Source: Natranaerofaba carboxydovora
Lineage (GTDB): Bacteria; Bacillota; Natranaerobiia; Natranaerobiales; Natranaerofabaceae
DNA length: 64,000 bases
Direction of reading: 5' to 3'
NCBI RefSeq assembly: GCF_022539405.1
Contig: NZ_CP054394.1
Span: forward strand, 1,682,501 to 1,746,500
The translations under genes and the position numbers were made by a program. The notes under the pieces are model-generated. The model made no database searches. It worked only from the letters and a program-made list of their open reading frames with translations, and was not told where the DNA came from. This document shows positions 1-64,000 of this stretch, piece after piece. Numbering within the stretch: position 1 is the stretch's first letter; the number at the start of each line of letters is the position of its first letter.

Positions 1-185
1 CTCATCTCGAATGCAATAGATATAATAGCAGGTTTGATTATTTATGTCAATAAGATATTTTGAAGAAATCTTGAAGGATGCATTAAATCAAAAACTCTTA
101 AATTTTTGTCGAATTCACTTAAAAGAAGTCTATCAGGCAACGATGTTATATTATAATTAATTATCACGCAGTTTTTTAGTTATTT
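1..185. other. window edge, no recognised gene
   Basis: Nothing recognisable lies here. There is a 38-codon plus-strand open frame at 44-160 (beginning MSIRYFEEILKD) without a convincing ribosome binding site. It could be the tail of a degraded gene, but its family is not recognised. Short A-runs just after the minus-strand stop at 186 are not preceded by a clear terminator stem. Confidence 0.4.
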
Positions 186-2339
186 TTAATTTTCTATTTC
201 ATATTCTTTAATCTTTTTGTATAACCAGACTCGACTTATCCCGAGGCTCTTTGCAGTCTTGGTTTTATTCCACTTATTTTTATATAACGCATCCATAATC
301 TCGTCTTTACCAATAGTCTTACCATTACTTGTTGAATTATTTTTTGATATAACTTGTTTTTCTTGTTTTATGTTTTCAGCATTTTCAATTAAAAATTCAG
401 GTAAGTCGTTTGTCGTAATTTCATTGTCATCACAAAAGTTTATTATTCTTTCAACAGTATGCTTTAGCTCTCTTACGTTACCAGGCCAAGAATAATTTGA
501 CATCAAAGCTATTGCATCATCTCCTATGCCTTTAATATTCTTATCAAACATCTCATTAAATTCTTTAATAAAACTTGATACCAATAGTGGAATATCTTCT
601 ATTCTATTTCTCAATGGAGGAATTGTAAAAGAAATTACATTAAGCCTATAATACAAATCAGCTCTAAAGCTCCCCTCCTCTATTTTTTTCTCAATATCTT
701 GATTGGTGGCTGCGATTATCCTTATATCAGATTCTATTTGATTAATTCCACCAACCCGTTCAAATTTTTTATCTTGCAATACTCTTAAAAGTTTGGCCTG
801 TAAAGATAATGGCATGTCTCCAATTTCGTCTAAAAAAACAGTCCCTTTGTGGGCAATTTCAAATTTTCCAGGTTTACCTTTCTTTTTAGCTCCAGTAAAA
901 GCTCCTTCTTCATATCCAAAAAGCTCAGATTCAAGTAAGTTTTCGGGAATCCCAGCACAATTTATTGTCACCAGGCGATTTGAAGACCTTTTGCTATTTA
1001 CATGGATTGTTTGTGCTAACAAGTCTTTGCCAGTTCCACTTTCACCTCTTATCAAAACTGTTGAATCATGCTTAGCTGCATCCTTTGCCAACCCCAAAAT
1101 TCTTTTCATTTTATCATTAGAGGTAATTATATTTTCATCTGTAGATCTTTGTTTTTGAATTTCTTTCTCGTAATAGGCAAGCTTATTATTCATAGAATCT
1201 ATTAGTTCAGCTAATTCTATAATATCTTTAAAGTTATTAAATATCATTTTGCCTACAGCGCCAATAGGCTTTCCATTTTCTTCTATAGGAATGCCTGATT
1301 GGATATATCTTTTATTTTGATAATCTCCAATTTTATTTTTAAAAGGTTTCCCTGTTTTGGTTACTTGCCCAAGCTTGCACTCTTCAATAACATCATTGAT
1401 GTGGGAATCAAGTAAATTTTTATTTGATTCCTCAACAAACTCACCGAAAGCAGTATTTGAAAATTTAATTTTCCCTTTGTTATCAATTACAACAATCCCA
1501 TCACTGTCAATATTTAGTACAGTTTCTAATGTTGACGCAATATTTTTATAAGCTTGAAGTTCCGAAGCTAGATTTTCTAAATCATGTATATCCTGCAAGG
1601 TGGTAATTGTTCCTACTACCTTCTTCTTGTCAACAATTGGGGTAACATTTATAAAATATCGCTTATCATTAATGCTGACTTTTTGGGCAACTACTTGTTT
1701 TTCTGTCTCAACCACGCTTTTAACAGATTCATCAATATTAGGAGCATAGGAAGATAAATCGCTACCCCTTACACAACTAGCTGAAACATCAAATATTTTT
1801 TCTGCAGCTTTATTAATATTTATTATTGTTCCTTCTGTATCACTAACAATAATGCCGTTATATATGTTTTTACCTATAGAATTCATTTGGTTAAGCAAAG
1901 AATCAATATGATTAAATAAAGTAGAAATAAGATCTTCTTTTGTAATAACCCCTGATAATTTGTTGTTTTTATTAACTACTATTACATATCCATGAGGGTT
2001 TTTGGCAGCAATATCAATAAACTTTTCCAGGACAACAGCTTCATTGATAACCCATACTTCACTGTTGATAAAAGGGTCGATTTTTGTGTCTAATTCATAC
2101 CCTTTAGCTAATGCATTCAATATATCTGTCTTAGTTAATAATCCTATAGGCTCTTCGATCTTGTTAACCACAGGCAATCCATCTAATTTATCCTGGTTTT
2201 CTAGCAATTTAATTGCATGATAAAAGGTATCTCCAGGATATAAGACATTCTCACATTTATACAAAATATCTTTTGATTTTATTCCTGAATCCACGACAAA
2301 CTTACCGGTCAAAAATTGTTTAGTTGTACCTACATACAT
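186..2339 (-). CDS. sigma-54-dependent transcriptional activator with CBS and PAS sensor domains
   Basis: This 717-residue bacterial enhancer-binding protein activates RNA polymerase carrying sigma-54 by ATP hydrolysis. Domains in order: a CBS pair (about 20-145), a PAS domain (about 155-255), a second PAS-like domain (about 272-370), a short coiled linker (375-400), an AAA+ core and a Fis-type helix-turn-helix (about 675-712). Walker A GESGTGKD is at 432-439 and the sigma-54 contact loop GAFTGA at 479-484, so it should be an active activator. CBS pairs usually bind adenosyl ligands, and PAS domains bind small molecules or cofactors. The ATG has GGGGAG 7 nt upstream. It is the last gene behind two acyl-CoA synthetases and a permease, and 23 bp separate it from the nearest synthetase. 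A sigma-54 promoter upstream of the permease makes self-operon control likely (inference). Confidence 0.93.
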   Translation of the reverse strand: MYVGTTKQFLTGKFVVDSGIKSKDILYKCENVLYPGDTFYHAIKLLENQDKLDGLPVVNKIEEPIGLLTKTDILNALAKGYELDTKIDPFINSEVWVINEAVVLEKFIDIAAKNPHGYVIVVNKNNKLSGVITKEDLISTLFNHIDSLLNQMNSIGKNIYNGIIVSDTEGTIININKAAEKIFDVSASCVRGSDLSSYAPNIDESVKSVVETEKQVVAQKVSINDKRYFINVTPIVDKKKVVGTITTLQDIHDLENLASELQAYKNIASTLETVLNIDSDGIVVIDNKGKIKFSNTAFGEFVEESNKNLLDSHINDVIEECKLGQVTKTGKPFKNKIGDYQNKRYIQSGIPIEENGKPIGAVGKMIFNNFKDIIELAELIDSMNNKLAYYEKEIQKQRSTDENIITSNDKMKRILGLAKDAAKHDSTVLIRGESGTGKDLLAQTIHVNSKRSSNRLVTINCAGIPENLLESELFGYEEGAFTGAKKKGKPGKFEIAHKGTVFLDEIGDMPLSLQAKLLRVLQDKKFERVGGINQIESDIRIIAATNQDIEKKIEEGSFRADLYYRLNVISFTIPPLRNRIEDIPLLVSSFIKEFNEMFDKNIKGIGDDAIALMSNYSWPGNVRELKHTVERIINFCDDNEITTNDLPEFLIENAENIKQEKQVISKNNSTSNGKTIGKDEIMDALYKNKWNKTKTAKSLGISRVWLYKKIKEYEIEN

Positions 2340-2362
2340 ACCTATACTCCCCTTAATCCTCC

Positions 2363-3967
2363 TTACATTTCTTGTAATATATGTTTTTGGATTTTTCCTG
2401 TTGAGGTCTTTGGTATTTCATCTAAAAACACTATTTCATAAGGACATTTAAACTCAGGCAGCTTCTGTTCGCAAAATTCTGAAATATCATTTTCAGAAGG
2501 GCTTGTACCTGGTTTAGGAACTACAAAAGCTTTAGGTACTTCTCCCCATGTTTCATGTTTTTTTGCTATTACGGCCGAGTCTAAAACTAAAGGATGCTTA
2601 CATATAGCTAATTCTACCTCAATCGTTGAAACATTCTCGCCACCTACAACAATGATATCTTTCTTTCTATCTTTAATTTCAATATATCCATCCTCATGCA
2701 TAACAGCCAAATCACCGCTGTGAAACCATCCACCTCTAAATGATTCTTTAGTTTTTTCTTCATCACGGAAATAGCCCTTCATAACATTATTACCCCGCAT
2801 CACTATTTCTCCAAGAGTTTTTCCATCTTTAGGTACATCATTCATACTTTCATCTACAACCCTGGTTTCAAAAGCTTGGATATAAGGGACCCCTTGCCTG
2901 GATTTCATCCTTGACTGCTCCATTAGTGACAATTCATCCCAATGTTGTTGTGGCTCACATATACAATATGGACCATAAGTTTCTGTAAGTCCATAGGTAT
3001 GAATAATATTAGCACCCATAGCTTCCATCTTATGAATCACATGAGGAGACGGCGAAGCTCCAGCTGTCATAATCCACAGTTCCCTATCGATATCCAACAT
3101 ACTAGCATAGGGGCTTTCTGATAATAATATTAGCATAGTTGGCGTAGCACATAATCGAGTTATTTTTTCTTTATCGATCAAATCATAGACAAGATCTGAT
3201 TTGAAAGACCTTAAACAAACATGGGTCGCTCCAACTGCAGTAACAGCCCAAACAAACCCCCACCCATTACAATGGAACATGGGTAATGTCCATAAAAAGT
3301 TATCATCAGAACTCAATTTCATCACAAGAGCTTCTCCCATAGCATGTAGGTAAGCTCCTCGGTGAGTATACATTGCTCCCTTTGGTAACCCAGTTGTACC
3401 ACTAGTATAATTAATTGAAATAGTATCATTTTCGTTTGATATTTTAGGACTAATTGGTTCTTCTGACCCATGGCTCAAAAATTCTTCATAATCTATTCCT
3501 TCTAAATCCGTATGATATTCTTCATCATGTATCAAAACAAATTGTTCCACAGATTTTAATTTATCTTTGATGGGTTCTACAATTTTTGCAAATTCAGTAT
3601 CTACAAATAATACTTTCGGTTCTGAGTGGTTCAGGATATACTGTACATCTTTTTTGTCTAACCCTGTATTAAAAGAAACCAAAACACCTCCAGATAGAGG
3701 AACCCCAAAATAACCTTCTATAAGAGGAGGTATATTAGGTGAAAGAAATGCGACCCGGTCTCCCTTTTTAACACCAAATTTATTTAAAGCTCTTGCTAAA
3801 CGGTTAACACGAGCATTAAGCTCATGATAAGTATATCTTTTTTGCCCATAAATTATGGCAGTATTAGAAGAAAAAACGGCAGCACTTCTATTCAGAAAAC
3901 TTAAAGGACTAAGGTTAGTAAAATTAACAGAGTTTTCATTACTATAGCTGATAAGTATCACCCCCAC
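2363..3967 (-). CDS. AMP-forming acyl-CoA synthetase (first of two)
   Basis: Member of the ANL (acyl-CoA synthetase/AMP ligase) superfamily, about 534 residues, typical length. It should adenylate a carboxylic acid with ATP and transfer it to CoA. The P-loop-like motif YTSGTTGLPKG, the YGLTETYGP motif, GWFHSGDLA and the C-terminal PKTSTGKIQK lysine region are all present. The acyl substrate cannot be told from sequence. It resembles its neighbour at 4155-5774 but is not a recent copy. The start is uncertain: the GTG used here has no good ribosome binding site, whereas a strong GGGGGTGAT lies over codons 2-4 with no ATG/GTG/TTG at the right distance. The family-conserved N-terminus (LSPLSFLNRSA) begins near residue 20, so only the first few residues are in doubt. 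Confidence 0.9.
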   Translation of the reverse strand: MGVILISYSNENSVNFTNLSPLSFLNRSAAVFSSNTAIIYGQKRYTYHELNARVNRLARALNKFGVKKGDRVAFLSPNIPPLIEGYFGVPLSGGVLVSFNTGLDKKDVQYILNHSEPKVLFVDTEFAKIVEPIKDKLKSVEQFVLIHDEEYHTDLEGIDYEEFLSHGSEEPISPKISNENDTISINYTSGTTGLPKGAMYTHRGAYLHAMGEALVMKLSSDDNFLWTLPMFHCNGWGFVWAVTAVGATHVCLRSFKSDLVYDLIDKEKITRLCATPTMLILLSESPYASMLDIDRELWIMTAGASPSPHVIHKMEAMGANIIHTYGLTETYGPYCICEPQQHWDELSLMEQSRMKSRQGVPYIQAFETRVVDESMNDVPKDGKTLGEIVMRGNNVMKGYFRDEEKTKESFRGGWFHSGDLAVMHEDGYIEIKDRKKDIIVVGGENVSTIEVELAICKHPLVLDSAVIAKKHETWGEVPKAFVVPKPGTSPSENDISEFCEQKLPEFKCPYEIVFLDEIPKTSTGKIQKHILQEM

Positions 3968-4139
3968 AAAACTGCCATCAACTAATCTATATAAACTATG
4001 TTCTAGTGGTGTATTTATTCTATTTTAATCACGTTATACCTTCAAATAATAAAGCATTTGCACAGATTATAATAATAAAAATATTGTTTAAGTGAGTGTC
4101 GACATTTGTTATTCTGTTCACATGTTAGCAAAAAACAAT

Positions 4140-4181
4140 AAGGGTCTAAAGAATTTAATAGGTTTGAATCTTTAGACCCTT
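4140..4181 (-). terminator. intrinsic terminator overlapping the synthetase stop codon
   Basis: Perfect 13-bp inverted repeat (AAGGGTCTAAAGA at 4140-4152 and its complement at 4169-4181), followed on the minus strand by TTGTTTTTTGC. The upstream arm lies inside the last codons of the 4155-5774 gene. Some readthrough would be needed if the downstream synthetase and regulator share this transcript; no strong promoter was seen in the 187-bp gap. Confidence 0.8.
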
Positions 4182-5774
4182 AATAGTCAAACTGCCATTA
4201 TTTTTCTTTTTTCTTAATTCAAATTTTTGTACTTTTCCTGTAGCAGTGGTTGGTAAACTATCAACAAATTCAAAAATTGTGGGACATTTATAATTTGCTA
4301 TCTTTTCTTTTACAAACTTCTTTAAGTTTTCCTCAGTTGGTTCTTCTGCACTCTTATTCAATACAATTACGGCCTTTGGTGTTTCCCCCCATTTTTCATG
4401 AGGAATGCCTATTACGGCACATTGATCAACTGCCGGATGCTTGTACAAGACATTCTCAACCTCTACTGACGAAATATTTTCTCCACCTGAGATAATAATA
4501 TCTTTTTCCCTGTCTTTTATCTCACAGAGTCCGTTTTTATCTATAGTAGCAAGGTCTCCCATGTGGAACCAACCAGGCTTCTTGGCATTAAAAGCTTCTT
4601 TTGTAGCCTCTGGCTTGTTCCAGTAGCCTTCCATAACCTGATTACCACGAACAATAATCTCCCCTAAATGCTCATCATCCCAGGGCACATCCTCTCCATC
4701 TTCGTCAACAACCCTAACTTTGCATCCCATAACTTCTCCGCCTTGTTTTCTTTTTAAATCATATTTGTCATAGGATTCTAACAGTTTAGGTGAATGGCTT
4801 GTCGTAATAATAGGCCCAACTTCTGTAGCGCCATATACATGGGCAATCTCCCAGCCAAATTCTCCCTCAACTCTCTCAATAGTAGCCTGAGGTGGAGGAC
4901 TACCGGCTGTTGCTATTCTTACTGGACTTTCACCAGTAGTTACAGTATCTGGATTTTCTTTAAAGTAACCCATGAGCATATTTAGCACAGTTGGAGCTGC
5001 ACACAAATACGAAACATTATATTTATTAACCTTCCTAAAAATTTCTCCAGCATCAACTTTCTTAAGGCAAACATGCTTTGCTCCATTACCGGTTATACAA
5101 TAAATATGCCCCCATCCATTAACATGAAACATCGGAAGAGTCCATAAGTAAACATCATTATCTTTAACTCCCATATGACCACTTAACATAATGGCATGCC
5201 AATGCTCGGTCCTATAAGTTCTCATTACACCTTTGGGTTCTCCTGTTGTACCACTGGTATAATTGATAGTTGCAATATCTTCTTCATCAAATTCAGGTCG
5301 CTCTGGTTGCTTAGGGCTTGAACCTTTTATTAAGGCTTCATAATCTTCAAAATCTCCTTCAGTCTTATCAGCATCATAAGCAACATAATGCTCAACTGAA
5401 GATACTTTATCCCTTATTTGTTCAATTTGACCTGATAGCTCTTCATCTACAATTACTACTTTTGGGGTACAGTCATTTAAAATATATTCAAACTCACCAG
5501 GCTTCAGTCTATAATTCATAGGGACATGAACTAAGCCCAACTGATTAGCAGCATAAAACGTTTCTAACATCCAATGAGTATTAAAGGATAATATTGCTAC
5601 CCTATCACCATATTTCAATCCCCACTTCAAGAATACATTCGAGAGACGATTTACCCTCTCATTAAATTCATTGTAAGTAAATTCAGTCCCATCATCTGCC
5701 ACTACTCCCACATGATCTCCATAAATGTCAACAGCCCTGTCCAAAAATTCTATAGTTGTCATAGGTACTTTCAT
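4155..5774 (-). CDS. AMP-forming acyl-CoA synthetase (second of two)
   Basis: ANL-superfamily ligase of 539 residues, predicted to activate a carboxylic acid to its acyl-CoA in the cytoplasm. Core motifs are complete: YTSGTTGEPKG, a YGATEVGP adenylate motif, GWFHMGDLA, the KDREKDIIISGGENIS hinge and TTATGKVQKFELR with the catalytic lysine. The ATG is preceded by AAGGAGG at 10 nt. The C-terminal extension after FELRKKK (about 15 residues, ending KGLKIQTY) is unusual: its codons form one arm of the terminator stem. It follows the permease gene by about 70 bp, which suggests uptake followed by CoA activation of the same organic acid (inference). Confidence 0.92.
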   Translation of the reverse strand: MKVPMTTIEFLDRAVDIYGDHVGVVADDGTEFTYNEFNERVNRLSNVFLKWGLKYGDRVAILSFNTHWMLETFYAANQLGLVHVPMNYRLKPGEFEYILNDCTPKVVIVDEELSGQIEQIRDKVSSVEHYVAYDADKTEGDFEDYEALIKGSSPKQPERPEFDEEDIATINYTSGTTGEPKGVMRTYRTEHWHAIMLSGHMGVKDNDVYLWTLPMFHVNGWGHIYCITGNGAKHVCLKKVDAGEIFRKVNKYNVSYLCAAPTVLNMLMGYFKENPDTVTTGESPVRIATAGSPPPQATIERVEGEFGWEIAHVYGATEVGPIITTSHSPKLLESYDKYDLKRKQGGEVMGCKVRVVDEDGEDVPWDDEHLGEIIVRGNQVMEGYWNKPEATKEAFNAKKPGWFHMGDLATIDKNGLCEIKDREKDIIISGGENISSVEVENVLYKHPAVDQCAVIGIPHEKWGETPKAVIVLNKSAEEPTEENLKKFVKEKIANYKCPTIFEFVDSLPTTATGKVQKFELRKKKNNGSLTIKGLKIQTY

Positions 5775-5843
5775 AATATCCAGGCCTCCTTATAATTTGG
5801 CTTTAATTTTTAATTTGTTTTATTTAACAATTTTCAGGAAACA

Positions 5844-7229
5844 TTACTCTTCACTGTCATCGTCATCGTTTTTGTTTCCATTTCCATTTTTTTCGATAAT
5901 CTTCGTCGTAAATAAATCCCTTTCCATTAAAACATGAAGTACAATCCCTGCAGCTATTCCATAAGTAGCGCCATATAAAGCAAGAACTATTCCCATAGTA
6001 CCCGCAACACTTCTTTCAACTGAGCCTCCTAACTGCTCCATACCAACTCTTAAGCATACCCACCCTGTAAGAAGTAATGTCATAGAAAAAGCAAGATCCA
6101 ACACAGGTTGGAAGAAAGTTAGCACGGGTGAGATAAAAAGCAAGATAACACAGCAGAACATAAAGGTAGCAGCACCACTATATATTGAATCCATAGCATT
6201 ACGACCAAATTTGTAACGCTCTGAAATCACTGCTGTCATAGGTGTCCAAATAGGCCCCATCAAACCTGGCCATGGTGCAATAAATGCATGCATAAAGTTT
6301 CTTAAAGATGTAACGATATTGATTCTATTCTGATCAACATCAACATCCTCATCTTTTCTAATATCATCTGCTTCATTAATTAGGGTTGTCCCAACTATTA
6401 CATCACCAAACGCTATAACATAAGCTGCAAAAGCAGTAGGTATAGCCATATAAAGCATCTCAAAATTAGGAAATCCAACTGCAAAAGGTGTAAATTCCAT
6501 CATCTCTACAAATGCAGGGTTGTTTAGTCCCCATTCTATTGAAGGTCTAGGAAATTCACCTATAGCAAAAGCAATTATGATTGCAATTAATAAACCAGGG
6601 AGCAAACCACCGTTAGACAAAATATTTGCAAACCTAAAGTTTTGGCGTAGATTTTTAAATGAAATTGAAAACATAATATAAATACATAATACAAAGCCTA
6701 TTATTATAGAGATTGGAGCTTCAGGAACTATTGCACCTGGTTCAATCTCCCCAATAATAGCTGCAATACCAGCACCCAAAATCAATCCAGCCTTTAAGGA
6801 CATTGGAATTCTATCAACCAATTTCTGTCCAAGTCCTGTAAGGCCAAGGATAAGGAAAATCGCGGCTACCAAAATCTGAACAGCAACCACAGCCCTGATA
6901 GCATCATCTGTACCTTTCCAAGGTTCTAGGTAAGCTAACATTAAAGGTATCGCCGGAGTAATCCAACCTGGAACCAGGGGAAGTCCCAAAATCGGACCAG
7001 ATAACAAGGCAAACCCCGAGATAACCGTCATAGCCAGGGCAACTTCATAAGGTGCTCCGAAATACTCTTCAATTGTTGGTATCATCCCCAAAACAATTAC
7101 AACCATAACTAAAGCTTGAATTGCCTCGGGCCACTCCCATTTCAAATGTATTAGTGGAAGTCTAATTTTTAATGGTCCAACTTTCCAACAAGGATGTTCT
7201 TCGCCTTCTCTTCTTTGATATAGCGGCAA
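5844..7229 (-). CDS. polytopic membrane permease, NCS2/SulP-like (organic anion transport suspected)
   Basis: Integral membrane protein of 461 residues with about 12 hydrophobic segments and a charged, Asp/Asn/Lys-rich C-terminus. The stretch IPMSLKAGLILGAGIAA resembles the glycine-rich segment of the nucleobase-ascorbate (NCS2), sulfate and benzoate permease families, but I cannot place it in one of them. Substrate is unknown. Being followed by two acyl-CoA synthetases, a carboxylate such as an aromatic or fatty acid is the best guess (inference). Start is TTG with AAAGGAGG 8 nt upstream. A -24/-12 promoter lies about 155 bp upstream of the start. Confidence 0.7.
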   Translation of the reverse strand: MPLYQRREGEEHPCWKVGPLKIRLPLIHLKWEWPEAIQALVMVVIVLGMIPTIEEYFGAPYEVALAMTVISGFALLSGPILGLPLVPGWITPAIPLMLAYLEPWKGTDDAIRAVVAVQILVAAIFLILGLTGLGQKLVDRIPMSLKAGLILGAGIAAIIGEIEPGAIVPEAPISIIIGFVLCIYIMFSISFKNLRQNFRFANILSNGGLLPGLLIAIIIAFAIGEFPRPSIEWGLNNPAFVEMMEFTPFAVGFPNFEMLYMAIPTAFAAYVIAFGDVIVGTTLINEADDIRKDEDVDVDQNRINIVTSLRNFMHAFIAPWPGLMGPIWTPMTAVISERYKFGRNAMDSIYSGAATFMFCCVILLFISPVLTFFQPVLDLAFSMTLLLTGWVCLRVGMEQLGGSVERSVAGTMGIVLALYGATYGIAAGIVLHVLMERDLFTTKIIEKNGNGNKNDDDDSEE

Positions 7230-7383
7230 TTGTATCGCCTCCTTTAAATTTGATAAAATCTGATAAAAATAGAATATTTTATTGCCTTATTAAACTGTTT
7301 TATAGAGAAGTGGGAAAATATATCACCTCCTGAAACAAATTAGCAATTAACCGTTCAATTTATTCGCCTTATTGTTTAGAAAA

Positions 7384-7401
7384 TTGCAATTATTATGCCA
7401 A
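7384..7401 (-). promoter_or_regulatory. sigma-54 (-24/-12) promoter
   Basis: Minus-strand sequence TTGGCATAATAATTGCAA has the invariant GG and GC dinucleotides exactly 10 nt apart and matches the TTGGCA-N6-TTGCA consensus. It lies upstream of the permease gene, whose operon ends with a sigma-54 activator, so the assignment is supported by context. Confidence 0.8.
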
Positions 7402-7517
7402 TTTAAAATATTTAAGAAATTTAATACAGGTATTTCGACAAAAAACCGTCATACAGTATTCTGTAGCTTTAAAATAATTAATAAAATAGATCTGCCCGGT
7501 TTACAATCCACACTAAC

Positions 7518-7551
7518 ACTTTACAAGTTGTTAATTAACAACTTGTAAAGT
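7518..7551. promoter_or_regulatory. perfect 34-bp palindrome, candidate activator binding site
   Basis: Two 17-bp arms, ACTTTACAAGTTGTTAA and its exact reverse complement, meet with no spacer. The site lies about 117 bp upstream of the -24 element, the usual distance for an enhancer-binding protein site, and sits between divergent genes, which argues against a terminator. No U-run follows on either strand. Confidence 0.6.
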
Positions 7552-7813
7552 TTACACGATAGCTAAGCAAGTTTACTTTACAGTATTTCGAATTTTTTTA
7601 TTTTAAAACTTATGAAGTTAAATACTACATAATCCAAAGCTTATTGTTAGGATATAAGACAATTGGAGAATTATTAGTTTTGCTCTGAACAATAAATAAT
7701 TAACTTGCATAATTTGTAGAAATCTAATATCATCTTATTTAGTAAATTTTTCATGTGAAATTTATAATCAGTTTTGGTTATACTAATAATTTTAATATTT
7801 AGGAGTGGATTAA

Positions 7814-8863
7814 TTGAATTTAGTTAGTAAAAATTGGGAATATTTAAAGATAGTCACAGATATTCCAAAAGATTATTGGAGTACAAAAAATGAAGTAGTA
7901 TTGGAAAAAGAAAATTTAAAATTGAGGCGATTTAAAAACAAAAGTAAATCAAGTAACAATGCAGTTTTGATACTACCGCCTCAAGCGGGACACAGCAGTA
8001 ACATCTGTGATTACGCACCAGATCAAAGTCTTGTTAGATTATTATTAAGTTATGGGTTACAGGTTTATGCTACAGATTGGCAGTCTGCAAGATTAAATCA
8101 GGCAGACTTAAGCATAGAAGACCATATAAACTTAACAGATGATGCAGTAGAAAAAATCAGGGAAGAAACAGGTTTAGATTCTATAACCTTAATAGGTCAA
8201 TGTCAGGGAGGATGGCAGGCAAGCGTCTATACTTCCCTATACCAGGACAAAATTTCAAAATTAGTAGTAGCAGCTTCACCAATAGACTTTTATGCCGAAA
8301 GAGATTTCATGAATGATTACGTAGATGATTATCCTATGGAATTTTTTGAATGGCTGGTTAAATTAGGTGGAGGAGTAATGAAAGGTGACTTTATTTTAAA
8401 AGGTTTCAAAAGCTATGACCCTTACCAACATTATATTAAAAAGTATCAGGATTTATGGAAAATGATTTTAGAGGACGATAAGGAAGGTATAGAAAGATAT
8501 AAGAGGTTTTATAACTGGTATGAATATACACAAGATTTACCCGGGAAGTTCTATTTAGAAGTTGTAGAAAAAATATTCAAAAAAAATGGCATGATAAACC
8601 CTGGAACTATAGTAATTAATAATACCTCTGTTGATTTATCAAATATAACTTGCCCACTATTTTTATTAGCAGGTGAAAAAGACAATATTACACCACCAAG
8701 GCAGTGCTTAGAAATGGCAAACCATGTTGGCACACCGAAGGAAAATATCGTTCAAGTTACTACTAAAGGCGGACATATAGGGACATTAACAGGCAGTAGT
8801 GCTCTAAAAAAACATTGGCCTAAGGTAGTAGAATTTATAGAAAATTATTCACAAACTGCTTAA
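7814..8863 (+). CDS. PhaC-like alpha/beta hydrolase (polyhydroxyalkanoate synthase family)
   Basis: A 349-residue alpha/beta-hydrolase whose nucleophile box is GQCQGG, with Cys130 in place of the usual Ser. This is the G-x-C-x-G-G box of class III/IV polyhydroxyalkanoate synthases. Asp290 (AGEKD) and His321 (KGGHIG) complete the triad with spacing like that of PhaC. Length also matches class III/IV PhaC. It could polymerise hydroxyacyl-CoA, or be an acyltransferase or thioesterase of the same fold. No PhaE or PhaR subunit, phasin, PhaA or PhaB gene is in the window. TTG start with AGGAGTGG 5 nt upstream. It is divergent from the acyl-CoA synthetase operon and shares its regulatory region. Confidence 0.8.
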   Translation: MNLVSKNWEYLKIVTDIPKDYWSTKNEVVLEKENLKLRRFKNKSKSSNNAVLILPPQAGHSSNICDYAPDQSLVRLLLSYGLQVYATDWQSARLNQADLSIEDHINLTDDAVEKIREETGLDSITLIGQCQGGWQASVYTSLYQDKISKLVVAASPIDFYAERDFMNDYVDDYPMEFFEWLVKLGGGVMKGDFILKGFKSYDPYQHYIKKYQDLWKMILEDDKEGIERYKRFYNWYEYTQDLPGKFYLEVVEKIFKKNGMINPGTIVINNTSVDLSNITCPLFLLAGEKDNITPPRQCLEMANHVGTPKENIVQVTTKGGHIGTLTGSSALKKHWPKVVEFIENYSQTA

Positions 8864-8888
8864 TAGAAATATTAATAGCTAGACAGAT

Positions 8889-8966
8889 AAAAAACTACCC
8901 GGCAAATCTCATTAGGAGCCGTGATTATTCTTATATCACAGTTGTAGTCTCCTTGGTTTGCCGGGT
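8889..8966 (-). terminator. long structured terminator of the downstream penicillin-binding protein gene
   Basis: Arms ACCCGGCAAA (8897-8906) and its complement (8957-8966) enclose a second helix AGGAG/CTCCT (8914-8918 with 8949-8953) and GTGA/TCAC (8921-8924 with 8936-8939). On the minus strand the structure is followed by TTTTTT (8894-8889). It ends transcription of the penicillin-binding protein gene and may also stop the convergent plus-strand transcript. Confidence 0.75.
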
Positions 8967-9001
8967 AATTGTGAATAGACTTTTTGCACCAGAAACAATG
9001 T

Positions 9002-11002
9002 CTACCACCAAAAATCCCATTGCCACCAGCTAGGCTCTTCAATATGCGGACAATCAGCGTAAGAGCAATCTTCATCTGGCTCTGTACCTCTTATAAATAT
9101 TTCTTCTTCTCCATCAATTGTACAGTCAGAGGACTGAATCAAGCCGGTTTCAGAACAAATAGTAAACTCAACAATATCATCAGGCCTATCAAAATCTTTG
9201 GCAGGAGTATCCAATGCCTCATTAATAAATTCTGCCCACAATGGTGCTGCAAGGTTTCCTCCTGTAGCTTCAAGAGGAACCTCAGCATCATCTCCAATAA
9301 ACAAACCTACTACTAAATCAGGGGTATAACCTACCATATAAACATTTTTAAAGTTTTGCGAGGTACCGGTTTTACCTGCTGCTGGTCTATCCAAAATCAT
9401 AGAAACTCCAGAAGCCGTACCGTCTTGAACCACATCTTTCATTAAGTCAGTTATTAAGTACGCAACACTTTCGTCGAGCACCTTATCTAATTGGGATGAA
9501 TTATTTACCAACTCCTCCCCATCAGGACCAATCACACTATCTAGTAACATAGGCTCAATCCTATAACCACCATTTGCAAAAGCAGCGTAAGCAGCAGTTA
9601 ACTCTAATAAGGTAACCTCAGAAGTCCCAAGAGGCGTAGACAGGTAATTATTCACATGACTATCAACCCCTAATCTTGCTGCCATTTCAACAGTGTTATC
9701 ACCGCCTACCTCTTGATTTAACTTAACGGCAGTAATATTACAAGATTGGGCAAAAGCTTCTCTTAAGGTTAAGTCTTCGTTATGATAACCACCATCAAAG
9801 TCAGTAGGCTCATATGGCTCATCCATTCCGTCTTCATGCAAAGATATCGGTCCACAATGAAAGGTGTCAACTGCTGTATAACCATTCTCCATTGCAGCCG
9901 CATATACAAATGGCTTAAAAGCTGATCCCGGCGACCTAGGTAGGTTTACTCGGTTAAGAGAAGTCTCTTGGTAGTCTCGACCTCCAACCAACGCCCTAAT
10001 TTTTCCCGTATCTGGTTCAAGAGCAATCAATGCCCCCTGAGGTTGAGTAATTCCTTGTTCATCCTTTCTTAAGTTTTCAACTTCTTCTTGTAATATTCTT
10101 TCAGCCACGGACTGCATTTCGCTGTCTATAGTGGTATAGAGATCTAAACCTCCGTTTTGGATAATTTCTGGATCATTTTTAGAGATGTCATCAAGCTCTT
10201 TGCTTAATATTTGTTCAACCACGTAATTACTTTCTCTTGAAAGACTAGGATTTTCAATAAATTCAATTTCCTCATCCAAAGCTTCTTCTAACTGTTTTTC
10301 AGTAATATAACCTTCTTCTTTCATTAGTTTAAGCACAACCTTTTGACGGCGATACGCTGCTTCTTCATTTATAAAAGGAGAATAATAACCTGGACCTCTT
10401 GGAAGCCCTGCAAGCATAGCCGCTTCTCCAAGAGATAACTCGCTTGCAGATTTATCAAAAAACAAATTGGATGCTGCTTCAATACCGTAAGTAGCATGTC
10501 CGTAGTAGATAGTATTAAGATATTTTTCCATTATTTCATCCTTTGTCAGTTCTCTTTCAAGTTGTATAGTAATAGCAGCCTCATCTAATTTTCTTTGCCA
10601 GGTCCTATCATGTGATAAAAAGAGATTTTTGGCAAGCTGTTGAGTTATTGTGCTCCCCCCTTGGGTTATCTGCCTTTCTAATAAGTTCTGACTTGCGGCT
10701 CTACCAATTCCTATTAAGTCAAAACCATTATGTTCATAAAATCTCCTGTCTTCAACGGCAATTGTAGCCCATTTAAGTTCTTCTGCTATATCATCTAAAG
10801 AGACCTTGGTTCTGTTTTCTACGTATTGGTTGGTCATGATTTCCTTATCCTGGTAATAAAAGCGCGAGGTCTGAGGGCTTTCTATATCGGTTACATCCTC
10901 CATACCATATACTACATAGACAAAGTAACCTAATCCCCCGCCCGCAACCACCAATAAAATCATTAATAAAATTAATATAAATCTCGTCAAATTAATCCTC
11001 AT
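9002..11002 (-). CDS. class A penicillin-binding protein (transglycosylase/transpeptidase)
   Basis: Bifunctional PBP1A-type enzyme of 666 residues that polymerises lipid II and cross-links peptidoglycan at the outer face of the membrane. An N-terminal signal anchor (about 8-30) is followed by the glycosyltransferase domain with the EDRRFYEHNGFD motif and GGSTITQQLAKN, then the transpeptidase domain. Penicillin-binding motifs are present: S-x-x-K in PGSAFKP, SCN, and KTGTS. The C-terminus carries a Cys-containing acidic extension and ends in tryptophan-rich WWQWDFWW. The extracytoplasmic part is rich in Glu/Asp. It shares architecture with the PBP at 13854-16697 but is much shorter. It lies 60 bp downstream of a small membrane protein gene, possibly the same transcript. 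Confidence 0.95.
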   Translation of the reverse strand: MRINLTRFILILLMILLVVAGGGLGYFVYVVYGMEDVTDIESPQTSRFYYQDKEIMTNQYVENRTKVSLDDIAEELKWATIAVEDRRFYEHNGFDLIGIGRAASQNLLERQITQGGSTITQQLAKNLFLSHDRTWQRKLDEAAITIQLERELTKDEIMEKYLNTIYYGHATYGIEAASNLFFDKSASELSLGEAAMLAGLPRGPGYYSPFINEEAAYRRQKVVLKLMKEEGYITEKQLEEALDEEIEFIENPSLSRESNYVVEQILSKELDDISKNDPEIIQNGGLDLYTTIDSEMQSVAERILQEEVENLRKDEQGITQPQGALIALEPDTGKIRALVGGRDYQETSLNRVNLPRSPGSAFKPFVYAAAMENGYTAVDTFHCGPISLHEDGMDEPYEPTDFDGGYHNEDLTLREAFAQSCNITAVKLNQEVGGDNTVEMAARLGVDSHVNNYLSTPLGTSEVTLLELTAAYAAFANGGYRIEPMLLDSVIGPDGEELVNNSSQLDKVLDESVAYLITDLMKDVVQDGTASGVSMILDRPAAGKTGTSQNFKNVYMVGYTPDLVVGLFIGDDAEVPLEATGGNLAAPLWAEFINEALDTPAKDFDRPDDIVEFTICSETGLIQSSDCTIDGEEEIFIRGTEPDEDCSYADCPHIEEPSWWQWDFWW

Positions 11003-11062
11003 CTATAACCATTCCTTGTTTATATGTTTGTTTTAAAACAAAAGTGTTTAGATATAAGTATA

Positions 11063-11407
11063 TCATAAATTCATTATATAGGCTCCTGTTGCTACCATCA
11101 CCACACCTATAAAAGTGTGGATTGAAATACTTTCTTTAAAAAACAAGGCACCAAATATTGATAAAATAAAAAGATATATACCTGTTTGAAAGGCAACTAT
11201 TGAGGCTAGTCTGGCAAATTTCACTCCGAATTGAAACCCATGAAACAAAAAAGCATTTGCTACTATCATTATAGGCGTGGTATATACTGCATATTTAAGA
11301 AGTGTTAAAAAAGAAGGAGTATCATACAACCAGTTTTGAAAAGTGACCACCACTGCTATACCAAGGCTGCCAAGTACTAATGCACCAATACCTAGAAGAT
11401 AAATCAT
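11063..11407 (-). CDS. small EamA/SMR-like four-helix membrane protein
   Basis: About 114 residues with four hydrophobic helices. It resembles one half of a drug/metabolite transporter (EamA) protein or a small multidrug resistance-type protein: the C-terminal SIHTFIGVVMVATGAYIMN is typical of the last helix of EamA halves. Such proteins usually work as dimers, and substrate is unknown. ATG at 11407 is chosen because AGGAG lies 8 nt upstream. A GTG six bases earlier is too close to that site. Confidence 0.7.
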   Translation of the reverse strand: MIYLLGIGALVLGSLGIAVVVTFQNWLYDTPSFLTLLKYAVYTTPIMIVANAFLFHGFQFGVKFARLASIVAFQTGIYLFILSIFGALFFKESISIHTFIGVVMVATGAYIMNL

Positions 11408-11496
11408 ATCCACTTCTCCTTTATAGTCTTTAAATTTTATATAACTTCAATTTTATCTTTTGTACTATTATTACTCAAGCCTCACTCCAATTTTTT

Positions 11497-12192
11497 TTAT
11501 CTATTAAAGAAAGGCATACCATCGCTAATACCTTCACCTCCATCTCCGTCTTTTAAAGGAAATGGAAGGTCTATAACTGTATCCGGTACATCACCCATGT
11601 AAATGGTATCTGCTATTGGAATGGCAGTATTTACTTCACGTTCTGCTGATATAAAGGGAACAACAAATTGCACGTCTGCAAAAACTTCTAAGTATATTTT
11701 GTGTCTTGTTTGATTGATCCCCGCTTCTGAAAAGGAATGACTAATATCAACATGAACTGTTCCTATTGGAATAAGGGTAACAGGAACCTTGGGACCATAA
11801 TAAGCCAAAATCTGACTACCAAGCACCTGACCAAGGGGAATCCTAACTATCTCTCCTTCAATGTTTTGTAAAGTACCCTGTACTCTTCTAACAGTTTCTG
11901 CTTGTATTCTATTTACTTCCATAGTATTTATCTGAGTCATTGCAATTTTCCCGTCTCGATCTTTTTCGACTTCAATTAGATCATTATATCGTATTTCTTG
12001 AGCTACTTTTTCATTTATCGCCTGATTAATGGCATCAAAAGCAATAATCTTAGCTCTCGCCTCTGCTATAGCAAGCAAAGTTGGTCGTAAATTACTTTCC
12101 ACAAATAAAAAAACCTGAATAATTAATAATATAATTACTATCAAAATAATAAATATTATTAACCTGGGGTTTAATCTTAACCTTCTTAACAT
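11497..12192 (-). CDS. yunB: sporulation protein YunB
   Basis: A 231-residue protein with one N-terminal membrane helix (about 10-30) and an extracytoplasmic domain. The segment AIAEARAKIIAFDAINQAI and the later GTVHVDISHSF match the YunB family, which in Bacillus is made in the mother cell under sigma-E and contributes to spore formation. The biochemical role is unknown. ATG has GGAGG upstream (CTGGAGGTG). Its presence supports an endospore-forming host. Confidence 0.85.
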   Translation of the reverse strand: MLRRLRLNPRLIIFIILIVIILLIIQVFLFVESNLRPTLLAIAEARAKIIAFDAINQAINEKVAQEIRYNDLIEVEKDRDGKIAMTQINTMEVNRIQAETVRRVQGTLQNIEGEIVRIPLGQVLGSQILAYYGPKVPVTLIPIGTVHVDISHSFSEAGINQTRHKIYLEVFADVQFVVPFISAEREVNTAIPIADTIYMGDVPDTVIDLPFPLKDGDGGEGISDGMPFFNR

Positions 12193-12285
12193 TTTAAAGC
12201 ACCTCCAGGAATTACACTCTAGGCCAAAAACCTAAAGTTATTTCTTTTCTCATTTAAAATATGGCAATTAGCCATTTTGTGTGAG

Positions 12286-12337
12286 AAAAAAAAATAAAAA
12301 AATAGCGATGATAAATATAAAAATTTATCATCGCTAT
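12286..12337 (-). terminator. intrinsic terminator of tyrS
   Basis: Perfect 15-bp stem ATAGCGATGATAAAT (12302-12316) with its complement (12323-12337) and a 6-nt loop. On the minus strand it is followed by a long T-rich tract (12301-12286). It lies just after the tyrS stop codon. Confidence 0.92.
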
Positions 12338-12404
12338 CTGGATAAACCCAATAAGCTAGTAATTTATTATGGATTAATGGCGACTTGCACAAGAATCATA
12401 ATTT

Positions 12405-13613
12405 TTATTTAATTTTTACCCTTGCATACTTTCTTTTACCAACTTGAACTATCATGCCATCAGTAAGTGTGACTTCTGTTTTATCTTTTGGAACTTTTTC
12501 TTGATCTATCTTGACAGCCCCCTGTTTTAACATTCTTTTCCCTTCGCTATTAGAGGGAACAAGTTCACAACTTTTTAATAAGTTAATGATATTCATACTA
12601 CCGTTATCCATGTCATCACTGTTTAATTCCACCTCAGGTATTTCGTCAGGAAGGTCTTTTTGTTGAAAAACTTTTTGGAAGCCTTCTTCTGCTTTTAAAG
12701 CATCTTCTTCACTGTGATATAAGGTTACCAGTTCTCTGCCAAGTCTCATTTTCAAATCTCTTGGATTTACATTCTTTTCTTCTAGCTGTATCCTTATTTC
12801 CTCAATCTCTTCTGGAAACAGATCAGTCACAAGTGTAAAGTAATGCATTAATAAGTCATCCGGAATAGACATAGCTTTTCCATACATATCCCGGGGCGAC
12901 TCGTATATTCCTATGTAATTACCTAGAGATTTACTCATTTTTTGTCTGCCATCAAGTCCTATCAAAATTGGCATCATATAAGCAATTTGCTGCTCTTGTC
13001 CGTATTCTCGCTGTAGATCTCTTCCCATTAAAAGGTTAAATTTTTGTTCTGTTGCTCCAAATTCCACATCCGCTTCTAAATGAACAGAATCATAACCCTG
13101 CATCAAAGGATAAAAGAATTCATGAACACTAATTGAGTAATTATTTTTGTAGCGCTTAGCAAAATCATCTCTTTCAAGCATTCTAGCAACAGTACATGAA
13201 GAGGAAAGTTTTATTACATCTTCAAATTTAAGCGGTGCTAACCATTCTGAATTGAAACATAATCTAGTTTTTTCTTTGTCTAAGATTTTAAAAATCTGTT
13301 CCTTATAAGTATTAGCATTTTTCATAACTTCTTCTTCAGTAAGCGCTTTTCTAGTTTCGCTTCTACCTGTCGGATCTCCTATTCTACCCGTAAAGTCACC
13401 TATTATGATTATCACTTCATGTCCTAAATCCTGAAGCAATTTTAGTTTTCTGAGAACAACTGTATGACCCAAATGAATGTCAGGAGCTGAAGGGTCTAGA
13501 CCTAATTTCAGTTTAAGAGGTCTATCCTTTTTAAGTTTCTTTTTCAATTCATCTTCTGAAATTATTTCTGTAGCACCATGTATAAACAACTCATAATGAC
13601 GTTTAAAATCCAT
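12405..13613 (-). CDS. tyrS: tyrosyl-tRNA synthetase
   Basis: Class I aminoacyl-tRNA synthetase of 402 residues that charges tRNA-Tyr. The HIGH motif appears as HLGH near residue 48 and KMSKS as QKMSKSLGN near 230. A C-terminal S4-like RNA-binding domain covers about the last 65 residues ([21 protein letters not shown]...). Length and motifs fit the TyrZ-like branch. The ATG has GGGGAGG upstream. The leader from the predicted promoter is only about 60 nt, so there is no room for a T-box, which is often found on Firmicute tyrS genes. Confidence 0.97.
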
Positions 13614-13678
13614 TAGATTACCTCCCCATCAAAAAGCTTTAACTTTTTCAAGTAATTTTAGCATATTTAACTTTAGAT

Positions 13679-13707
13679 ATTCTATCATAACAAGCCTCCA
13701 TTTACAA
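13679..13707 (-). promoter_or_regulatory. sigma-A promoter of tyrS
   Basis: Minus strand TTGTAA (13707-13702), 17-nt spacer, TAGAAT (13684-13679), about 65 bp before the tyrS start. Confidence 0.6.
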
Positions 13708-13791
13708 AAAAGATTTTCCAATTAAAACATAACATTGAGAGGTTTTTTTCGTCTTATAGTATAATATAATATAAATGAATTTAGTTTAGTT

Positions 13792-13819
13792 TTTACATTC
13801 ATTTTAATTGTGATATAAT
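13792..13819 (+). promoter_or_regulatory. sigma-A promoter of the large penicillin-binding protein gene
   Basis: TTTACA (13792-13797), 16-nt spacer, TATAAT (13814-13819), about 35 bp before the ATG at 13854. Confidence 0.55.
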
Positions 13820-13853
13820 TTCGTTTAGGATAGGTACAGGAGGGGTAAAGACT

Positions 13854-16697
13854 ATGACTAATTTTAATAATGATACTGATAAAAAGAAGTCTAGAACGCC
13901 GAGAAAGAAAAATAAAAAGAAAAACATAAAAGTAAATTATAAAAAATCTTTAGTGCTTGCTCTAAAAATTGCACTTGTAATTGGAGCTTTTCTTATTGTC
14001 TTTGGTGGAAGCGCTGCTTTTGGAATGTTTGTTGCTTCATTACAGGATATACCAGACTTCGACCCTACAGAACTAGAGTCTACATTACCTTCTAAAATAA
14101 AAGATAAAGATGGGGAACTAATAGTTAGATTAGATAGGGAACAATATCGCGAAACAGTTTCACTCGACGAAGTTCCTGAACATGTCAAGCAGGCTTTTTT
14201 AGCCATTGAAGACTCTAATTTTTATGATCACCTAGGTTTTGATGTTAGAGGTATCGGTAGGGCAGCGATGATTAATATGAGAGAAACAGGTTCACCTTTT
14301 GGTGGACTTCATGGTGGTAGTACAATCACACAACAGCTGGTCAAAAATTCATTTTTGACCCCTGAACAAAGTCTCGAAAGAAAAGCACAAGAAGTTTGGC
14401 TAGCAATGCAAGTTGAAAGAGCATATACGAAAGAGGAAATTTTAGAATTATACTTAAACAACGCGGTTTATTTTAACCATAATGCTTATGGTATACAAGC
14501 TGCAAGTAATATTTACTTTGACAAAGATGTAGATGAGCTAGAGGTTGAAGAAGCCGCTTTACTTGCAGGAATCATCAGACATCCAAGTCGCCTTTCGCCT
14601 TATGAAAACCCGGATGGAGCAAAGCAAAGACAACAGGTTGTATTGCAATCAATGTTAAATCAGGATTATATAAGCCAAGAAGAATTTAACGAGGCAAGTA
14701 ATAGACCTTTAGACGATATGCTCCATGAGCTTGAAGCTAGAGAATACCCTTATCCTCATTATGTTGATTATGTAATCAATGAGGAGATTTTGCCAATACT
14801 TGCAAGTGAAATGGATGAGGAAGATGAATCTATAGATACTCGCTCTGAAGCAGAACAAATGCTTTATCATGGCGGGTTGACAATTTATACTAATATGGAC
14901 AGGGACTTACAAGCTAGGGTAGAAGAGGTCATGGATAATAATGATAATTATCCGATGACGTTGACTGGTGATAATGGGATCCCTCAACCTCAAGGTGCTG
15001 CAGTAATAACAGATCCCGCAACGGGTGAAATAAAAGCACTATTTGGCGGTAGGGGGTACAGCATAGAAAACATGGCAAATAGAGCTAATAGTAATAGCAT
15101 AAATCCTGGATCAGCGCTTAAACCTATTATAGTTTATGGTGCAGCTTTTGAAGAAGAGATAATGTCTCCAGGAAGTGCAATAGATGACGCCCCTACAGCT
15201 TGGGAGGATTCTGGTGGCTATTATACTCCAGAAAACTTTTCAAGAGCTTTTAGAGGACTTATAACAATTAGGGAAGCACTTGTTCACTCTTTAAATGTTC
15301 CTGCAGTAAAGGCTTTTGAAGAAGTCGGCAAGGATACAGGGGTAGAGTTTGGTCAAAATCTAGGGCTATCTACATTAACTGAGGGTAATAAAAACAATTT
15401 ATCCTCTGCAATCGGTGGTGGGGTTGATGTAAACCCTATCGAGATGGCTAAAGCTTACGGTGTTTATGCAAATGAAGGAATTAGAGTTGAAACTAACGCT
15501 ATTTCAAGAATAGAAAACAGAAATAATGAAGTGATTTATGAATCAAATCCTGATAGAGATGCAGTTGTCTCCCATGAAACATCCTGGTTGATAACAGATA
15601 TACTTAAAGATGTAGTTTCTAGTGGAACTGCTTCAAGCTTAAATGTAGACCGACCGGTGGCAGCTAAAACTGGTACATCACAAAACAGCAGAGATGGATG
15701 GTTGGTCAGTTATACCCCGGATAGAGTAATTTCAATCTGGATGGGATTTGACTCTGGTGGTGAATTCATACCAAGTGCAACTTCTTATCCAGTTAGCATG
15801 ACCAACCAAATCTTTGATCAAGCTCATGAAGGTATAGAGCCCAGTGATTTTGATATGCCATCAGATATTACAGGACCAATTGAGATAAGTAGCAAATCTG
15901 GGCTTCGCCCATCAGATCTTACTCCGGAAGATTATATTACAACGGATTATTTTAGACGAAATATGGTTCCAAGCGAAGAATGCGATGTATTTGTCGAAAA
16001 AGAAGTATGCAGTGAAAGTGAGCAGATAGCAGGAGATTATTGTCCTTCTGACACCATAGAAACAGAAGTTTTTCTAAAAAGAGACGAACCTTATGAAGTA
16101 ACAGACGAAAGATGGGCACCAGAAAGTGAAGGCAGACGCCCATGGGACCATGATTTAGAAGCACCTGATGAAGAATGCGAAGTACACCTTGATGGACCTA
16201 ATAGACCAGTTGGTGTATCTTTAGATTTAATAGATGACGAGGTTCCAGAAATCTCCTGGTTCCCACCTTTTGGTGAAGAAATTGCAGGATATAATATTTA
16301 TCGAAGAGCACCAGATGAAGATGAATTCACAAAATTAAATGACAGACCTATTAGTGCTACAAGTTATAGAGATGAAGATGCAGAACCAGGTGAAAACTAT
16401 GAATATATTGTTAGAACAGTAGACGAAGACGATGTTGAATCAGCTGATAGTAATATTGTAGCTGTCGAGGACGAAGGTGAAGAACCGGATATAGACGACG
16501 ATGAATTAGACGACATAGATGATATAGATGAAGATGATGTAGATGATATTGAGGATATAGATGAAGAAGATTTAGAAGACGATGACGACAACGATAATAA
16601 CAATGACGAAGATACCGATGACAATGATGACAATAATAATGACGAAAATAACAGTGAAAACAACGATGAGGGAGAAGAGGAAAATAATGAGGACTAA
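13854..16697 (+). CDS. large class A penicillin-binding protein with fibronectin-like domain and acidic tail
   Basis: Bifunctional peptidoglycan synthase of 947 residues. A Lys/Arg-rich cytoplasmic N-terminus (1-32) precedes a membrane anchor (33-60). The glycosyltransferase domain has catalytic Glu in EDSNFYDHLGFD (about 119). The transpeptidase has S420-x-x-K423 (NPGSALKP), a SLN motif (HSLNVPA) and KTGTS. After a linker with several Cys residues (SEECDVF, KEVCSES, GDYC) comes a fibronectin type III-like domain (about 785-875) and then an almost purely Asp/Glu/Asn tail of about 70 residues. The acidic tail is unusual for the family and fits exposure to high salt (inference). ATG has AGGAGGGG upstream. 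Confidence 0.95.
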   Translation: MTNFNNDTDKKKSRTPRKKNKKKNIKVNYKKSLVLALKIALVIGAFLIVFGGSAAFGMFVASLQDIPDFDPTELESTLPSKIKDKDGELIVRLDREQYRETVSLDEVPEHVKQAFLAIEDSNFYDHLGFDVRGIGRAAMINMRETGSPFGGLHGGSTITQQLVKNSFLTPEQSLERKAQEVWLAMQVERAYTKEEILELYLNNAVYFNHNAYGIQAASNIYFDKDVDELEVEEAALLAGIIRHPSRLSPYENPDGAKQRQQVVLQSMLNQDYISQEEFNEASNRPLDDMLHELEAREYPYPHYVDYVINEEILPILASEMDEEDESIDTRSEAEQMLYHGGLTIYTNMDRDLQARVEEVMDNNDNYPMTLTGDNGIPQPQGAAVITDPATGEIKALFGGRGYSIENMANRANSNSINPGSALKPIIVYGAAFEEEIMSPGSAIDDAPTAWEDSGGYYTPENFSRAFRGLITIREALVHSLNVPAVKAFEEVGKDTGVEFGQNLGLSTLTEGNKNNLSSAIGGGVDVNPIEMAKAYGVYANEGIRVETNAISRIENRNNEVIYESNPDRDAVVSHETSWLITDILKDVVSSGTASSLNVDRPVAAKTGTSQNSRDGWLVSYTPDRVISIWMGFDSGGEFIPSATSYPVSMTNQIFDQAHEGIEPSDFDMPSDITGPIEISSKSGLRPSDLTPEDYITTDYFRRNMVPSEECDVFVEKEVCSESEQIAGDYCPSDTIETEVFLKRDEPYEVTDERWAPESEGRRPWDHDLEAPDEECEVHLDGPNRPVGVSLDLIDDEVPEISWFPPFGEEIAGYNIYRRAPDEDEFTKLNDRPISATSYRDEDAEPGENYEYIVRTVDEDDVESADSNIVAVEDEGEEPDIDDDELDDIDDIDEDDVDDIEDIDEEDLEDDDDNDNNNDEDTDDNDDNNNDENNSENNDEGEEENNED

Positions 16698-16722
16698 AAC
16701 TTCATTAAAATCTTAAGAAGTA

Positions 16723-16780
16723 ATAAAGGGATGCGACTCACAAATTTTTATTGGAGTCCATCCCTTTATATTTTATTTGT
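16723..16780 (+). terminator. intrinsic terminator of the large penicillin-binding protein gene
   Basis: Stem ATAAAGGGATG (16723-16733) with CATCCCTTTAT (16759-16769), extended by GACTC/GAGTC after a one-base bulge, followed by ATTTTATTTGTT on the plus strand. Confidence 0.85.
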
Positions 16781-16847
16781 TAAAAAGCAAACACTTTCAA
16801 TTTTGATTCTGTCTGGTTCATGATGTCATATGAGGAAAGTTTTGTTT

Positions 16848-19256
16848 TTAACCAGCAAGAGTTACTACGGTTACACCCTCTCCACCTTCACCTTTTTCAC
16901 CTAATCTATAATTTTTTATATGTCCGTGTCCCTCAAGATGAAAGTGAACTCCTCGTCTAAGATCTCCTGTGCCTTTTCCGTGAATGATTCTAACACTATT
17001 AAGGCCAGCAAGTAGTGCATCATCCAAATATTTATCTATCTTTTGTATAGCTTCATCTATCCTATGGCCCCGTATATCTAACTCCTGGGACATAGATCCA
17101 GCTTTTTGTACACCAAGTTTACTTGATCTTACTTTATTTTCTTTTGGCGAACCAGAAGTACTACCATATTGCTTGGCAGTGTTTCCTTTTTGATCATTTG
17201 ATTCGTAAGGATAAAGTTCTTTTACTTTGACATTCACCTTCATAAGTCCAACCTGTACTTGGGCTTCTTTTTTGTCCTCAGATATTTCTTGAAATGTTCC
17301 AGGTTTATCTAAACTCTTTACATATACTTCTGTACCTGGTTTTAGTTCTGAAGGGTCAATAGGCTTTGATGTGGTTTTGTTAAGCTCTTTTTCTAAAGCT
17401 TCTTTTGTTTGAGTAAGTTCATTTCTTACATTCGTTGAAGTTTCTGTTATTTCTTTGTGCGAATCTTTACTTGATAATTTTCTTATTTCAGAGATTTGTC
17501 TTTCTGCCTGGCGTTTAGCTTCTGTAATTATCTCTGCTGCTTCTTCTCTTGCCCGTTCTATTATATTTTTTTCTTTTTCTTTTAGCTCTTCTTCTTTCTT
17601 AGTAAGTCTAGCTTTCAGGTTATTCACCTCAGCTTTTGACCTTTCAATATCTTCTTTTAATTCCTCTGATTTTTTCTCTTTCTTTGTTAGAGATGATATA
17701 AGCTCATCGACTTTTAGATCTCCCTCACCTATAAAGCTTCTAGCAGTTTCTATAATTTCATCCTTTAAACCAAGTCTCTTCGAAATCACCAGAGCATTAC
17801 TTTTACCGGGAATACCTATCATTAATTTATATGTGGGTTCTAATGTTTTTTCATCAAATTCAACCGATGCATTCTCCATTCCCTGCTTTTTGTAAGCAAA
17901 ATTCTTCAGACCGGTAAAGTGTGTCGTAGCTATGGTTCTAATCTCCCTACTGTGTAGATATTCGAGTATAGCCATTGCAAGGGCCGAACCTTCTGTAGGG
18001 TCTGTACCCGCTCCAAGCTCATCAAGTAACACCAGAGAATTAGAAGATGCATTTTCCAAAATACCTATAATATTTTTCATATGAGAACTAAATGTACTTA
18101 ATGATTGTTCAATATTTTGCTCATCACCAATATCAGCAAAGACTTCATCAAAAACTGCCATTACACTTCCATCATCCGCAGGAATATGAAGCCCGTACTG
18201 AGTCATAAGACTAAAGAGACCCACCGTTTTAAGGGTTACTGTTTTCCCACCTGTGTTAGGTCCTGTTATGACCAGAGTATTAAACTCTTTACCAAGGTTT
18301 ACGCTTACAGGAACAACCTCTTCTCCTAACAAGGGATGTCTTCCCTGTATTATATCAAGCTTCTTCTCCCTATTTATTTCGGGTTCTACAGCATTCATTT
18401 TTATAGCTAGCGATCCTTTTGCCATAATAAAGTCAAGCTCAACTAGATACTGAAGAACTTGTTTTAATCCTTCATTCTCATTTTTTATATCCTGGCTAAG
18501 AAGCCTTAATAACCTTTCTACTTCTCTTTCTTCTTTTGCAGTAAGTCTTGCGATTTCGTTACTTAACTCCATCAAAGATTCTGGCTCAATATATACGGTC
18601 GCTCCGGTTGTAGAATAATCATGGGTAACACCCTTTACTTCACCTTGATGTTCAGCTTTTACGGGAAGAACGTACCTGTTGTTTCGTACAGTTATAACTT
18701 CATCTTGAAGGTACTTACTAAAGCTTCTTTTAACCTTTTCTAAGCGACCTTTTAAATCCGACCTTTTATTTTTTATTTGTTTCCTAACACTTGATAGCTC
18801 ACCACTTGCATTGTCTTTAAAATCCACTCTATCAATATCAAGTAACTTTTCAAGTTTGACAGTTAAATTTTTTAGACTAGGAATTTGCCCTACAATATTC
18901 ATAATTATAGGGTATGATTCATATATTTCATCATCTTTAAAAAAGTTTTGTACTCTTTTTTGAGCCTGCAGAACACTAAGTACATCTATAAATTGTTCCA
19001 TAGAAAGTGTTCCATCTTTTTTGGCTAATTGAAGAGGTCCCCGAACATCTTTTAAGCCATTTAAAGATATTCCCCCGCTTTCCCGGATCAAAAAAGCAGC
19101 TTCGCTAGTCTCTTTTTGCATCTTTTTTACTTCATCTACATTCTGGGAAAACTCTGTATTATCTATCATTTCTTTAGCCATATCCGAATATGTTTCTTTT
19201 TTTAACTCGGCTAATATTTTATCTAGTTCTAACTTTTTATAAGACTTATCTTTCAC
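16848..19256 (-). CDS. mutS2: endonuclease MutS2
   Basis: A 802-residue MutS2 protein, a ring-shaped ATPase. The family has been linked to suppression of recombination and to rescue of collided ribosomes. It has the MutS core and clamp, a Walker A GPNTGGKT (about 335), a Walker B with DELGAGTDPTEG, a long coiled coil (about 510-625), a KOW-like region, and a C-terminal Smr nuclease domain starting LDIRGHRIDEA and containing HGKGTGDLRRG. GTG start with GGGAGG 7 nt upstream. Its start overlaps the end of polX by 11 bp. Last gene of the pheS operon, a usual place in Firmicutes. Confidence 0.96.
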   Translation of the reverse strand: MKDKSYKKLELDKILAELKKETYSDMAKEMIDNTEFSQNVDEVKKMQKETSEAAFLIRESGGISLNGLKDVRGPLQLAKKDGTLSMEQFIDVLSVLQAQKRVQNFFKDDEIYESYPIIMNIVGQIPSLKNLTVKLEKLLDIDRVDFKDNASGELSSVRKQIKNKRSDLKGRLEKVKRSFSKYLQDEVITVRNNRYVLPVKAEHQGEVKGVTHDYSTTGATVYIEPESLMELSNEIARLTAKEEREVERLLRLLSQDIKNENEGLKQVLQYLVELDFIMAKGSLAIKMNAVEPEINREKKLDIIQGRHPLLGEEVVPVSVNLGKEFNTLVITGPNTGGKTVTLKTVGLFSLMTQYGLHIPADDGSVMAVFDEVFADIGDEQNIEQSLSTFSSHMKNIIGILENASSNSLVLLDELGAGTDPTEGSALAMAILEYLHSREIRTIATTHFTGLKNFAYKKQGMENASVEFDEKTLEPTYKLMIGIPGKSNALVISKRLGLKDEIIETARSFIGEGDLKVDELISSLTKKEKKSEELKEDIERSKAEVNNLKARLTKKEEELKEKEKNIIERAREEAAEIITEAKRQAERQISEIRKLSSKDSHKEITETSTNVRNELTQTKEALEKELNKTTSKPIDPSELKPGTEVYVKSLDKPGTFQEISEDKKEAQVQVGLMKVNVKVKELYPYESNDQKGNTAKQYGSTSGSPKENKVRSSKLGVQKAGSMSQELDIRGHRIDEAIQKIDKYLDDALLAGLNSVRIIHGKGTGDLRRGVHFHLEGHGHIKNYRLGEKGEGGEGVTVVTLAG

Positions 19257-20982
19257 TTTGTTCCCTCCCGGGCTTTTTCTCCTTCAACCATAAATTTAAC
19301 TCATCAAGGGACATTGTATTAATAACATCACTTTGTTCCAAATAACCTTTTCTCGCCACAAAAACCCCATATTTTATCTCTTCAAGTCGATTAGTATCGT
19401 GGGCATCAGTATTAATGACAAATTTAATCCCATATTCTTTTGCTTTTTTTACATAATTAAAAGGTAGATCCAATCTATCCACCGATGAGTTTATCTCCAG
19501 CGCTGTTCCTGTTTCTATGGCCTTTTCAAAAATCCTCTCCAGGTCAAGCTTATGGCCTTCTCGTTTATTTATAAGTCTACCAAGGGGATGAGCTATCACT
19601 CTTACATACGGATTTTCCATCGCTAATAATACTCTTTTGGTTATTTTTTCTTGATCCTGACCAAATCCCTGATGAATAGAACCGATCACAAAATCTAACT
19701 CCTTTAAAATTTCATCCGGATAATCAAGACTGCCATCGTTTAGTATATCAGCTTCAACTCCTGAAAATATTTTAAAGCTATCTTGCTTTTCTTCATTAAG
19801 CTTTCTTATATTTTCTGTCTGATTTTTTAGTTCATCGATGCTTAAACCCCCAGCAATCGATAATGACCGAGAATGGTCCGTGACAGCTATATATTCATAA
19901 CCCTTATTTTTTGCACTATAAGCCATATCTTCTAAGCTATCTGTACCATCACTCCAGTTAGTATGGATGTGTAGATCACCTTTCAACTGAGACTTCTCAA
20001 CCAAATCGGGGATATTCTTGTCTTCAGCAAGATTTATTTCATCCTTGCCTTCTCTTAATTCTGGAGGAATATACTGCAAATCAAGAAAACTGTACACATC
20101 CTCTTCGCTAACACTTTCTTTATTTAATTTCCCACCCAAAGATATCTCAAGGTTTTTCTTTGCTACTCTTTCTTTTAGCATTTCGACATGTTCTTTGTTG
20201 CCAGTTAGTTCTATCCATCCTAATGGAAATTTGCTTTCTGACAACATAAAAACATCGACCTTAAGCCCGATAATATTTAGAAAAGATATTTTTTCCCCGT
20301 CATCTTTCAAGATTTGTCTAATAAGCGGAAGATCAATTATTTTATCTTTTACCTGCTGACGGTTATTATCATTTGTGATAACGATAACGTCAATATCCTT
20401 TACTGTTTCTTGTTTTCTTCTAATACTACCGGCAAGTTCTACAAATTCTACCTCATCAAATTCCCTAATATTATTTAAAAGACTCTTAGCAAATGGAAAA
20501 GCTAACCCTAACAGATGTCTTTGTTCTTGCTTTTCTAGTTTTTCTATCCCCTGCAATATATTTTTCTCTGTTTTTTTGCCAAGAGAGGGGAGTCTTCTAA
20601 CTTCTCCGCTTTCACATGCCTTTTTCAAATCATTTAAAGATTTTATTTCCAAGTTATTAAATATAATCCGAGCCGTCTTAGTACCTACTCCCGGTATGCC
20701 AAGAATACTTTTCAAAATAGCTGGAAACTCTGATTTTAGTTCTTCTAAAAAAGAACAACGGCCAGTTTTTATTATTTCTTCAACCTGTGATGCAAGTTTT
20801 TCACCTATACCTTCAATGCTATCAAGTCTATTTTCCTGGACAAGTCTCACAATATCTTCTTGTTGTCTCTCTATTATCTGTGCTCCCTTTTGGTATGCTC
20901 TTACTCTATAAGGATTATCCTCTTTTAGCTTCAAAAAATTAGCTATCTCTTTTAACACCAAAGCTATTTCTATATTAGTCAT
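19246..20982 (-). CDS. polX: family X DNA polymerase with PHP domain
   Basis: A 578-residue bacterial PolX used in gap-filling DNA repair. The N-terminal 8-kDa and fingers region has two helix-hairpin-helix segments (EGIGEKLAS, GIPGVGTKTA). The palm has GSIRR and the catalytic Asp pair in KDIDVIV. The C-terminal PHP domain (from about 335) has the metal motif GDLHIHTNWSDG, plus ITDHS-like VTDHSRS and HPLGR, which give 3'-5' exonuclease and AP endonuclease activity in known members. ATG preceded by GAGGTG. Sits between cvpA and mutS2 as in many Firmicutes. Confidence 0.95.
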   Translation of the reverse strand: MTNIEIALVLKEIANFLKLKEDNPYRVRAYQKGAQIIERQQEDIVRLVQENRLDSIEGIGEKLASQVEEIIKTGRCSFLEELKSEFPAILKSILGIPGVGTKTARIIFNNLEIKSLNDLKKACESGEVRRLPSLGKKTEKNILQGIEKLEKQEQRHLLGLAFPFAKSLLNNIREFDEVEFVELAGSIRRKQETVKDIDVIVITNDNNRQQVKDKIIDLPLIRQILKDDGEKISFLNIIGLKVDVFMLSESKFPLGWIELTGNKEHVEMLKERVAKKNLEISLGGKLNKESVSEEDVYSFLDLQYIPPELREGKDEINLAEDKNIPDLVEKSQLKGDLHIHTNWSDGTDSLEDMAYSAKNKGYEYIAVTDHSRSLSIAGGLSIDELKNQTENIRKLNEEKQDSFKIFSGVEADILNDGSLDYPDEILKELDFVIGSIHQGFGQDQEKITKRVLLAMENPYVRVIAHPLGRLINKREGHKLDLERIFEKAIETGTALEINSSVDRLDLPFNYVKKAKEYGIKFVINTDAHDTNRLEEIKYGVFVARKGYLEQSDVINTMSLDELNLWLKEKKPGREQSER

Positions 20983-21002
20983 TTCATTACACCTCTATTA
21001 GT

Positions 21003-21496
21003 CTAAATAAACATCAAAATTATTTTTGGCCAAAACTCCAGCCAAAATAAAAATACCTGTGATTCCCATAAACTTTCCTGAAAAAATCCCCAGGGTAAAA
21101 CAAACATTATTGCCATCACTATCATAACCACTATTATTCCTTTGATTAAGCCAAAAGCTCCTCCTAAAACTCTATTCAATGTACTTACAACAGGCAAAAA
21201 AGTACTTATACCTATTATTCCACCGACAAAGCTAATTAAAGTCTTGGTAACAAAAAATAATATTAAAAAAGCAGCTATATTTACCAATATACTGCCTTCT
21301 AAAAAACCACCTAAGTTTAGCACTTCATTAAAAAAATCACTTAATTCCTGAAAATAAGAAACAGAAATAATATACGCTGCTAATAGTTGTAGCACGCTAA
21401 ATAACTGGTAAACAAAACCCAGCTTTGCCCCTTGAAAAACAGCAAAAAATATAAGTAAAAAGCAAATATATCAAGCCAGTTAAAATCAGCTACCAT
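21003..21496 (-). CDS. CvpA family membrane protein, apparent -1 frameshift near the N-terminus
   Basis: The main open part (21395-21003, frame B) has three to four membrane helices of the CvpA/colicin V production family but lacks the usual start. Reading upstream, frame B meets TGA at 21473-21471. In frame A an ATG at 21496 gives MVADFNWLDI, the classical CvpA N-terminus, and runs open to 21380. Moving from A to B (a -1 shift between 21472 and about 21430) yields a continuous protein of about 164 residues with NWLD followed by FFAVFQGAKLGFVYQL. A heptamer T-TTT-TTG is in phase at 21449-21443. The ATG overlaps the zapA stop, so translation is coupled. It may be a true frameshift, a programmed one or a homopolymer sequencing error. 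Function in the family is unclear. Confidence 0.75.
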
Positions 21497-21917
21497 TGGC
21501 TAAATCTCTTTCGTCCACTAAAGCTAATAACTCCTTATGGTCTTTTTCTAAACGCAGATATTCTTCCGCAATATTCAAAGCTGCAAGTACAGCAATTTTT
21601 TGACTGCTTAAGGTTGGATGTTTTTCAAATATCTCAGTCATTTTGTAATCCACAAGTTCTGCAATCTTCTTTATATCTTCCTCTGAAAGATCACCTTTAA
21701 TACAAAAATCTTCACCAAATATCCTTGCCACAACTTTATTAACCTCTTGTTTTTTGTCTTCTGATGCATCCAATGAACTATCTTTATAATTTTCATCTTG
21801 CTGATCTATATTATCACTTTCGTTTTTAATTTCTTTATCACCTTTTATTTCAGGATTTTCAGCTTGATCATGATTATTCTTGTTTTTATTTTTTTTGTTT
21901 TTCTTTTTAGAAGGCAT
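21486..21917 (-). CDS. zapA: ZapA-like cell division protein with charged N-terminal extension
   Basis: Protein of 143 residues. The C-terminal 85 residues (from about KVVARIFGEDFCIKG) match ZapA, a small coiled-coil protein that bundles FtsZ at the division ring. The ending QKIAVLAALNIAEEYLRLEKDHKELL is typical. About 58 N-terminal residues are an added Lys-rich then Asp/Glu-rich segment not usual in ZapA. ATG with GGAGGAGG upstream. Its last codons overlap the cvpA start codon by 11 nt. Confidence 0.85.
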   Translation of the reverse strand: MPSKKKNKKNKNKNNHDQAENPEIKGDKEIKNESDNIDQQDENYKDSSLDASEDKKQEVNKVVARIFGEDFCIKGDLSEEDIKKIAELVDYKMTEIFEKHPTLSSQKIAVLAALNIAEEYLRLEKDHKELLALVDERDLANGS

Positions 21918-22048
21918 AGCTAACCTCCTCCAGACTTATAATAATTAATCTTATTTTTACTCGCCTAAATATTTTATTCGATTAGTTATTCAAAATATCC
22001 TTCAAGATATTTATAATGGCGCCCAGCATGAGTGGACGCCATCTTTTC

Positions 22049-24499
22049 CTATTTCCTAATCTCTGCCCCACATTTATCTTTAAGCTCATTTTCTATAGTA
22101 TTATATAGATTCTCCACTTCCTCATCAGTCATAGTCCTATCAGGTGCTCTAAACTTCAAGGAGTAAGCAAGGCTTCTCTTACCTTCTGGTATCTGCTCTC
22201 CTTCATAAAGATCAAATAATCTAATAGCCTCTATAAGATCCCCACCTGCTTTTTCTATCGTCTCTTCTACTTCACCTGCAGGAACATCTTTAGATACCAA
22301 AAGAGCAATATCTCTTAACACAGCAGGATACTTTGGTAGTGGTTTATAAGTTGTTTCTAGATTTGCATTTTGAACAAGTTCATCTATTCTAAGTTCGCAG
22401 TAAACCACTCTATTTGTTAGTTCATATTTTTCAGATGCTACCATAGGATGTATTTCACCTATAGTACCTACCTCTTTTCCTTTCAAGTTGATTTTGGCTG
22501 CTCTAGTCGGATGATAGCTTGGATGTTCATAAGGCAAAAATTCCATTTCATCTGCCAATCCTAACCTTTGAAACAATAATTCAATAATTCCTTTTAAGTG
22601 AAAGAAGTCCGCTTTTTCACCTTCTTTTAACCAGCCCTCTTCTGTTGTTTTGCCCATCATGGCACAGGCAAGCATTTCTCTTTCTTCAGGCAGAGTATTA
22701 AGCGGCAGCTCTTCTGTCAAAAACACTTTACCTATCTCAAAAATATGAAAATCTCCTTCGCCTCTATTTTGATTATACTCTAACACCGATAAAAAAGAAG
22801 GCAGCATTGTAGTTCTCATTATACTTTGCTCTTCACTTAAAGGGTTAGATATCGGTATCGCTTTTCTTAGAGGGTCTTCATTTGAAAGATTAATACTGTC
22901 AAATTCTTCAGGCGATATAAAAGTAAAAGTCAGTACCTCACACAATCCACTTGAAAGCATTGTATCTCTGATGATTTCCTTGATTTTTTGGGGGGCAGTC
23001 ATCATCCCCTGAGTCAATATACCTTCAGGTAGTGTTGTAGGTAGATTATCATAACCATACAATCTCGTCACTTCTTCTATCAAATCAACTTCAATTTTTA
23101 TATCCTGTCTTCTGGTTGGCGCAGTTATTTTTAACATCTCGTCTTCTGCGCCTGATTCTCCAACTTCTTCAATACCAAATTGAAGCTTTCTAAAAACATC
23201 TTTGATTTCATTGCTACTAATTTTCAAACCTGTAAGTTTTCTGACATTTTCAGTTTTTAACTTAATTTTTTCCGGAAAAGCTTTTACTGGATATTCATCA
23301 ACTGTACCAGAGACCACTTTGCCAATTCCTAGTTCTTCAATTAATTCTAAAGCTCTAAGTGCAGCATTTAAAGTATTATTTGGGTCAATACCTTTTTCAA
23401 ATCTCAAGGAAGCCTCAGACCTGAGATTTAGTCTATTTGCCGTTCTTCTAATGTTAATATTATCAAAAGCCGCTGCCTCTAAAAGCATAGTCTTTGTCTC
23501 TGGTGTGACCTCGGTATTTAGACCTCCCATAACCCCTGCAAGCCCAATGGCTCGCTCTTTATCAGCTATAACAAGAGCACTCTCGTCCAAAGTCCTTTCC
23601 TTCTCATCAAGGGTTGTAAGCTTTTCATTTTCATATGCTCTTCTAACAATTATTTCATCACCAGAAACTCTATCATAATCAAAAGCGTGCATTGGTTGTC
23701 CGTATTCAAACATCACAAAGTTTGTAATATCAACAAGATTATTAATAGGTCTAATCCCTACAGCTCTAAGACGCTGTTTTAACCAGGTAGGAGACGGCCC
23801 GATCTTTATATCTTTAACGATATGAGCAGTATACCTATTACATAGTTCTTCATCTTTTATATCAACACTCACCATATTTTCTGCTTCGTTTTTATCAAAA
23901 GTAACTGGCGGTTTTGGGGGTTCAAAAGGAATGTCTAAAAGCGCAGCTACCTCATAACAAACTCCCATCATCCCTAGACAATCAGCTCTATTAGGTGTCA
24001 GGTCAAATTCAAGTATGTAATCATCAAGACCCATAACTTCCACCAAGTCTTCTCCTGCCTCAAGAGCAGGATCAAGTACCATAATTCCTTCTTCACCCTC
24101 TTCTGGCAGCAGCCCAAGTTCTTCACTAGAACAGATCATGCCATATGATTTTTCTCCTCTTAGCTTTGCTTTTTTTATCTTAAACCCACCTGGAAGCACT
24201 GCCCCTGGTAAAGCTACAGGTACTTTTTGCCCTTTAGCAACATTATCGGCACCACAAACTATATGTAGAGGGTCTTCGCTTGTTCCTGCCTTTACTTCAA
24301 CAACACTAAGATTATCCGCATTTGGATGAGAAGAGACATCCAAAACTTCTCCAACTACCAAGTTTTCTTTTGATAAATCTTCTACAAAGGGCTTAACTGT
24401 TTCTACTTCCACTCCTCCATTTGTTAGCTCCCCGGCTAGTTCATACGGATCAATATCTATATTCAAAAGTTCTTTTAGCCAATTATATGAGATTTTCAT
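22049..24499 (-). CDS. pheT: phenylalanyl-tRNA synthetase beta subunit
   Basis: Beta subunit of the alpha2-beta2 PheRS, 816 residues, normal bacterial length. It begins MKISYNWLKELLNI, has the EMAP/OB-fold tRNA-binding domain (about 40-155), B3/B4 editing and B5 domains, a catalytic-like core, and the C-terminal ferredoxin-fold anticodon-binding domain (from about KPLPKYPAVLRDIALLV). ATG with AGGAGGGG upstream. It follows pheS by 27 bp. Confidence 0.97.
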   Translation of the reverse strand: MKISYNWLKELLNIDIDPYELAGELTNGGVEVETVKPFVEDLSKENLVVGEVLDVSSHPNADNLSVVEVKAGTSEDPLHIVCGADNVAKGQKVPVALPGAVLPGGFKIKKAKLRGEKSYGMICSSEELGLLPEEGEEGIMVLDPALEAGEDLVEVMGLDDYILEFDLTPNRADCLGMMGVCYEVAALLDIPFEPPKPPVTFDKNEAENMVSVDIKDEELCNRYTAHIVKDIKIGPSPTWLKQRLRAVGIRPINNLVDITNFVMFEYGQPMHAFDYDRVSGDEIIVRRAYENEKLTTLDEKERTLDESALVIADKERAIGLAGVMGGLNTEVTPETKTMLLEAAAFDNINIRRTANRLNLRSEASLRFEKGIDPNNTLNAALRALELIEELGIGKVVSGTVDEYPVKAFPEKIKLKTENVRKLTGLKISSNEIKDVFRKLQFGIEEVGESGAEDEMLKITAPTRRQDIKIEVDLIEEVTRLYGYDNLPTTLPEGILTQGMMTAPQKIKEIIRDTMLSSGLCEVLTFTFISPEEFDSINLSNEDPLRKAIPISNPLSEEQSIMRTTMLPSFLSVLEYNQNRGEGDFHIFEIGKVFLTEELPLNTLPEEREMLACAMMGKTTEEGWLKEGEKADFFHLKGIIELLFQRLGLADEMEFLPYEHPSYHPTRAAKINLKGKEVGTIGEIHPMVASEKYELTNRVVYCELRIDELVQNANLETTYKPLPKYPAVLRDIALLVSKDVPAGEVEETIEKAGGDLIEAIRLFDLYEGEQIPEGKRSLAYSLKFRAPDRTMTDEEVENLYNTIENELKDKCGAEIRK

Positions 24500-24526
24500 C
24501 TAACCCCTCCTAAGTTCTATTAAGTA

Positions 24527-25552
24527 TTATATGAACTGTCTAAACATTCTCTTATCATTTGCAAAAAATACTCTCATATCATCAAAGCCATATTTTAACA
24601 TAGCGATTCTCTCAACACCCATGCCAAAAGCAAAACCTGTTACTTTCTCGGGGTCATAGCCGGACATTTCAAAGACCCTTGGATGTACCATCCCTGCACC
24701 CAAAATCTCCAACCAGCCTGTATTCTTGCAAATTCTACAGCCACTACCTTCACATATTACGCAAGATATATCTACTTCAGCACTAGGCTCAGTAAAAGGA
24801 AAGTAGCTAGGCCTAAGTCTTATCTGCTGTTTTTCACCAAACATTTGCCTGGCAAAATTAAGTAAAGTACCCTTCAAGTCTCCCATAGTTATAACTTCAT
24901 CTACAACTAATCCTTCAACCTGGTGAAACATAGGCGAATGAGTAGCATCATCATCTTTTCTATAAACTTTTCCTGTGCAGATAATTCTTATAGGAAGCTT
25001 TGGAGCTATCTTCTCCATAGTTCTTGCCTGAATAGGTGAGGTATGAGTTCTAAGTAGAATTTCATCGGTAAAATAAAAAGAATCCTGCATTTCTCTTGCG
25101 GGGTGCCCCTTAGGAATATTTAAAGCCTCAAAGTTATAGTAGTCAGTTTCAATCTCTGGTCCGTCTTGAATTGTATAACCCATCCCGAGGAAAATTTCAT
25201 TGATTTCATCCAAAACTTTGTTTAGCGGATGTTTTTGCCCTTGTTCAATTTTCTTTCCTGGAAGTGTCACGTCTATTCTTTCTTTTTCTAACTTTTCTTT
25301 AAGTTCTTTTTCCTTAAGCTCTTCTTGTCTATCTTTTAAAAACGATTCTAACCCGTCTCTTATTTCATTTGCTAGTTTACCTATTTTGGGTCGTTCATCT
25401 TCTGGAAGTTGGCCCATTTTTCTTAATATTGTAGTTAAGTTCCCTTTTTTGCCCAAAAACTCAACCCTAATCTTTTCTAATTGGTCTAAATTTTCTGCTG
25501 CTGATATTTTATCTTTTGCCTGTTGTTCCATATCTCTTAACTCTTGTTCCAT
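24527..25552 (-). CDS. pheS: phenylalanyl-tRNA synthetase alpha subunit
   Basis: Catalytic alpha subunit of PheRS, a class II synthetase, 341 residues. An N-terminal coiled coil (about 1-95) precedes the catalytic core with motif 2 around [11 protein letters not shown] and motif 3 in [18 protein letters not shown] Cys-rich [15 protein letters not shown] insert is seen, which is common in bacterial PheS. ATG with GGGAGGCGG upstream. First gene of its operon, behind a leader of nearly 390 nt. Confidence 0.97.
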
Positions 25553-25661
25553 TTAATCCGCCTCCCTATCACAATTGTAATTATGAATCCAAAGCTTGAT
25601 TTCACTAGAAAAAGCTAACCTCAAAATTAACTTTTTCTAGTGGAATCAATCCTCATATACT

Positions 25662-25693
25662 AAAAAAGACTTTCGCCATATAAGGAACGAAAG
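25662..25693 (-). terminator. leader terminator upstream of pheS
   Basis: CTTTCG (25670-25675, plus) pairs with CGAAAG (25688-25693), with an added CC/GG pair inside, followed on the minus strand by TTTTTT. It lies 110 nt before pheS, as expected for attenuation. Confidence 0.75.
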
Positions 25694-25947
25694 CCCGGTT
25701 TCGCAGTAATATAATAATTTACCCAATTAACCCAATAAATACCCTAATTAAGAACTGGCCTAAATAAGTAAAGTGCTTAACTATCATTTAACACTAATAA
25801 ACAATATATCCAGCGTCAAATATATTTTTATCAAACTAATTCTTTATATATAAGATAGGCCGTTACTGATCCCGTAAGCTTAAATAATCTCCAAAAAAAA
25901 TCTGCAGTCAACATACCGGGATCCCATCCCTTCATCAATTTGGGTAA

Positions 25948-25976
25948 ATTATATCACAAAACCCAACTCAAAACAA
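25948..25976 (-). promoter_or_regulatory. sigma-A promoter of pheST
   Basis: Minus strand TTGTTT (25976-25971), 17-nt spacer, TATAAT (25953-25948). Confidence 0.75.
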
Positions 25977-25991
25977 GTTAAATCCCTTATA

Positions 25992-26807
25992 TCATCGGCT
26001 TCGATAAACTTCATACATAAGTATAGAACCAGCCACTGCAGCATTTAAAGAATCAGAGTTGGCTGATATTGGTATTTTTATTTTTAACATGTCTAAATCA
26101 CTGGCCAAAATTTCTTTTGAGATACCCCAACTTTCACTTCCAACTATAATGCAAAGTGGATCTTTTGATAATTCAATATTATAACTGCTTATGTCACCAT
26201 CAGGCATGGCAGCAATTAATTTGTAACCAGCTTCAGACAGAGTTTCTATCAAATCATTCTCATTTAAGCCTGTATTATTATTACTAAATGGAAGGTTAAA
26301 AATTGCACCCATGCTGCTTCTTACTACTTTTTCATTAGTTGTATCAACACTATCACCAGTTACAATAATACCACCAAAATCAAAAGCCACAGCACTTCGC
26401 ATAAGTGTACCCAGGTTTCCTGGATCTTGAATACTGCTAGTTAGGATCAAGTCTTTTTTTGTCTCAATTATTTTTTCTAGTGAATACTCTTTAACACTAG
26501 CACAAGCAAGAATCCCTTGAGGACTCTCTGTAAAAGATGTACTTTTAAATATATCATTATCTACTAGATAACAAAATGTCTCTAACTTACTTAACTCTTT
26601 AAAAAATTGGCTGCTTCCATAATTATCTTTGAACTCTTCAGATATGATTACAAATTCCAAATTGATATTATTATTTATAGCTTCTTCTACTAGCTTAACC
26701 CCTTCAATCGGGATAAGCCCTAGCTTCTCACGCCACTTTTTTTTGTTTAATTTCCTATAGTTTTTTAGATATTTATTGCTTTTACTTTCTATCTTTTTAA
26801 TTTCCAT
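25992..26807 (-). CDS. TrmH/SpoU family RNA 2'-O-methyltransferase
   Basis: A 271-residue SPOUT-class enzyme that methylates ribose 2'-OH in rRNA or tRNA with S-adenosylmethionine. The N-terminal substrate-binding domain (1-105) is followed by the SpoU fold with QDPGNLGTLMRSA, IIVGSESWGIS and the C-terminal knot SANSDSLNAAVAGSILMYE, which is complete. The exact target cannot be assigned. It lies 24 bp after trkA and precedes the separate pheST promoter, a common Firmicute arrangement. Confidence 0.92.
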   Translation of the reverse strand: MEIKKIESKSNKYLKNYRKLNKKKWREKLGLIPIEGVKLVEEAINNNINLEFVIISEEFKDNYGSSQFFKELSKLETFCYLVDNDIFKSTSFTESPQGILACASVKEYSLEKIIETKKDLILTSSIQDPGNLGTLMRSAVAFDFGGIIVTGDSVDTTNEKVVRSSMGAIFNLPFSNNNTGLNENDLIETLSEAGYKLIAAMPDGDISSYNIELSKDPLCIIVGSESWGISKEILASDLDMLKIKIPISANSDSLNAAVAGSILMYEVYRSR

Positions 26808-26831
26808 ATTTGTAATATCACCTGTTTAATA

Positions 26832-27497
26832 CTATATTTCTTCAATTTTTTTAATTTTGTCTTCTTTGCCAACAGCTATTAAAATGTCGCCCCTATTAAT
26901 CTTCACATCAGCACCAGGAGATACGTTAACTTCATCGTTACAATTTTTTATGGCAAGTACATTTATCCCGTACTTTGCTCTCAAATCAAGTTCTTTTAAA
27001 CTTTTGTTAGCAAGATTTTCTGTAACTTCTATTTCAGCCAGGCTATATTCCGGTGTTAGTTCAATATGATCCAATATATTTGTACATTCCAAGTTATGTG
27101 CAACCCTAACACCCATATCTCTTTCAGGAAAAACTACCCTATCTGCACCTACTTTATCTAGAATTTTGCCATGGTTTTCTGAGTTAGCTTTTGCAACTAC
27201 CATCTGAACCCCTTGTTCTTTAACAAGTAGTGTCGTCATTATACTAGCATTGATATCGTCATCTCCAATTGCAATAATCACTACATCAAAATTTCTAAGC
27301 CCAAGAGATCTAAGCGCTTTTTCATCTGTTGCATCAGCCTGGACAGTGTGGGTAACCTTTTTTGCCATCTCTTCAATTTTTTTCTCTCTGTTATCAATGG
27401 CAAGTACTTCATATCCTGTATTAAACAAAGTATTGGCAACGCTCTGGCCAAATCTCCCCATTCCTATAACGGCAAATTGCTTTTGTTTTTTCTTCAT
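26832..27497 (-). CDS. TrkA/KtrA potassium uptake regulatory subunit
   Basis: Cytoplasmic RCK-type regulator of about 221 residues that gates the TrkH channel subunit. The Rossmann motif is GMGRFGQSVANTL, followed by the RCK_N fold and an RCK_C (TrkA-C) domain from about residue 135 to the end. Family members bind NAD(H), ATP/ADP or cyclic di-AMP. The ATG at 27497 is chosen because GAGGAGG lies 11 nt upstream and it places MKKKQKQFAVIGMG at the family start. An open frame extends 28 codons further, but into trkH. Confidence 0.93.
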   Translation of the reverse strand: MKKKQKQFAVIGMGRFGQSVANTLFNTGYEVLAIDNREKKIEEMAKKVTHTVQADATDEKALRSLGLRNFDVVIIAIGDDDINASIMTTLLVKEQGVQMVVAKANSENHGKILDKVGADRVVFPERDMGVRVAHNLECTNILDHIELTPEYSLAEIEVTENLANKSLKELDLRAKYGINVLAIKNCNDEVNVSPGADVKINRGDILIAVGKEDKIKKIEEI

Positions 27498-27513
27498 TAC
27501 AAAGCTATCCTCC

Positions 27514-28875
27514 TCAACCAACCAAGATTTTCTCTTCAGGATAACGAATTCTAGGGTCCTCTCTATCCCTGGCCAAAGCAAATGCTAAAGTCAAAGGGCC
27601 TAGTCTACCTATAAACATTGTAATTGTAATTAGTATCTTACCAACATTTGTTAGATCAGGTGTTAGCCCTCTAGACAAACCAACAGTCCCAAATGCCGAA
27701 ATTGTTTCAAATAATACATCAATAAACTCAGCTTTTTCACTCATAAGTAAAATAAGAGCTACTATGAAAACAGCAAGCAAAGAAATAAAAATTATTGCCA
27801 CCCCACGTGTAATTAGCTCGAAAGGTACCCTTCTTTCAAAGAAAGAAACGTCTTTTTTCCCTTGTAAAACAGCTATTACAGTAAAAAATAATACGCCAAA
27901 AGTCGTTGTTTTTATTCCTCCGCCAGTCGAAGCAGGAGAGGCACCAATAAACATCAAAACCATTACAAAAAGGGTAGTTTGGTTTAGTAACTCATCAGTA
28001 GGCAGTACATTAAAACCAGCAGTCCTGGGAGTAGCCCCTGTGAAAAAAGAGGTTAAAATTTTTTCTGAAAATGACAAACCTTTTAATGTTTCAGGGTTAT
28101 TCCACTCCATAAATATAATGCCAATAAAACCCAGTATTAACAAACCACCGGTTATAGTTAAAGCTGCCTTTGTGTGAAAACTAAACTGAAGCCAGTTTCT
28201 ATTGTAAAATAAATCAATAACTACTGTAAAACCAAGGCCGCCCACAATGAATAAAAGAGGTATAACTGTTAGAATAACCACATCATCTGCAAAAGGGGTC
28301 AAACTTCTAAAGTTTCCAATAAGATCAAAACCGGCATTATTAAAAGCACTAATCGTATGAAAAAGTCCATAATAAAACCCACGACTAAAACCATACTCTA
28401 CTGCAAATCTACTACCTAGAATTAGTGTCCCTATACTCTGCACCACTACAGTCAAAATAAGAACATATTTTACGATCCTTACAGTTCCAGACAAATCAGT
28501 TTGATTTAGTGCTTGCTGTATAACAAGCCTTTCTTTTAAAGATATCCTTTTGCCCAAAATAATAAATATTAGGGTAGCCATGGTCATAAATCCAAGGCCA
28601 CCCGCCTGGATTAATAACATTATCACAATTTGACCAAATATAGTAAAAGTAGTTCCTGTATCAACCACTACAAGGCCTGTTACACAGACTGCAGATGTTG
28701 CAGTAAACAAAGCATCAATTACAGGCAAGGAGCCTTGCTTTACTGTAGCTATAGGAAGACTAAGTAAAATAGTCCCTATTATTGTCAGCGCTAAAAAACC
28801 AAAAACCAGCACCTGTGCCGGCGAGAAACTTCTTTTGCCTTTTATCCCATTTGCCCCTTCGTTTCCTTCGTTCAT
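27514..28875 (-). CDS. TrkH/KtrB family potassium transport subunit
   Basis: Ion-conducting membrane subunit of 453 residues with four M1-P-M2 repeats. The first selectivity loop reads TSAVCVTGLVV; the later pore loops are HTISAFNNAGFDL, GATPRTAGFN and ETISAFGTVGLSRGL, each with the expected glycine. It should take up K+ (or Na+/K+) driven by membrane potential. The C-terminus IRYPEEKILVG is short and cytoplasmic. ATG preceded by GGGGTG. Directly upstream of its RCK partner and downstream of rplT, so potassium uptake may be co-transcribed with ribosomal genes. Confidence 0.94.
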   Translation of the reverse strand: MNEGNEGANGIKGKRSFSPAQVLVFGFLALTIIGTILLSLPIATVKQGSLPVIDALFTATSAVCVTGLVVVDTGTTFTIFGQIVIMLLIQAGGLGFMTMATLIFIILGKRISLKERLVIQQALNQTDLSGTVRIVKYVLILTVVVQSIGTLILGSRFAVEYGFSRGFYYGLFHTISAFNNAGFDLIGNFRSLTPFADDVVILTVIPLLFIVGGLGFTVVIDLFYNRNWLQFSFHTKAALTITGGLLILGFIGIIFMEWNNPETLKGLSFSEKILTSFFTGATPRTAGFNVLPTDELLNQTTLFVMVLMFIGASPASTGGGIKTTTFGVLFFTVIAVLQGKKDVSFFERRVPFELITRGVAIIFISLLAVFIVALILLMSEKAEFIDVLFETISAFGTVGLSRGLTPDLTNVGKILITITMFIGRLGPLTLAFALARDREDPRIRYPEEKILVG

Positions 28876-28906
28876 TGGGCTTCACCCCGGTCATATACAA
28901 AAAGTA

Positions 28907-29260
28907 CTATGCATTTTTCTTAGCAATATCAACAAGTTCACTGAAAGCTTTTGAGTCGTTAACTGCCAAATCAGATAACATCTTTCTATTTATATCAACA
29001 CCTGCTTTTTTTAGTCCGTTGATAAACTTATTATATGAAAATCCGTTTTGACGGCATGCAGCACTAATTCTTGTAACCCAAAGCTTTCGAAAGTCTCTCT
29101 TTTTCGTGCGTCGATCTCTATATGCATAAACTAAGGATTTCATCACCTGCTGATTAGCCAAGCGATACACCTTATTTTTAGAACGACCGTACCCCTTAGC
29201 CATTTTTAATATTTTCTTATGTCTTTTGCGTCTTGTTGTGCCAGTCTTTACTCTAGGCAT
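28907..29260 (-). CDS. rplT: 50S ribosomal protein L20
   Basis: 117 residues, standard length, beginning [19 protein letters not shown] and very basic. Binds 23S rRNA early in 50S assembly. In Firmicutes it also represses its own operon by binding the infC leader. AGAAGGAGG ribosome binding site. Confidence 0.98.
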
Positions 29261-29289
29261 ATATATAACCTCCTTCTACTTCAAAATAA

Positions 29290-29478
29290 TTAAATTAGCT
29301 TTTTGATATTTTGCTCATTAGTCTTGTTAACCTGTGCAGTTTTCTTTAATCTTCTCTTTCTTTTCGGGCTTTTCTTTCTCAAAAGGTGACTCCTATTAGC
29401 CTGATTTCTCATAATTTTACCATTTTTAGTTTTTCTAAATCTTTTCTTTGCACCTTTATGAGTTTTCATCTTAGGCAT
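29290..29478 (-). CDS. rpmI: 50S ribosomal protein L35
   Basis: 62 residues, beginning [21 protein letters not shown], the hallmark of L35, and highly basic. Large-subunit protein. Between infC and rplT as in nearly all bacteria. AGAAAGGAG ribosome binding site. Confidence 0.98.
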
Positions 29479-29528
29479 TAGTAGATTCTCCTTTCTAACA
29501 AAATAAATTTAAACGGTTTCAGGTATTA

Positions 29529-30041
29529 TCATTCCTGTCTTGGTGCAAGAATCATAATCATGTTTTTACCTTCTAGTTTTGGTTTTCTTTCCATTACAGC
29601 AAGATCTTTAACTTCTTCGTACATTCTTTGGCAAAGCTCTTCACCTAATTGAGGGTGCGTTACTTCTCTTCCTCTAAACATAATAGTAACTTTAACCTTG
29701 TCTTCTTTATTAAGAAATCTTTTAGCATTATTAAGTTTGGTATTAAAGTCATTGTCTTCAATATTAGGTCTAAGCTTCACTTCTTTTACATTGATTGTCT
29801 TTTGTTTCTTTTTAGCTTCTTTGTCCTTTTTGTTCTGCTCATACTTATACTTCCCATAGTCCATAATCCTGCACACAGGAGGTTTCGCTCCTGGTGAAAC
29901 AGTTACAAGGTCCAACTTCTTTTCCCTTGCTAGTTCTAGTGCCTTCTGTGGTTTCATAATCCCTAACTGCTCTCCATTACTATCCACAACTCTGATTTCT
30001 TTAGCTCTAATTTGCTCATTCACCGGCAAATCCTTAGAAAT
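29529..30041 (-). CDS. infC: translation initiation factor IF-3, AUU start
   Basis: IF-3 of 170 residues, which binds the 30S subunit and checks start codon-anticodon pairing. The N-domain starts (I/M)SKDLPVNEQIRAKEIRV, followed by the Lys-rich linker (about 75-90) and the C-domain. The start is placed at ATT (30041-30039): it gives the conserved SKD..VNEQIR beginning and has GGGAGGTGA with 9 nt between GGAGG and ATT, while an in-frame TGA lies just upstream. The nearest standard start, TTG at 30029, would have its ribosome binding site only 1 nt away. An AUU start is the known device by which IF-3 limits its own synthesis. Confidence 0.95.
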   Translation of the reverse strand: MSKDLPVNEQIRAKEIRVVDSNGEQLGIMKPQKALELAREKKLDLVTVSPGAKPPVCRIMDYGKYKYEQNKKDKEAKKKQKTINVKEVKLRPNIEDNDFNTKLNNAKRFLNKEDKVKVTIMFRGREVTHPQLGEELCQRMYEEVKDLAVMERKPKLEGKNMIMILAPRQE

Positions 30042-30391
30042 ATTGTGTCACCTCCCAAAAATATTAGAAAAACTAACTTACAAAAAAAATTATCAAAAAT
30101 ATAAAAAAGAGCGGTTTAGAATTCCCGCTCCTCAAGACAACTAAAATATTTTGCCAAATCTCAAAGTACACCTCCACATAAGCATCTTCTCATGTTATTT
30201 TAATACTAATTTAAATCCATGAATGATGAATAAAGAATGCCTGTGGGAAATTTGTTTGGCTAGTCTAGTCATATTTAATCTTATCGACCCTACTAACTAC
30301 CACTTCAGGCGTTGCAGGGTGAGAAGCGAGAACTTCTTCTTTTGATCTTTTTTATTTATTTTTTAAAAGTTCTTTTACTTTTTATGCACCA
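30042..30391 (-). ncRNA. infC operon leader, L20-leader type
   Basis: A 350-nt untranslated leader between the predicted start of transcription and infC. It contains AAGTTCTCGCTTCTCACC followed by further stems and ends in a strong terminator at 30103-30130. In Firmicutes, L20 protein binds such leaders and promotes termination. Position, length and terminator fit this class; the fold itself was not computed. Confidence 0.7.
30103..30130 (-). terminator. attenuator terminator before infC
   Basis: Stem GAGCGG (30109-30114) with CCGCTC (30125-30130), followed on the minus strand by TTTTTT. It lies about 65 nt before the infC start. Confidence 0.85.
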
Positions 30392-30397
30392 TTTTAA

Positions 30398-30426
30398 AGT
30401 ATATCACTCTATCATGACCAAGTCAA
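30398..30426 (-). promoter_or_regulatory. sigma-A promoter of infC operon
   Basis: Minus strand TTGACT (30426-30421), 17-nt spacer, TATACT (30403-30398). It begins only 8 bp after the thrS stop. Confidence 0.75.
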
Positions 30427-30433
30427 TCAATTA

Positions 30434-32341
30434 CTATGCCTTATTTTCAATTTTTTCTAATACCTTGTTTTTTACTTCATCAAAATCTTTACTTCCAAGA
30501 TCGCCCTCTTCTCTACTTCTAAGAGATACCTGCCCTGTTTCTATTTCATTATCTCCAACGACAAACATATATGGTATCTGCTGCATTTGAGCTTCTCTTA
30601 TTTTGAAGTTAACTTTTTCATTTCTCGCATCAACTTTTGCCCTTATGTCATTCTCTTCAAGACGCTCTTTTAACTTTTCACAGTGTTCTACATGTCTATC
30701 AGCTATTGGTAGTACTATAACCTGGGTTGGAGATAACCATAAAGGAAATCTTCCGGCATAGTGCTCGATCAAAAGAGCAAAGAATCTTTCAAGAGCCCCA
30801 TAGATAACCCTGTGAAGCATAACAGGTCTATGTTTTTTACCATCTTGTCCTATATAATTAAGTTCAAATCTATCTGCCATTAAGAAGTCTAGCTGGATAG
30901 TACCACACTGCCATGTTCTGCCGATTGCATCTTCTAGGTGAAAATCTATTTTAGGACCATAAAAAGCTCCGTCACCTTCGTTTATCTTATAATCTATGCC
31001 TCGTTTTGTAAGTACATCTTTTAGAGCATCAGTAGCTCTTTCCCAGATCCAATCTGGACCCATAGCTTTCTCGGGCTTAGTAGATAACTCAACCCTGTAG
31101 TTAAAACCAAAGATCTCATAAAATCTCTCGACCAGCTTGATTACATTTTCTATTTCACTCTCTATCTGTTCTGGCAGCATGAATATATGGGCATCATCCT
31201 GGGTAAAATTTCTAACCCTCATTAGTCCGTGAAGGGTACCAGACAGCTCATGCCTGTGAACAAGGCCAAGCTCAGCTATCCTAAGAGGTAGATCTCTATA
31301 ACTATACATACCATTTTTATAAATTAACATAGCACCAGGACAGTTCATAGGCTTTATGGAATAATCATCTTCATCTATCCTGGTAAAATACATGTTCTCC
31401 TTATAATGCTCCCAGTGACCAGAGGTTTCCCAAAGTTCTCTGTTTAATATTATTGGAGTCTTTATCTCTTTGTATCCAGCTTTTTCATGTTCTTTTCGCC
31501 AAAAGTCTGTAAGTTCATTTAATATTATCATCCCATTTGGATGAAAGAACGGAAAGCCTGGCCCTTCTTCATGTAAGCTAAACAGGTCAAGTTCTTTACC
31601 GATTTTTCTATGATCTCTTTTTTTGGCTTCTTCAAGGCGTTCAAGGTATTCATCCAGCTGTCCTTTTTTCATAAAGGAAGTACCGTATATCCTTTGAAGC
31701 ATAGGTTTGTTTTCATCACCACGCCAGTATGCACCAGCTACTTTAAGCAGTTTTATAGCAGTGTGTTTTACTTTACCTGTTGATGGAAGGTGCGGACCCA
31801 TACACAGGTCAATGAATTCTCCCTGTCTATAACAGGTGATAGTTTCATCATCAAGGTCTTCAATAAGCTCAACCTTATATTTTTCACCCATCTCATCAAA
31901 CATTTTAATTGCATCTTCTTTTTTATAAACTTCTCTTTCGATAGGAAGGTCTTCTTTAATAATTTTTTGCATTTCTTTTTCTATTGCTTCAAGGTTTGAA
32001 TCCGACAAGCTATCATTTAAGTCAAAATCATAATAAAACCCATCTTCAATAGCAGGACCTATTCCTAGCACTACGTTATCAAACAACCTCTTTACAGCTT
32101 GAGCTAGGATATGTGAACTAGTATGGCGATATATCTCTTTTCCTTCTTCATCATCAAAGGTAATAACTTCTAATTCCCCGTCCTCTGATAGCCTTTCTTT
32201 TAAACCTAGCAAGCTACCATTAAATTTTGCCCCTACTGATTCCTTGTACAATTTGTTGCTAATTGTTTTCACTGCTTCTTTTACTTCTATATTTTCTTCT
32301 AACTCTATAGTAGAACCATCTTTTAGAGTAATAGTTAGCAT
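30434..32341 (-). CDS. thrS: threonyl-tRNA synthetase
   Basis: Class II synthetase of 635 residues for tRNA-Thr. Domains in order: TGS (1-62), editing/second-additional domain with zinc-like HTSSHIL..A and CYRQGEFIDLCMGPH, catalytic core with MNCPGAMLIYKN and HRHELSGTLHGLMRVRNFTQDDAHIF, and the anticodon-binding domain (from about 535, SPTQVIVLPIADRH). ATG at 32341 is chosen for AGGAGG 7 nt upstream; it gives MLTITLKDGSTIE. The frame continues upstream through a terminator hairpin and is not coding there. Confidence 0.97.
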   Translation of the reverse strand: MLTITLKDGSTIELEENIEVKEAVKTISNKLYKESVGAKFNGSLLGLKERLSEDGELEVITFDDEEGKEIYRHTSSHILAQAVKRLFDNVVLGIGPAIEDGFYYDFDLNDSLSDSNLEAIEKEMQKIIKEDLPIEREVYKKEDAIKMFDEMGEKYKVELIEDLDDETITCYRQGEFIDLCMGPHLPSTGKVKHTAIKLLKVAGAYWRGDENKPMLQRIYGTSFMKKGQLDEYLERLEEAKKRDHRKIGKELDLFSLHEEGPGFPFFHPNGMIILNELTDFWRKEHEKAGYKEIKTPIILNRELWETSGHWEHYKENMYFTRIDEDDYSIKPMNCPGAMLIYKNGMYSYRDLPLRIAELGLVHRHELSGTLHGLMRVRNFTQDDAHIFMLPEQIESEIENVIKLVERFYEIFGFNYRVELSTKPEKAMGPDWIWERATDALKDVLTKRGIDYKINEGDGAFYGPKIDFHLEDAIGRTWQCGTIQLDFLMADRFELNYIGQDGKKHRPVMLHRVIYGALERFFALLIEHYAGRFPLWLSPTQVIVLPIADRHVEHCEKLKERLEENDIRAKVDARNEKVNFKIREAQMQQIPYMFVVGDNEIETGQVSLRSREEGDLGSKDFDEVKNKVLEKIENKA

Positions 32342-32363
32342 TTTATTTCCTCCTTTGTTCAAT

Positions 32364-32400
32364 AAAAAAACCTCAATCCCCTGAAGGGTACGAGAGGTTT
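32364..32400 (-). terminator. terminator hairpin in the thrS leader
   Basis: AAACCTC (32368-32374) pairs with GAGGTTT (32394-32400); an inner CCC/GGG pair closes a TGAA loop. TTTTTTT follows on the minus strand. It lies between a strong promoter and thrS. Confidence 0.8.
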
Positions 32401-32428
32401 GACACACGCGCGCAAATATTATGGCATT

Positions 32429-32457
32429 ATTATACTCATTAAGTACCTTTTTGTCAA
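32429..32457 (-). promoter_or_regulatory. consensus sigma-A promoter of thrS
   Basis: Minus strand TTGACA (32457-32452), 17-nt spacer, TATAAT (32434-32429): a perfect consensus. RNA should start near 32422, only about 20 nt before the terminator stem. Confidence 0.85.
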
Positions 32458-32458
32458 A

Positions 32459-33058
32459 TTATATCAGTCTTAACACAATTAACTGAAATATCCCTATAAT
32501 AACTCCTAATACACCACCAAATATTTCGATAAATTTAAACTCTTTTTTTGCAATTCTAAAGGTCATATCTTCAACTTCTTCAATGTCGAGCAAAAGGATT
32601 TGATTCTCTATCATTTCCCCTACGTCTATCTGATCTTTACCTTCTTTTAATAGCTTATCTATACCTTCTCTTACAGAAGTATTCAAATCATCATTTATAA
32701 TATTTGTTACTATGCTGGATATCCTTTTCTTAATAGATGATGGTACTATCAAACTCAGTCGTTTGTCTACTATATCTTCTACCTTTGTTTCTGTGAATTC
32801 TACCAGGTCAACAGCAGCTTTTTCTTTGTCTATCGAGTCAAGCAACTTGTCCTTAGACATCAGCTCCTCTGCTACAACCTGGCTTACAGCCTTTGCTATA
32901 TCAGCTTTTCTTCTGCTAAACACTCCCTGGATTTTGAAATTAATAATAGGTATGGTATATGGTACTCTTGGCCAAAATAAAAACTTCAAGACTAAAAAGT
33001 TTGTAAACCAACCTATCAACCCAGAGATCACAGGAATAAATAAATATCTCCCATCCAT
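32459..33058 (-). CDS. DUF445 (YheB-like) membrane protein
   Basis: 199 residues with a hydrophobic N-terminus (about 5-30), a long amphipathic helical middle and a C-terminal membrane helix (FGGVLGVIIGIFQLIVLRLI). The start, with GLIGWFTNFLVLKFLFWPR and IQGVFSRRKADIAKAVS, is characteristic of DUF445 proteins. In Bacillus the relative YheB is linked to sporulation and germination gene regions, but no molecular function is established. It follows the UbiA gene by 49 bp. Confidence 0.8.
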   Translation of the reverse strand: MDGRYLFIPVISGLIGWFTNFLVLKFLFWPRVPYTIPIINFKIQGVFSRRKADIAKAVSQVVAEELMSKDKLLDSIDKEKAAVDLVEFTETKVEDIVDKRLSLIVPSSIKKRISSIVTNIINDDLNTSVREGIDKLLKEGKDQIDVGEMIENQILLLDIEEVEDMTFRIAKKEFKFIEIFGGVLGVIIGIFQLIVLRLI

Positions 33059-33107
33059 TACTAGGATGCCATCCTTTCAAAGCTTATAATTTGGGGTGTT
33101 TTTTGAT

Positions 33108-34046
33108 TTAATATTGTTCTGAGATAGCAGCAAGCACCATAAGTGCACCAATAATTTGATATATTTTTATAGTAGTCGCATTGGCCTCTAGCATCTCTGG
33201 AATTTGCTCATGATTTTCCTTTGCAATTTTGTAAGCTCTTATCGCAAGCCTAATACAAACCAAAGGTAACAGCCACAGCGGATTTCTAAAATATATAAAC
33301 ATTAAAATAAAACATAAAAATGCTATAATAAAAAGAGCTTTATAAACAATCAACCCTCGTCTTTTGCCAAGTCTTACAACCCAGTTAAACTTTTTCGCTT
33401 TGTAGTCTGCTTCATAATCAGGGTACTGATTAATCCATATTACACTTGCAATAATTAAGCCTATAGGAAAAGAAACAAGGATAACATCAAAGCTTAAAGC
33501 ACTAGCCTGCACCATGTATGCACCTGTAACCATCAAAGGACCAAAAGTAATACCAATAGCAACTTCACCAAGCCCCCTGTAACATAATTTGACAGGGGGA
33601 AGACTATAAAATACTGCCAACAATATTCCAGCTATTCCAATCCACAGGACAAAAAATTCCCGGTAAAAAGTGATATACAAACCTGTCATTATACCAATTG
33701 ACAAAGTCAAATAAAATATTGCCATGGTTTCTTTTATTGAAAGTAACTTTTGTACAATTACCTTTTTCCCTCCACTAAAAGGAGTGGTTTTATCTTTTTC
33801 AACAAACAAATCTGCCCCACTTTGATAGTCAACCACATCATTTAATGCATTTTTAGCAATTTCGATAGAATATATACCTATCAAAGTTATCATTAGCCAG
33901 TAAAAACTCAACTCTCCCGTATGGCCAAATGCTAAAGCATTAGCTACTATCAATGGAACAGTAGAAGCTATCCATATCTTAGGGTCAGAAATCTGCCAAA
34001 AACCTTTCCAAAAACGTTTTATTTCCATTTTTGAAATTTTCCCCAT
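33108..34046 (-). CDS. UbiA-family prenyltransferase (MenA-like)
   Basis: 312 residues with eight or nine hydrophobic helices. The two Asp-rich motifs of intramembrane prenyltransferases are visible: NALNDVVDYQSGAD (about 65-78) and NQYPDYEADYKAKKFNW (about 207-223). Such enzymes attach an isoprenoid chain to an aromatic acceptor, for example 1,4-dihydroxy-2-naphthoate in menaquinone synthesis. No other quinone gene is in the window, so the acceptor is open. ATG with GGGGAT upstream. Confidence 0.85.
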   Translation of the reverse strand: MGKISKMEIKRFWKGFWQISDPKIWIASTVPLIVANALAFGHTGELSFYWLMITLIGIYSIEIAKNALNDVVDYQSGADLFVEKDKTTPFSGGKKVIVQKLLSIKETMAIFYLTLSIGIMTGLYITFYREFFVLWIGIAGILLAVFYSLPPVKLCYRGLGEVAIGITFGPLMVTGAYMVQASALSFDVILVSFPIGLIIASVIWINQYPDYEADYKAKKFNWVVRLGKRRGLIVYKALFIIAFLCFILMFIYFRNPLWLLPLVCIRLAIRAYKIAKENHEQIPEMLEANATTIKIYQIIGALMVLAAISEQY

Positions 34047-34095
34047 AATATCCCCTCTGCCCTCTTTTTAGATCTTTAAGATATTTGCCTAATTT

Positions 34096-34491
34096 TCATA
34101 AGTCAAAATCATGATTACTATTACCAATCTTCTCTCTTATATCTTCATCAAGTAAGTGAGTAATACCTGCTACTCTTTTTACTTCTAACACAAAAGTAAT
34201 ACCTTTTCCTGGTTTGTCAAGCTCCGCTTCTTCTATTATAGAATTTAATACCTTATCAACGTCATCTCTAGGTACAAGAGTCAAAATTATATCTTTTTCC
34301 GGTTCGATTGTTATCCCAAAGAGTTTAGCTTTTTCGTGAATTCCTGTACCGCGTCCTCCTAATATAGTGCCTCCTTCTGCCCCAGCATTTTTGGAAGCTT
34401 CTACCACCAAATGAGAACGACCTTTATTAACAATAGTTATGATAAGATCGAATTTCACTTTACATTCTTTTGTTTTACATTCTTCATTCAT
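34096..34491 (-). CDS. P-II-like signalling protein (second copy)
   Basis: 131 residues with the ferredoxin-like P-II fold. The core has KFDLIITIVNKGRSHLVVEAS, GAEGGTILGGRGTG and, near the end, GITFVLEVKRVAGI, as in P-II family nitrogen regulators. The T-loop is short and lacks the uridylylated tyrosine of GlnB, so it belongs to a non-canonical group. These trimers sense ATP/ADP or other small ligands. Its N-terminus has two Cys (EECKTKECK) and its C-terminus is extended. The ATG overlaps the stop of the previous P-II gene (TAATG). Confidence 0.88.
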   Translation of the reverse strand: MNEECKTKECKVKFDLIITIVNKGRSHLVVEASKNAGAEGGTILGGRGTGIHEKAKLFGITIEPEKDIILTLVPRDDVDKVLNSIIEEAELDKPGKGITFVLEVKRVAGITHLLDEDIREKIGNSNHDFDL

Positions 34492-34835
34492 TATCCTTCA
34501 ACCCCCTTTAGCAAGTGAACAATACCATCAATCTTCTTTAAATCCATCACAAACACAATACCATTACCAGGTTTGTTTAGCTCACCCTTTTCCACTATTG
34601 CATCAAATACTTCGTCTTCTATTTTATCATTAACAACAGTCAAAACCACTTCTCTATCATCATCTAAGGTAAGTCCAAAAATCTTTTTAAATTCTTTCAC
34701 ACTAGTACCCTTGCCAAGGATCGTAGTCCCACCTTCTGCACCGGCTTTTTTGGCTATATCACATATTTTTTTGGCTTTACCCTTCTTGACTATAGTAATT
34801 ATTACGTTGTGATTCTTTTTCAAGTTCTCGTTCAT
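34491..34835 (-). CDS. P-II-like signalling protein (first copy)
   Basis: 114-residue P-II-like protein, similar to the next gene: HNVIITIVKKGKAKKICDIA, GAEGGTTILGKGTS and GIVFVMDLKKIDGI. It also lacks a canonical long T-loop with tyrosine. Its ATG lies 59 nt inside the 3' end of the DUF1538 gene, in another frame, with AAGGAG 7 nt upstream. The two genes are therefore out-of-frame overlapping and likely coupled. Likely role: ligand-dependent control of the adjacent membrane proteins (inference). Confidence 0.88.
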   Translation of the reverse strand: MNENLKKNHNVIITIVKKGKAKKICDIAKKAGAEGGTTILGKGTSVKEFKKIFGLTLDDDREVVLTVVNDKIEDEVFDAIVEKGELNKPGNGIVFVMDLKKIDGIVHLLKGVEG

Positions 34836-35559
34836 TTTGCTTCTCCTTTCTCAAATAAACTAAACCTAAAAGTAAAACAGACAATATAGGAATCAATGCA
34901 ACTAAAGCAATCATTCCAAAACCTTCAACTAGGGGATCTCTTCCTTCTATTTGGGAAGCAACCCCTACTGAAAAGGCCATGATAAAGGTCACTGTCATTG
35001 GACCTGTTGCAACTCCACCTGAATCAAAAGCAATTGAAACAAAGTTTTCTTTTGTAATAAGTGTAGTCGCAAGGGTCAAACCATAGCCAGGAAGTAAAAT
35101 ATACATAAACGGTATACCAAATATCGTCCTTATCATAGCGATAGAAATAGCTAACCCTACACCTAAAGATAATGTCATAAGTAAAACAATTTGTGGTATA
35201 TAACCAGCCGAAACTTTTTCAACTTCATCACTTAATGCTCTTACAGCAGGCTCTGCAAAAGTTGCCACTGCTCCTAGGATAAAGCCTACAACTATAACAA
35301 CCCATTTACCCGTATGTTCAATCATTCCTTGACCTAATATCTCCCCAACAGGCAAAAATCCAACATGTACCCCTTGTAAGAAAAAAACTATCCCAACAAA
35401 AGTAAGGATTACACCTTTAACCATGTTCAACACTTCCATACGGGGTAATTTCAAATAAACAAGCTGAAAGAATATAAAAAATAAGACCAAAGGTGCCAGA
35501 GCTATAGAAACCTCTAAAATTGTGTCTAAAAATCCTTCAAATATAACGACTTCGTTCAA
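34777..35559 (-). CDS. DUF1538 membrane protein (second copy)
   Basis: 260 residues, about seven hydrophobic segments. It carries the DUF1538 signature region ISFDSGG-like VSIAFDSGGVATGPMTVTFIM, preceded by the AEPAVRALSDEVEKVSAG segment. Function in the family is unknown. The charged C-terminal tail (RKEKQNERELEKESQR) is the part that overlaps the P-II gene. TTG start overlaps the TGA of the preceding DUF1538 gene by 4 nt, with GGGGGTGAT upstream. It and the preceding gene look like two halves of a pair, probably a heterodimer (inference). Confidence 0.85.
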   Translation of the reverse strand: MNEVVIFEGFLDTILEVSIALAPLVLFFIFFQLVYLKLPRMEVLNMVKGVILTFVGIVFFLQGVHVGFLPVGEILGQGMIEHTGKWVVIVVGFILGAVATFAEPAVRALSDEVEKVSAGYIPQIVLLMTLSLGVGLAISIAMIRTIFGIPFMYILLPGYGLTLATTLITKENFVSIAFDSGGVATGPMTVTFIMAFSVGVASQIEGRDPLVEGFGMIALVALIPILSVLLLGLVYLRKEKQNERELEKESQRNNYYSQEG

Positions 35560-36248
35560 CCGTAAATCACCCCCAAAATCATCACACCAATCACCGGTCC
35601 AATTGATGCAAGAGCCACAAATCCGAAATTATCTGGTTTGCCACTCTTACTACTTAAAACAGATGTCACACCAACACCAAGAGCTATAATAAAAGGAGCT
35701 GTTAGAGGACCTGTAGTAACTCCTCCGGCATCAAAAGAAATAGGCACAAAAGATACCGGTGTAAAGATTGACAAAATAAAAACACCTGTATAGCAGACAA
35801 TTAAAATATACTTCAGAGGAATATTGAATACAATTTTGATAATAGACATAGCCACAAAAATACCTACCCCTATTGCTACAGTATAAATCAAGATAAAATT
35901 AGGTATCGCACCATCCGATACCATATCAATCTGAGATGCAAGCACTCTTACATCTGGCTCTGCAGCTGTCACCAAAAAACCTAGTACAAAAGCATAAATT
36001 AGAATAAGACTTAACTTTTGTGTTTGTGGAATCATATTTCCAATAGACTCCCCCATAGGGAGTAAGCCGATTCGTATTCCCACAAGAAAAAATATAAGCC
36101 CTAAAACTACAAATATTAATCCAACTAAAAACTGCAGCACTTCTTCAATAGGTGAAGATAGTACGGCTATCATTAATAAAAAAACAACTATGGTTAATGG
36201 TAATACAGCCTGCAAAACTTCTAAAGTAATTTCTTTTAGTACTTTCAT
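35556..36248 (-). CDS. DUF1538 membrane protein (first copy)
   Basis: About 230 residues with seven hydrophobic segments and the same family marks as its neighbour: AEPDVRVLASQIDMVSDG and ISFDAGGVTTGPLTAPFIIALGVG. ATG at 36248 is preferred because AAGGAG lies 11 nt upstream. An upstream TTG (36281) has no such site. It is the first gene of a tight group DUF1538-DUF1538-P-II-P-II, followed after about 50 bp by UbiA. Function unknown; a solute or ion carrier under P-II control is plausible. Confidence 0.85.
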   Translation of the reverse strand: MKVLKEITLEVLQAVLPLTIVVFLLMIAVLSSPIEEVLQFLVGLIFVVLGLIFFLVGIRIGLLPMGESIGNMIPQTQKLSLILIYAFVLGFLVTAAEPDVRVLASQIDMVSDGAIPNFILIYTVAIGVGIFVAMSIIKIVFNIPLKYILIVCYTGVFILSIFTPVSFVPISFDAGGVTTGPLTAPFIIALGVGVTSVLSSKSGKPDNFGFVALASIGPVIGVMILGVIYG

Positions 36249-36463
36249 CTTGTTAGGAACTCCTTTATAACTTTTTGTCAAATTAACCGATTATCTTATT
36301 AAGCCACTTAACCTTTTTAATATATTTTTCAACATTTTAATTTTATTACCTTCATCATCCGCGATAATTTTGCTATTTTTGTTTGCGTTGGCTTGTATGT
36401 TTTCTAAAATAATAATATAATAAACTCCAAAACAATAACCTTATCATAGGAAAGTGAATCAAT

Positions 36464-37501
36464 ATGAATACAACAAATAATGCTTTAAAAATACTGATTT
36501 CAATTGTCTCAGTTATTATAATTGGAACAATAGGATACATGCTCCTTGCAGGGCTTGGACCATTAGACGCCTTATATATGACAATTATTACTATATCAAC
36601 TGTTGGATTTATGGAAGTTGCTCCACTTAGTCAGGCTGCTAGATTATTTACTATTTTTTTAATTATAGCCGGGTTAAGTGTTGCAGCTTATGGCTTTTCT
36701 TCTATTGTATCATTATTTTTTGAAGGTGAAATCCAGGAATTAATCAGGAGGAGAAAAATGCAAGACAAAATCTCTAAGTTAAACAACCACTATATTTTGT
36801 GCGGAGCAGGAGAAACAGGTTACAGTGTCATTTCACAGTTCAAGCGAAGCGAAGCAAATTTTGTAGTTATTGAAAAAGATGAAGAGATGTGCAGTTCTTT
36901 AGCAAATGAAGGTATTTTAACTGTTCAGGGGGACGCAACTCAGGAAAAGATTTTACACAATGCCAACATAGATAACGCTTGGGGATTAATTTCATGTTTA
37001 TCCAGAGATACCGATAATGTATATACTGTTCTAACAGCCAGACAGCTTAATCCTGATTTACATATAGTCTCAAGAGCCATTAACCGGGGCTCTCATTCAA
37101 AACTAAAAAGAGCTGGTGCTAACAATACTATTTCACCAAATGAATTAGGTGGCGCTAGGATGGCTTCACTATTGCTTAAGCCTTCTGTAGTATCCTTTTT
37201 AGATGTAATAACTCAGGCAGACGAAATCATGTTAGACTTAGAAGATGTAGTGATATGCGAAAACTCAGAGTTTAAAAATAAACAACTAAAAAACGCTAAT
37301 ATAAAAGAAAAAACTGGACTGATGGTCATAGCTTTAAAGAAAAAAGGTGATGAAGACCTTGTATTTAACCCCAGTCCAGAAGAGTTATTAGAAGAAGGAG
37401 ACCAAGTTTTAGTTCTTGGTAAACAACAGCAAATAAATCTGTTAAGAAACCTTGCCTGTGACTTAGGAACTAGAAAAAACATAAACAAACGTGAATTGTA
37501 G
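36464..37501 (+). CDS. TrkA-domain potassium channel with variant selectivity filter
   Basis: 345 residues: two membrane helices flanking a pore loop (about 10-80), then a cytoplasmic RCK_N domain (LCGAGETGYSVI, about 110-230) and RCK_C domain (about 250-335). This is the MthK/YugO-like layout of ligand-gated K+ channels. The pore loop reads TISTVGFMEV where TVGYGD is usual, so the second filter glycine is Met. Other family members tolerate changes here, but selectivity may differ. ATG with AGGAAAG upstream. Divergent from the DUF1538 genes and tail-to-tail with the next gene. Confidence 0.9.
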   Translation: MNTTNNALKILISIVSVIIIGTIGYMLLAGLGPLDALYMTIITISTVGFMEVAPLSQAARLFTIFLIIAGLSVAAYGFSSIVSLFFEGEIQELIRRRKMQDKISKLNNHYILCGAGETGYSVISQFKRSEANFVVIEKDEEMCSSLANEGILTVQGDATQEKILHNANIDNAWGLISCLSRDTDNVYTVLTARQLNPDLHIVSRAINRGSHSKLKRAGANNTISPNELGGARMASLLLKPSVVSFLDVITQADEIMLDLEDVVICENSEFKNKQLKNANIKEKTGLMVIALKKKGDEDLVFNPSPEELLEEGDQVLVLGKQQQINLLRNLACDLGTRKNINKREL

Positions 37502-37527
37502 CAAACCAACATTAGATGTGACAGCCA

Positions 37528-38124
37528 TCATTCATACCAAAATTCATCCATATCCCAGATATAAGACGCAGGAAGCCCCGGGAATTCATCAAGTCTACTA
37601 CTATCAAGTCTATTACCTTTGAAGAATAGATATAATCCTGTAGGGTCTTCTTCATGGGGCAGATAAACCCATACTTCCCTGTTGTTTTCCTCTTCTACTG
37701 CTATACTTCTAACAAGAAAAGGTGGCTCACCCAGAATGCCCCTAACAGTAGATATTGATTCGCCTTCAAGAGTTGTAGTTTCGTAGTCAGGGAAATATTC
37801 GTCCCATCCAGGATTAGGCCTATGGCTGATCTGTGTTGGGTCTGTCGTCTCCTCTTTTTCCTCTTCTAATCTTGTTATTTCAGCCTGGAGATTCTGGTTT
37901 TCTTCTTCAAGGTTAGATACATCTTCTTCAAGTTTGGATATCTCCTGATCCACATGGTCCTCATCCATATAATCCTCTTCTTTTTGAGGTATATCTTCAG
38001 CCATCTGACCAGCACCCCAGGCAAAATATAGAACTCCTCCAACTATAATAGCGGTAACCAACGCAGTTATAAGAATTACAAGGCCGTATGCAGGTTTTTT
38101 AGGACGCCTGTGTTTATCAACCAA
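37528..38124 (-). CDS. membrane-anchored coiled-coil protein of unknown function
   Basis: 198 residues: a short basic cytoplasmic N-terminus, one membrane helix (about 13-36), a strongly acidic coiled coil (about 45-95, with heptads in KLEEDVSNLEEENQNLQAEI), and a C-terminal globular region of about 90 residues with several Trp/Tyr (GWDEYFPDYE, REVWVYLPHEED, YIWDMDEFWYE). TTG start with GGAGTGAG about 9 nt upstream. No family recognised. The C-terminal part could be a small SmpA/OmlA-like fold (GEPPFLVRSI), which is a guess. It follows the methyltransferase gene by 36 bp. Confidence 0.65.
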   Translation of the reverse strand: MVDKHRRPKKPAYGLVILITALVTAIIVGGVLYFAWGAGQMAEDIPQKEEDYMDEDHVDQEISKLEEDVSNLEEENQNLQAEITRLEEEKEETTDPTQISHRPNPGWDEYFPDYETTTLEGESISTVRGILGEPPFLVRSIAVEEENNREVWVYLPHEEDPTGLYLFFKGNRLDSSRLDEFPGLPASYIWDMDEFWYE

Positions 38125-38160
38125 AATATCTCACTCCATGCTAAAATATTTTTAATATAG

Positions 38161-38817
38161 CTACATATTTTCATAATGATTGATTTCAGTTTGTGCAGGC
38201 CACGGTAAAAATCTATTAGTATAATTCATATATTCAATATACTCCTCCCCAAACTCTTCTATCATCTTCTTCTCTTCTTTTTTTGCCAACCGGATGTATA
38301 TAATAAATAGTATTGGAGCCATTACAATGGTTGTAATAGTAGGCCACTGTATCAAAAAAGAAATTATAACTATAAAAAAACCTGTATACTGAGGGTGACG
38401 TATTCGACTATAAATGCCATCTGTTACCAACTGACCATTTCCTTTGTGTATAAGTTTCCACCCTTTGGCTATAATTATAACTCCAATTAATAGCAGTATA
38501 TTACTACCCGGGTGGACTAGATAAGAAATGCCAGGAACGTCTTCAAGAAATACATACAACAAATGACCATGTTCGTGAGACAAAGGATCCATGACCGGGT
38601 ATCTGCTTCCAAGCCATGAAGTGAGTAAATATATACTAAACGGGAAACCATACATTTCTGTAAACAAAGCCACAAAAAAAGCACTTAATGAACCCAGGCC
38701 TTTCCAATCAGCTTTAGTTTTAGGCTTGAAGATTATAAACAACACAAATAATACAATAGCAATATGCCCTATTACTATAGGCCAAAGTCCATAACCATAG
38801 TCCATATTGTGTTCCAT
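38161..38817 (-). CDS. isoprenylcysteine carboxyl methyltransferase-family membrane protein
   Basis: 218 residues, five or six membrane helices. The C-terminal half has the ICMT/PEMT pattern: TDGIYSRIRHPQYTGFF for S-adenosylmethionine binding and EEFGEEYIEYMNYTNRFLP at the end. Bacterial members methylate unknown lipids or small molecules. Such genes often lie next to copper or heavy-metal ATPases, as here. Start at ATG 38817, with a modest AGAGAGGA upstream. Confidence 0.82.
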   Translation of the reverse strand: MEHNMDYGYGLWPIVIGHIAIVLFVLFIIFKPKTKADWKGLGSLSAFFVALFTEMYGFPFSIYLLTSWLGSRYPVMDPLSHEHGHLLYVFLEDVPGISYLVHPGSNILLLIGVIIIAKGWKLIHKGNGQLVTDGIYSRIRHPQYTGFFIVIISFLIQWPTITTIVMAPILFIIYIRLAKKEEKKMIEEFGEEYIEYMNYTNRFLPWPAQTEINHYENM

Positions 38818-38852
38818 ATGACTATTCCATCCTCTCTATGATAAAGTTTTTA

Positions 38853-39077
38853 TCATTTAATCAAATTATCCTTCTTATGCTTATATTCTTCCTCTGATAT
38901 TTCCCCTCTAGCATACCTCTCATTCAAAATATCGAGGGCATCTTTTGGCCTATTCTCAATACTTTGAGTCCTATTATTGTCATTGTTAGACCTAAATAAC
39001 AGATATATAACAAGCACAACTAAAATAATCGGAATTAACATCCAAAGCCCCATCATACCATGCCAAACACCGTGCAT
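38853..39077 (-). CDS. SHOCT-domain small membrane protein
   Basis: 74 residues: one membrane helix (about 8-30), a linker and a C-terminal SHOCT motif ALDILNERYARGEISEEEY, a short oligomerisation module. The His/Met-rich N-terminus (MHGVWHGMMG) may bind metal. Similar small proteins are common in copper-resistance neighbourhoods. It lies between copA and the methyltransferase gene. Confidence 0.85.
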   Translation of the reverse strand: MHGVWHGMMGLWMLIPIILVVLVIYLLFRSNNDNNRTQSIENRPKDALDILNERYARGEISEEEYKHKKDNLIK

Positions 39078-39130
39078 ATTTAATCATCACCTTCCTAAAT
39101 ATTATTTTTCTATGCTTTAAGTCTTTAATA

Positions 39131-39178
39131 ATATAGGAAGAGAGATTAAGACAAAAGCACTATGCTCTCTTCCTATAT
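39131..39178 (-). terminator. probable terminator after copA
   Basis: 14-bp perfect stem ATATAGGAAGAGAG (39131-39144) with its complement (39165-39178) and a 20-nt loop. U-runs are weak on both sides, so efficiency is uncertain. Confidence 0.55.
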
Positions 39179-39219
39179 TTTAATTAGTTGGCTATGCCCT
39201 GGCCAATTTATTTTTTAAT

Positions 39220-41691
39220 TTAGTCAGATTTATCTTCTTTATAAGATGGGTCTAAATTAACTTTTTTGAGCCTAGTAGAATTTAGCACTACATTTATCGA
39301 GCTAGCTGCCATAGCTGCTGCACCAATCATCGGATGGATCAAACCAAAGAACGCAGCAGGAATAGCTATTGCATTGTAGAACCATGCCCAGAAGTAATTT
39401 TCTTTAATCTTTCTAAAAGTAGCTCTAGAAAGCTTGATCCCCGAAACAACTGCGCTCAAATCTCCTCTTACAAGGGTAATATCAGCAGCCTCTATAGCTA
39501 TATCTGTTCCTGTGCCTATGGCTATCCCGATATTCGCTTGTTTAAGGGCTGGAGCATCGTTAATACCATCTCCAACCATCGCAACAGTTCCATATTCATC
39601 TTGCAACTTTTTAACCTCATCAACCTTACCATCGGGTAAAACTTCAGCCAAAACTTTATCTATGCCAACTTTTTTGGCTATAGCATCGGCAGTTCTTTCA
39701 TTATCTCCAGTTATCATCGCTGTTTTCATGCCTAACTTTTCTATCTCTTTAATTGCCTGGATAGAATCTTCTTTTAAAGTATCTGCTACCGCAACAATAC
39801 CTGCCATTTCACCGTCAACTGCTACCAACATAGCTGTCTTTGCCTCATCTTCCAACCTTTCTAATTCGCTATTCAAGTGTTCATGTAAAACACCGTACTC
39901 TACCATAAGTTTTCTACTACCAATAAGAATTTCTTTACCTTTAACTTCTCCTTTTACACCTTTGCCAGTTACCGATGAAAAGTTTTGTACTTCTTCCAAT
40001 TTAATTTCTCCTACTTTAGCATCTTCAACAATTGCTTGACCCAGCGGATGCTCAGATGATGCTTCAATACTTGCCGCATAATAGAGTACATTTTCTCTAC
40101 TAAAACCGTTGTAATTAATCACATCAGTAACCTCTGGTTTTCCCTTGGTAATAGTTCCTGTTTTGTCAAAGGCTATAATGTTTACATCCTTCATTGTTTG
40201 AATAGCCTCACCACTTCTAATCAATACACCTTTTTCGGCTCCAGAACCACTACCTACCATCAAAGCTGTTGGTGTCGCAAGACCAAGAGCACAAGGACAA
40301 GAGATAACCAGCACAGCTATAGTCGCAAGTAGTGCTAATGAAAGATGAGGTAAATCCACAGTAGACCATGGAAAGTTAAAATACTCAACAACTGCAACAT
40401 GAAAATCGGGAAATAACATCCAAGAAACAAAGGCAGATATCGCTATCAAAATAACTACTGGCACGAAGTAGCCGGTTACTCTGTCAGCAAATTCCTGGAT
40501 AGGAACTTTCGTCCCTTGAGCTTCTTCAACCATTTTAATGACTTGGGATAAGAATGTATCTTTGCCTACTTTAGTTGCTTTAATATGCATTACGCCCTGC
40601 TTATTAATAGTAGCACCAATAGCATCGTCATCAACTCTTTTGTTCACAGGAATAGACTCTCCCGTTGCCATAGATTCATCTACGCTGCTTTCTCCTTTAA
40701 TTACTACACCGTCAGCCGGAATCTTTTCGCCAGGCTTTACAACCATCACATCCCCAACCTGTACTTCCTCTATAGGAACTTCCTTTTCCTCACCATCTTT
40801 TAAAACTCGAGCAGTTTTTGCTTCCATCTCTAGGAGCTTCTTAATAGCCTGAGAAGCCCTCCCTTTAGCTTTTATCTCTAGAAACTTACCTACCATATGA
40901 AATGCCATAATTGTTGTAGCCATCTCTATAAACGATGTTATCGGCAGTCCTAGTAATCCTAAAAAGTTTATAGTATATGGAATAGCAGATCCCATTGTTA
41001 CTAGTGTATCCATATTAGGGCTACCATTTTTTAAAGCTCTCCAGGTAGCTTTGTGAGTTGGAGCTCCGATGATAAATATTACAGGAAAACCTAGCACTGC
41101 TATAATAGGAATATAATAAGGAACAGGTGCCACAAACATATGAACCATCATTAAAATCATTACTGCACTAGCAAAACCTACAGACCACCACATACGTTTG
41201 GCTGCTTCTTTAATCTTCTCTTCTTCTGGGTCAGTCTCTGTTTGAAGATCTTCATCTACGACTTCATAACCTGAGTCTTTGATAGTTTGCTTTAATTTTG
41301 ACAAGCTAACATCTGAAGGATCATAGGAAATCAAAGCTTTTTCCGTTGCAATATTTACACTGGCATTTACTCCATCAAGCTTATTTAAGCCTTTCTCTAC
41401 CCTATTAGAACAAGCAGAACAGGTCATGCCAGATATTTTAAGTTCTACCTTTTTCTTATTTTCTTCTTCTACACTAGCATCGTAACCAGAATCTTTTACT
41501 ATTTTGATCAATTCATCCTGCGTGATGACATCAGGATCATGTTCAATATAAGCTTTCTCTACTGCAAAATTAACTTGAGCACTTTTTATTCCTTCAGCTT
41601 TATTTAGATCTTTTTCTATACGACCTGAACAATTGGCACATGTCATACCTAAAATTTTTAGACTTGTTTTTTTTAAATTATTTTCGGTCAT
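39220..41691 (-). CDS. copA: copper-exporting P1B-type ATPase
   Basis: About 823 residues. Two N-terminal heavy-metal-binding domains, each with GMTC-x-x-C (GMTCANCSG and GMTCSACSN), precede eight membrane helices. The metal site CPC is in VISCPCALG, the phosphorylated Asp in FDKTGT, and the hinge in [10 protein letters not shown] is in SSEHPLGQ. The CPC motif and paired HMA domains point to Cu(I) export. ATG at 41691 is chosen with GAGG 8 nt upstream; an earlier GTG lies within the ribosome binding site. Expression is probably controlled by the CsoR-type operator at 41760-41779. Confidence 0.95.
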
Positions 41692-41759
41692 TTCACTCAC
41701 CTCTTTTTATCTGTCCTATTAAATAGACATACTAGACATACTCTCGCTCCTATTATTTG

Positions 41760-41779
41760 CCCACCCCCCATGGGGTGGG
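41760..41779. promoter_or_regulatory. CsoR-type copper operator
   Basis: CCCACCCC-N4-GGGGTGGG, an 8-4-8 G/C-rich inverted repeat in otherwise AT-rich DNA. Arms and spacing equal the published Mycobacterium CsoR operator (from memory). It lies just downstream of the predicted copA -10 element. Confidence 0.75.
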
Positions 41780-41787
41780 TTGATTTA

Positions 41788-41816
41788 AATTTATCATACT
41801 ATTATACTTTTGTCAA
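41788..41816 (-). promoter_or_regulatory. sigma-A promoter of copA
   Basis: Minus strand TTGACA (41816-41811), 17-nt spacer, TAAATT (41793-41788). The operator begins 9 bp downstream. Confidence 0.6.
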
Positions 41817-41884
41817 ACATATAAATCACTTTTTATATTGTTTTCATCTAGCTATCTCCAATAATATGGGAGGATATAAAAGGT

Positions 41885-41962
41885 ATGGGAGCAAAGGCTA
41901 GCTGTTACTATAACATTACTAATCAGGAATTTGAACTTCGTAGTGGAGATTTACATAGCTGA
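41885..41962 (+). CDS. candidate 25-codon small ORF
   Basis: ATG-initiated open frame (MGAKASCYYNITNQEFEL..., 25 residues) with GGGAGG 11 nt upstream. No family is recognised. It occupies the gap between the copA promoter and the msrB stop, on the opposite strand to both. It may be a chance frame or a small protein; no promoter was confirmed. Confidence 0.3.
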   Translation: MGAKASCYYNITNQEFELRSGDLHS

Positions 41963-41978
41963 AGGAGTTATTTCTTTC

Positions 41979-42395
41979 TCACTTTTCCTCTTTGAAATCA
42001 AGAGATGCTGAATTGATACAATATCTAAGGCCAGTTGGCTTTGGTCCATCCTCAAATACATGACCAAGGTGGCCACTGCAAATTGAGCATAAAACCTCAG
42101 TTCTTATCATGTTATGGGAAGTATCTTTCCTTGTAGAAATATTGTCCTCTGACACTGGTTCAAAAAAACTTGGCCAACCACATCTTGAATTATATTTTGC
42201 TTTTGAACTAAATAGAGGATTACCACAACCAGCGCAGTAATATGTTCCTTCTTCTTTATGATTGTAGTATTTGTTTTCAAATGGCTCTTCTGTCCCGCCC
42301 TCTCTCAATATACAATAGGATTCCGGCGATAGCTCTTCTTTCCATTCTTCTTCCGATTTTTTAATCTTTTCTTTTTGTTTCTTATCTTGAGACAT
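41979..42395 (-). CDS. msrB: peptide methionine (R)-S-oxide reductase
   Basis: About 138 residues. Repairs methionine-R-sulfoxide in proteins using thioredoxin. The catalytic Cys is in [11 protein letters not shown] and the substrate motif in [10 protein letters not shown]; two Cys-x-x-Cys pairs (CAGCG, CSICSG) bind structural zinc. ATG at 42395 with AAGGAAGGGG about 6 nt upstream. The first 17 codons of the longer frame are not needed by the family. Stand-alone MsrB, with no MsrA in the window. Confidence 0.95.
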
Positions 42396-42573
42396 AATAA
42401 TCCCCTTCCTTTTGACTATTTCATAATCAATCTTTACATCTAACATTATTTTTTCAAATTTATAATATTTAAATCTTGTTATTTCATCACTTCTCCCATA
42501 ACCTTCAACTTTTCTGCACTGTTAATACTACAATGCATAAAATATAAGTATAAATGATAAGGAGGTATATAGC

Positions 42574-42981
42574 GTGGAAAACAGTGAACAGCACAATAAC
42601 AATGAAAACCAACCTTTTATCTCAACTAACCCTTTATTTCCTACAGGACCAGCTGAAAAACTTTTTATAGCAGGAGCTTCAGCCTTTGAAATAACAACAT
42701 TTACTCCCCCCGTTCAACGCGTTACTATCTTAGGCATTAACCTGCCGGAACCAGATACATTTGGTCCATATGATAGTTACGTAGCTACCCTTACAGTTCC
42801 AGACTCTACCTCAACATTAGCAACATTATATTTAGTGCCCACAGAGGACAGTCAGAATTGGGTAGCCTCAACTTTATTAGATTTTGGTGGGACATTACCA
42901 TTTATAGATGTTTCCGTTAGACCACAATTAGGGGCTCAGCGTATAGGTGAAATAGTACTTCAGGGGCAAGTATTTTCTTAA
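42574..42981 (+). CDS. unknown beta-rich protein, 135 residues
   Basis: Not recognised. The N-terminus is Asn/Gln-rich (ENSEQHNNNENQ). The rest is rich in Thr, Pro, Val and Leu with few charged residues, suggesting a beta-sandwich or a coat/surface component. No signal peptide or membrane helix. GTG start with AAGGAGG 8 nt upstream, a strong site, so it is probably expressed. It is a single gene ending in a perfect hairpin, divergent from msrB. Confidence 0.7.
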   Translation: MENSEQHNNNENQPFISTNPLFPTGPAEKLFIAGASAFEITTFTPPVQRVTILGINLPEPDTFGPYDSYVATLTVPDSTSTLATLYLVPTEDSQNWVASTLLDFGGTLPFIDVSVRPQLGAQRIGEIVLQGQVFS

Positions 42982-42992
42982 AGTTTACTTTT

Positions 42993-43028
42993 CTAACAAA
43001 GAATCGGTATTTACCGATTCTTTGTTAG
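42993..43028. terminator. near-perfect palindrome between convergent genes
   Basis: 17-bp arms CTAACAAAGAATCGGTA and its exact complement with a 2-nt centre. It lies 12 bp after the plus-strand stop codon. No long U-run follows on either side, so it may be a bidirectional terminator or cruciform-like site. Confidence 0.6.
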
Positions 43029-43079
43029 TGTGAACCTACTATAATCATATTTACATAAACTAACCGCGGGGTACTCCAG

Positions 43080-43682
43080 CTACAACACATTCATCTCCCA
43101 AAGATATAGAGACGCAACTGTTCCATATGGCGAATACCTAGCTCTAATTTCCTTAAATTGTTCCTTAGAAACTTCTTTTAGCCCATATAATTTCATCATA
43201 CCTTTACGGATACCTAAATCTCTATAGCTAACAACATCGGGGCGTTCAAGGGAGAATATTAATATCATCTCAGCCGTCCAAACCCCCACTCCATAAAGAG
43301 AGGATAACTCTTTTATTATTTCCTGATCGGCAAGTTTGTTAAGATTGTCAAAATCCACTTCACCCTCTATTGCCGCTTTTGCTATTCCTTTTATATAGGT
43401 TGCCTTTCTTTTTGACATGCCGCAACTTTGGATCGTTTCAATTTCTGTTGACATAATGTTTTCTGGTGTGATAGTTCCAAGTAGCTGATATAGTCTATTT
43501 CTAACCGTCGCTGCCGCCTTATTCGAAATCTGCTGACCAACAATACTTATAATCAGGGCTTTGAAGGGATCAGGTACAACTTCTCGCTCTATTATACCCA
43601 TTTTATCAATAGCTTCTCCTAGTATTTTGTCATTCTTTTTTAAGTAATCTATCTCCTTTTGTCCATATTCAAACACTGGCAT
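43080..43682 (-). CDS. AlkA-like HhH-GPD DNA glycosylase
   Basis: About 200 residues. A DNA-3-methyladenine glycosylase II-type enzyme that removes alkylated bases. It has the helix-hairpin-helix LYGVGVWTAEMIL and the catalytic Asp in SYRDLGIRKG. No iron-sulfur Cys cluster is present, which sets it apart from Nth/MutY. The ATG at 43682 with GAGG 9 nt upstream is used; a TTG lies one codon earlier. Confidence 0.9.
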   Translation of the reverse strand: MPVFEYGQKEIDYLKKNDKILGEAIDKMGIIEREVVPDPFKALIISIVGQQISNKAAATVRNRLYQLLGTITPENIMSTEIETIQSCGMSKRKATYIKGIAKAAIEGEVDFDNLNKLADQEIIKELSSLYGVGVWTAEMILIFSLERPDVVSYRDLGIRKGMMKLYGLKEVSKEQFKEIRARYSPYGTVASLYLWEMNVL

Positions 43683-43715
43683 CAAAATACACCTCAGTTA
43701 AAGTTATAATATCAA

Positions 43716-44684
43716 TTAATTACCAGCTGCCATTTCTATAAGTTTTTTACTTTTTTCAGCAATTAATTCGGGTTTGTCAAGGTGAATATAGTGCTCTGCA
43801 TCCAAAACAAAATATTCCCCGGCAGTTGATTCTGAAAAGGAAATTAAACTCTCCTTCCAGTATTCATCTTCATTCTCAACAGATATAAAAACATGGAAAG
43901 GCACATCAGGTTCTCCATGCAGAGAAACGGTCTGAGAGTTTGTTGGTATCGAATCAGCTTCATCCCACATATTCTTTGTTTGGGTGCGGCGGAAAAATAT
44001 TGTCCTGGCTATCTCAGCTTCTTCTTCTGTCAAATGTCCTTTTTTCATAGCTGGAAAATTATCATTAAAAACATCTGGTTGCTGTCTCATGAGGCCAGTA
44101 CGTGCCAGTAAGGTTATAACACGCGAAGGAGAAGGTTCATCCTCCGTTTGCTCATAATAATCTGGGATAAGTGGATCCAAACCCACAATAGCTTTAATTT
44201 CTTCCGGATGAAGATTAGCCCAATGTATTGCCTCCATTCCAGCCATAGAATGTGGGAACAAAACATAAGGAGGGCTTTCTCCAGAAAGCTGCAATGCGGT
44301 ACGGGTTTGTTCTAGAACTGTATCTATGTCTCTAGAGCTAGAGGTAATATCACTCCAACCATATCCAGCTCGCTCTACTACGGCAATTCGGTAGTCATCT
44401 GATAATTTGTCGTAAAGAACTTTAAAATCATATACTGGAGAACTAGTCCCAAGACCTGACATAAAAACAAGAGTCACTTCCCCGTCTCCTTCTGAGTAAA
44501 CATGTAACTGGTCGCCATCATCATTAACATCGACAAGCGTGCCAGGTGCTGGGTATTCCTTTTTTTCCTGTGTTACTAACTCTCTGTGTTCAAAATAACT
44601 ACTCCCAACTATGAATATTACACCCACAATTAACAGTAATGGTATCCCTATCATAATCCATTTAAATATTTTTTTCTTTTTCAC
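43716..44684 (-). CDS. secreted or membrane-bound alpha/beta hydrolase
   Basis: 322 residues. An N-terminal membrane helix (about 8-28) serves as anchor or signal. The hydrolase fold has HSMAGMEA (the nucleophile Ser in FPHSMAG), the HG-like GLGTSSPVYDF oxyanion loop and a final His in AEHYIHLDKPE. Substrate unknown. GTG start with AGGAG 7 nt upstream. It overlaps no gene and is followed by the small membrane protein gene upstream on the same strand by 43 bp. Confidence 0.85.
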   Translation of the reverse strand: MKKKKIFKWIMIGIPLLLIVGVIFIVGSSYFEHRELVTQEKKEYPAPGTLVDVNDDGDQLHVYSEGDGEVTLVFMSGLGTSSPVYDFKVLYDKLSDDYRIAVVERAGYGWSDITSSSRDIDTVLEQTRTALQLSGESPPYVLFPHSMAGMEAIHWANLHPEEIKAIVGLDPLIPDYYEQTEDEPSPSRVITLLARTGLMRQQPDVFNDNFPAMKKGHLTEEEAEIARTIFFRRTQTKNMWDEADSIPTNSQTVSLHGEPDVPFHVFISVENEDEYWKESLISFSESTAGEYFVLDAEHYIHLDKPELIAEKSKKLIEMAAGN

Positions 44685-44727
44685 TTTTTGTCTCCTTTCT
44701 TGTTTGCGTTTGTTATTAGCTCCACAT

Positions 44728-45009
44728 TTAAAGCTCTTCTTTTTTCTTTTGGCATTTATTGATAACTATTGCAGCCATAATGCTTATCATAGATGTGCAA
44801 AACAGCATGACACTCCAAATCCCTTTAATTAAGCTAGTTATTCCATCTGTTGCAAAATATCTTGCCGAAATAACTAAATAGACAGCTGCTCCCATCAAAA
44901 GGAATGAGGGTATATATTTAAGTATTCTTTTTTTGAATAGTCGAGACAACATATAAGTAATATCCACAAAAATGCACCCTAGTATCAATACAGCGAATAA
45001 AAATTCCAT
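44728..45009 (-). CDS. small membrane protein of unknown function
   Basis: 93 residues with three hydrophobic segments (about 2-20, 33-50, 60-85) and a Lys-rich end (KCQKKKEEL). Not recognised. GGAG precedes the ATG at a normal distance. Probably co-transcribed with the hydrolase gene that follows. Confidence 0.65.
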   Translation of the reverse strand: MEFLFAVLILGCIFVDITYMLSRLFKKRILKYIPSFLLMGAAVYLVISARYFATDGITSLIKGIWSVMLFCTSMISIMAAIVINKCQKKKEEL

Positions 45010-45246
45010 TTAAGGTTTCTCCTCTATTATTAATTTAGCCTAAAAGATTAGTGTACCTACCATTTTATCATAAACATGTTTTACGTGACTTACCTATTCA
45101 TTACACTTAATTAACTGCTATTTCTAAGATTTTTCAGCCTTTTTATGTATTTAAAGTTCATCCTTTTGACCGTTTTGATAATATTGCCAAAACATTAAAC
45201 TATAGATAGTAAAACAAATAGTAAAACAGTTGGAGGTGTCTTGTAG

Positions 45247-45810
45247 ATGAACATATTGGAAATTAACAATTTATCAAAATCCTTTGGTTCACGAAATGCG
45301 GTTGATGGGGTTAGTTTCAACGTAAAAGAAGGGGAAGTATTTGGCCTTCTTGGCCCTAACGGTGCAGGGAAATCCACAACTCTCTCCCTGGTAAGCGGTC
45401 TGTTAAATCCAACTGCAGGGAACATAACCTTAGGGGGATGTAATATGGCCAAAGAGAGTCTGAAGGGTAGAAGTTATCTTGGTATCGTCCCTCAAGAACC
45501 TGCACTGTATGCAGGACTATCGGCTAGGGCAAATCTAAAGTTCTGGGGAACAATTAATAATGTCAAAAAAGAAGATCTCGAGGAGTCAGTAAACAGAGTA
45601 CTAACTATCGTAGGACTTCTTGATAGAGCTGATGAACCGATAAAAAAGTATTCAGGAGGAATGAAGCGCCGACTCAACATAGCAGCGGGACTTATCCATA
45701 ACCCTAAACTTTTGATAATGGATGAACCCACTGTGGGTGTTGACCCTCAATCTAGGAATCATATCATTGAAACGGTCAAAAAATTTGGCTCTGTTATAGT
45801 TCGTTGTTGA
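45247..45810 (+). pseudogene. truncated ABC transporter ATPase
   Basis: 187 residues of an ABC-2-type ATPase: Walker A GPNGAGKS, Q-loop VPQEPALY, signature YSGGMKRR and Walker B LLIMDEPTVGVDP. The frame then ends (KKFGSVIVRC) before the H-loop histidine and the C-terminal part, about 60-110 residues short. No permease gene follows; 90 bp later the convergent lipoprotein gene ends. It has a good ribosome binding site (TTGGAGGTG). Likely a decaying gene fragment; an inactive but expressed protein is possible. Confidence 0.8.
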
Positions 45811-45827
45811 TTTGAGTAAAATTATTT

Positions 45828-45860
45828 AAGCGGTAGCATTTTTGAAGGAAGCTACCGCTT
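45828..45860. terminator. hairpin between convergent genes
   Basis: AAGCGGTAGC (45828-45837) with GCTACCGCTT (45851-45860), 13-nt loop. No U-run is evident on the plus strand, so it is only a possible terminator. Confidence 0.45.
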
Positions 45861-45900
45861 ATGACGCAGTAATCGGAGGATGTACAATAAACCGCTAATA

Positions 45901-47124
45901 TTATAAATCATATCTGATCCGCTTAATTTCAAATGAATCTACCTTATTCTCTTCAAAAGATAAAGTAAAAGTAAAGTGGTGCTGGTAAAAACCAAAGGGA
46001 GCTTGATCAGGAAGATGATCTTCAAAGATAATTTTTTCTATAGAAGAGTCATTGTCCAACTTTACATTACCATTACGTCTAATTACATCATCATCTTGAT
46101 ATAAGATCGGAAATTTTTCAATGACATTTTCCACGCTATCGCCTACTTCTATTTCTCGTGGCCCTTTCACATTAGGTTCGAAAGCCTCTAATACTTTAAA
46201 TTCAAAATCTTTACCTACATCTTTATAATTATGAGTTTTAGAATCATATTCTAATGGTTGCTGAAACATAACTTCAAATTGTGGATATTCATAAGTCTTT
46301 TCGTTAAAAGGGCCTACTACATCATAGAGAACTTCTTCTTCAAAAGCTACATCTTCTGGTTCTTCGGGGATATCTTCTAAACCATCTTCTCCTTCTTTAA
46401 ATATTTTAGAAGAACTTTCAAATTTCAAATCTTCAAGTCCATGAAATCTTTCCATTCCTTCTAACTTAAGTTGTTCTAAATTAGTTAAATTGGTAATAAA
46501 CTTTTCTTGTTTTGTAGGATCTATGCTATTTAAACATATTTCAAGTTTTTCTAAATTTTTTAATTCAAATATTAGTTCTGGATTTTTTATTTCATTATTT
46601 TTCAGGTTCAATTTTTCTATATTAGAAGCATACTCTAAACCAGTTAAATTTTTAATAGCATCATTAGAAGATAAGTCTAGTGATGTTATCTTCTCTAATT
46701 CTTCAATTGTCAGTTGACCTTCTGTTTTATTTATTTCATTCCTTATAGCAGTTTCTAAATTTGAATCAGTTATGTCAACTGCTTCCTTTTCAAATTTAGC
46801 CTTTATAGTGACATTTTCATTTATTTCAAATTGATAATCTAGTTGATTACTCACTTTCTCGCCATCTTTTTCCCAATTTACAAATTCATAACCTTCTTCA
46901 GGTTCTGCTTCTATCTTAACCTCTGCTCCTTCTTCATAAGTGCCTTCACCTGTTATTTCTCCCGCATATTCAGGATCAGCTTGTACCTCTACTTGATATT
47001 TATTCAGATTATTTTTATTTTTTTCATCTTCTGCTTTTTCTTCTGGAGCACAGCCTGCTATAAAAACTGTAAAAACTATTACACTTATCACTATTGATAT
47101 ATAAGCTAATTTTCTTACTGACAC
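45901..47124 (-). CDS. lipoprotein with InlB-type B repeat and degenerate leucine-rich repeats
   Basis: About 407 residues. Lipoprotein signal with lipobox FIAGC, then an acidic linker, one B-repeat-like domain (YQVEVQADPEYAGEITGEGTY..., about 45-110) and three or four weak leucine-rich repeats (about 120-215). The C-terminal 190 residues form an unrecognised acidic domain. It should sit on the outer face of the membrane. The start is placed at the GTG with GAGG 8 nt upstream. Its upstream region GTGAGGTGGTA matches that of the gene at 48382-50043, evidence of duplication. Confidence 0.75.
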   Translation of the reverse strand: MSVRKLAYISIVISVIVFTVFIAGCAPEEKAEDEKNKNNLNKYQVEVQADPEYAGEITGEGTYEEGAEVKIEAEPEEGYEFVNWEKDGEKVSNQLDYQFEINENVTIKAKFEKEAVDITDSNLETAIRNEINKTEGQLTIEELEKITSLDLSSNDAIKNLTGLEYASNIEKLNLKNNEIKNPELIFELKNLEKLEICLNSIDPTKQEKFITNLTNLEQLKLEGMERFHGLEDLKFESSSKIFKEGEDGLEDIPEEPEDVAFEEEVLYDVVGPFNEKTYEYPQFEVMFQQPLEYDSKTHNYKDVGKDFEFKVLEAFEPNVKGPREIEVGDSVENVIEKFPILYQDDDVIRRNGNVKLDNDSSIEKIIFEDHLPDQAPFGFYQHHFTFTLSFEENKVDSFEIKRIRYDL

Positions 47125-47178
47125 TTTTACCACCTCACCCCAAAGTATTCAAAAAGGTCATTCATAAACAGTAATTCT

Positions 47179-48300
47179 TTATCCTCTTAAAAAGTCAGCA
47201 TCAGTTATATTGACACCTTGTGATTCTAATTCATTAATTACATCAGTGTCATCTGCGGGGTTATCGATTAAGCGAAGGGTTTCAAGATTTGTTAAGTCCT
47301 TAAGTGAAGTAATTTCATCTATTGAGTTATATCCCAGGTCTAGCTCTTCTAGATTTGTAAGTTCTATTAATGAGCTGATATCAGTCACTTCATTTCTAGC
47401 TAGCCCTAGTACTTCTATACTATTCAGCCCTGATAAAGCGTCGATTTCCTGTATTTCATTACTGCCTAATCGCAGTCTTGTCAGATTATCGTGACCTTCA
47501 AGGGGTGAAATATCTGATATTTGATTGTCATTTAGGTAAAGTGTTTCTAAATTTGATAAATTCTTAAGTGGGCTGATATCGGTCACTTCATTTTCAGCAT
47601 CTTCATCACCCCACTGTAAGCTTGTCTCTGAGTTGGTTAACTGTAGTGTTTCTAAGTTTGTTAAGTTTTCTAATGGTGTAATGTCATCTATCTGGTTTCT
47701 GCACAGTTGTAACTGTTCTAAATTCTCTAATTTAGACAATGGGTCTATATTTTCGATTTTATTATCATTTAAAAATAATTGTTCAAGGTTTGTTAACTCT
47801 TTAAGAGGAGATATGTCTTCTATCTCATTGTATCTCAATCGCAAATCAGTTAAGTTAACAGCATATTCTAAGCCCGTGAGATCTGAAATATCTTCTTGAT
47901 AAACTTCTAAGCTTTCAAGATTCTTCATGTCTGACATTGTTATTTCACCTGATGATTTATTTAATTCATCACGTATCGCAGTTTTAAGTGTATCGTCTGG
48001 AATATCTACTGTTTCATCAAACTGTGCCGTCACCTCCTTATCAGTTTCAACTTCTAATTCGTATTTCTGATCTTGACTTATTTTTTCTCCTTCTACTTCC
48101 CAACCAACAAATGTATAACCTTCTTTCGGTGTTGCCTTTAATAGGACTGTCTCACCTTTTTCAAAAGTTCCACCTTCTGTTACTGTTCCCATATCCTCAT
48201 CATTAGATTGGATGATGACTTCTAACTCGTTATTACAACCTACCGATAAACTCATAGAAACGAGTATAATCCATACTGTTATAGTAATATTCTTAATCAT
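47179..48300 (-). CDS. internalin-like leucine-rich repeat lipoprotein
   Basis: 373 residues: signal peptide with lipobox-like LSVGC, one B-repeat-like domain (LEVIIQSNDEDMGTVTEGG..., about 26-95), a cap and about ten 22-residue leucine-rich repeats of the form L-NLE-L-L--N-I-DI-PL (about 125-365). Such proteins bind proteins or carbohydrates at the cell surface; partner unknown. ATG with GGAGG upstream. It lies between two paralogous lipoprotein genes on the same strand, with gaps of 81 and about 54 bp, so likely one transcript. Confidence 0.85.
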   Translation of the reverse strand: MIKNITITVWIILVSMSLSVGCNNELEVIIQSNDEDMGTVTEGGTFEKGETVLLKATPKEGYTFVGWEVEGEKISQDQKYELEVETDKEVTAQFDETVDIPDDTLKTAIRDELNKSSGEITMSDMKNLESLEVYQEDISDLTGLEYAVNLTDLRLRYNEIEDISPLKELTNLEQLFLNDNKIENIDPLSKLENLEQLQLCRNQIDDITPLENLTNLETLQLTNSETSLQWGDEDAENEVTDISPLKNLSNLETLYLNDNQISDISPLEGHDNLTRLRLGSNEIQEIDALSGLNSIEVLGLARNEVTDISSLIELTNLEELDLGYNSIDEITSLKDLTNLETLRLIDNPADDTDVINELESQGVNITDADFLRG

Positions 48301-48381
48301 AAGTTAGCCTCCTGTTTGCCCCAATTATCTATAACTTTTTCTTCTTGGCCCCAAAGTTTTTCACCGTAAAATAGACAATCA

Positions 48382-50043
48382 CTATTTTATCTTCTTTAGT
48401 CTATGTTCTTTAACACTGAACTCCCAAGTTGTAGCTTCTATGTCTTCTGAATCAACTTTTTGTCCATTTTCACTAGGGGTCACCTCAAATGATAAGGTTT
48501 CTCCATCTTCATCCCACTCTAACCCCTGAAAATTAACATTGTATTCAGGTTGTTCTGTATCCTTTTTTAGTTCGTCATATTCTTCTTCAAACTCATCCCA
48601 ATCAGTAACTCGAAATACTTCATCTTGATTGGTATCATATATATTTAAAGTTTTACTTCCAGTTTCGCCTCCAATCCATAGCTTCCTAATATATGCCACA
48701 TAGTCTTCCTGCGGTGACCAAAAGTAATCGTCAATAACTCCATTAACATCTTGAATTATATTTACGTCCTGCTTGTTGCTATTTAAATATCCTAGCACTT
48801 CATTTACTTCACTTTTTTCTTGATAAACTATTCTAATATTCTTTTTATCCTGTTCTAGGGTATCGGAGAATTTAATTTGCCGCATATTAGCTTCTGGATT
48901 TGAAGAGTCGAGTTTATCTTCTAGTGGACCCAAAATATCATTCAATGGAATTTTGGATTCACTTGGCAATGTAAGAACTGTTTTATCAAGTAAATAAGGA
49001 TCAATTACTGTTGAAACTCCTGTGAGTTTTTCTTGATCTAATTCAATTTCAAGATTACTATTAAAGCGTGCTAAAACACTATTTATAGAGGATTCATCAT
49101 AAGCTACTTCAGTATCTGCATCATCAGTTGTTATAACTACTTCATTAATCAGATCAATTACTGATTCTTTATAGAGTTCATCTAGAGATGAATAAGATTC
49201 TTCTAGTGAATCCATAGAAGTAACTTTTAGTTCATCATCCGTTTCTTTTAGCACAATAGTTTTCTGTGTTTTTTCCTTCTCAAGGTCTTGATCTTTCAAT
49301 AGTTCTATAAAAAGTGATCTCAAAGAAACAGAGTCCTCTTCGGCTTGAGACTTCAATTTATTAATCAGTTCTTTTTGGATAATCTCAATATTTTCATTAC
49401 TGAATTTTGGGTATTTCAGTGAAGCTGTTACTTGAACAGATTCTTCACTTTCTTCAATTTTTTGCAACTCTACATCACCTAAAAAACCAAGCTTTCCAGG
49501 GCCTACCCGATCATAATCTTGGTAAACTCCAAAATTAGGATAGCTATTTGATTCTAGTACTTCTCTTAAGCTTTCTTCGGAGAATAGTGTTGTCGAAACA
49601 TCCTCATTAAAAATTTGAAAAGCTTCTTCTGCTGTTTGTTTAACTTCTTCTAAAGGCCACTCTGCCTTTACGGACTCTTCTACATTAATTTCATCTTTAA
49701 AGTTAGCTATTATTTCCTTGTCGTCTTCAACTTCTATTTCGAGAGTCTTGTTTTCTTCTAATACTTCTCCTTCTTTATTCGTCCAATTATCAAAATTGTA
49801 CCAGTTTTCAGAGATAGCTCTAATTTCTGCTAGTTCCCCTTCTTTATAAGTACCTTCACCTGTTATATTGCCAGCCTCTTCAGGATCAGCTTGTACCTCA
49901 ACTTCGTATTCAATTGAGTCATCTTTATCTTGTTCTTCCTGTTCATCTCCTGCTTTTTCCTCTGGAGCACAACCTGTCATAAAGGCTACTGAAACAAACA
50001 AGCATGTAATCAATAATAAATGAAACAATCTCTTTCCTGACAA
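48382..50043 (-). CDS. large lipoprotein with B-repeat domain
   Basis: 553 residues. Lipobox FMTGCAPEEKAGDE, nearly the same as the 45901-47124 protein (AGCAPEEKAEDE), and a B-repeat-like domain (about 45-115) starting YEVEVQADPEEAG. The rest (about 120-553) is an unrecognised, strongly acidic region, perhaps with two domains: 120-275, which resembles a DUF-type lipoprotein fold, and 360-553, which contains the possible beta-propeller-like unit VIDDYFWSPQEDYVAYIRK. TTG start with GAGG 7 nt upstream. First of the three-gene surface group. Confidence 0.7.
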   Translation of the reverse strand: MSGKRLFHLLLITCLFVSVAFMTGCAPEEKAGDEQEEQDKDDSIEYEVEVQADPEEAGNITGEGTYKEGELAEIRAISENWYNFDNWTNKEGEVLEENKTLEIEVEDDKEIIANFKDEINVEESVKAEWPLEEVKQTAEEAFQIFNEDVSTTLFSEESLREVLESNSYPNFGVYQDYDRVGPGKLGFLGDVELQKIEESEESVQVTASLKYPKFSNENIEIIQKELINKLKSQAEEDSVSLRSLFIELLKDQDLEKEKTQKTIVLKETDDELKVTSMDSLEESYSSLDELYKESVIDLINEVVITTDDADTEVAYDESSINSVLARFNSNLEIELDQEKLTGVSTVIDPYLLDKTVLTLPSESKIPLNDILGPLEDKLDSSNPEANMRQIKFSDTLEQDKKNIRIVYQEKSEVNEVLGYLNSNKQDVNIIQDVNGVIDDYFWSPQEDYVAYIRKLWIGGETGSKTLNIYDTNQDEVFRVTDWDEFEEEYDELKKDTEQPEYNVNFQGLEWDEDGETLSFEVTPSENGQKVDSEDIEATTWEFSVKEHRLKKIK

Positions 50044-50224
50044 AATACCACCTCACTTTAATTTTTCAAAAAAAATTAAGTCCAAATCGGACTATAAAAT
50101 ATCATGCTAACTAATTTTCATCTAATTTTTCTTCATAACCTAGGTTAAATTAAGGAACAGCAAATATCTTATACGCAGCAAACCATACATTACCATTTTG
50201 GCATGGCTTAATAATAATTTCAAC

Positions 50225-50515
50225 CTAAACTATGCTAAATTTCGAAGTTCTAATTGAATCATAAGTATCGTTAACTTGGTATAGGCATATTTTTACTAGG
50301 AATTCTTTGATATTATTTACAGTATTATCATGTCCGATTGAATCAAGAAAATTATACCATGATAAATAATTATCAAGGTATTTGGTAGAGATACCCTTAA
50401 ACTTATGAATAAAATCTTTATCAACAACCCTTTTATTATCAACTGTAAGGTAGTCTAAAACCTCAAATTTAACATATTGATTTGGATATAACTGTCTAAC
50501 TTCAGACCATTTCAT
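50225..50515 (-). CDS. small protein of a conserved MKW-EVRQLYPNQ family
   Basis: 96 residues beginning MKWSEVRQLYPNQYVKFEVLDY. This opening is seen in short proteins of unknown function across Firmicutes. The second half (KYLDNYLSWYNFLDSIGHDNTV...) does not match what I recall of that family and may be divergent. ATG at 50515 is chosen for GGAGG 8 nt upstream; the longer frame adds 19 unsupported codons. Confidence 0.6.
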   Translation of the reverse strand: MKWSEVRQLYPNQYVKFEVLDYLTVDNKRVVDKDFIHKFKGISTKYLDNYLSWYNFLDSIGHDNTVNNIKEFLVKICLYQVNDTYDSIRTSKFSIV

Positions 50516-50656
50516 ATGACCCACCTCCGTTAAGTCCATTATATCACTTAACACTTTGGAAAAACATACCACGACAAATTATAATACACTCTTTTTGACA
50601 AAAAAGCTGCTTAATGGTAACTTTTAGTGTGCCAAAAATAACTTGGAGGTGTCTCT

Positions 50657-52120
50657 TTGAAACGGATAGTTTTATTATTTTTTGTTTTTATGCTAGTTAG
50701 CTCATCAAGTTTTGCAGCCGAGCCCCAGGAAGATATCGATATAATAATCGATGATCAGACAATCGAAACTGAGGTTCCACCCAGGCTTGTAGATGACAGG
50801 ACCTTAGTTCCTGTTAGGGATGTTTTCGAAAACTTAGGTGCCGAAATGAAGTGGGACCCAGAAGATAGAGTAGCTTCAGGTATACATGAAGATCAGAGAG
50901 TAGATATACCAATTGATAGTAAGGAAGCTACAGTGAATGAGACTACTGAAACTTTAGATGTTCCAGCACAAGTTTTTGAAGAAAGGACTTATGTTCCACT
51001 AAGGTTTTCCGGAGAGGCTTTGGATGGTGAAGTTGATTGGGACGGAGATGCAAGGGAAATAACAATTGACCCTCCAGAAATTGATGATTCTGTAAAGGTT
51101 GGAGAACTTACAGCTCACTTTATAGATGTAGGCCAGGGTGATGCTATATTCCTTGAAACACCTTGCGATAATCACGTATTAGTGGACGGGGGACAAAACT
51201 GGGAAGGTGACACAGTAGTTAGCTATATTGAAAATTTGGGCATAAATGAAATAGAAAAAGTCGTAGCCTCCCACCCCCATGCTGACCACATCGGAGGATT
51301 AAGTGATGTATACCAAGAGCTAGATGTAGAAGTCATCTACGATAATGGTTATGAACGTGATACACAAACTTATGAAGAGTATTACGAATTAGCCAACCAG
51401 GAAAGTGATTTTAGAGTGGCCACACAAGGGGATACTCTTGATGTAGATTCTATAGACGCTGAATTTATTCATCCACCAGAAGGCCACACAGGAGATATAC
51501 ACGACCTTAATCTAGTTCTAGATTTGGATTTTGAAGGACAGTCAATTCTATTAACTGGAGATGCAGAGATACCTTCTGAAGAAATGATGATGAATAATTC
51601 CCCTGAGCTTCTACCAAGTGAGTTACTAAAGGTAGGACACCATGGGTCTAGCACAAGTACTGGAGACGAATTTTTAGATGCAGTAGATCCCGAAGCTGCT
51701 GTTATCCAAGTAGGAGAGGATAATAGATATGGTCACCCTGATGCTGAAGTGCTTCAGCGCCTTCAAGAAAATGATGTGAAAATCTATAGAAACGACTATC
51801 ATGAGGATGTAGTTATAACTTTGGACGAAAATAGCTGGAGCGCCAATGTTGAACCGTGGGACGGGGAAGTTATAATAGAAGAAGATGAAGCAACTGATGA
51901 GCCAGATGATGAAACTGTAGAAGAACCGGTTGGAAGAGTTAATATAAACACAGCATCTTATGAAGAACTGCAGGAAATAATCAATATAGGAGAAGCAAGA
52001 GCAGAAGAAATAATAGAGCTAAGACCTTTTAATTCCCTTGATGAATTAGATGCAGTTCATGGGCTTGCCGATGCGACTATAGAAGAAATTAAAGAAGAAG
52101 GAATTGCTTATGTTGAATAA
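50657..52120 (+). CDS. exported ComEC-like metallo-beta-lactamase fused to copper-amine-oxidase-like and helix-hairpin-helix domains
   Basis: 487 residues in three modules. A signal peptide (1-21) leads to a copper amine oxidase N-terminal-like domain (about 25-138: DDRTLVPVRDVFENLGAEMKW). Next is a ComEC/Rec2-type metallo-beta-lactamase domain (about 150-400) with metal motif SHPHADH (205-211), GDAE and GHHGSS. A Glu/Asp linker precedes a ComEA-like helix-hairpin-helix domain (about 423-487: GRVNINTASYEELQEI). It is probably a secreted nuclease or hydrolase acting on DNA at the cell surface. TTG start with GGAGGTG 5-6 nt upstream. Monocistronic. Confidence 0.88.
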   Translation: MKRIVLLFFVFMLVSSSSFAAEPQEDIDIIIDDQTIETEVPPRLVDDRTLVPVRDVFENLGAEMKWDPEDRVASGIHEDQRVDIPIDSKEATVNETTETLDVPAQVFEERTYVPLRFSGEALDGEVDWDGDAREITIDPPEIDDSVKVGELTAHFIDVGQGDAIFLETPCDNHVLVDGGQNWEGDTVVSYIENLGINEIEKVVASHPHADHIGGLSDVYQELDVEVIYDNGYERDTQTYEEYYELANQESDFRVATQGDTLDVDSIDAEFIHPPEGHTGDIHDLNLVLDLDFEGQSILLTGDAEIPSEEMMMNNSPELLPSELLKVGHHGSSTSTGDEFLDAVDPEAAVIQVGEDNRYGHPDAEVLQRLQENDVKIYRNDYHEDVVITLDENSWSANVEPWDGEVIIEEDEATDEPDDETVEEPVGRVNINTASYEELQEIINIGEARAEEIIELRPFNSLDELDAVHGLADATIEEIKEEGIAYVE

Positions 52121-52224
52121 AAATATTGCCATCTACACATAAGTGGTGACGATGCAAAACCATTAACCTATCCAAAATATAACAGGGCGCAATTTAGGCT
52201 CAACTTGAAGGTTAACAAATTCAT

Positions 52225-52259
52225 TAAAAAACCGCAGGATTGTTATAACCCCTGCGGTT
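52225..52259 (-). terminator. terminator downstream of tRNA-Val
   Basis: AACCGCAGG (52230-52238) pairs with CCTGCGGTT (52251-52259). On the minus strand TTTTTAATG follows. It lies 14 bp after the tRNA and may also end the plus-strand ComEC-like transcript. Confidence 0.75.
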
Positions 52260-52273
52260 GTCGTTTTCATTAA

Positions 52274-52348
52274 TGGTGGGTCTGGGTGGGTTCGAACCAC
52301 CGGCTTCTACCGCGTCAAGGTAGCGCTCTCCCCCTGAGCTACAGACCC
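52274..52348 (-). tRNA. tRNA-Val (anticodon GAC)
   Basis: 75-nt cloverleaf with encoded CCA. Acceptor GGGTCTG/CAGACCC, D-arm GCTC-GAGC, anticodon stem CTACC/GGTAG with loop TTGACGC (anticodon GAC), T-arm GGTGG-TTCGAAC-CCACC, discriminator A. All stems pair fully. Confidence 0.97.
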
Positions 52349-52386
52349 ATTATTTAATTTATCAATATCTTGTTTTTGCGGATATA

Positions 52387-52415
52387 AGTATAACATATCC
52401 AAAGGCACGAAGCAA
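52387..52415 (-). promoter_or_regulatory. sigma-A promoter of tRNA-Val
   Basis: Minus strand TTGCTT (52415-52410), 17-nt spacer, TATACT (52392-52387), about 40 bp before the tRNA. Confidence 0.65.
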
Positions 52416-52501
52416 CACTAACTAACTATTAATTCTCGCTATTTTTATCACATCATACCCATTATACTCATCAATTATTTGCTTACTTATAAGTCACTCT
52501 G

Positions 52502-55500
52502 TCAATCCACTCTTATAGCCTTCTCTAACATAATATGATAGATATAGGTCTCTTTCACTTCTTTATTATATATCTTTTCTACAGCCATTTTATAATAATC
52601 AAGCTGCACCTTGTAATCTTTTTGCAATCTTTTTAGTTCATTCTCTTTAATATTATCTGTCTTAAAGTCAATTAACAAAAACCCGTCCTTTTCCTCTATA
52701 AGATAATCTACAGCCCCCTGGATAACAATAATTTCATCCTTTTCTTCACAATTATTATCAGTCTCCTCCATCTCTTCATAAATCTCAATATCTTTATAAG
52801 ACACACCCAGGGTAAAATTAATTTCTCTTGTTAAGTTATCCTTATTTTGTAATACTCTCTTTCCAAGCTCTGTTTCAAAAAAACTCTCCACTTTGCCCGG
52901 CTCTATCATTTCTATTTGTTCTTTTGTTATTATCTCTTTTTCTATCAATTTATCCAATGATTCACTTAAATGTTCACCAAAAGCATTATAAGCCAAATCT
53001 AATGGCACATGCTGAAAGACAAGATGATAGGCCGTACCTAGTTCTGCTCCTGTCAGTTTTTCTTTTTCTTTCAAAAACTCAGGCCTTTTTAAAAATGTCT
53101 CAGCTAGATGTTTGCTAGTTTCGTTAGTTTTTCTACTTTCCCTTATTTCTTTAGCTTCCTGCTGTATTTGGGTAACTGTTAGTTTTGCCGGCAGTTGTGT
53201 TACATGTTGATATGGATATTTCCAGTTAAGGGCACTTCTAATGGCTTCTAAATCATCAATTTCATCAACAATATCACTAGGTTCTTCCTCATAATCATCT
53301 ACATCTTCAGTTTCCCTTCCTACAGCAATTTCACCGTACCCTTCTGATTTCTCATACTGATTTTGATCATCCTGAGTTTTCTCATCTTGAATTTCTTCAT
53401 GAACCTGGAGCTCAAAATATCTTTTATTATGCCCTTCACCATGCCCTTCATCATTCACATCATAACTTATACTGGGGATTATCCAATCAAAATAACAGCC
53501 TATATTATCAGGCTCCTCATGACCATCTATTTCCTTTCCACTCCCCACTAGTATCAGGTGTTCTTCCGCTCTTGTAAGTGCTACATATAGTATTCTCATC
53601 TCTTCGGCAAGGACTTCTTTTCTTATCCTTTCTTTTATCACTTCATATGAAATGGTCGGATATTTTAATCTTTTGTCAAGGTCAACTATCTTTGGACCGA
53701 GCCCAAGCTCCTTATGATAAAGAAGATCTTTCTTTATTTCGTTCATATTAAAACTTTTCCCAAGCCCCATTACAAAAACAACTCTAAATTCAAGGCCTTT
53801 GCTTTTGTGAATACTCATAAGCCTTACAACATTTTCTTTTTCACTTAAGACTCTTGCCTTTGCTAGATCTTCATCCCTATCTTCAAGTTTTTCTATAAAT
53901 CTCAAGAATCTAAAAAGTCCCGACTGAGAAAAAGTATCAAACTGAAGGGCCAAATCATACAGGGAGTGTAGATTTGCCTTTCTCTCCTCACCATCTTTAA
54001 GTCCCCTGACAAAATCCAAATATCCAGTAATCTCAAAGATGTCCCAGATAAGCTCCGATAATTTATTTTTCCTTGAAAAGCTGCGCCATCTATTTAGTTT
54101 TGTCAAAAATTCATTAATTTTAGATACTAAGCCTATTTTTACTTTTTCTTGCACAACATTTTCTTTCTCATTCTCATTTGCATTTTCACTAAAATCATTA
54201 CTAACCCCAGAAACATTAATCAAATCTTCATAAAGATCCCCTCTACCTCTAATCTCAAACAGTTCTTCTTCAGTAAAATTAAATATTGGAGATCTAAGAA
54301 CTGCTGCCAGGGGTATGTCCTGTCTTGGGTTATCAATAACTTTTAAAAGTGAAAGCATCACCTGAATTTCTGGTGACTTGAAATAACCTTTATTTAGCTC
54401 CGCATAAAAGGGGACCTCTTCCTCAGCAAATATCTCTGTTATCCGCTCCCCGTGAGAACCTAGCTGTCTATTTAAGACTACAACATCCCTATATTCCAAA
54501 GGCCTATACTCATCAATATCTTTTTCATAAACACAGTAGCCACTATCTATTAACTCTTTTATTCTTTTTGCTATAAGTTTTGCTTCTTGTTCTTCATCTG
54601 TTAGCTGCCTTTCCTGATCTTTTTGTACAAAGTGTACCTCGACAGGCTTATCTAGCAAAATTTTTTGGCCCTGGTCCTGCTCCGGCTTAGGGAAAGTTTT
54701 ACCACTATCAAGCCTTGTATTTTCGTCGTAGTCTACTCCTCCAATTTTTCTTGTCATTATATTTTCAAAGATATTATTGACCCCATCAATGACTTTCTTT
54801 GAGGAGCGAAAATTTTGTTTTAGTTCAATTAGCCGACCAGGAAAGTCTAAATCATTTTCTTGATTATCATAATCACTATATTTATAATATTTGTTCAAAA
54901 ATAGCCCCGGTTCTGCAAGTCTAAATCTATATATACTCTGCTTAACATCTCCTACCATAAACATATATGGATAATCGTTCACAGTGCTATCGCTAATGAC
55001 TTCTAATATTTCGTTTTGTACCCCGTTTATATCCTGATACTCATCTACCATCACTTCTTTATATTTTTCTTTTAACTCCCTTACTATCTCCTCAAACTCT
55101 AAAAGTAAAAGGGTTTTATGCTCCAAATCACTGTAATCAAGAAGTTTTCTTTGCTTCTTGACCTCCATGTAGCGCCTGTCAAACTCAAAAACCATGTCTG
55201 TTAGTAGCTTCATATATGGAGCTACAGCTTTTAGTTCTTCTATCATTTCATCTTCTTGTCGTGAAAAAAAACTATCTTTAAGGCTTTTTATTTCATCTTT
55301 TGCCTTGTCTCTCAAGTTTTTTACTTCTTCTTTTAGTTCATCATCTACCGGATCGTCTTTTTTTATAGAGGGTAGTCTTTTGAACCGAAAGCCCTGACAG
55401 ATACTTCTTAACTTGTCCCAATTTTTAGTATCATTATCATTAAGCTTTTCTTTTAACCCACAAGCCGTAGTAAGCTCCTCTTCTAACCTTTCATAATATT

Positions 55501-56278
55501 GATAAGGTCCCCCGGGAAGATTAGCCCTATCTATGGCTCTTTCAAGAGCTTTGATTATCTTTTCTACTTTTTCCTCCAAAATCTCCACTATATCTTCAAA
55601 GTATTTACTATCTGACAGTGAACTAACACCCTCCATGGAAAAATATTCTCCAACGTCATTTAACCATTTTTCTGGATCAGGGTGACTTCTAGAAAACTCA
55701 TGTAGACTGAGTATCATCTGTTTTAAATTTGAGTCATCAAGACTTCCCCCATAATAATCCACAAGTCTAAAGAAAGTATCACTATTTACTTCTTTGCTTG
55801 TTTCATTGTCTGACTCTTTTTCATACATCTCTTCAAGATAGCCTTCTAAGACTTCATCTTTAATAAGCTCTACTTCTTGATCACCTGCAATCCCAAAATC
55901 AGGGTCAAGCTCTAACATATAAAAATATTTCCTCAACAGTTCATTACAAAAAGAATGTATGGTCGAGATATTTGCCTTATTTATAAGTTGAAGCTGGGCT
56001 TTTATCCTTTTGTTAGATGGATCATTAATCAGCTTTTCTGTAAGTGACTTGCTAATTCTCTCTTTCATCTCAAGAGCAGCTTTTTCTGTAAAAGTCACTA
56101 CAAGAATTTCATCTACATTCAAAGGATTAGCTTCATCCGCTACCCGCCTCACAATTTTTTCAACAAGAACCGCAGTCTTACCAGCTCCCGCCCCAGCAGA
56201 GACAAGTACATTTTCATTTTTGGAACCTATTATCTTCATCTGGGTATCAGACCAGGATATCTTTTCCTTTTCACTCAT
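52502..56278 (-). CDS. addA: AddA helicase-nuclease subunit
   Basis: About 1258 residues. UvrD-type superfamily 1 helicase with C-terminal RecB-like nuclease; with AddB it processes double-strand breaks and regulates recombination. Walker A is SAGAGAGKT (about 28); motif II region MVDEYQDINGVQ; motif VI VALTRAEEHLIL; nuclease motif LIDFKTDNIKE near the C-terminus. Internal acidic stretches (ENANENEKENV, DVDDYEEEPSD) are longer than usual. ATG at 56278 is chosen because AAGGAG lies 8-9 nt upstream. An earlier ATG (56305) has this site inside its codons. Confidence 0.96.
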   Translation of the reverse strand: MSEKEKISWSDTQMKIIGSKNENVLVSAGAGAGKTAVLVEKIVRRVADEANPLNVDEILVVTFTEKAALEMKERISKSLTEKLINDPSNKRIKAQLQLINKANISTIHSFCNELLRKYFYMLELDPDFGIAGDQEVELIKDEVLEGYLEEMYEKESDNETSKEVNSDTFFRLVDYYGGSLDDSNLKQMILSLHEFSRSHPDPEKWLNDVGEYFSMEGVSSLSDSKYFEDIVEILEEKVEKIIKALERAIDRANLPGGPYQYYERLEEELTTACGLKEKLNDNDTKNWDKLRSICQGFRFKRLPSIKKDDPVDDELKEEVKNLRDKAKDEIKSLKDSFFSRQEDEMIEELKAVAPYMKLLTDMVFEFDRRYMEVKKQRKLLDYSDLEHKTLLLLEFEEIVRELKEKYKEVMVDEYQDINGVQNEILEVISDSTVNDYPYMFMVGDVKQSIYRFRLAEPGLFLNKYYKYSDYDNQENDLDFPGRLIELKQNFRSSKKVIDGVNNIFENIMTRKIGGVDYDENTRLDSGKTFPKPEQDQGQKILLDKPVEVHFVQKDQERQLTDEEQEAKLIAKRIKELIDSGYCVYEKDIDEYRPLEYRDVVVLNRQLGSHGERITEIFAEEEVPFYAELNKGYFKSPEIQVMLSLLKVIDNPRQDIPLAAVLRSPIFNFTEEELFEIRGRGDLYEDLINVSGVSNDFSENANENEKENVVQEKVKIGLVSKINEFLTKLNRWRSFSRKNKLSELIWDIFEITGYLDFVRGLKDGEERKANLHSLYDLALQFDTFSQSGLFRFLRFIEKLEDRDEDLAKARVLSEKENVVRLMSIHKSKGLEFRVVFVMGLGKSFNMNEIKKDLLYHKELGLGPKIVDLDKRLKYPTISYEVIKERIRKEVLAEEMRILYVALTRAEEHLILVGSGKEIDGHEEPDNIGCYFDWIIPSISYDVNDEGHGEGHNKRYFELQVHEEIQDEKTQDDQNQYEKSEGYGEIAVGRETEDVDDYEEEPSDIVDEIDDLEAIRSALNWKYPYQHVTQLPAKLTVTQIQQEAKEIRESRKTNETSKHLAETFLKRPEFLKEKEKLTGAELGTAYHLVFQHVPLDLAYNAFGEHLSESLDKLIEKEIITKEQIEMIEPGKVESFFETELGKRVLQNKDNLTREINFTLGVSYKDIEIYEEMEETDNNCEEKDEIIVIQGAVDYLIEEKDGFLLIDFKTDNIKENELKRLQKDYKVQLDYYKMAVEKIYNKEVKETYIYHIMLEKAIRVD

Positions 56279-56488
56279 CAAAGATTTTCTCCTTCCTAAA
56301 TTCAAAAAAGTGTCTCATCTTGAGTTAGCCATAACTCTAGGCATAACTCAATCATTTTCTATCTCGAATACGATAATCTAAACTTGTTTCTGATGTAATA
56401 CAAAAAAGCCATATAAACTACATAAATTTTTGTTTCAAACATCAATCTTTAATATGCACGATACTTTATAGTTTTTCAAAAAATTTTA

Positions 56489-59400
56489 CTAATCCTCTAG
56501 TTCACCGGTTATTAACTCTAAATAATTATCTTTATCTCCAATTCTTCTATAATTATTACCATCAAATCTCAGGTCAAACTGACATACCGGATTATAAGAG
56601 CAATATCCGCAAGGTGTATCCGTCCCCATTTTGTAGGGGCTTATATCAAAATTACCTTCACAAATCTCACCAGCAAGCATAGCTAATCTCTTCTCAGAAA
56701 AATTAAGCACCTGCGAAAAATCATCTATATCTAGCACCCTACTTCTAGCAGTAAATCTTCCCTGTTTTGTAGAATATTTTTGTTTTAATAAATCATCCCT
56801 ACCTCCTGTCATGGCATTATATACTCCTTCATCAGCTAGTATATATCCATCCATCTTCATCTTATTTCTAAACTTTTTGTCTGCCTCTTCTTTAGTTAGC
56901 GGTGTTTCTGAAGTTATTACAGGGCTTTTTATCCCAAAGTACAGCATCCCACCGGGTTTTACGCTTTTACTATCTATATCTAAAAGGTGTTTAGAATTTT
57001 TAACAACTACTAAAAGATAAACAGGAAGCTGAAGGTTTATCCCGTAATATAGTTCTTTTAAATCAATTGGCCTTGTCTGACCCTTGTAATCTATCACCCT
57101 GACATACTTCTCACCATCTATCTTTGCTTCATCTATCCTGTCAATCTTACCCTCAAGCTTTAACTTCCTCCCACCATCAATCTCTATCTCCAAAGGCGGA
57201 ACTTCTCTTTTTTCACCAAATTCAAGTTCAGCATACAAAGGGCTAAAACCATCTTTTATCTCATGCTCGGCCAATATACTAATGGCATTATTCAAGTGTT
57301 CTTTTAATTTTTCTGTTACATACCTATTTCTTTCACTGCTCTCCAAAATCTTGCTTTTTAATCTACCTGACAGTTTTTCTAATATTTCATCTATAAAGGT
57401 TTCTATCTCTTCGCTTGATACATCCTTCCAAGAGAGGCCTTCTTCATTAAGTTTTTCAAAGAATAATTTTAAGACTGCATGATACAAAATACCAAAGCCA
57501 AGAGGGTCCAAACGATAAAATTCTCTTTCTTTTAGCTTTAACATCCTACCTGCCAAAAACATAAAGGGACAGCTGCAGTAGTTTTCAAGGGCTGATACTG
57601 AGCTTTTTAGTACTCCGTCATATTTTTCATCAATATAATTATCAGGTAGTTTTGTAACTTGATTCTTGTAGGAAAGACCCAAATAGGCTGGGTTTTGTTT
57701 AAGCTCATCAATGTAATCTTCTTTAATTACACTTAATACATTTTTCCAAAAAGAAGATGGCTCATCCATTTTTTGCATCTGTTGGACCATAATTGGAATC
57801 AAGTTTTTCGGATTTATTAAGATATCAAGTTCATCCTCTGTCAGATCTTCATGGAAGTATTCTTCTTCAAGGGATGGAATGATTCTTTTGATATTATCTA
57901 TTATTGGTGATGGATGTAGGGTCCCCCCGTCCTGCCCTGCCAAAGGATAGCTTAAAACAAGTTTTTCTCTGGCCCTTGTAAGGGTAACATAGGCCCAAAA
58001 CTGTTCATCATATAATTTTTTCTCTGTTGTTGGAGCAAGTTCTATCCCCTTATCTCGAAGAACAAGTCTTTCTCTGTCATTAAATATCCCCGACTCCAAA
58101 AATGATGCCGGAAAAGATCCTTCACACAGTCCTAAAAGATATATCGACTTGATATCGTGCTGTCTTGACCTCTCTACAGAACCTACAACTACCTGGTCTA
58201 GCGAAGGAGGGATAAGTCCTAAAGATATATTTTCAAAACCCTGTTCTAGCACCTGTAAGTATTCATACACACTCATCTTCTTATCACCAAGATAATAAAC
58301 AAGTTCATCAAAAAGATCCACCGACACGTCCCAGACCTGGGTATTAAACTGCATTTCATAGTGTTCTTTTGAACTTTTATTATCTTCTATCCACTCCTGA
58401 AGCTTCAATGGCACATTTAACTCCTCAATCAATTCCCACAACTTTAAAGTTATCTCTTTTGCCGTATAGGCTTGTTTATGCTTACCAATCTTCAGGCTTT
58501 CGTATATTGGTTTAAGAACTTTTACTATTTTATCTCTCGTCACATCAATCTCTTCTAAAGTTTGTTTATCTTTCTTTGATACTTTATCATCCAAATTCTC
58601 AAGGTCAGTATCTAACACATAGCCCCAGGGCTCGTCCATAATCCACTGCCTACCCTTTATCCCGTGGGCTAAGACATAATTCTCAAGCTTATCAACCTCA
58701 TCTCTAGAGACGTCAACAAGGTCAGTTTTCAAATAGCGAAAAACACTTTCATAAGAAAAGTCACTCATAACTATCTCAAGAACCGACCTAAATAACTCAA
58801 CTAAAGGATGATAATAAACTATCTCTTTTTTGTCGATAAAATAAGGAATATCATATTTTGAAAAGACTGACTTAATGATAGGTTCATAATCATCAAAATC
58901 CCTTACTATTATTGATATATCTTTGAATCTTTTGCTATCTTGTTTAACCTCTATAAGGATTTTTCTTGCAATTTTCTCCACTTCACCTCGTCTATTAGAA
59001 GCCTGAATAAGTTCAATATTTTGAGGTTCATCCGTATAGACTTCCCTTGGAGATATCTTATCCCAATTTTTCTCCAAAAGATAAAGTTCGTCCGCTTCAT
59101 TAAACCTATGCTTATCTTTACTTGGAAGCTCAACCTGATCAAGAATATCAATATTATTCTTAAGAGCCATCTGAGTAAGCCTATTATATGTTTCAATAAC
59201 AGGATAGAATAGATCCACTTCAGTAATATTTTTTTGATTTTTATTTTGTAACAATAAAGGATCCAAAGTTAAAGAAATCTCCATATAACTTACATTAAGC
59301 ATTATTTTCTCTAACATCATTAGCTCTCTTGGGGTAAAGCCAAAAAATCCATCTACATATACTTCACTATTGTGTAGTAATTCAAATTCATCTATCTTTT

Positions 59401-60019
59401 CATAGGCTTTAAAATAATAATCTTCCTGGTGAAGATAACTATCCTCAACATGTTTTTGGTAATCATCAAACAGAAATGAAATCTCTTGTAATTTCTTATC
59501 AAGAACGTCTTCAGTGTTCTCTTCTTTGTTTTCTTCTGATTTTTCTTCATTAAGCCTGTCTATTACAAAATCTTCGGGAGAAATATTATACATTTTGGCT
59601 TCTCGTATCAGGTTTGATAGCTTATCGACAAAACCTCTTTGATTCGCAGCCTTTTTCAAAAATTCTATACTACCCTCATTCAACCTATCTTGAATCAGAC
59701 CTTTTAAGATCATCTCTTTTCCCGTATCAGTAAGATGTGCCTTGTTATCGCCACCAGTCATTTGAAGAACTTTTTTTGACAAACGTTCAAAACTTAATAT
59801 ATGTAGCCGGGTAAATCCTTCTATATCTTTGTCACTACCTTCTAATCCGTTATCCTCTTTTTCTAAAAAAGCCTGCTCCATCTGAAAGGTAGACTGTTCA
59901 GGAACTATTAATATTATCGGATCACCCGCAGGGTCAGATATTAACTTATCTTTAATCATATCTATAAAATAACGGGTCTTACCCATACCGGCCCGACCTA
60001 AGACAAATCTAATAGACAA
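56489..60019 (-). CDS. addB: AddB helicase-like nuclease subunit
   Basis: About 1176 residues. Inactivated helicase-like protein with an active C-terminal RecB-type nuclease (RVIDYKGQTRP) and an iron-sulfur cluster held by Cys in ENYCSCPF and PCGYCSYNPVCQF. N-terminal Walker A is GRAGMGKT. The TTG at 60019 is preferred: GAGG lies 8 nt upstream and the product begins MSIRFVLGRAG as in the family. A GTG three codons earlier is too close to that site. addA follows after a 210-bp gap in which no clear promoter was seen. Confidence 0.95.
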   Translation of the reverse strand: MSIRFVLGRAGMGKTRYFIDMIKDKLISDPAGDPIILIVPEQSTFQMEQAFLEKEDNGLEGSDKDIEGFTRLHILSFERLSKKVLQMTGGDNKAHLTDTGKEMILKGLIQDRLNEGSIEFLKKAANQRGFVDKLSNLIREAKMYNISPEDFVIDRLNEEKSEENKEENTEDVLDKKLQEISFLFDDYQKHVEDSYLHQEDYYFKAYEKIDEFELLHNSEVYVDGFFGFTPRELMMLEKIMLNVSYMEISLTLDPLLLQNKNQKNITEVDLFYPVIETYNRLTQMALKNNIDILDQVELPSKDKHRFNEADELYLLEKNWDKISPREVYTDEPQNIELIQASNRRGEVEKIARKILIEVKQDSKRFKDISIIVRDFDDYEPIIKSVFSKYDIPYFIDKKEIVYYHPLVELFRSVLEIVMSDFSYESVFRYLKTDLVDVSRDEVDKLENYVLAHGIKGRQWIMDEPWGYVLDTDLENLDDKVSKKDKQTLEEIDVTRDKIVKVLKPIYESLKIGKHKQAYTAKEITLKLWELIEELNVPLKLQEWIEDNKSSKEHYEMQFNTQVWDVSVDLFDELVYYLGDKKMSVYEYLQVLEQGFENISLGLIPPSLDQVVVGSVERSRQHDIKSIYLLGLCEGSFPASFLESGIFNDRERLVLRDKGIELAPTTEKKLYDEQFWAYVTLTRAREKLVLSYPLAGQDGGTLHPSPIIDNIKRIIPSLEEEYFHEDLTEDELDILINPKNLIPIMVQQMQKMDEPSSFWKNVLSVIKEDYIDELKQNPAYLGLSYKNQVTKLPDNYIDEKYDGVLKSSVSALENYCSCPFMFLAGRMLKLKEREFYRLDPLGFGILYHAVLKLFFEKLNEEGLSWKDVSSEEIETFIDEILEKLSGRLKSKILESSERNRYVTEKLKEHLNNAISILAEHEIKDGFSPLYAELEFGEKREVPPLEIEIDGGRKLKLEGKIDRIDEAKIDGEKYVRVIDYKGQTRPIDLKELYYGINLQLPVYLLVVVKNSKHLLDIDSKSVKPGGMLYFGIKSPVITSETPLTKEEADKKFRNKMKMDGYILADEGVYNAMTGGRDDLLKQKYSTKQGRFTARSRVLDIDDFSQVLNFSEKRLAMLAGEICEGNFDISPYKMGTDTPCGYCSYNPVCQFDLRFDGNNYRRIGDKDNYLELITGELED

Positions 60020-60037
60020 ATTAACCACCTCTAGCGT

Positions 60038-61348
60038 TCATTTTACCCTATTCTTTCCACCAATTAAAGATGTTAATTTGTCCCTAATGGATTTTAGCTT
60101 TCCTCCAGCATTTACAGAGATATCAACATCTTCACTTTGATTATTTACTACTAGTATTACAATATAGGAAAAGATAGTCATTAAAAGCAAAAATCCAGCA
60201 GCCATGCCAAACATAAAGATCCGACTGACCTGTACCATCCAACCAAATGCTGGTGGCCCAGCTGCAACCCCAAAAAATCTAACACTACCATAAAGCGAAG
60301 TAACACCACCCCTTGCACGACCTGTTGTGGAGCTTGTAACTAACGTATTTACAGAAGTCAAGATAACTCCTGCAGAAATGCCTGCAAGAACAATGGCTGC
60401 AAAAAATACATAGTCACTTTCAATAAATAAAGCTATAAACAAAAATGCTATGCTACCAAATAATAGACCACCTACTACTGCATATTCCATTAAAGACCTG
60501 TCTGTTTTTATAACTTTTCCAATAGTATAAGAAGTAGTTGCCATAACTATTACTGGTATAGCAAGGACAACACCTTTTAACACCCCAAATAAACCATAGC
60601 GTATCTCCAAAATATCTGACATATATGACAAGGTCCCAAACAAAAAAAACAACACACTAAAACCTGCAAGATAGGTTCCTATAAGATACCAACCCTGCTT
60701 TTTAAAGATATTACCTATCCCAGAAAAATAATCATTAAATGAATTTTTTGAATCCGCACCAGTTGATTTGTTTTCAGGTTCATTTATTACAATCCACATA
60801 AAGATAATAACTGGAATCGCAAGAACAGGATACACAAAAAAAGGTGAAAACCAAAACAAAACTACTATAACTGCTCCAAGGATGGGACTTACAATCTTAC
60901 CAAGACCATTAAAAGCCTCTAAAACACCCATAGCCTTGGTTCTCTTACTTTCCTGAAACAAATCCCCAGCAAGAGCCATGGCAATTGGCCCAGTTCCCCC
61001 GGCACCAAACCCCTGGATAAGTCTTCCGCCAAGCATAATGGTATATGGGTCCTCCATCAAAAGAGCAGCAAAACCAGATATAAGCCCACCTAGAGCATAA
61101 AGAAATAATGCGATGATTATTATAATTTTTCTTCCTATCTTGTCTGATAAGAACCCAACTATAGGTATTGTAACCCCCGCAGATATCGAAAAGACAGTAA
61201 TTAATAGCCCTACTTCAAACTGAGTTATATTCAAAGCTTCTTGAATCTGTGGAAAAGCAGGAATTAATAATGAATTACCGAGCACCATAATAAATGGAAC
61301 GAAACTTAAAGTATATAATTTTAAGCTATCTTTATTTGCAATCTCCAA
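60038..61348 (-). CDS. MFS transporter (drug/H+ antiporter-like)
   Basis: 436 residues with 12 membrane helices in two halves. The loop motif GFLSDKIGRKIII (about 64-76) is the MFS motif A, and GRLIQGFGAGGTGPIAMA is the family's motif C-like region of drug/H+ antiporters. Substrate not assignable; exporter of the DHA1/DHA2 type likely. The cytoplasmic end is basic (GKLKSIRDKLTSLIGGK). TTG start with GGGGTGG upstream. Ends 18 bp before addB, so both may be on one transcript. Confidence 0.9.
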   Translation of the reverse strand: MEIANKDSLKLYTLSFVPFIMVLGNSLLIPAFPQIQEALNITQFEVGLLITVFSISAGVTIPIVGFLSDKIGRKIIIIIALFLYALGGLISGFAALLMEDPYTIMLGGRLIQGFGAGGTGPIAMALAGDLFQESKRTKAMGVLEAFNGLGKIVSPILGAVIVVLFWFSPFFVYPVLAIPVIIFMWIVINEPENKSTGADSKNSFNDYFSGIGNIFKKQGWYLIGTYLAGFSVLFFLFGTLSYMSDILEIRYGLFGVLKGVVLAIPVIVMATTSYTIGKVIKTDRSLMEYAVVGGLLFGSIAFLFIALFIESDYVFFAAIVLAGISAGVILTSVNTLVTSSTTGRARGGVTSLYGSVRFFGVAAGPPAFGWMVQVSRIFMFGMAAGFLLLMTIFSYIVILVVNNQSEDVDISVNAGGKLKSIRDKLTSLIGGKNRVK

Positions 61349-61552
61349 TTAGATCCACCCCATTAATTGTTGAATTCAACTACAAAATTCTTATGAACAA
61401 AGTTTTATTTTTGATTGCAATACATCGCTGTCTTTTGTAGCTTTTCCATATTAATTAATCAGATATTCTGGAGCATTTTGGCTATTATGTAAATATAAAA
61501 TAAAAAGTAAAGTATAAAGAGAATGAAAGAAGATTGAAAGGAGAGAACAAAT

Positions 61553-62518
61553 TTGGAAAAAACAATAAATAATGTACATAATAAAACTTTAACCAATAAA
61601 TTTTTAAACGAATTAATAGAAAAAAATTTCAACTGGGCAAAAATAGGAAACCTGCCTACGTCTATACCGGCTCTTGCAGAACAGGATCCAAATTTGTTTG
61701 GAGTAAGTATACATACGGTAGAAGATGAAAGCTTTAACGCAGGAGATTACGACACCCCTTTTACCATACAAAGCATATCCAAAGTGTTTGCTCTTTTACA
61801 GGCATTGATAGATAATAGCGAAGAAAAAGTTTTTTCTGATATTGGTATGGAACCTACGGGCGATTTATTTGACTCTATATCAAAGCTAGAATCTTTTAAC
61901 AATCTCACACCTCTAAATCCTTTAGTTAATGCAGGTGCTATTGCAACCACTTCTTTCATTCATGGCAAAGATTATGATGACAAATTCAACCGGCTAAAAG
62001 AACTCATGATTAGCATATCTAATAATCCTACTATTTCAGTTGATTATGATGTTTATAGATCAGAAAAAGAAACTGCAGATAAAAATCGTTCTATAGCATA
62101 TTTTTTAAGAAATATCGGGGCTATAAAAGGAGATGTAGATAAAATCCTGGAATTATATTTTAAGCAGTGTTCTTTGAAAGTCACCTGCAAAGACCTATCT
62201 TATATTGGGGCAGTACTTGCAAGAACGTCAGGTTTTAACTCTTTGAGCTTTTCTGGGGTAGAGATTCCTTCAAGGTACTTTAGGATTATAAAAACATTTA
62301 TGTTCACCTGCGGACTTTATAATGAATCCGGCAAATTTGCTGTTAGGGTTGGTATCCCTGCTAAAAGCGGTATTTCTGGAGGTATCCTAGCAGTAGTACC
62401 AGGAAAAATGGGGATTGGTATATTAAGCCCACCTCTTAATAAAAAGAGTAATCCTCTGGCTGGGATGAGGCTATTAGAGGATTTGTCAGATAGATTAAAT
62501 CTATCATTAATTCAATGA
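61553..62518 (+). CDS. glsA: glutaminase
   Basis: 321 residues, serine-dependent beta-lactamase-like fold glutaminase converting glutamine to glutamate and ammonia. The active-site S-x-x-K is in IQSISKVF, and NPLVNAGAIA, together with the SGISGGILAVVPGKMGIG segment, is diagnostic. TTG start with AAAGGAGAG upstream. It is followed by proC and proB, so its glutamate may feed proline synthesis. Confidence 0.95.
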   Translation: MEKTINNVHNKTLTNKFLNELIEKNFNWAKIGNLPTSIPALAEQDPNLFGVSIHTVEDESFNAGDYDTPFTIQSISKVFALLQALIDNSEEKVFSDIGMEPTGDLFDSISKLESFNNLTPLNPLVNAGAIATTSFIHGKDYDDKFNRLKELMISISNNPTISVDYDVYRSEKETADKNRSIAYFLRNIGAIKGDVDKILELYFKQCSLKVTCKDLSYIGAVLARTSGFNSLSFSGVEIPSRYFRIIKTFMFTCGLYNESGKFAVRVGIPAKSGISGGILAVVPGKMGIGILSPPLNKKSNPLAGMRLLEDLSDRLNLSLIQ

Positions 62519-62627
62519 AATTTCGTTTTATGGTGTACTAATGCTTATTTCAATGATTATTGAAAAAAATTACTGGGTTAGCTATAATGAAGCGAAGCCT
62601 AACTTTTGCAAGGGGGGATTCATTTAT

Positions 62628-63446
62628 ATGAATAATGACCAAACAATCGGAATAATAGGTACAGGTAATATGGGAAATGCTCTCTTAAAAGGATTTATTG
62701 AAAGTAAAAGCATATCGACTAAAAATATTTATGCTTATGACGCTGACGAAAATAAGGTAAAAAATATCGCCAGTGAACTAAATATCGAAAAAGCTAGCAC
62801 CATAGATGAATTAGTTAAAGTTTCAGACATAATATTTTTTGCAGTTAAGCCTCAAAACATCGAAGAACTTCTTAGACAAATCCCAACGGATAATTCCACC
62901 AACAAGCTATTTGTCAGTGTACTAGCAGGTACACCAATTGAAACTTTTGAAGATTATCTAGGTGATAATGCCAAAATTATAAGATTAATGCCTAATACTC
63001 CCTGCCTTGTAAATGCAGGAATGATAGCATTAAGTAAGAATAATTATGTTAGTGACAAAGAAAGTGACTTCATCAAAAAACTTTTGGAACCTACCGGGGA
63101 ATTAATAGAAGTAGACGAAAAAGACATGGATGCAGTCACAGCACTATCTGGTAGTGGGCCTGCTTACATATTTATGATTATACAGGCTATGTCAAACGCA
63201 GGAGTAAAACTTGGACTAACCCAAGAGCAGAGTTTGAAACTTGCCACCCAGACAACATATGGTGCTGCAAAGCTTGTATCTTCTACAGGTGAGCATCCAG
63301 AAATTTTAAAAGATAAAGTATCATCTCCCGGAGGAACTACTATTTATGCCCTTCACGAGCTAGAAGATGAAGGCTTAAGGGGTATAATTATGAACGCTGT
63401 GGAAGCATGCTATAATAGATCTATAGAATTAAAAGATGATAATTGA
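62628..63446 (+). CDS. proC: pyrroline-5-carboxylate reductase
   Basis: About 272 residues. Reduces pyrroline-5-carboxylate to proline with NAD(P)H, the last step of the pathway. Rossmann motif GIIGTGNMGNALLKGF at the start and the signature ALSGSGPAYIF near 165 are present. ATG at 62628 is chosen for the AAGGGGGG site 10 nt upstream. A longer frame adds 29 unsupported residues. Followed by proB after 64 bp. Confidence 0.97.
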   Translation: MNNDQTIGIIGTGNMGNALLKGFIESKSISTKNIYAYDADENKVKNIASELNIEKASTIDELVKVSDIIFFAVKPQNIEELLRQIPTDNSTNKLFVSVLAGTPIETFEDYLGDNAKIIRLMPNTPCLVNAGMIALSKNNYVSDKESDFIKKLLEPTGELIEVDEKDMDAVTALSGSGPAYIFMIIQAMSNAGVKLGLTQEQSLKLATQTTYGAAKLVSSTGEHPEILKDKVSSPGGTTIYALHELEDEGLRGIIMNAVEACYNRSIELKDDN

Positions 63447-63510
63447 AAAAAAGTGTTGGCATAAATCCATAATTATTTTTTGAAAATTAATTCACTGAAG
63501 GAATGATAAT

Positions 63511-64000
63511 ATGACTAATAGAAATTTAAATTTAACAGAAAATTCAATAATAGTCTTTAAGGTTGGGACAAGTACTATAACTTACCCTAATGGCAAGCTA
63601 AATCTTAACTACTGCGATAAGCTTGTTAGACAGCTTTCAGACCTTGCCAACCAAGGGATAAAAGTAATTTTAGTAGCTTCAGGTGCTGTAGGGGCAGGTC
63701 TTGGGAAGCTTAATTTCCAAAAAAAGCCGGAAACTACATCGGAAAAACAAGCCCTTGCTGCTGTTGGTCAGGGTGTCTTGATCCAACACTTTGAAAAACT
63801 GTTTTCAGAGTATGGGCATACTATCGCCCAAATCCTTCTTACAAGAGATGACATAGCAAATCGTAAAAGCTATCTTTACGCTAGAAAAACTTTAGCTACC
63901 CTTCTTTCATACGGTGTGATACCTATAATAAATGAGAATGATACAGTAGCAACAGACGAAATAGAATTCGGGGATAATGACACTTTGAGTGCTCTTGTGG
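63511..64000 (+). CDS. proB: glutamate 5-kinase (partial, runs off the window)
   Basis: The first 163 codons of glutamate 5-kinase, which phosphorylates glutamate in the first step of proline synthesis. The N-terminal amino acid kinase fold has [32 protein letters not shown] and [22 protein letters not shown] with GAAGGAA upstream. The C-terminal PUA domain, if present, lies beyond the window. No proA is visible; it may follow. Confidence 0.96.

Follow-up and report, generated by a model that had tools for sequence, protein, structure and literature searches.

DUF1538 membrane proteins are near-obligately coupled to P-II proteins across many bacterial phyla and archaea. Here we describe this coupling for a module of four genes in Natranaerofaba carboxydovora, two encoding DUF1538 subunits (D1 and D2) and two encoding P-II-like proteins (PIIa and PIIb), which lies in the stretch of 64,000 nucleotides that was analysed (hereafter the window). 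The module looks like an ion transporter under sensor control that is widespread in bacteria and archaea and uncharacterised to date. Our preferred reading, held with moderate confidence, is that D1 and D2 together would form an antiparallel cation/H+ exchanger that is modulated by its dedicated P-II proteins.

The four-gene module and its setting

All four open reading frames were found on the minus strand (Table 1), and the overlaps of 4, 59 (out of frame) and 1 nt reported for them in the initial annotation are exact to the base. D1 and D2 pass the Pfam gathering score for DUF1538 (22.6 bits), PIIb passes that for P-II (25 bits), and PIIa barely does so. D1 carries the conserved AEP and FDxGG motifs, and the C-terminal tail of D2 is hydrophilic and basic. 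Among relatives, the 4-nt overlap of D1 and D2 was the most frequent geometry (65 of about 98 pairs), and an overlap of some length between D2 and P-II was usual (119 of 167 cases, with starts picked by rule). Since both arrangements are common, the tight packing of these genes is a conserved trait, beyond what chance would give. The length of the D2/PIIa overlap is not conserved and represents a lineage-specific extreme, overlaps of more than 30 nt having been seen in 17 of the 167 cases.

Table 1. Features of the module, of its surroundings and of two further P-II loci of the genome. Positions are those of the window unless a locus is named.
Feature	Position	Strand	Description
D1	35556-36248	minus	First DUF1538 subunit, predicted 7 TM; PF07556 241 bits; start ATG 36248, preceded by a clear AAAGGAG; stop ends at 35556
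D2	34777-35559	minus	Second DUF1538 subunit; PF07556 245 bits; start TTG 35559
PIIa	34491-34835	minus	Diverged P-II-like protein, 114 aa; PF00543 26.9 bits; start ATG 34835 with a good Shine-Dalgarno sequence, 59 nt ahead of the D2 stop
PIIb	34096-34491	minus	P-II-like protein, 131 aa; PF00543 38.3 bits; start ATG 34491
D1/D2 stop/start overlap, TTGA	35556-35559	minus	4 nt, read from sequence
D2/PIIa out-of-frame overlap	34777-34835	minus	59 nt, read from sequence
PIIa/PIIb stop/start overlap, TAATG	34491	minus	1 nt, read from sequence
K+ channel with TrkA-N/C domains	36464-37501	plus	Diverges from the module
TrkH gene	27514-28875	minus	Further on from the module
Canonical P-II gene, then AmtB-type ammonium transporter gene	L003, G000:C1:1457550-1460864		
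Very divergent P-II-like gene	L005 (G000:C1:2786957-2790256), 1492-1854		Directly upstream of what reads as a Na+/H+ exchanger-type gene

The position of the module next to potassium genes, noted in the initial annotation, carries no weight. In six relatives, TrkH, the K+ channel, UbiA and ThrS were all absent up to a distance of about 9 kb from the module. The nearest of the six, with D1 and D2 proteins 80-83% identical to those of the window, had no other gene of the window over that distance either. Likewise, no first-neighbour family recurred across 80 loci (at most four members each). The potassium-gene context was therefore rejected as a substrate clue, the neighbours being unconserved even at this level of identity. 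The genome contains one DUF1538 pair and four P-II genes. The possibility that the P-II proteins of the module represent the canonical nitrogen P-II was also rejected, because a separate canonical P-II gene stands beside an AmtB-type transporter gene at L003, and nitrogen P-II signalling is thus served elsewhere in the genome.

Linkage of DUF1538 and P-II genes

Profiles for both DUF1538 and P-II were used to scan 80 loci from named genomes and about 100 loci from Bacillota-type, spirochaete, desulfobacterial and archaeal genomes. A P-II domain was encoded directly downstream and on the same strand in 175 of 184 distinct DUF1538 clusters from many bacterial phyla and archaea; these clusters were taken from top-scoring matches, which under-represents DUF1538 proteins of high divergence, and related genomes among them are not independent. 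The median distance from the last DUF1538 domain to P-II was 35 nt in this survey. Of the nine clusters without an adjacent P-II, three are cut off by the end of a contig or locus (with weak P-II matches further on in one case), one consists of a piece of an interrupted gene, one results from the wrong splitting of a D-D-P-P-D-D locus by the clustering, and one is an archaeal cluster with P-II 2.7 kb downstream. Only two Sutcliffiella (two species) and Metabacillus lacus (L078, L090 and L096), which keep D1-D2, lacked P-II of this type, with no match genome-wide. These three represent useful natural P-II-free controls.

Consistent results were obtained with 299 genomes from the phylum of the window. 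Searches for DUF1538 and for PIIb were each positive for 100 genomes, 99 of which were common to both; one genome had DUF1538 only, one P-II only and 198 neither. Both partners were hence present in 99 of the 101 genomes having either, and the module occurs in about a third of the sampled genomes. The nominal Fisher value for this co-occurrence (7e-78) overstates the evidence because the 299 genomes are not independent. The families with the DUF1538/P-II link cover many orders and phyla and both domains; in Pseudomonadota two plasmids were seen, both with the order DUF1538-DUF1538-P-II. The initial annotation had called for a co-occurrence survey of this kind and had regarded DUF1538 pairs mostly without P-II as speaking against its reading, and the outcome was strongly the opposite. 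In the literature searched, where DUF1538 itself is rarely mentioned, the DUF1538-P-II link was absent.

The two partners are also found in a single polypeptide. A natural fusion of 617 aa from a Spirochaetales metagenome-assembled genome (L133:1917-3767) comprises D1, D2 and part of a P-II domain, and was the only clear D-P-II fusion found. A separate tandem P-II gene lies upstream of this fusion. The initial annotation had proposed a P-II-gated heteromeric carrier. Co-occurrence and fusion support a heteromeric carrier made of DUF1538 subunits, to which the P-II partners are dedicated; its gating, that is docking of P-II and control of flux by it, we infer.

DUF1538 and P-II genes occur in a series of forms. 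At least 10 genomes, including one whose chromosome is a single contig, have a single D gene with a single P-II gene. Archaea commonly have D-D with one P-II, a form with desulfobacterial and alphaproteobacterial examples as well, Bacillota and Balneolota commonly combine D-D with either two P-II genes or a single fused tandem P-II gene, and fused D-D with fused P-P is found in Clostridia and spirochaetes. Some loci showed further arrangements. At L172, L177 and L184, large DUF1538 proteins of about 640-710 aa are followed by a protein of 370-390 aa with three P-II-like domains, and at L105:3018-6693 two fused DUF1538 genes flank one tandem P-II gene (order DD-PP-DD). At L007/L025 (G038:C1:603389-606503), D1 seems to be interrupted, a gap of about 2.5 kb separating its N- and C-terminal parts; D2 and the two P-II genes are intact. 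Short unannotated records labelled 'Listeria phage' or faecal phage (H10-H16, OR847559.1 and others) encode DUF1538 as well; these genes are probably bacterial DNA in those records.

Orientation, fold and substrate of the paired DUF1538 subunits

For one DUF1538 pair, UmpAB of Halomonas zhaodongensis, Na+(Li+,K+)/H+ antiport by a heterodimer, optimal at pH 9, was reported in 2017: UmpA and UmpB, each predicted to have 7 TM, co-immunoprecipitate, and they rescue an E. coli antiporter mutant only when both are expressed (PMC5484666). Neither P-II nor an inverted topology is mentioned in that paper, and in our own judgement the antiporter claim depends on a single laboratory's E. coli KNabc system. 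A growth-pH model also lists DUF1538 in its table of genes for pH adaptation (PMC13255231). In view of UmpAB, the description of the membrane proteins in the initial annotation as having no known function or substrate is too sweeping for the family; the sequences of the window's own pair are distant from UmpAB. UmpA and UmpB are the nearest NCBIfam models to the window's D1 and D2 (NF041627/NF041628), at 107-135 bits as compared with equivalog cut-offs of 490/500 bits, and D1 and D2 are thus homologues that are not filed as UmpAB. Because these scores are so far under the cut-offs, the substrate of the window pair may differ from that of UmpAB.

Although a carrier of two different subunits had been recognised in the initial annotation, their inverted orientation had been missed, and the prediction that D1 and D2 are inserted in opposite orientations is new here. 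The charge bias of each subunit was calculated on a 7-TM model by counting Lys and Arg in the loops of the N-terminal side and subtracting the count for the loops of the opposite side. The window's D1 and D2 had biases of +7 and -6, respectively; the averages were +6.4 for D1 and -4.4 for D2 of split genes, and +5.5 and -6.7 for the two halves of fused genes. Its signs were opposite in 158 of 162 pairs, and D1 exceeded D2 in all 162. These values resemble those of known antiparallel pairs (+7, +6, -6 and -7), dual-topology proteins ranging from -2 to +1 (Table 1 of PMC3962082). Because of their opposite bias, D1 and D2 are best read as an antiparallel heterodimer, in which D1 is predicted to have its N-terminus inside and its C-terminus outside, and D2 the reverse (N-out, C-in). 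For 10 single-gene D proteins the mean bias was +2.0 (range -1 to +6), with seven of the ten between -1 and +3; this mostly weak bias, of the kind expected of dual topology, is suggestive of it and not conclusive.

Single-gene, paired and fused forms are likewise found in DUF606, SMR (EmrE) and YdgE/YdgF-type proteins, the pairs of which have, as in DUF1538, an opposite bias of about +7/-6, and the singles one near zero; these proteins, however, have fewer TM helices and no linked P-II (PMC3962082). As 7 TM, an odd number, are predicted for each DUF1538 half, direct fusion would keep the inversion. In an unrooted D-domain tree obtained by a quick search, the singles fell between two separate clades, D1 (SH-aLRT 99) and D2 (SH-aLRT 100). 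One desulfobacterial D pair clustered with itself in this tree, which suggests a second, independent duplication, and D1 exceeds D2 in bias in the separately duplicated lineage as well.

A fold was predicted with AlphaFold2 for a fused relative from Metabacillus malikii (52-row alignment; pLDDT 88, pTM 0.88). In both halves of the model, helices are broken at the AEP and FDxGG motifs. Searching the PDB with DUF1538 sequences gave no match, and a Foldseek search of the model against the PDB returned nothing with E <0.001 (best E 0.019, TM at most about 0.2). The Glu of AEP, the Asp of FDxGG and one Arg/Lys are nearly invariant across D1, D2 and singles. On the basis of this conservation, the membrane acids, one set per half and each with the conserved Arg/Lys, would be the likely site for ion and proton.

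An exchanger of the same architecture might nevertheless carry something other than Na+ or K+ against H+, such as a divalent cation, an anion (bicarbonate) or another solute, with the activity of the UmpAB type being a side or subfamily property. We regard this as unlikely. It would accord with the distance between UmpAB and the window proteins, with the occurrence of DUF1538 not only in halophiles but also in gut anaerobes, methanogens and spirochaetes, with MgtE_N neighbours at two loci, and with the fact that P-II-type proteins of other transporters handle ammonium (AmtB-GlnK) and bicarbonate (SbtA-SbtB). The only experiment on the family, however, revealed monovalent cation/H+ antiport (PMC5484666), the invariant membrane acids of both halves suit cations and protons, DUF1538 was listed among pH-adaptation genes (PMC13255231), and the neighbouring genes indicate no substrate. 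We retain exchange of a monovalent cation for H+ by D1D2, by analogy with UmpAB, as the preferred reading.

The P-II proteins and the control of transport

As stated in the initial annotation, the P-II proteins of the module have short T-loops and lack the modified tyrosine. In the alignment the T-loop falls 6 residues short of that of E. coli GlnK, and none of the 276 sequences aligned (107 PIIa, 107 PIIb and 62 single P-II) has Tyr51, so that all of them differ from canonical GlnB/GlnK, which have Tyr51 in a full-length T-loop. Judged from the sequence alignment, PIIb also lacks the canonical ATP/2-oxoglutarate residues Arg38, Lys58, Lys90, Arg101 and Arg103, the majority residues being Ile38, Glu58 (100%), Ile90 and Gly101, with position 103 variable; Thr29, Gly35 and Gly89 are kept. 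In place of the canonical motif, the family has GRGTGIHE...IEPEKE...PGKGIAF, which reads GRGTGIHE...IEPEKD...KPGKGI in PIIb of the window and is degenerate in PIIa. The single P-II of one-sensor modules is closer to PIIb than to PIIa, and of the two PIIb would thus be likelier to act as the sensor, with PIIa as its diverged partner. The P-II tree was built from too few columns for either PIIb or the single P-II to be placed as the ancestral form.

A model of the tandem P-II comprised two P-II-like domains, with low confidence in the T-loop region and the linker. Foldseek matched it to ordinary P-II structures and to other ferredoxin-like folds, and for this reason does not point to a ligand class. 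The best PDB match of the P-II family profile was 9p1x_H, which we take to be a P-II of the NifI1/NifI2 general type. NifI1 and NifI2 are paired P-II proteins of nitrogenase. They resemble the P-II proteins described here in being two adjacent paralogues for one target, but nitrogenase is a soluble enzyme whereas the target here would be a membrane transporter, and the sequence similarity is weak.

Gene order, D/P-II coupling, the fusion, charge bias, conserved residues and the loss of canonical P-II residues were computed here, and antiport and heterodimerisation are taken from the literature on UmpAB. Building on these, we propose that D1 and D2, as homologous 7-TM subunits inserted opposite ways, would jointly make up an antiparallel inverted-repeat secondary transporter. 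A P-II-type trimer or heteromer of PIIa and PIIb would dock on the cytoplasmic face of this transporter, and binding of a small ligand by the P-II complex would alter transport, with either sign of gating conceivable. The ligand would probably not be read via the canonical ATP/2-oxoglutarate/Tyr51 chemistry. As UmpAB worked alone in E. coli and a few genomes keep D-D without P-II, P-II is best regarded as a modulator and not as an obligate subunit.

P-II-gated transporters are known for ammonium and bicarbonate, AmtB-GlnK and SbtA-SbtB, respectively. As in these systems, the P-II gene stands beside the transporter gene in the 175 clusters, and cytoplasmic docking and ligand-dependent control would be expected by comparison. 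DUF1538 differs from both in having no sequence match or confident fold match in the PDB, and the P-II proteins of the module differ in the short T-loop, in the loss of Tyr51 and of Lys90/Arg101/Arg103, and in the presence of two paralogues per transporter.

P-II could also use D1D2 as a membrane anchor or sensor and then act elsewhere, with no gating of the transporter. In other systems P-II proteins are signal carriers with several targets, and the different conservation of the two P-II copies suggests separate roles for them. Against such a transceptor, linkage and phylogenetic profile connect P-II with DUF1538 alone, with no third partner recurring, and a P-II domain tethered to the transporter, as at L133, is ill suited to act elsewhere, so that we judge it quite improbable. 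Co-transcription alone would be compatible with P-II-like proteins that, with no physical complex, respond to a shift in ions or pH caused by the transporter and in turn affect metabolism, but the domain fusion, the near-perfect co-occurrence in the 299 genomes and the matched gain of copies, from one D and one P-II up to two of each, make this highly improbable.

If exchange by D1D2 is indeed under P-II control, such control reaches beyond ammonium and bicarbonate to ion and pH homeostasis, via a transporter that has no solved relative. More broadly, and only tentatively, DUF1538 may represent a structurally new superfamily of dual-topology-derived ion exchangers of bacteria and archaea, every one of them served by a P-II sensor of its own that belongs to a new ligand class. 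Such a superfamily would have arisen by stepwise duplication and fusion (D+P, DD+P, DD+PP, fused DD with fused PP, D-D-P fusion), and its P-II-gated cation/H+ exchangers would be distinct from AmtB-GlnK and SbtA-SbtB in both fold and sensing chemistry. The complete series of forms, which runs from single genes through inverted pairs to fusions, makes a good case for the evolution of inverted-repeat transporters, and makes what this branch of P-II senses a directly testable question.

The very divergent P-II-like gene at L005 is perhaps part of a second P-II/antiporter pairing in this genome. What follows it reads as a membrane protein of the Na+/H+ exchanger type (CPA-type) in two adjacent frames.
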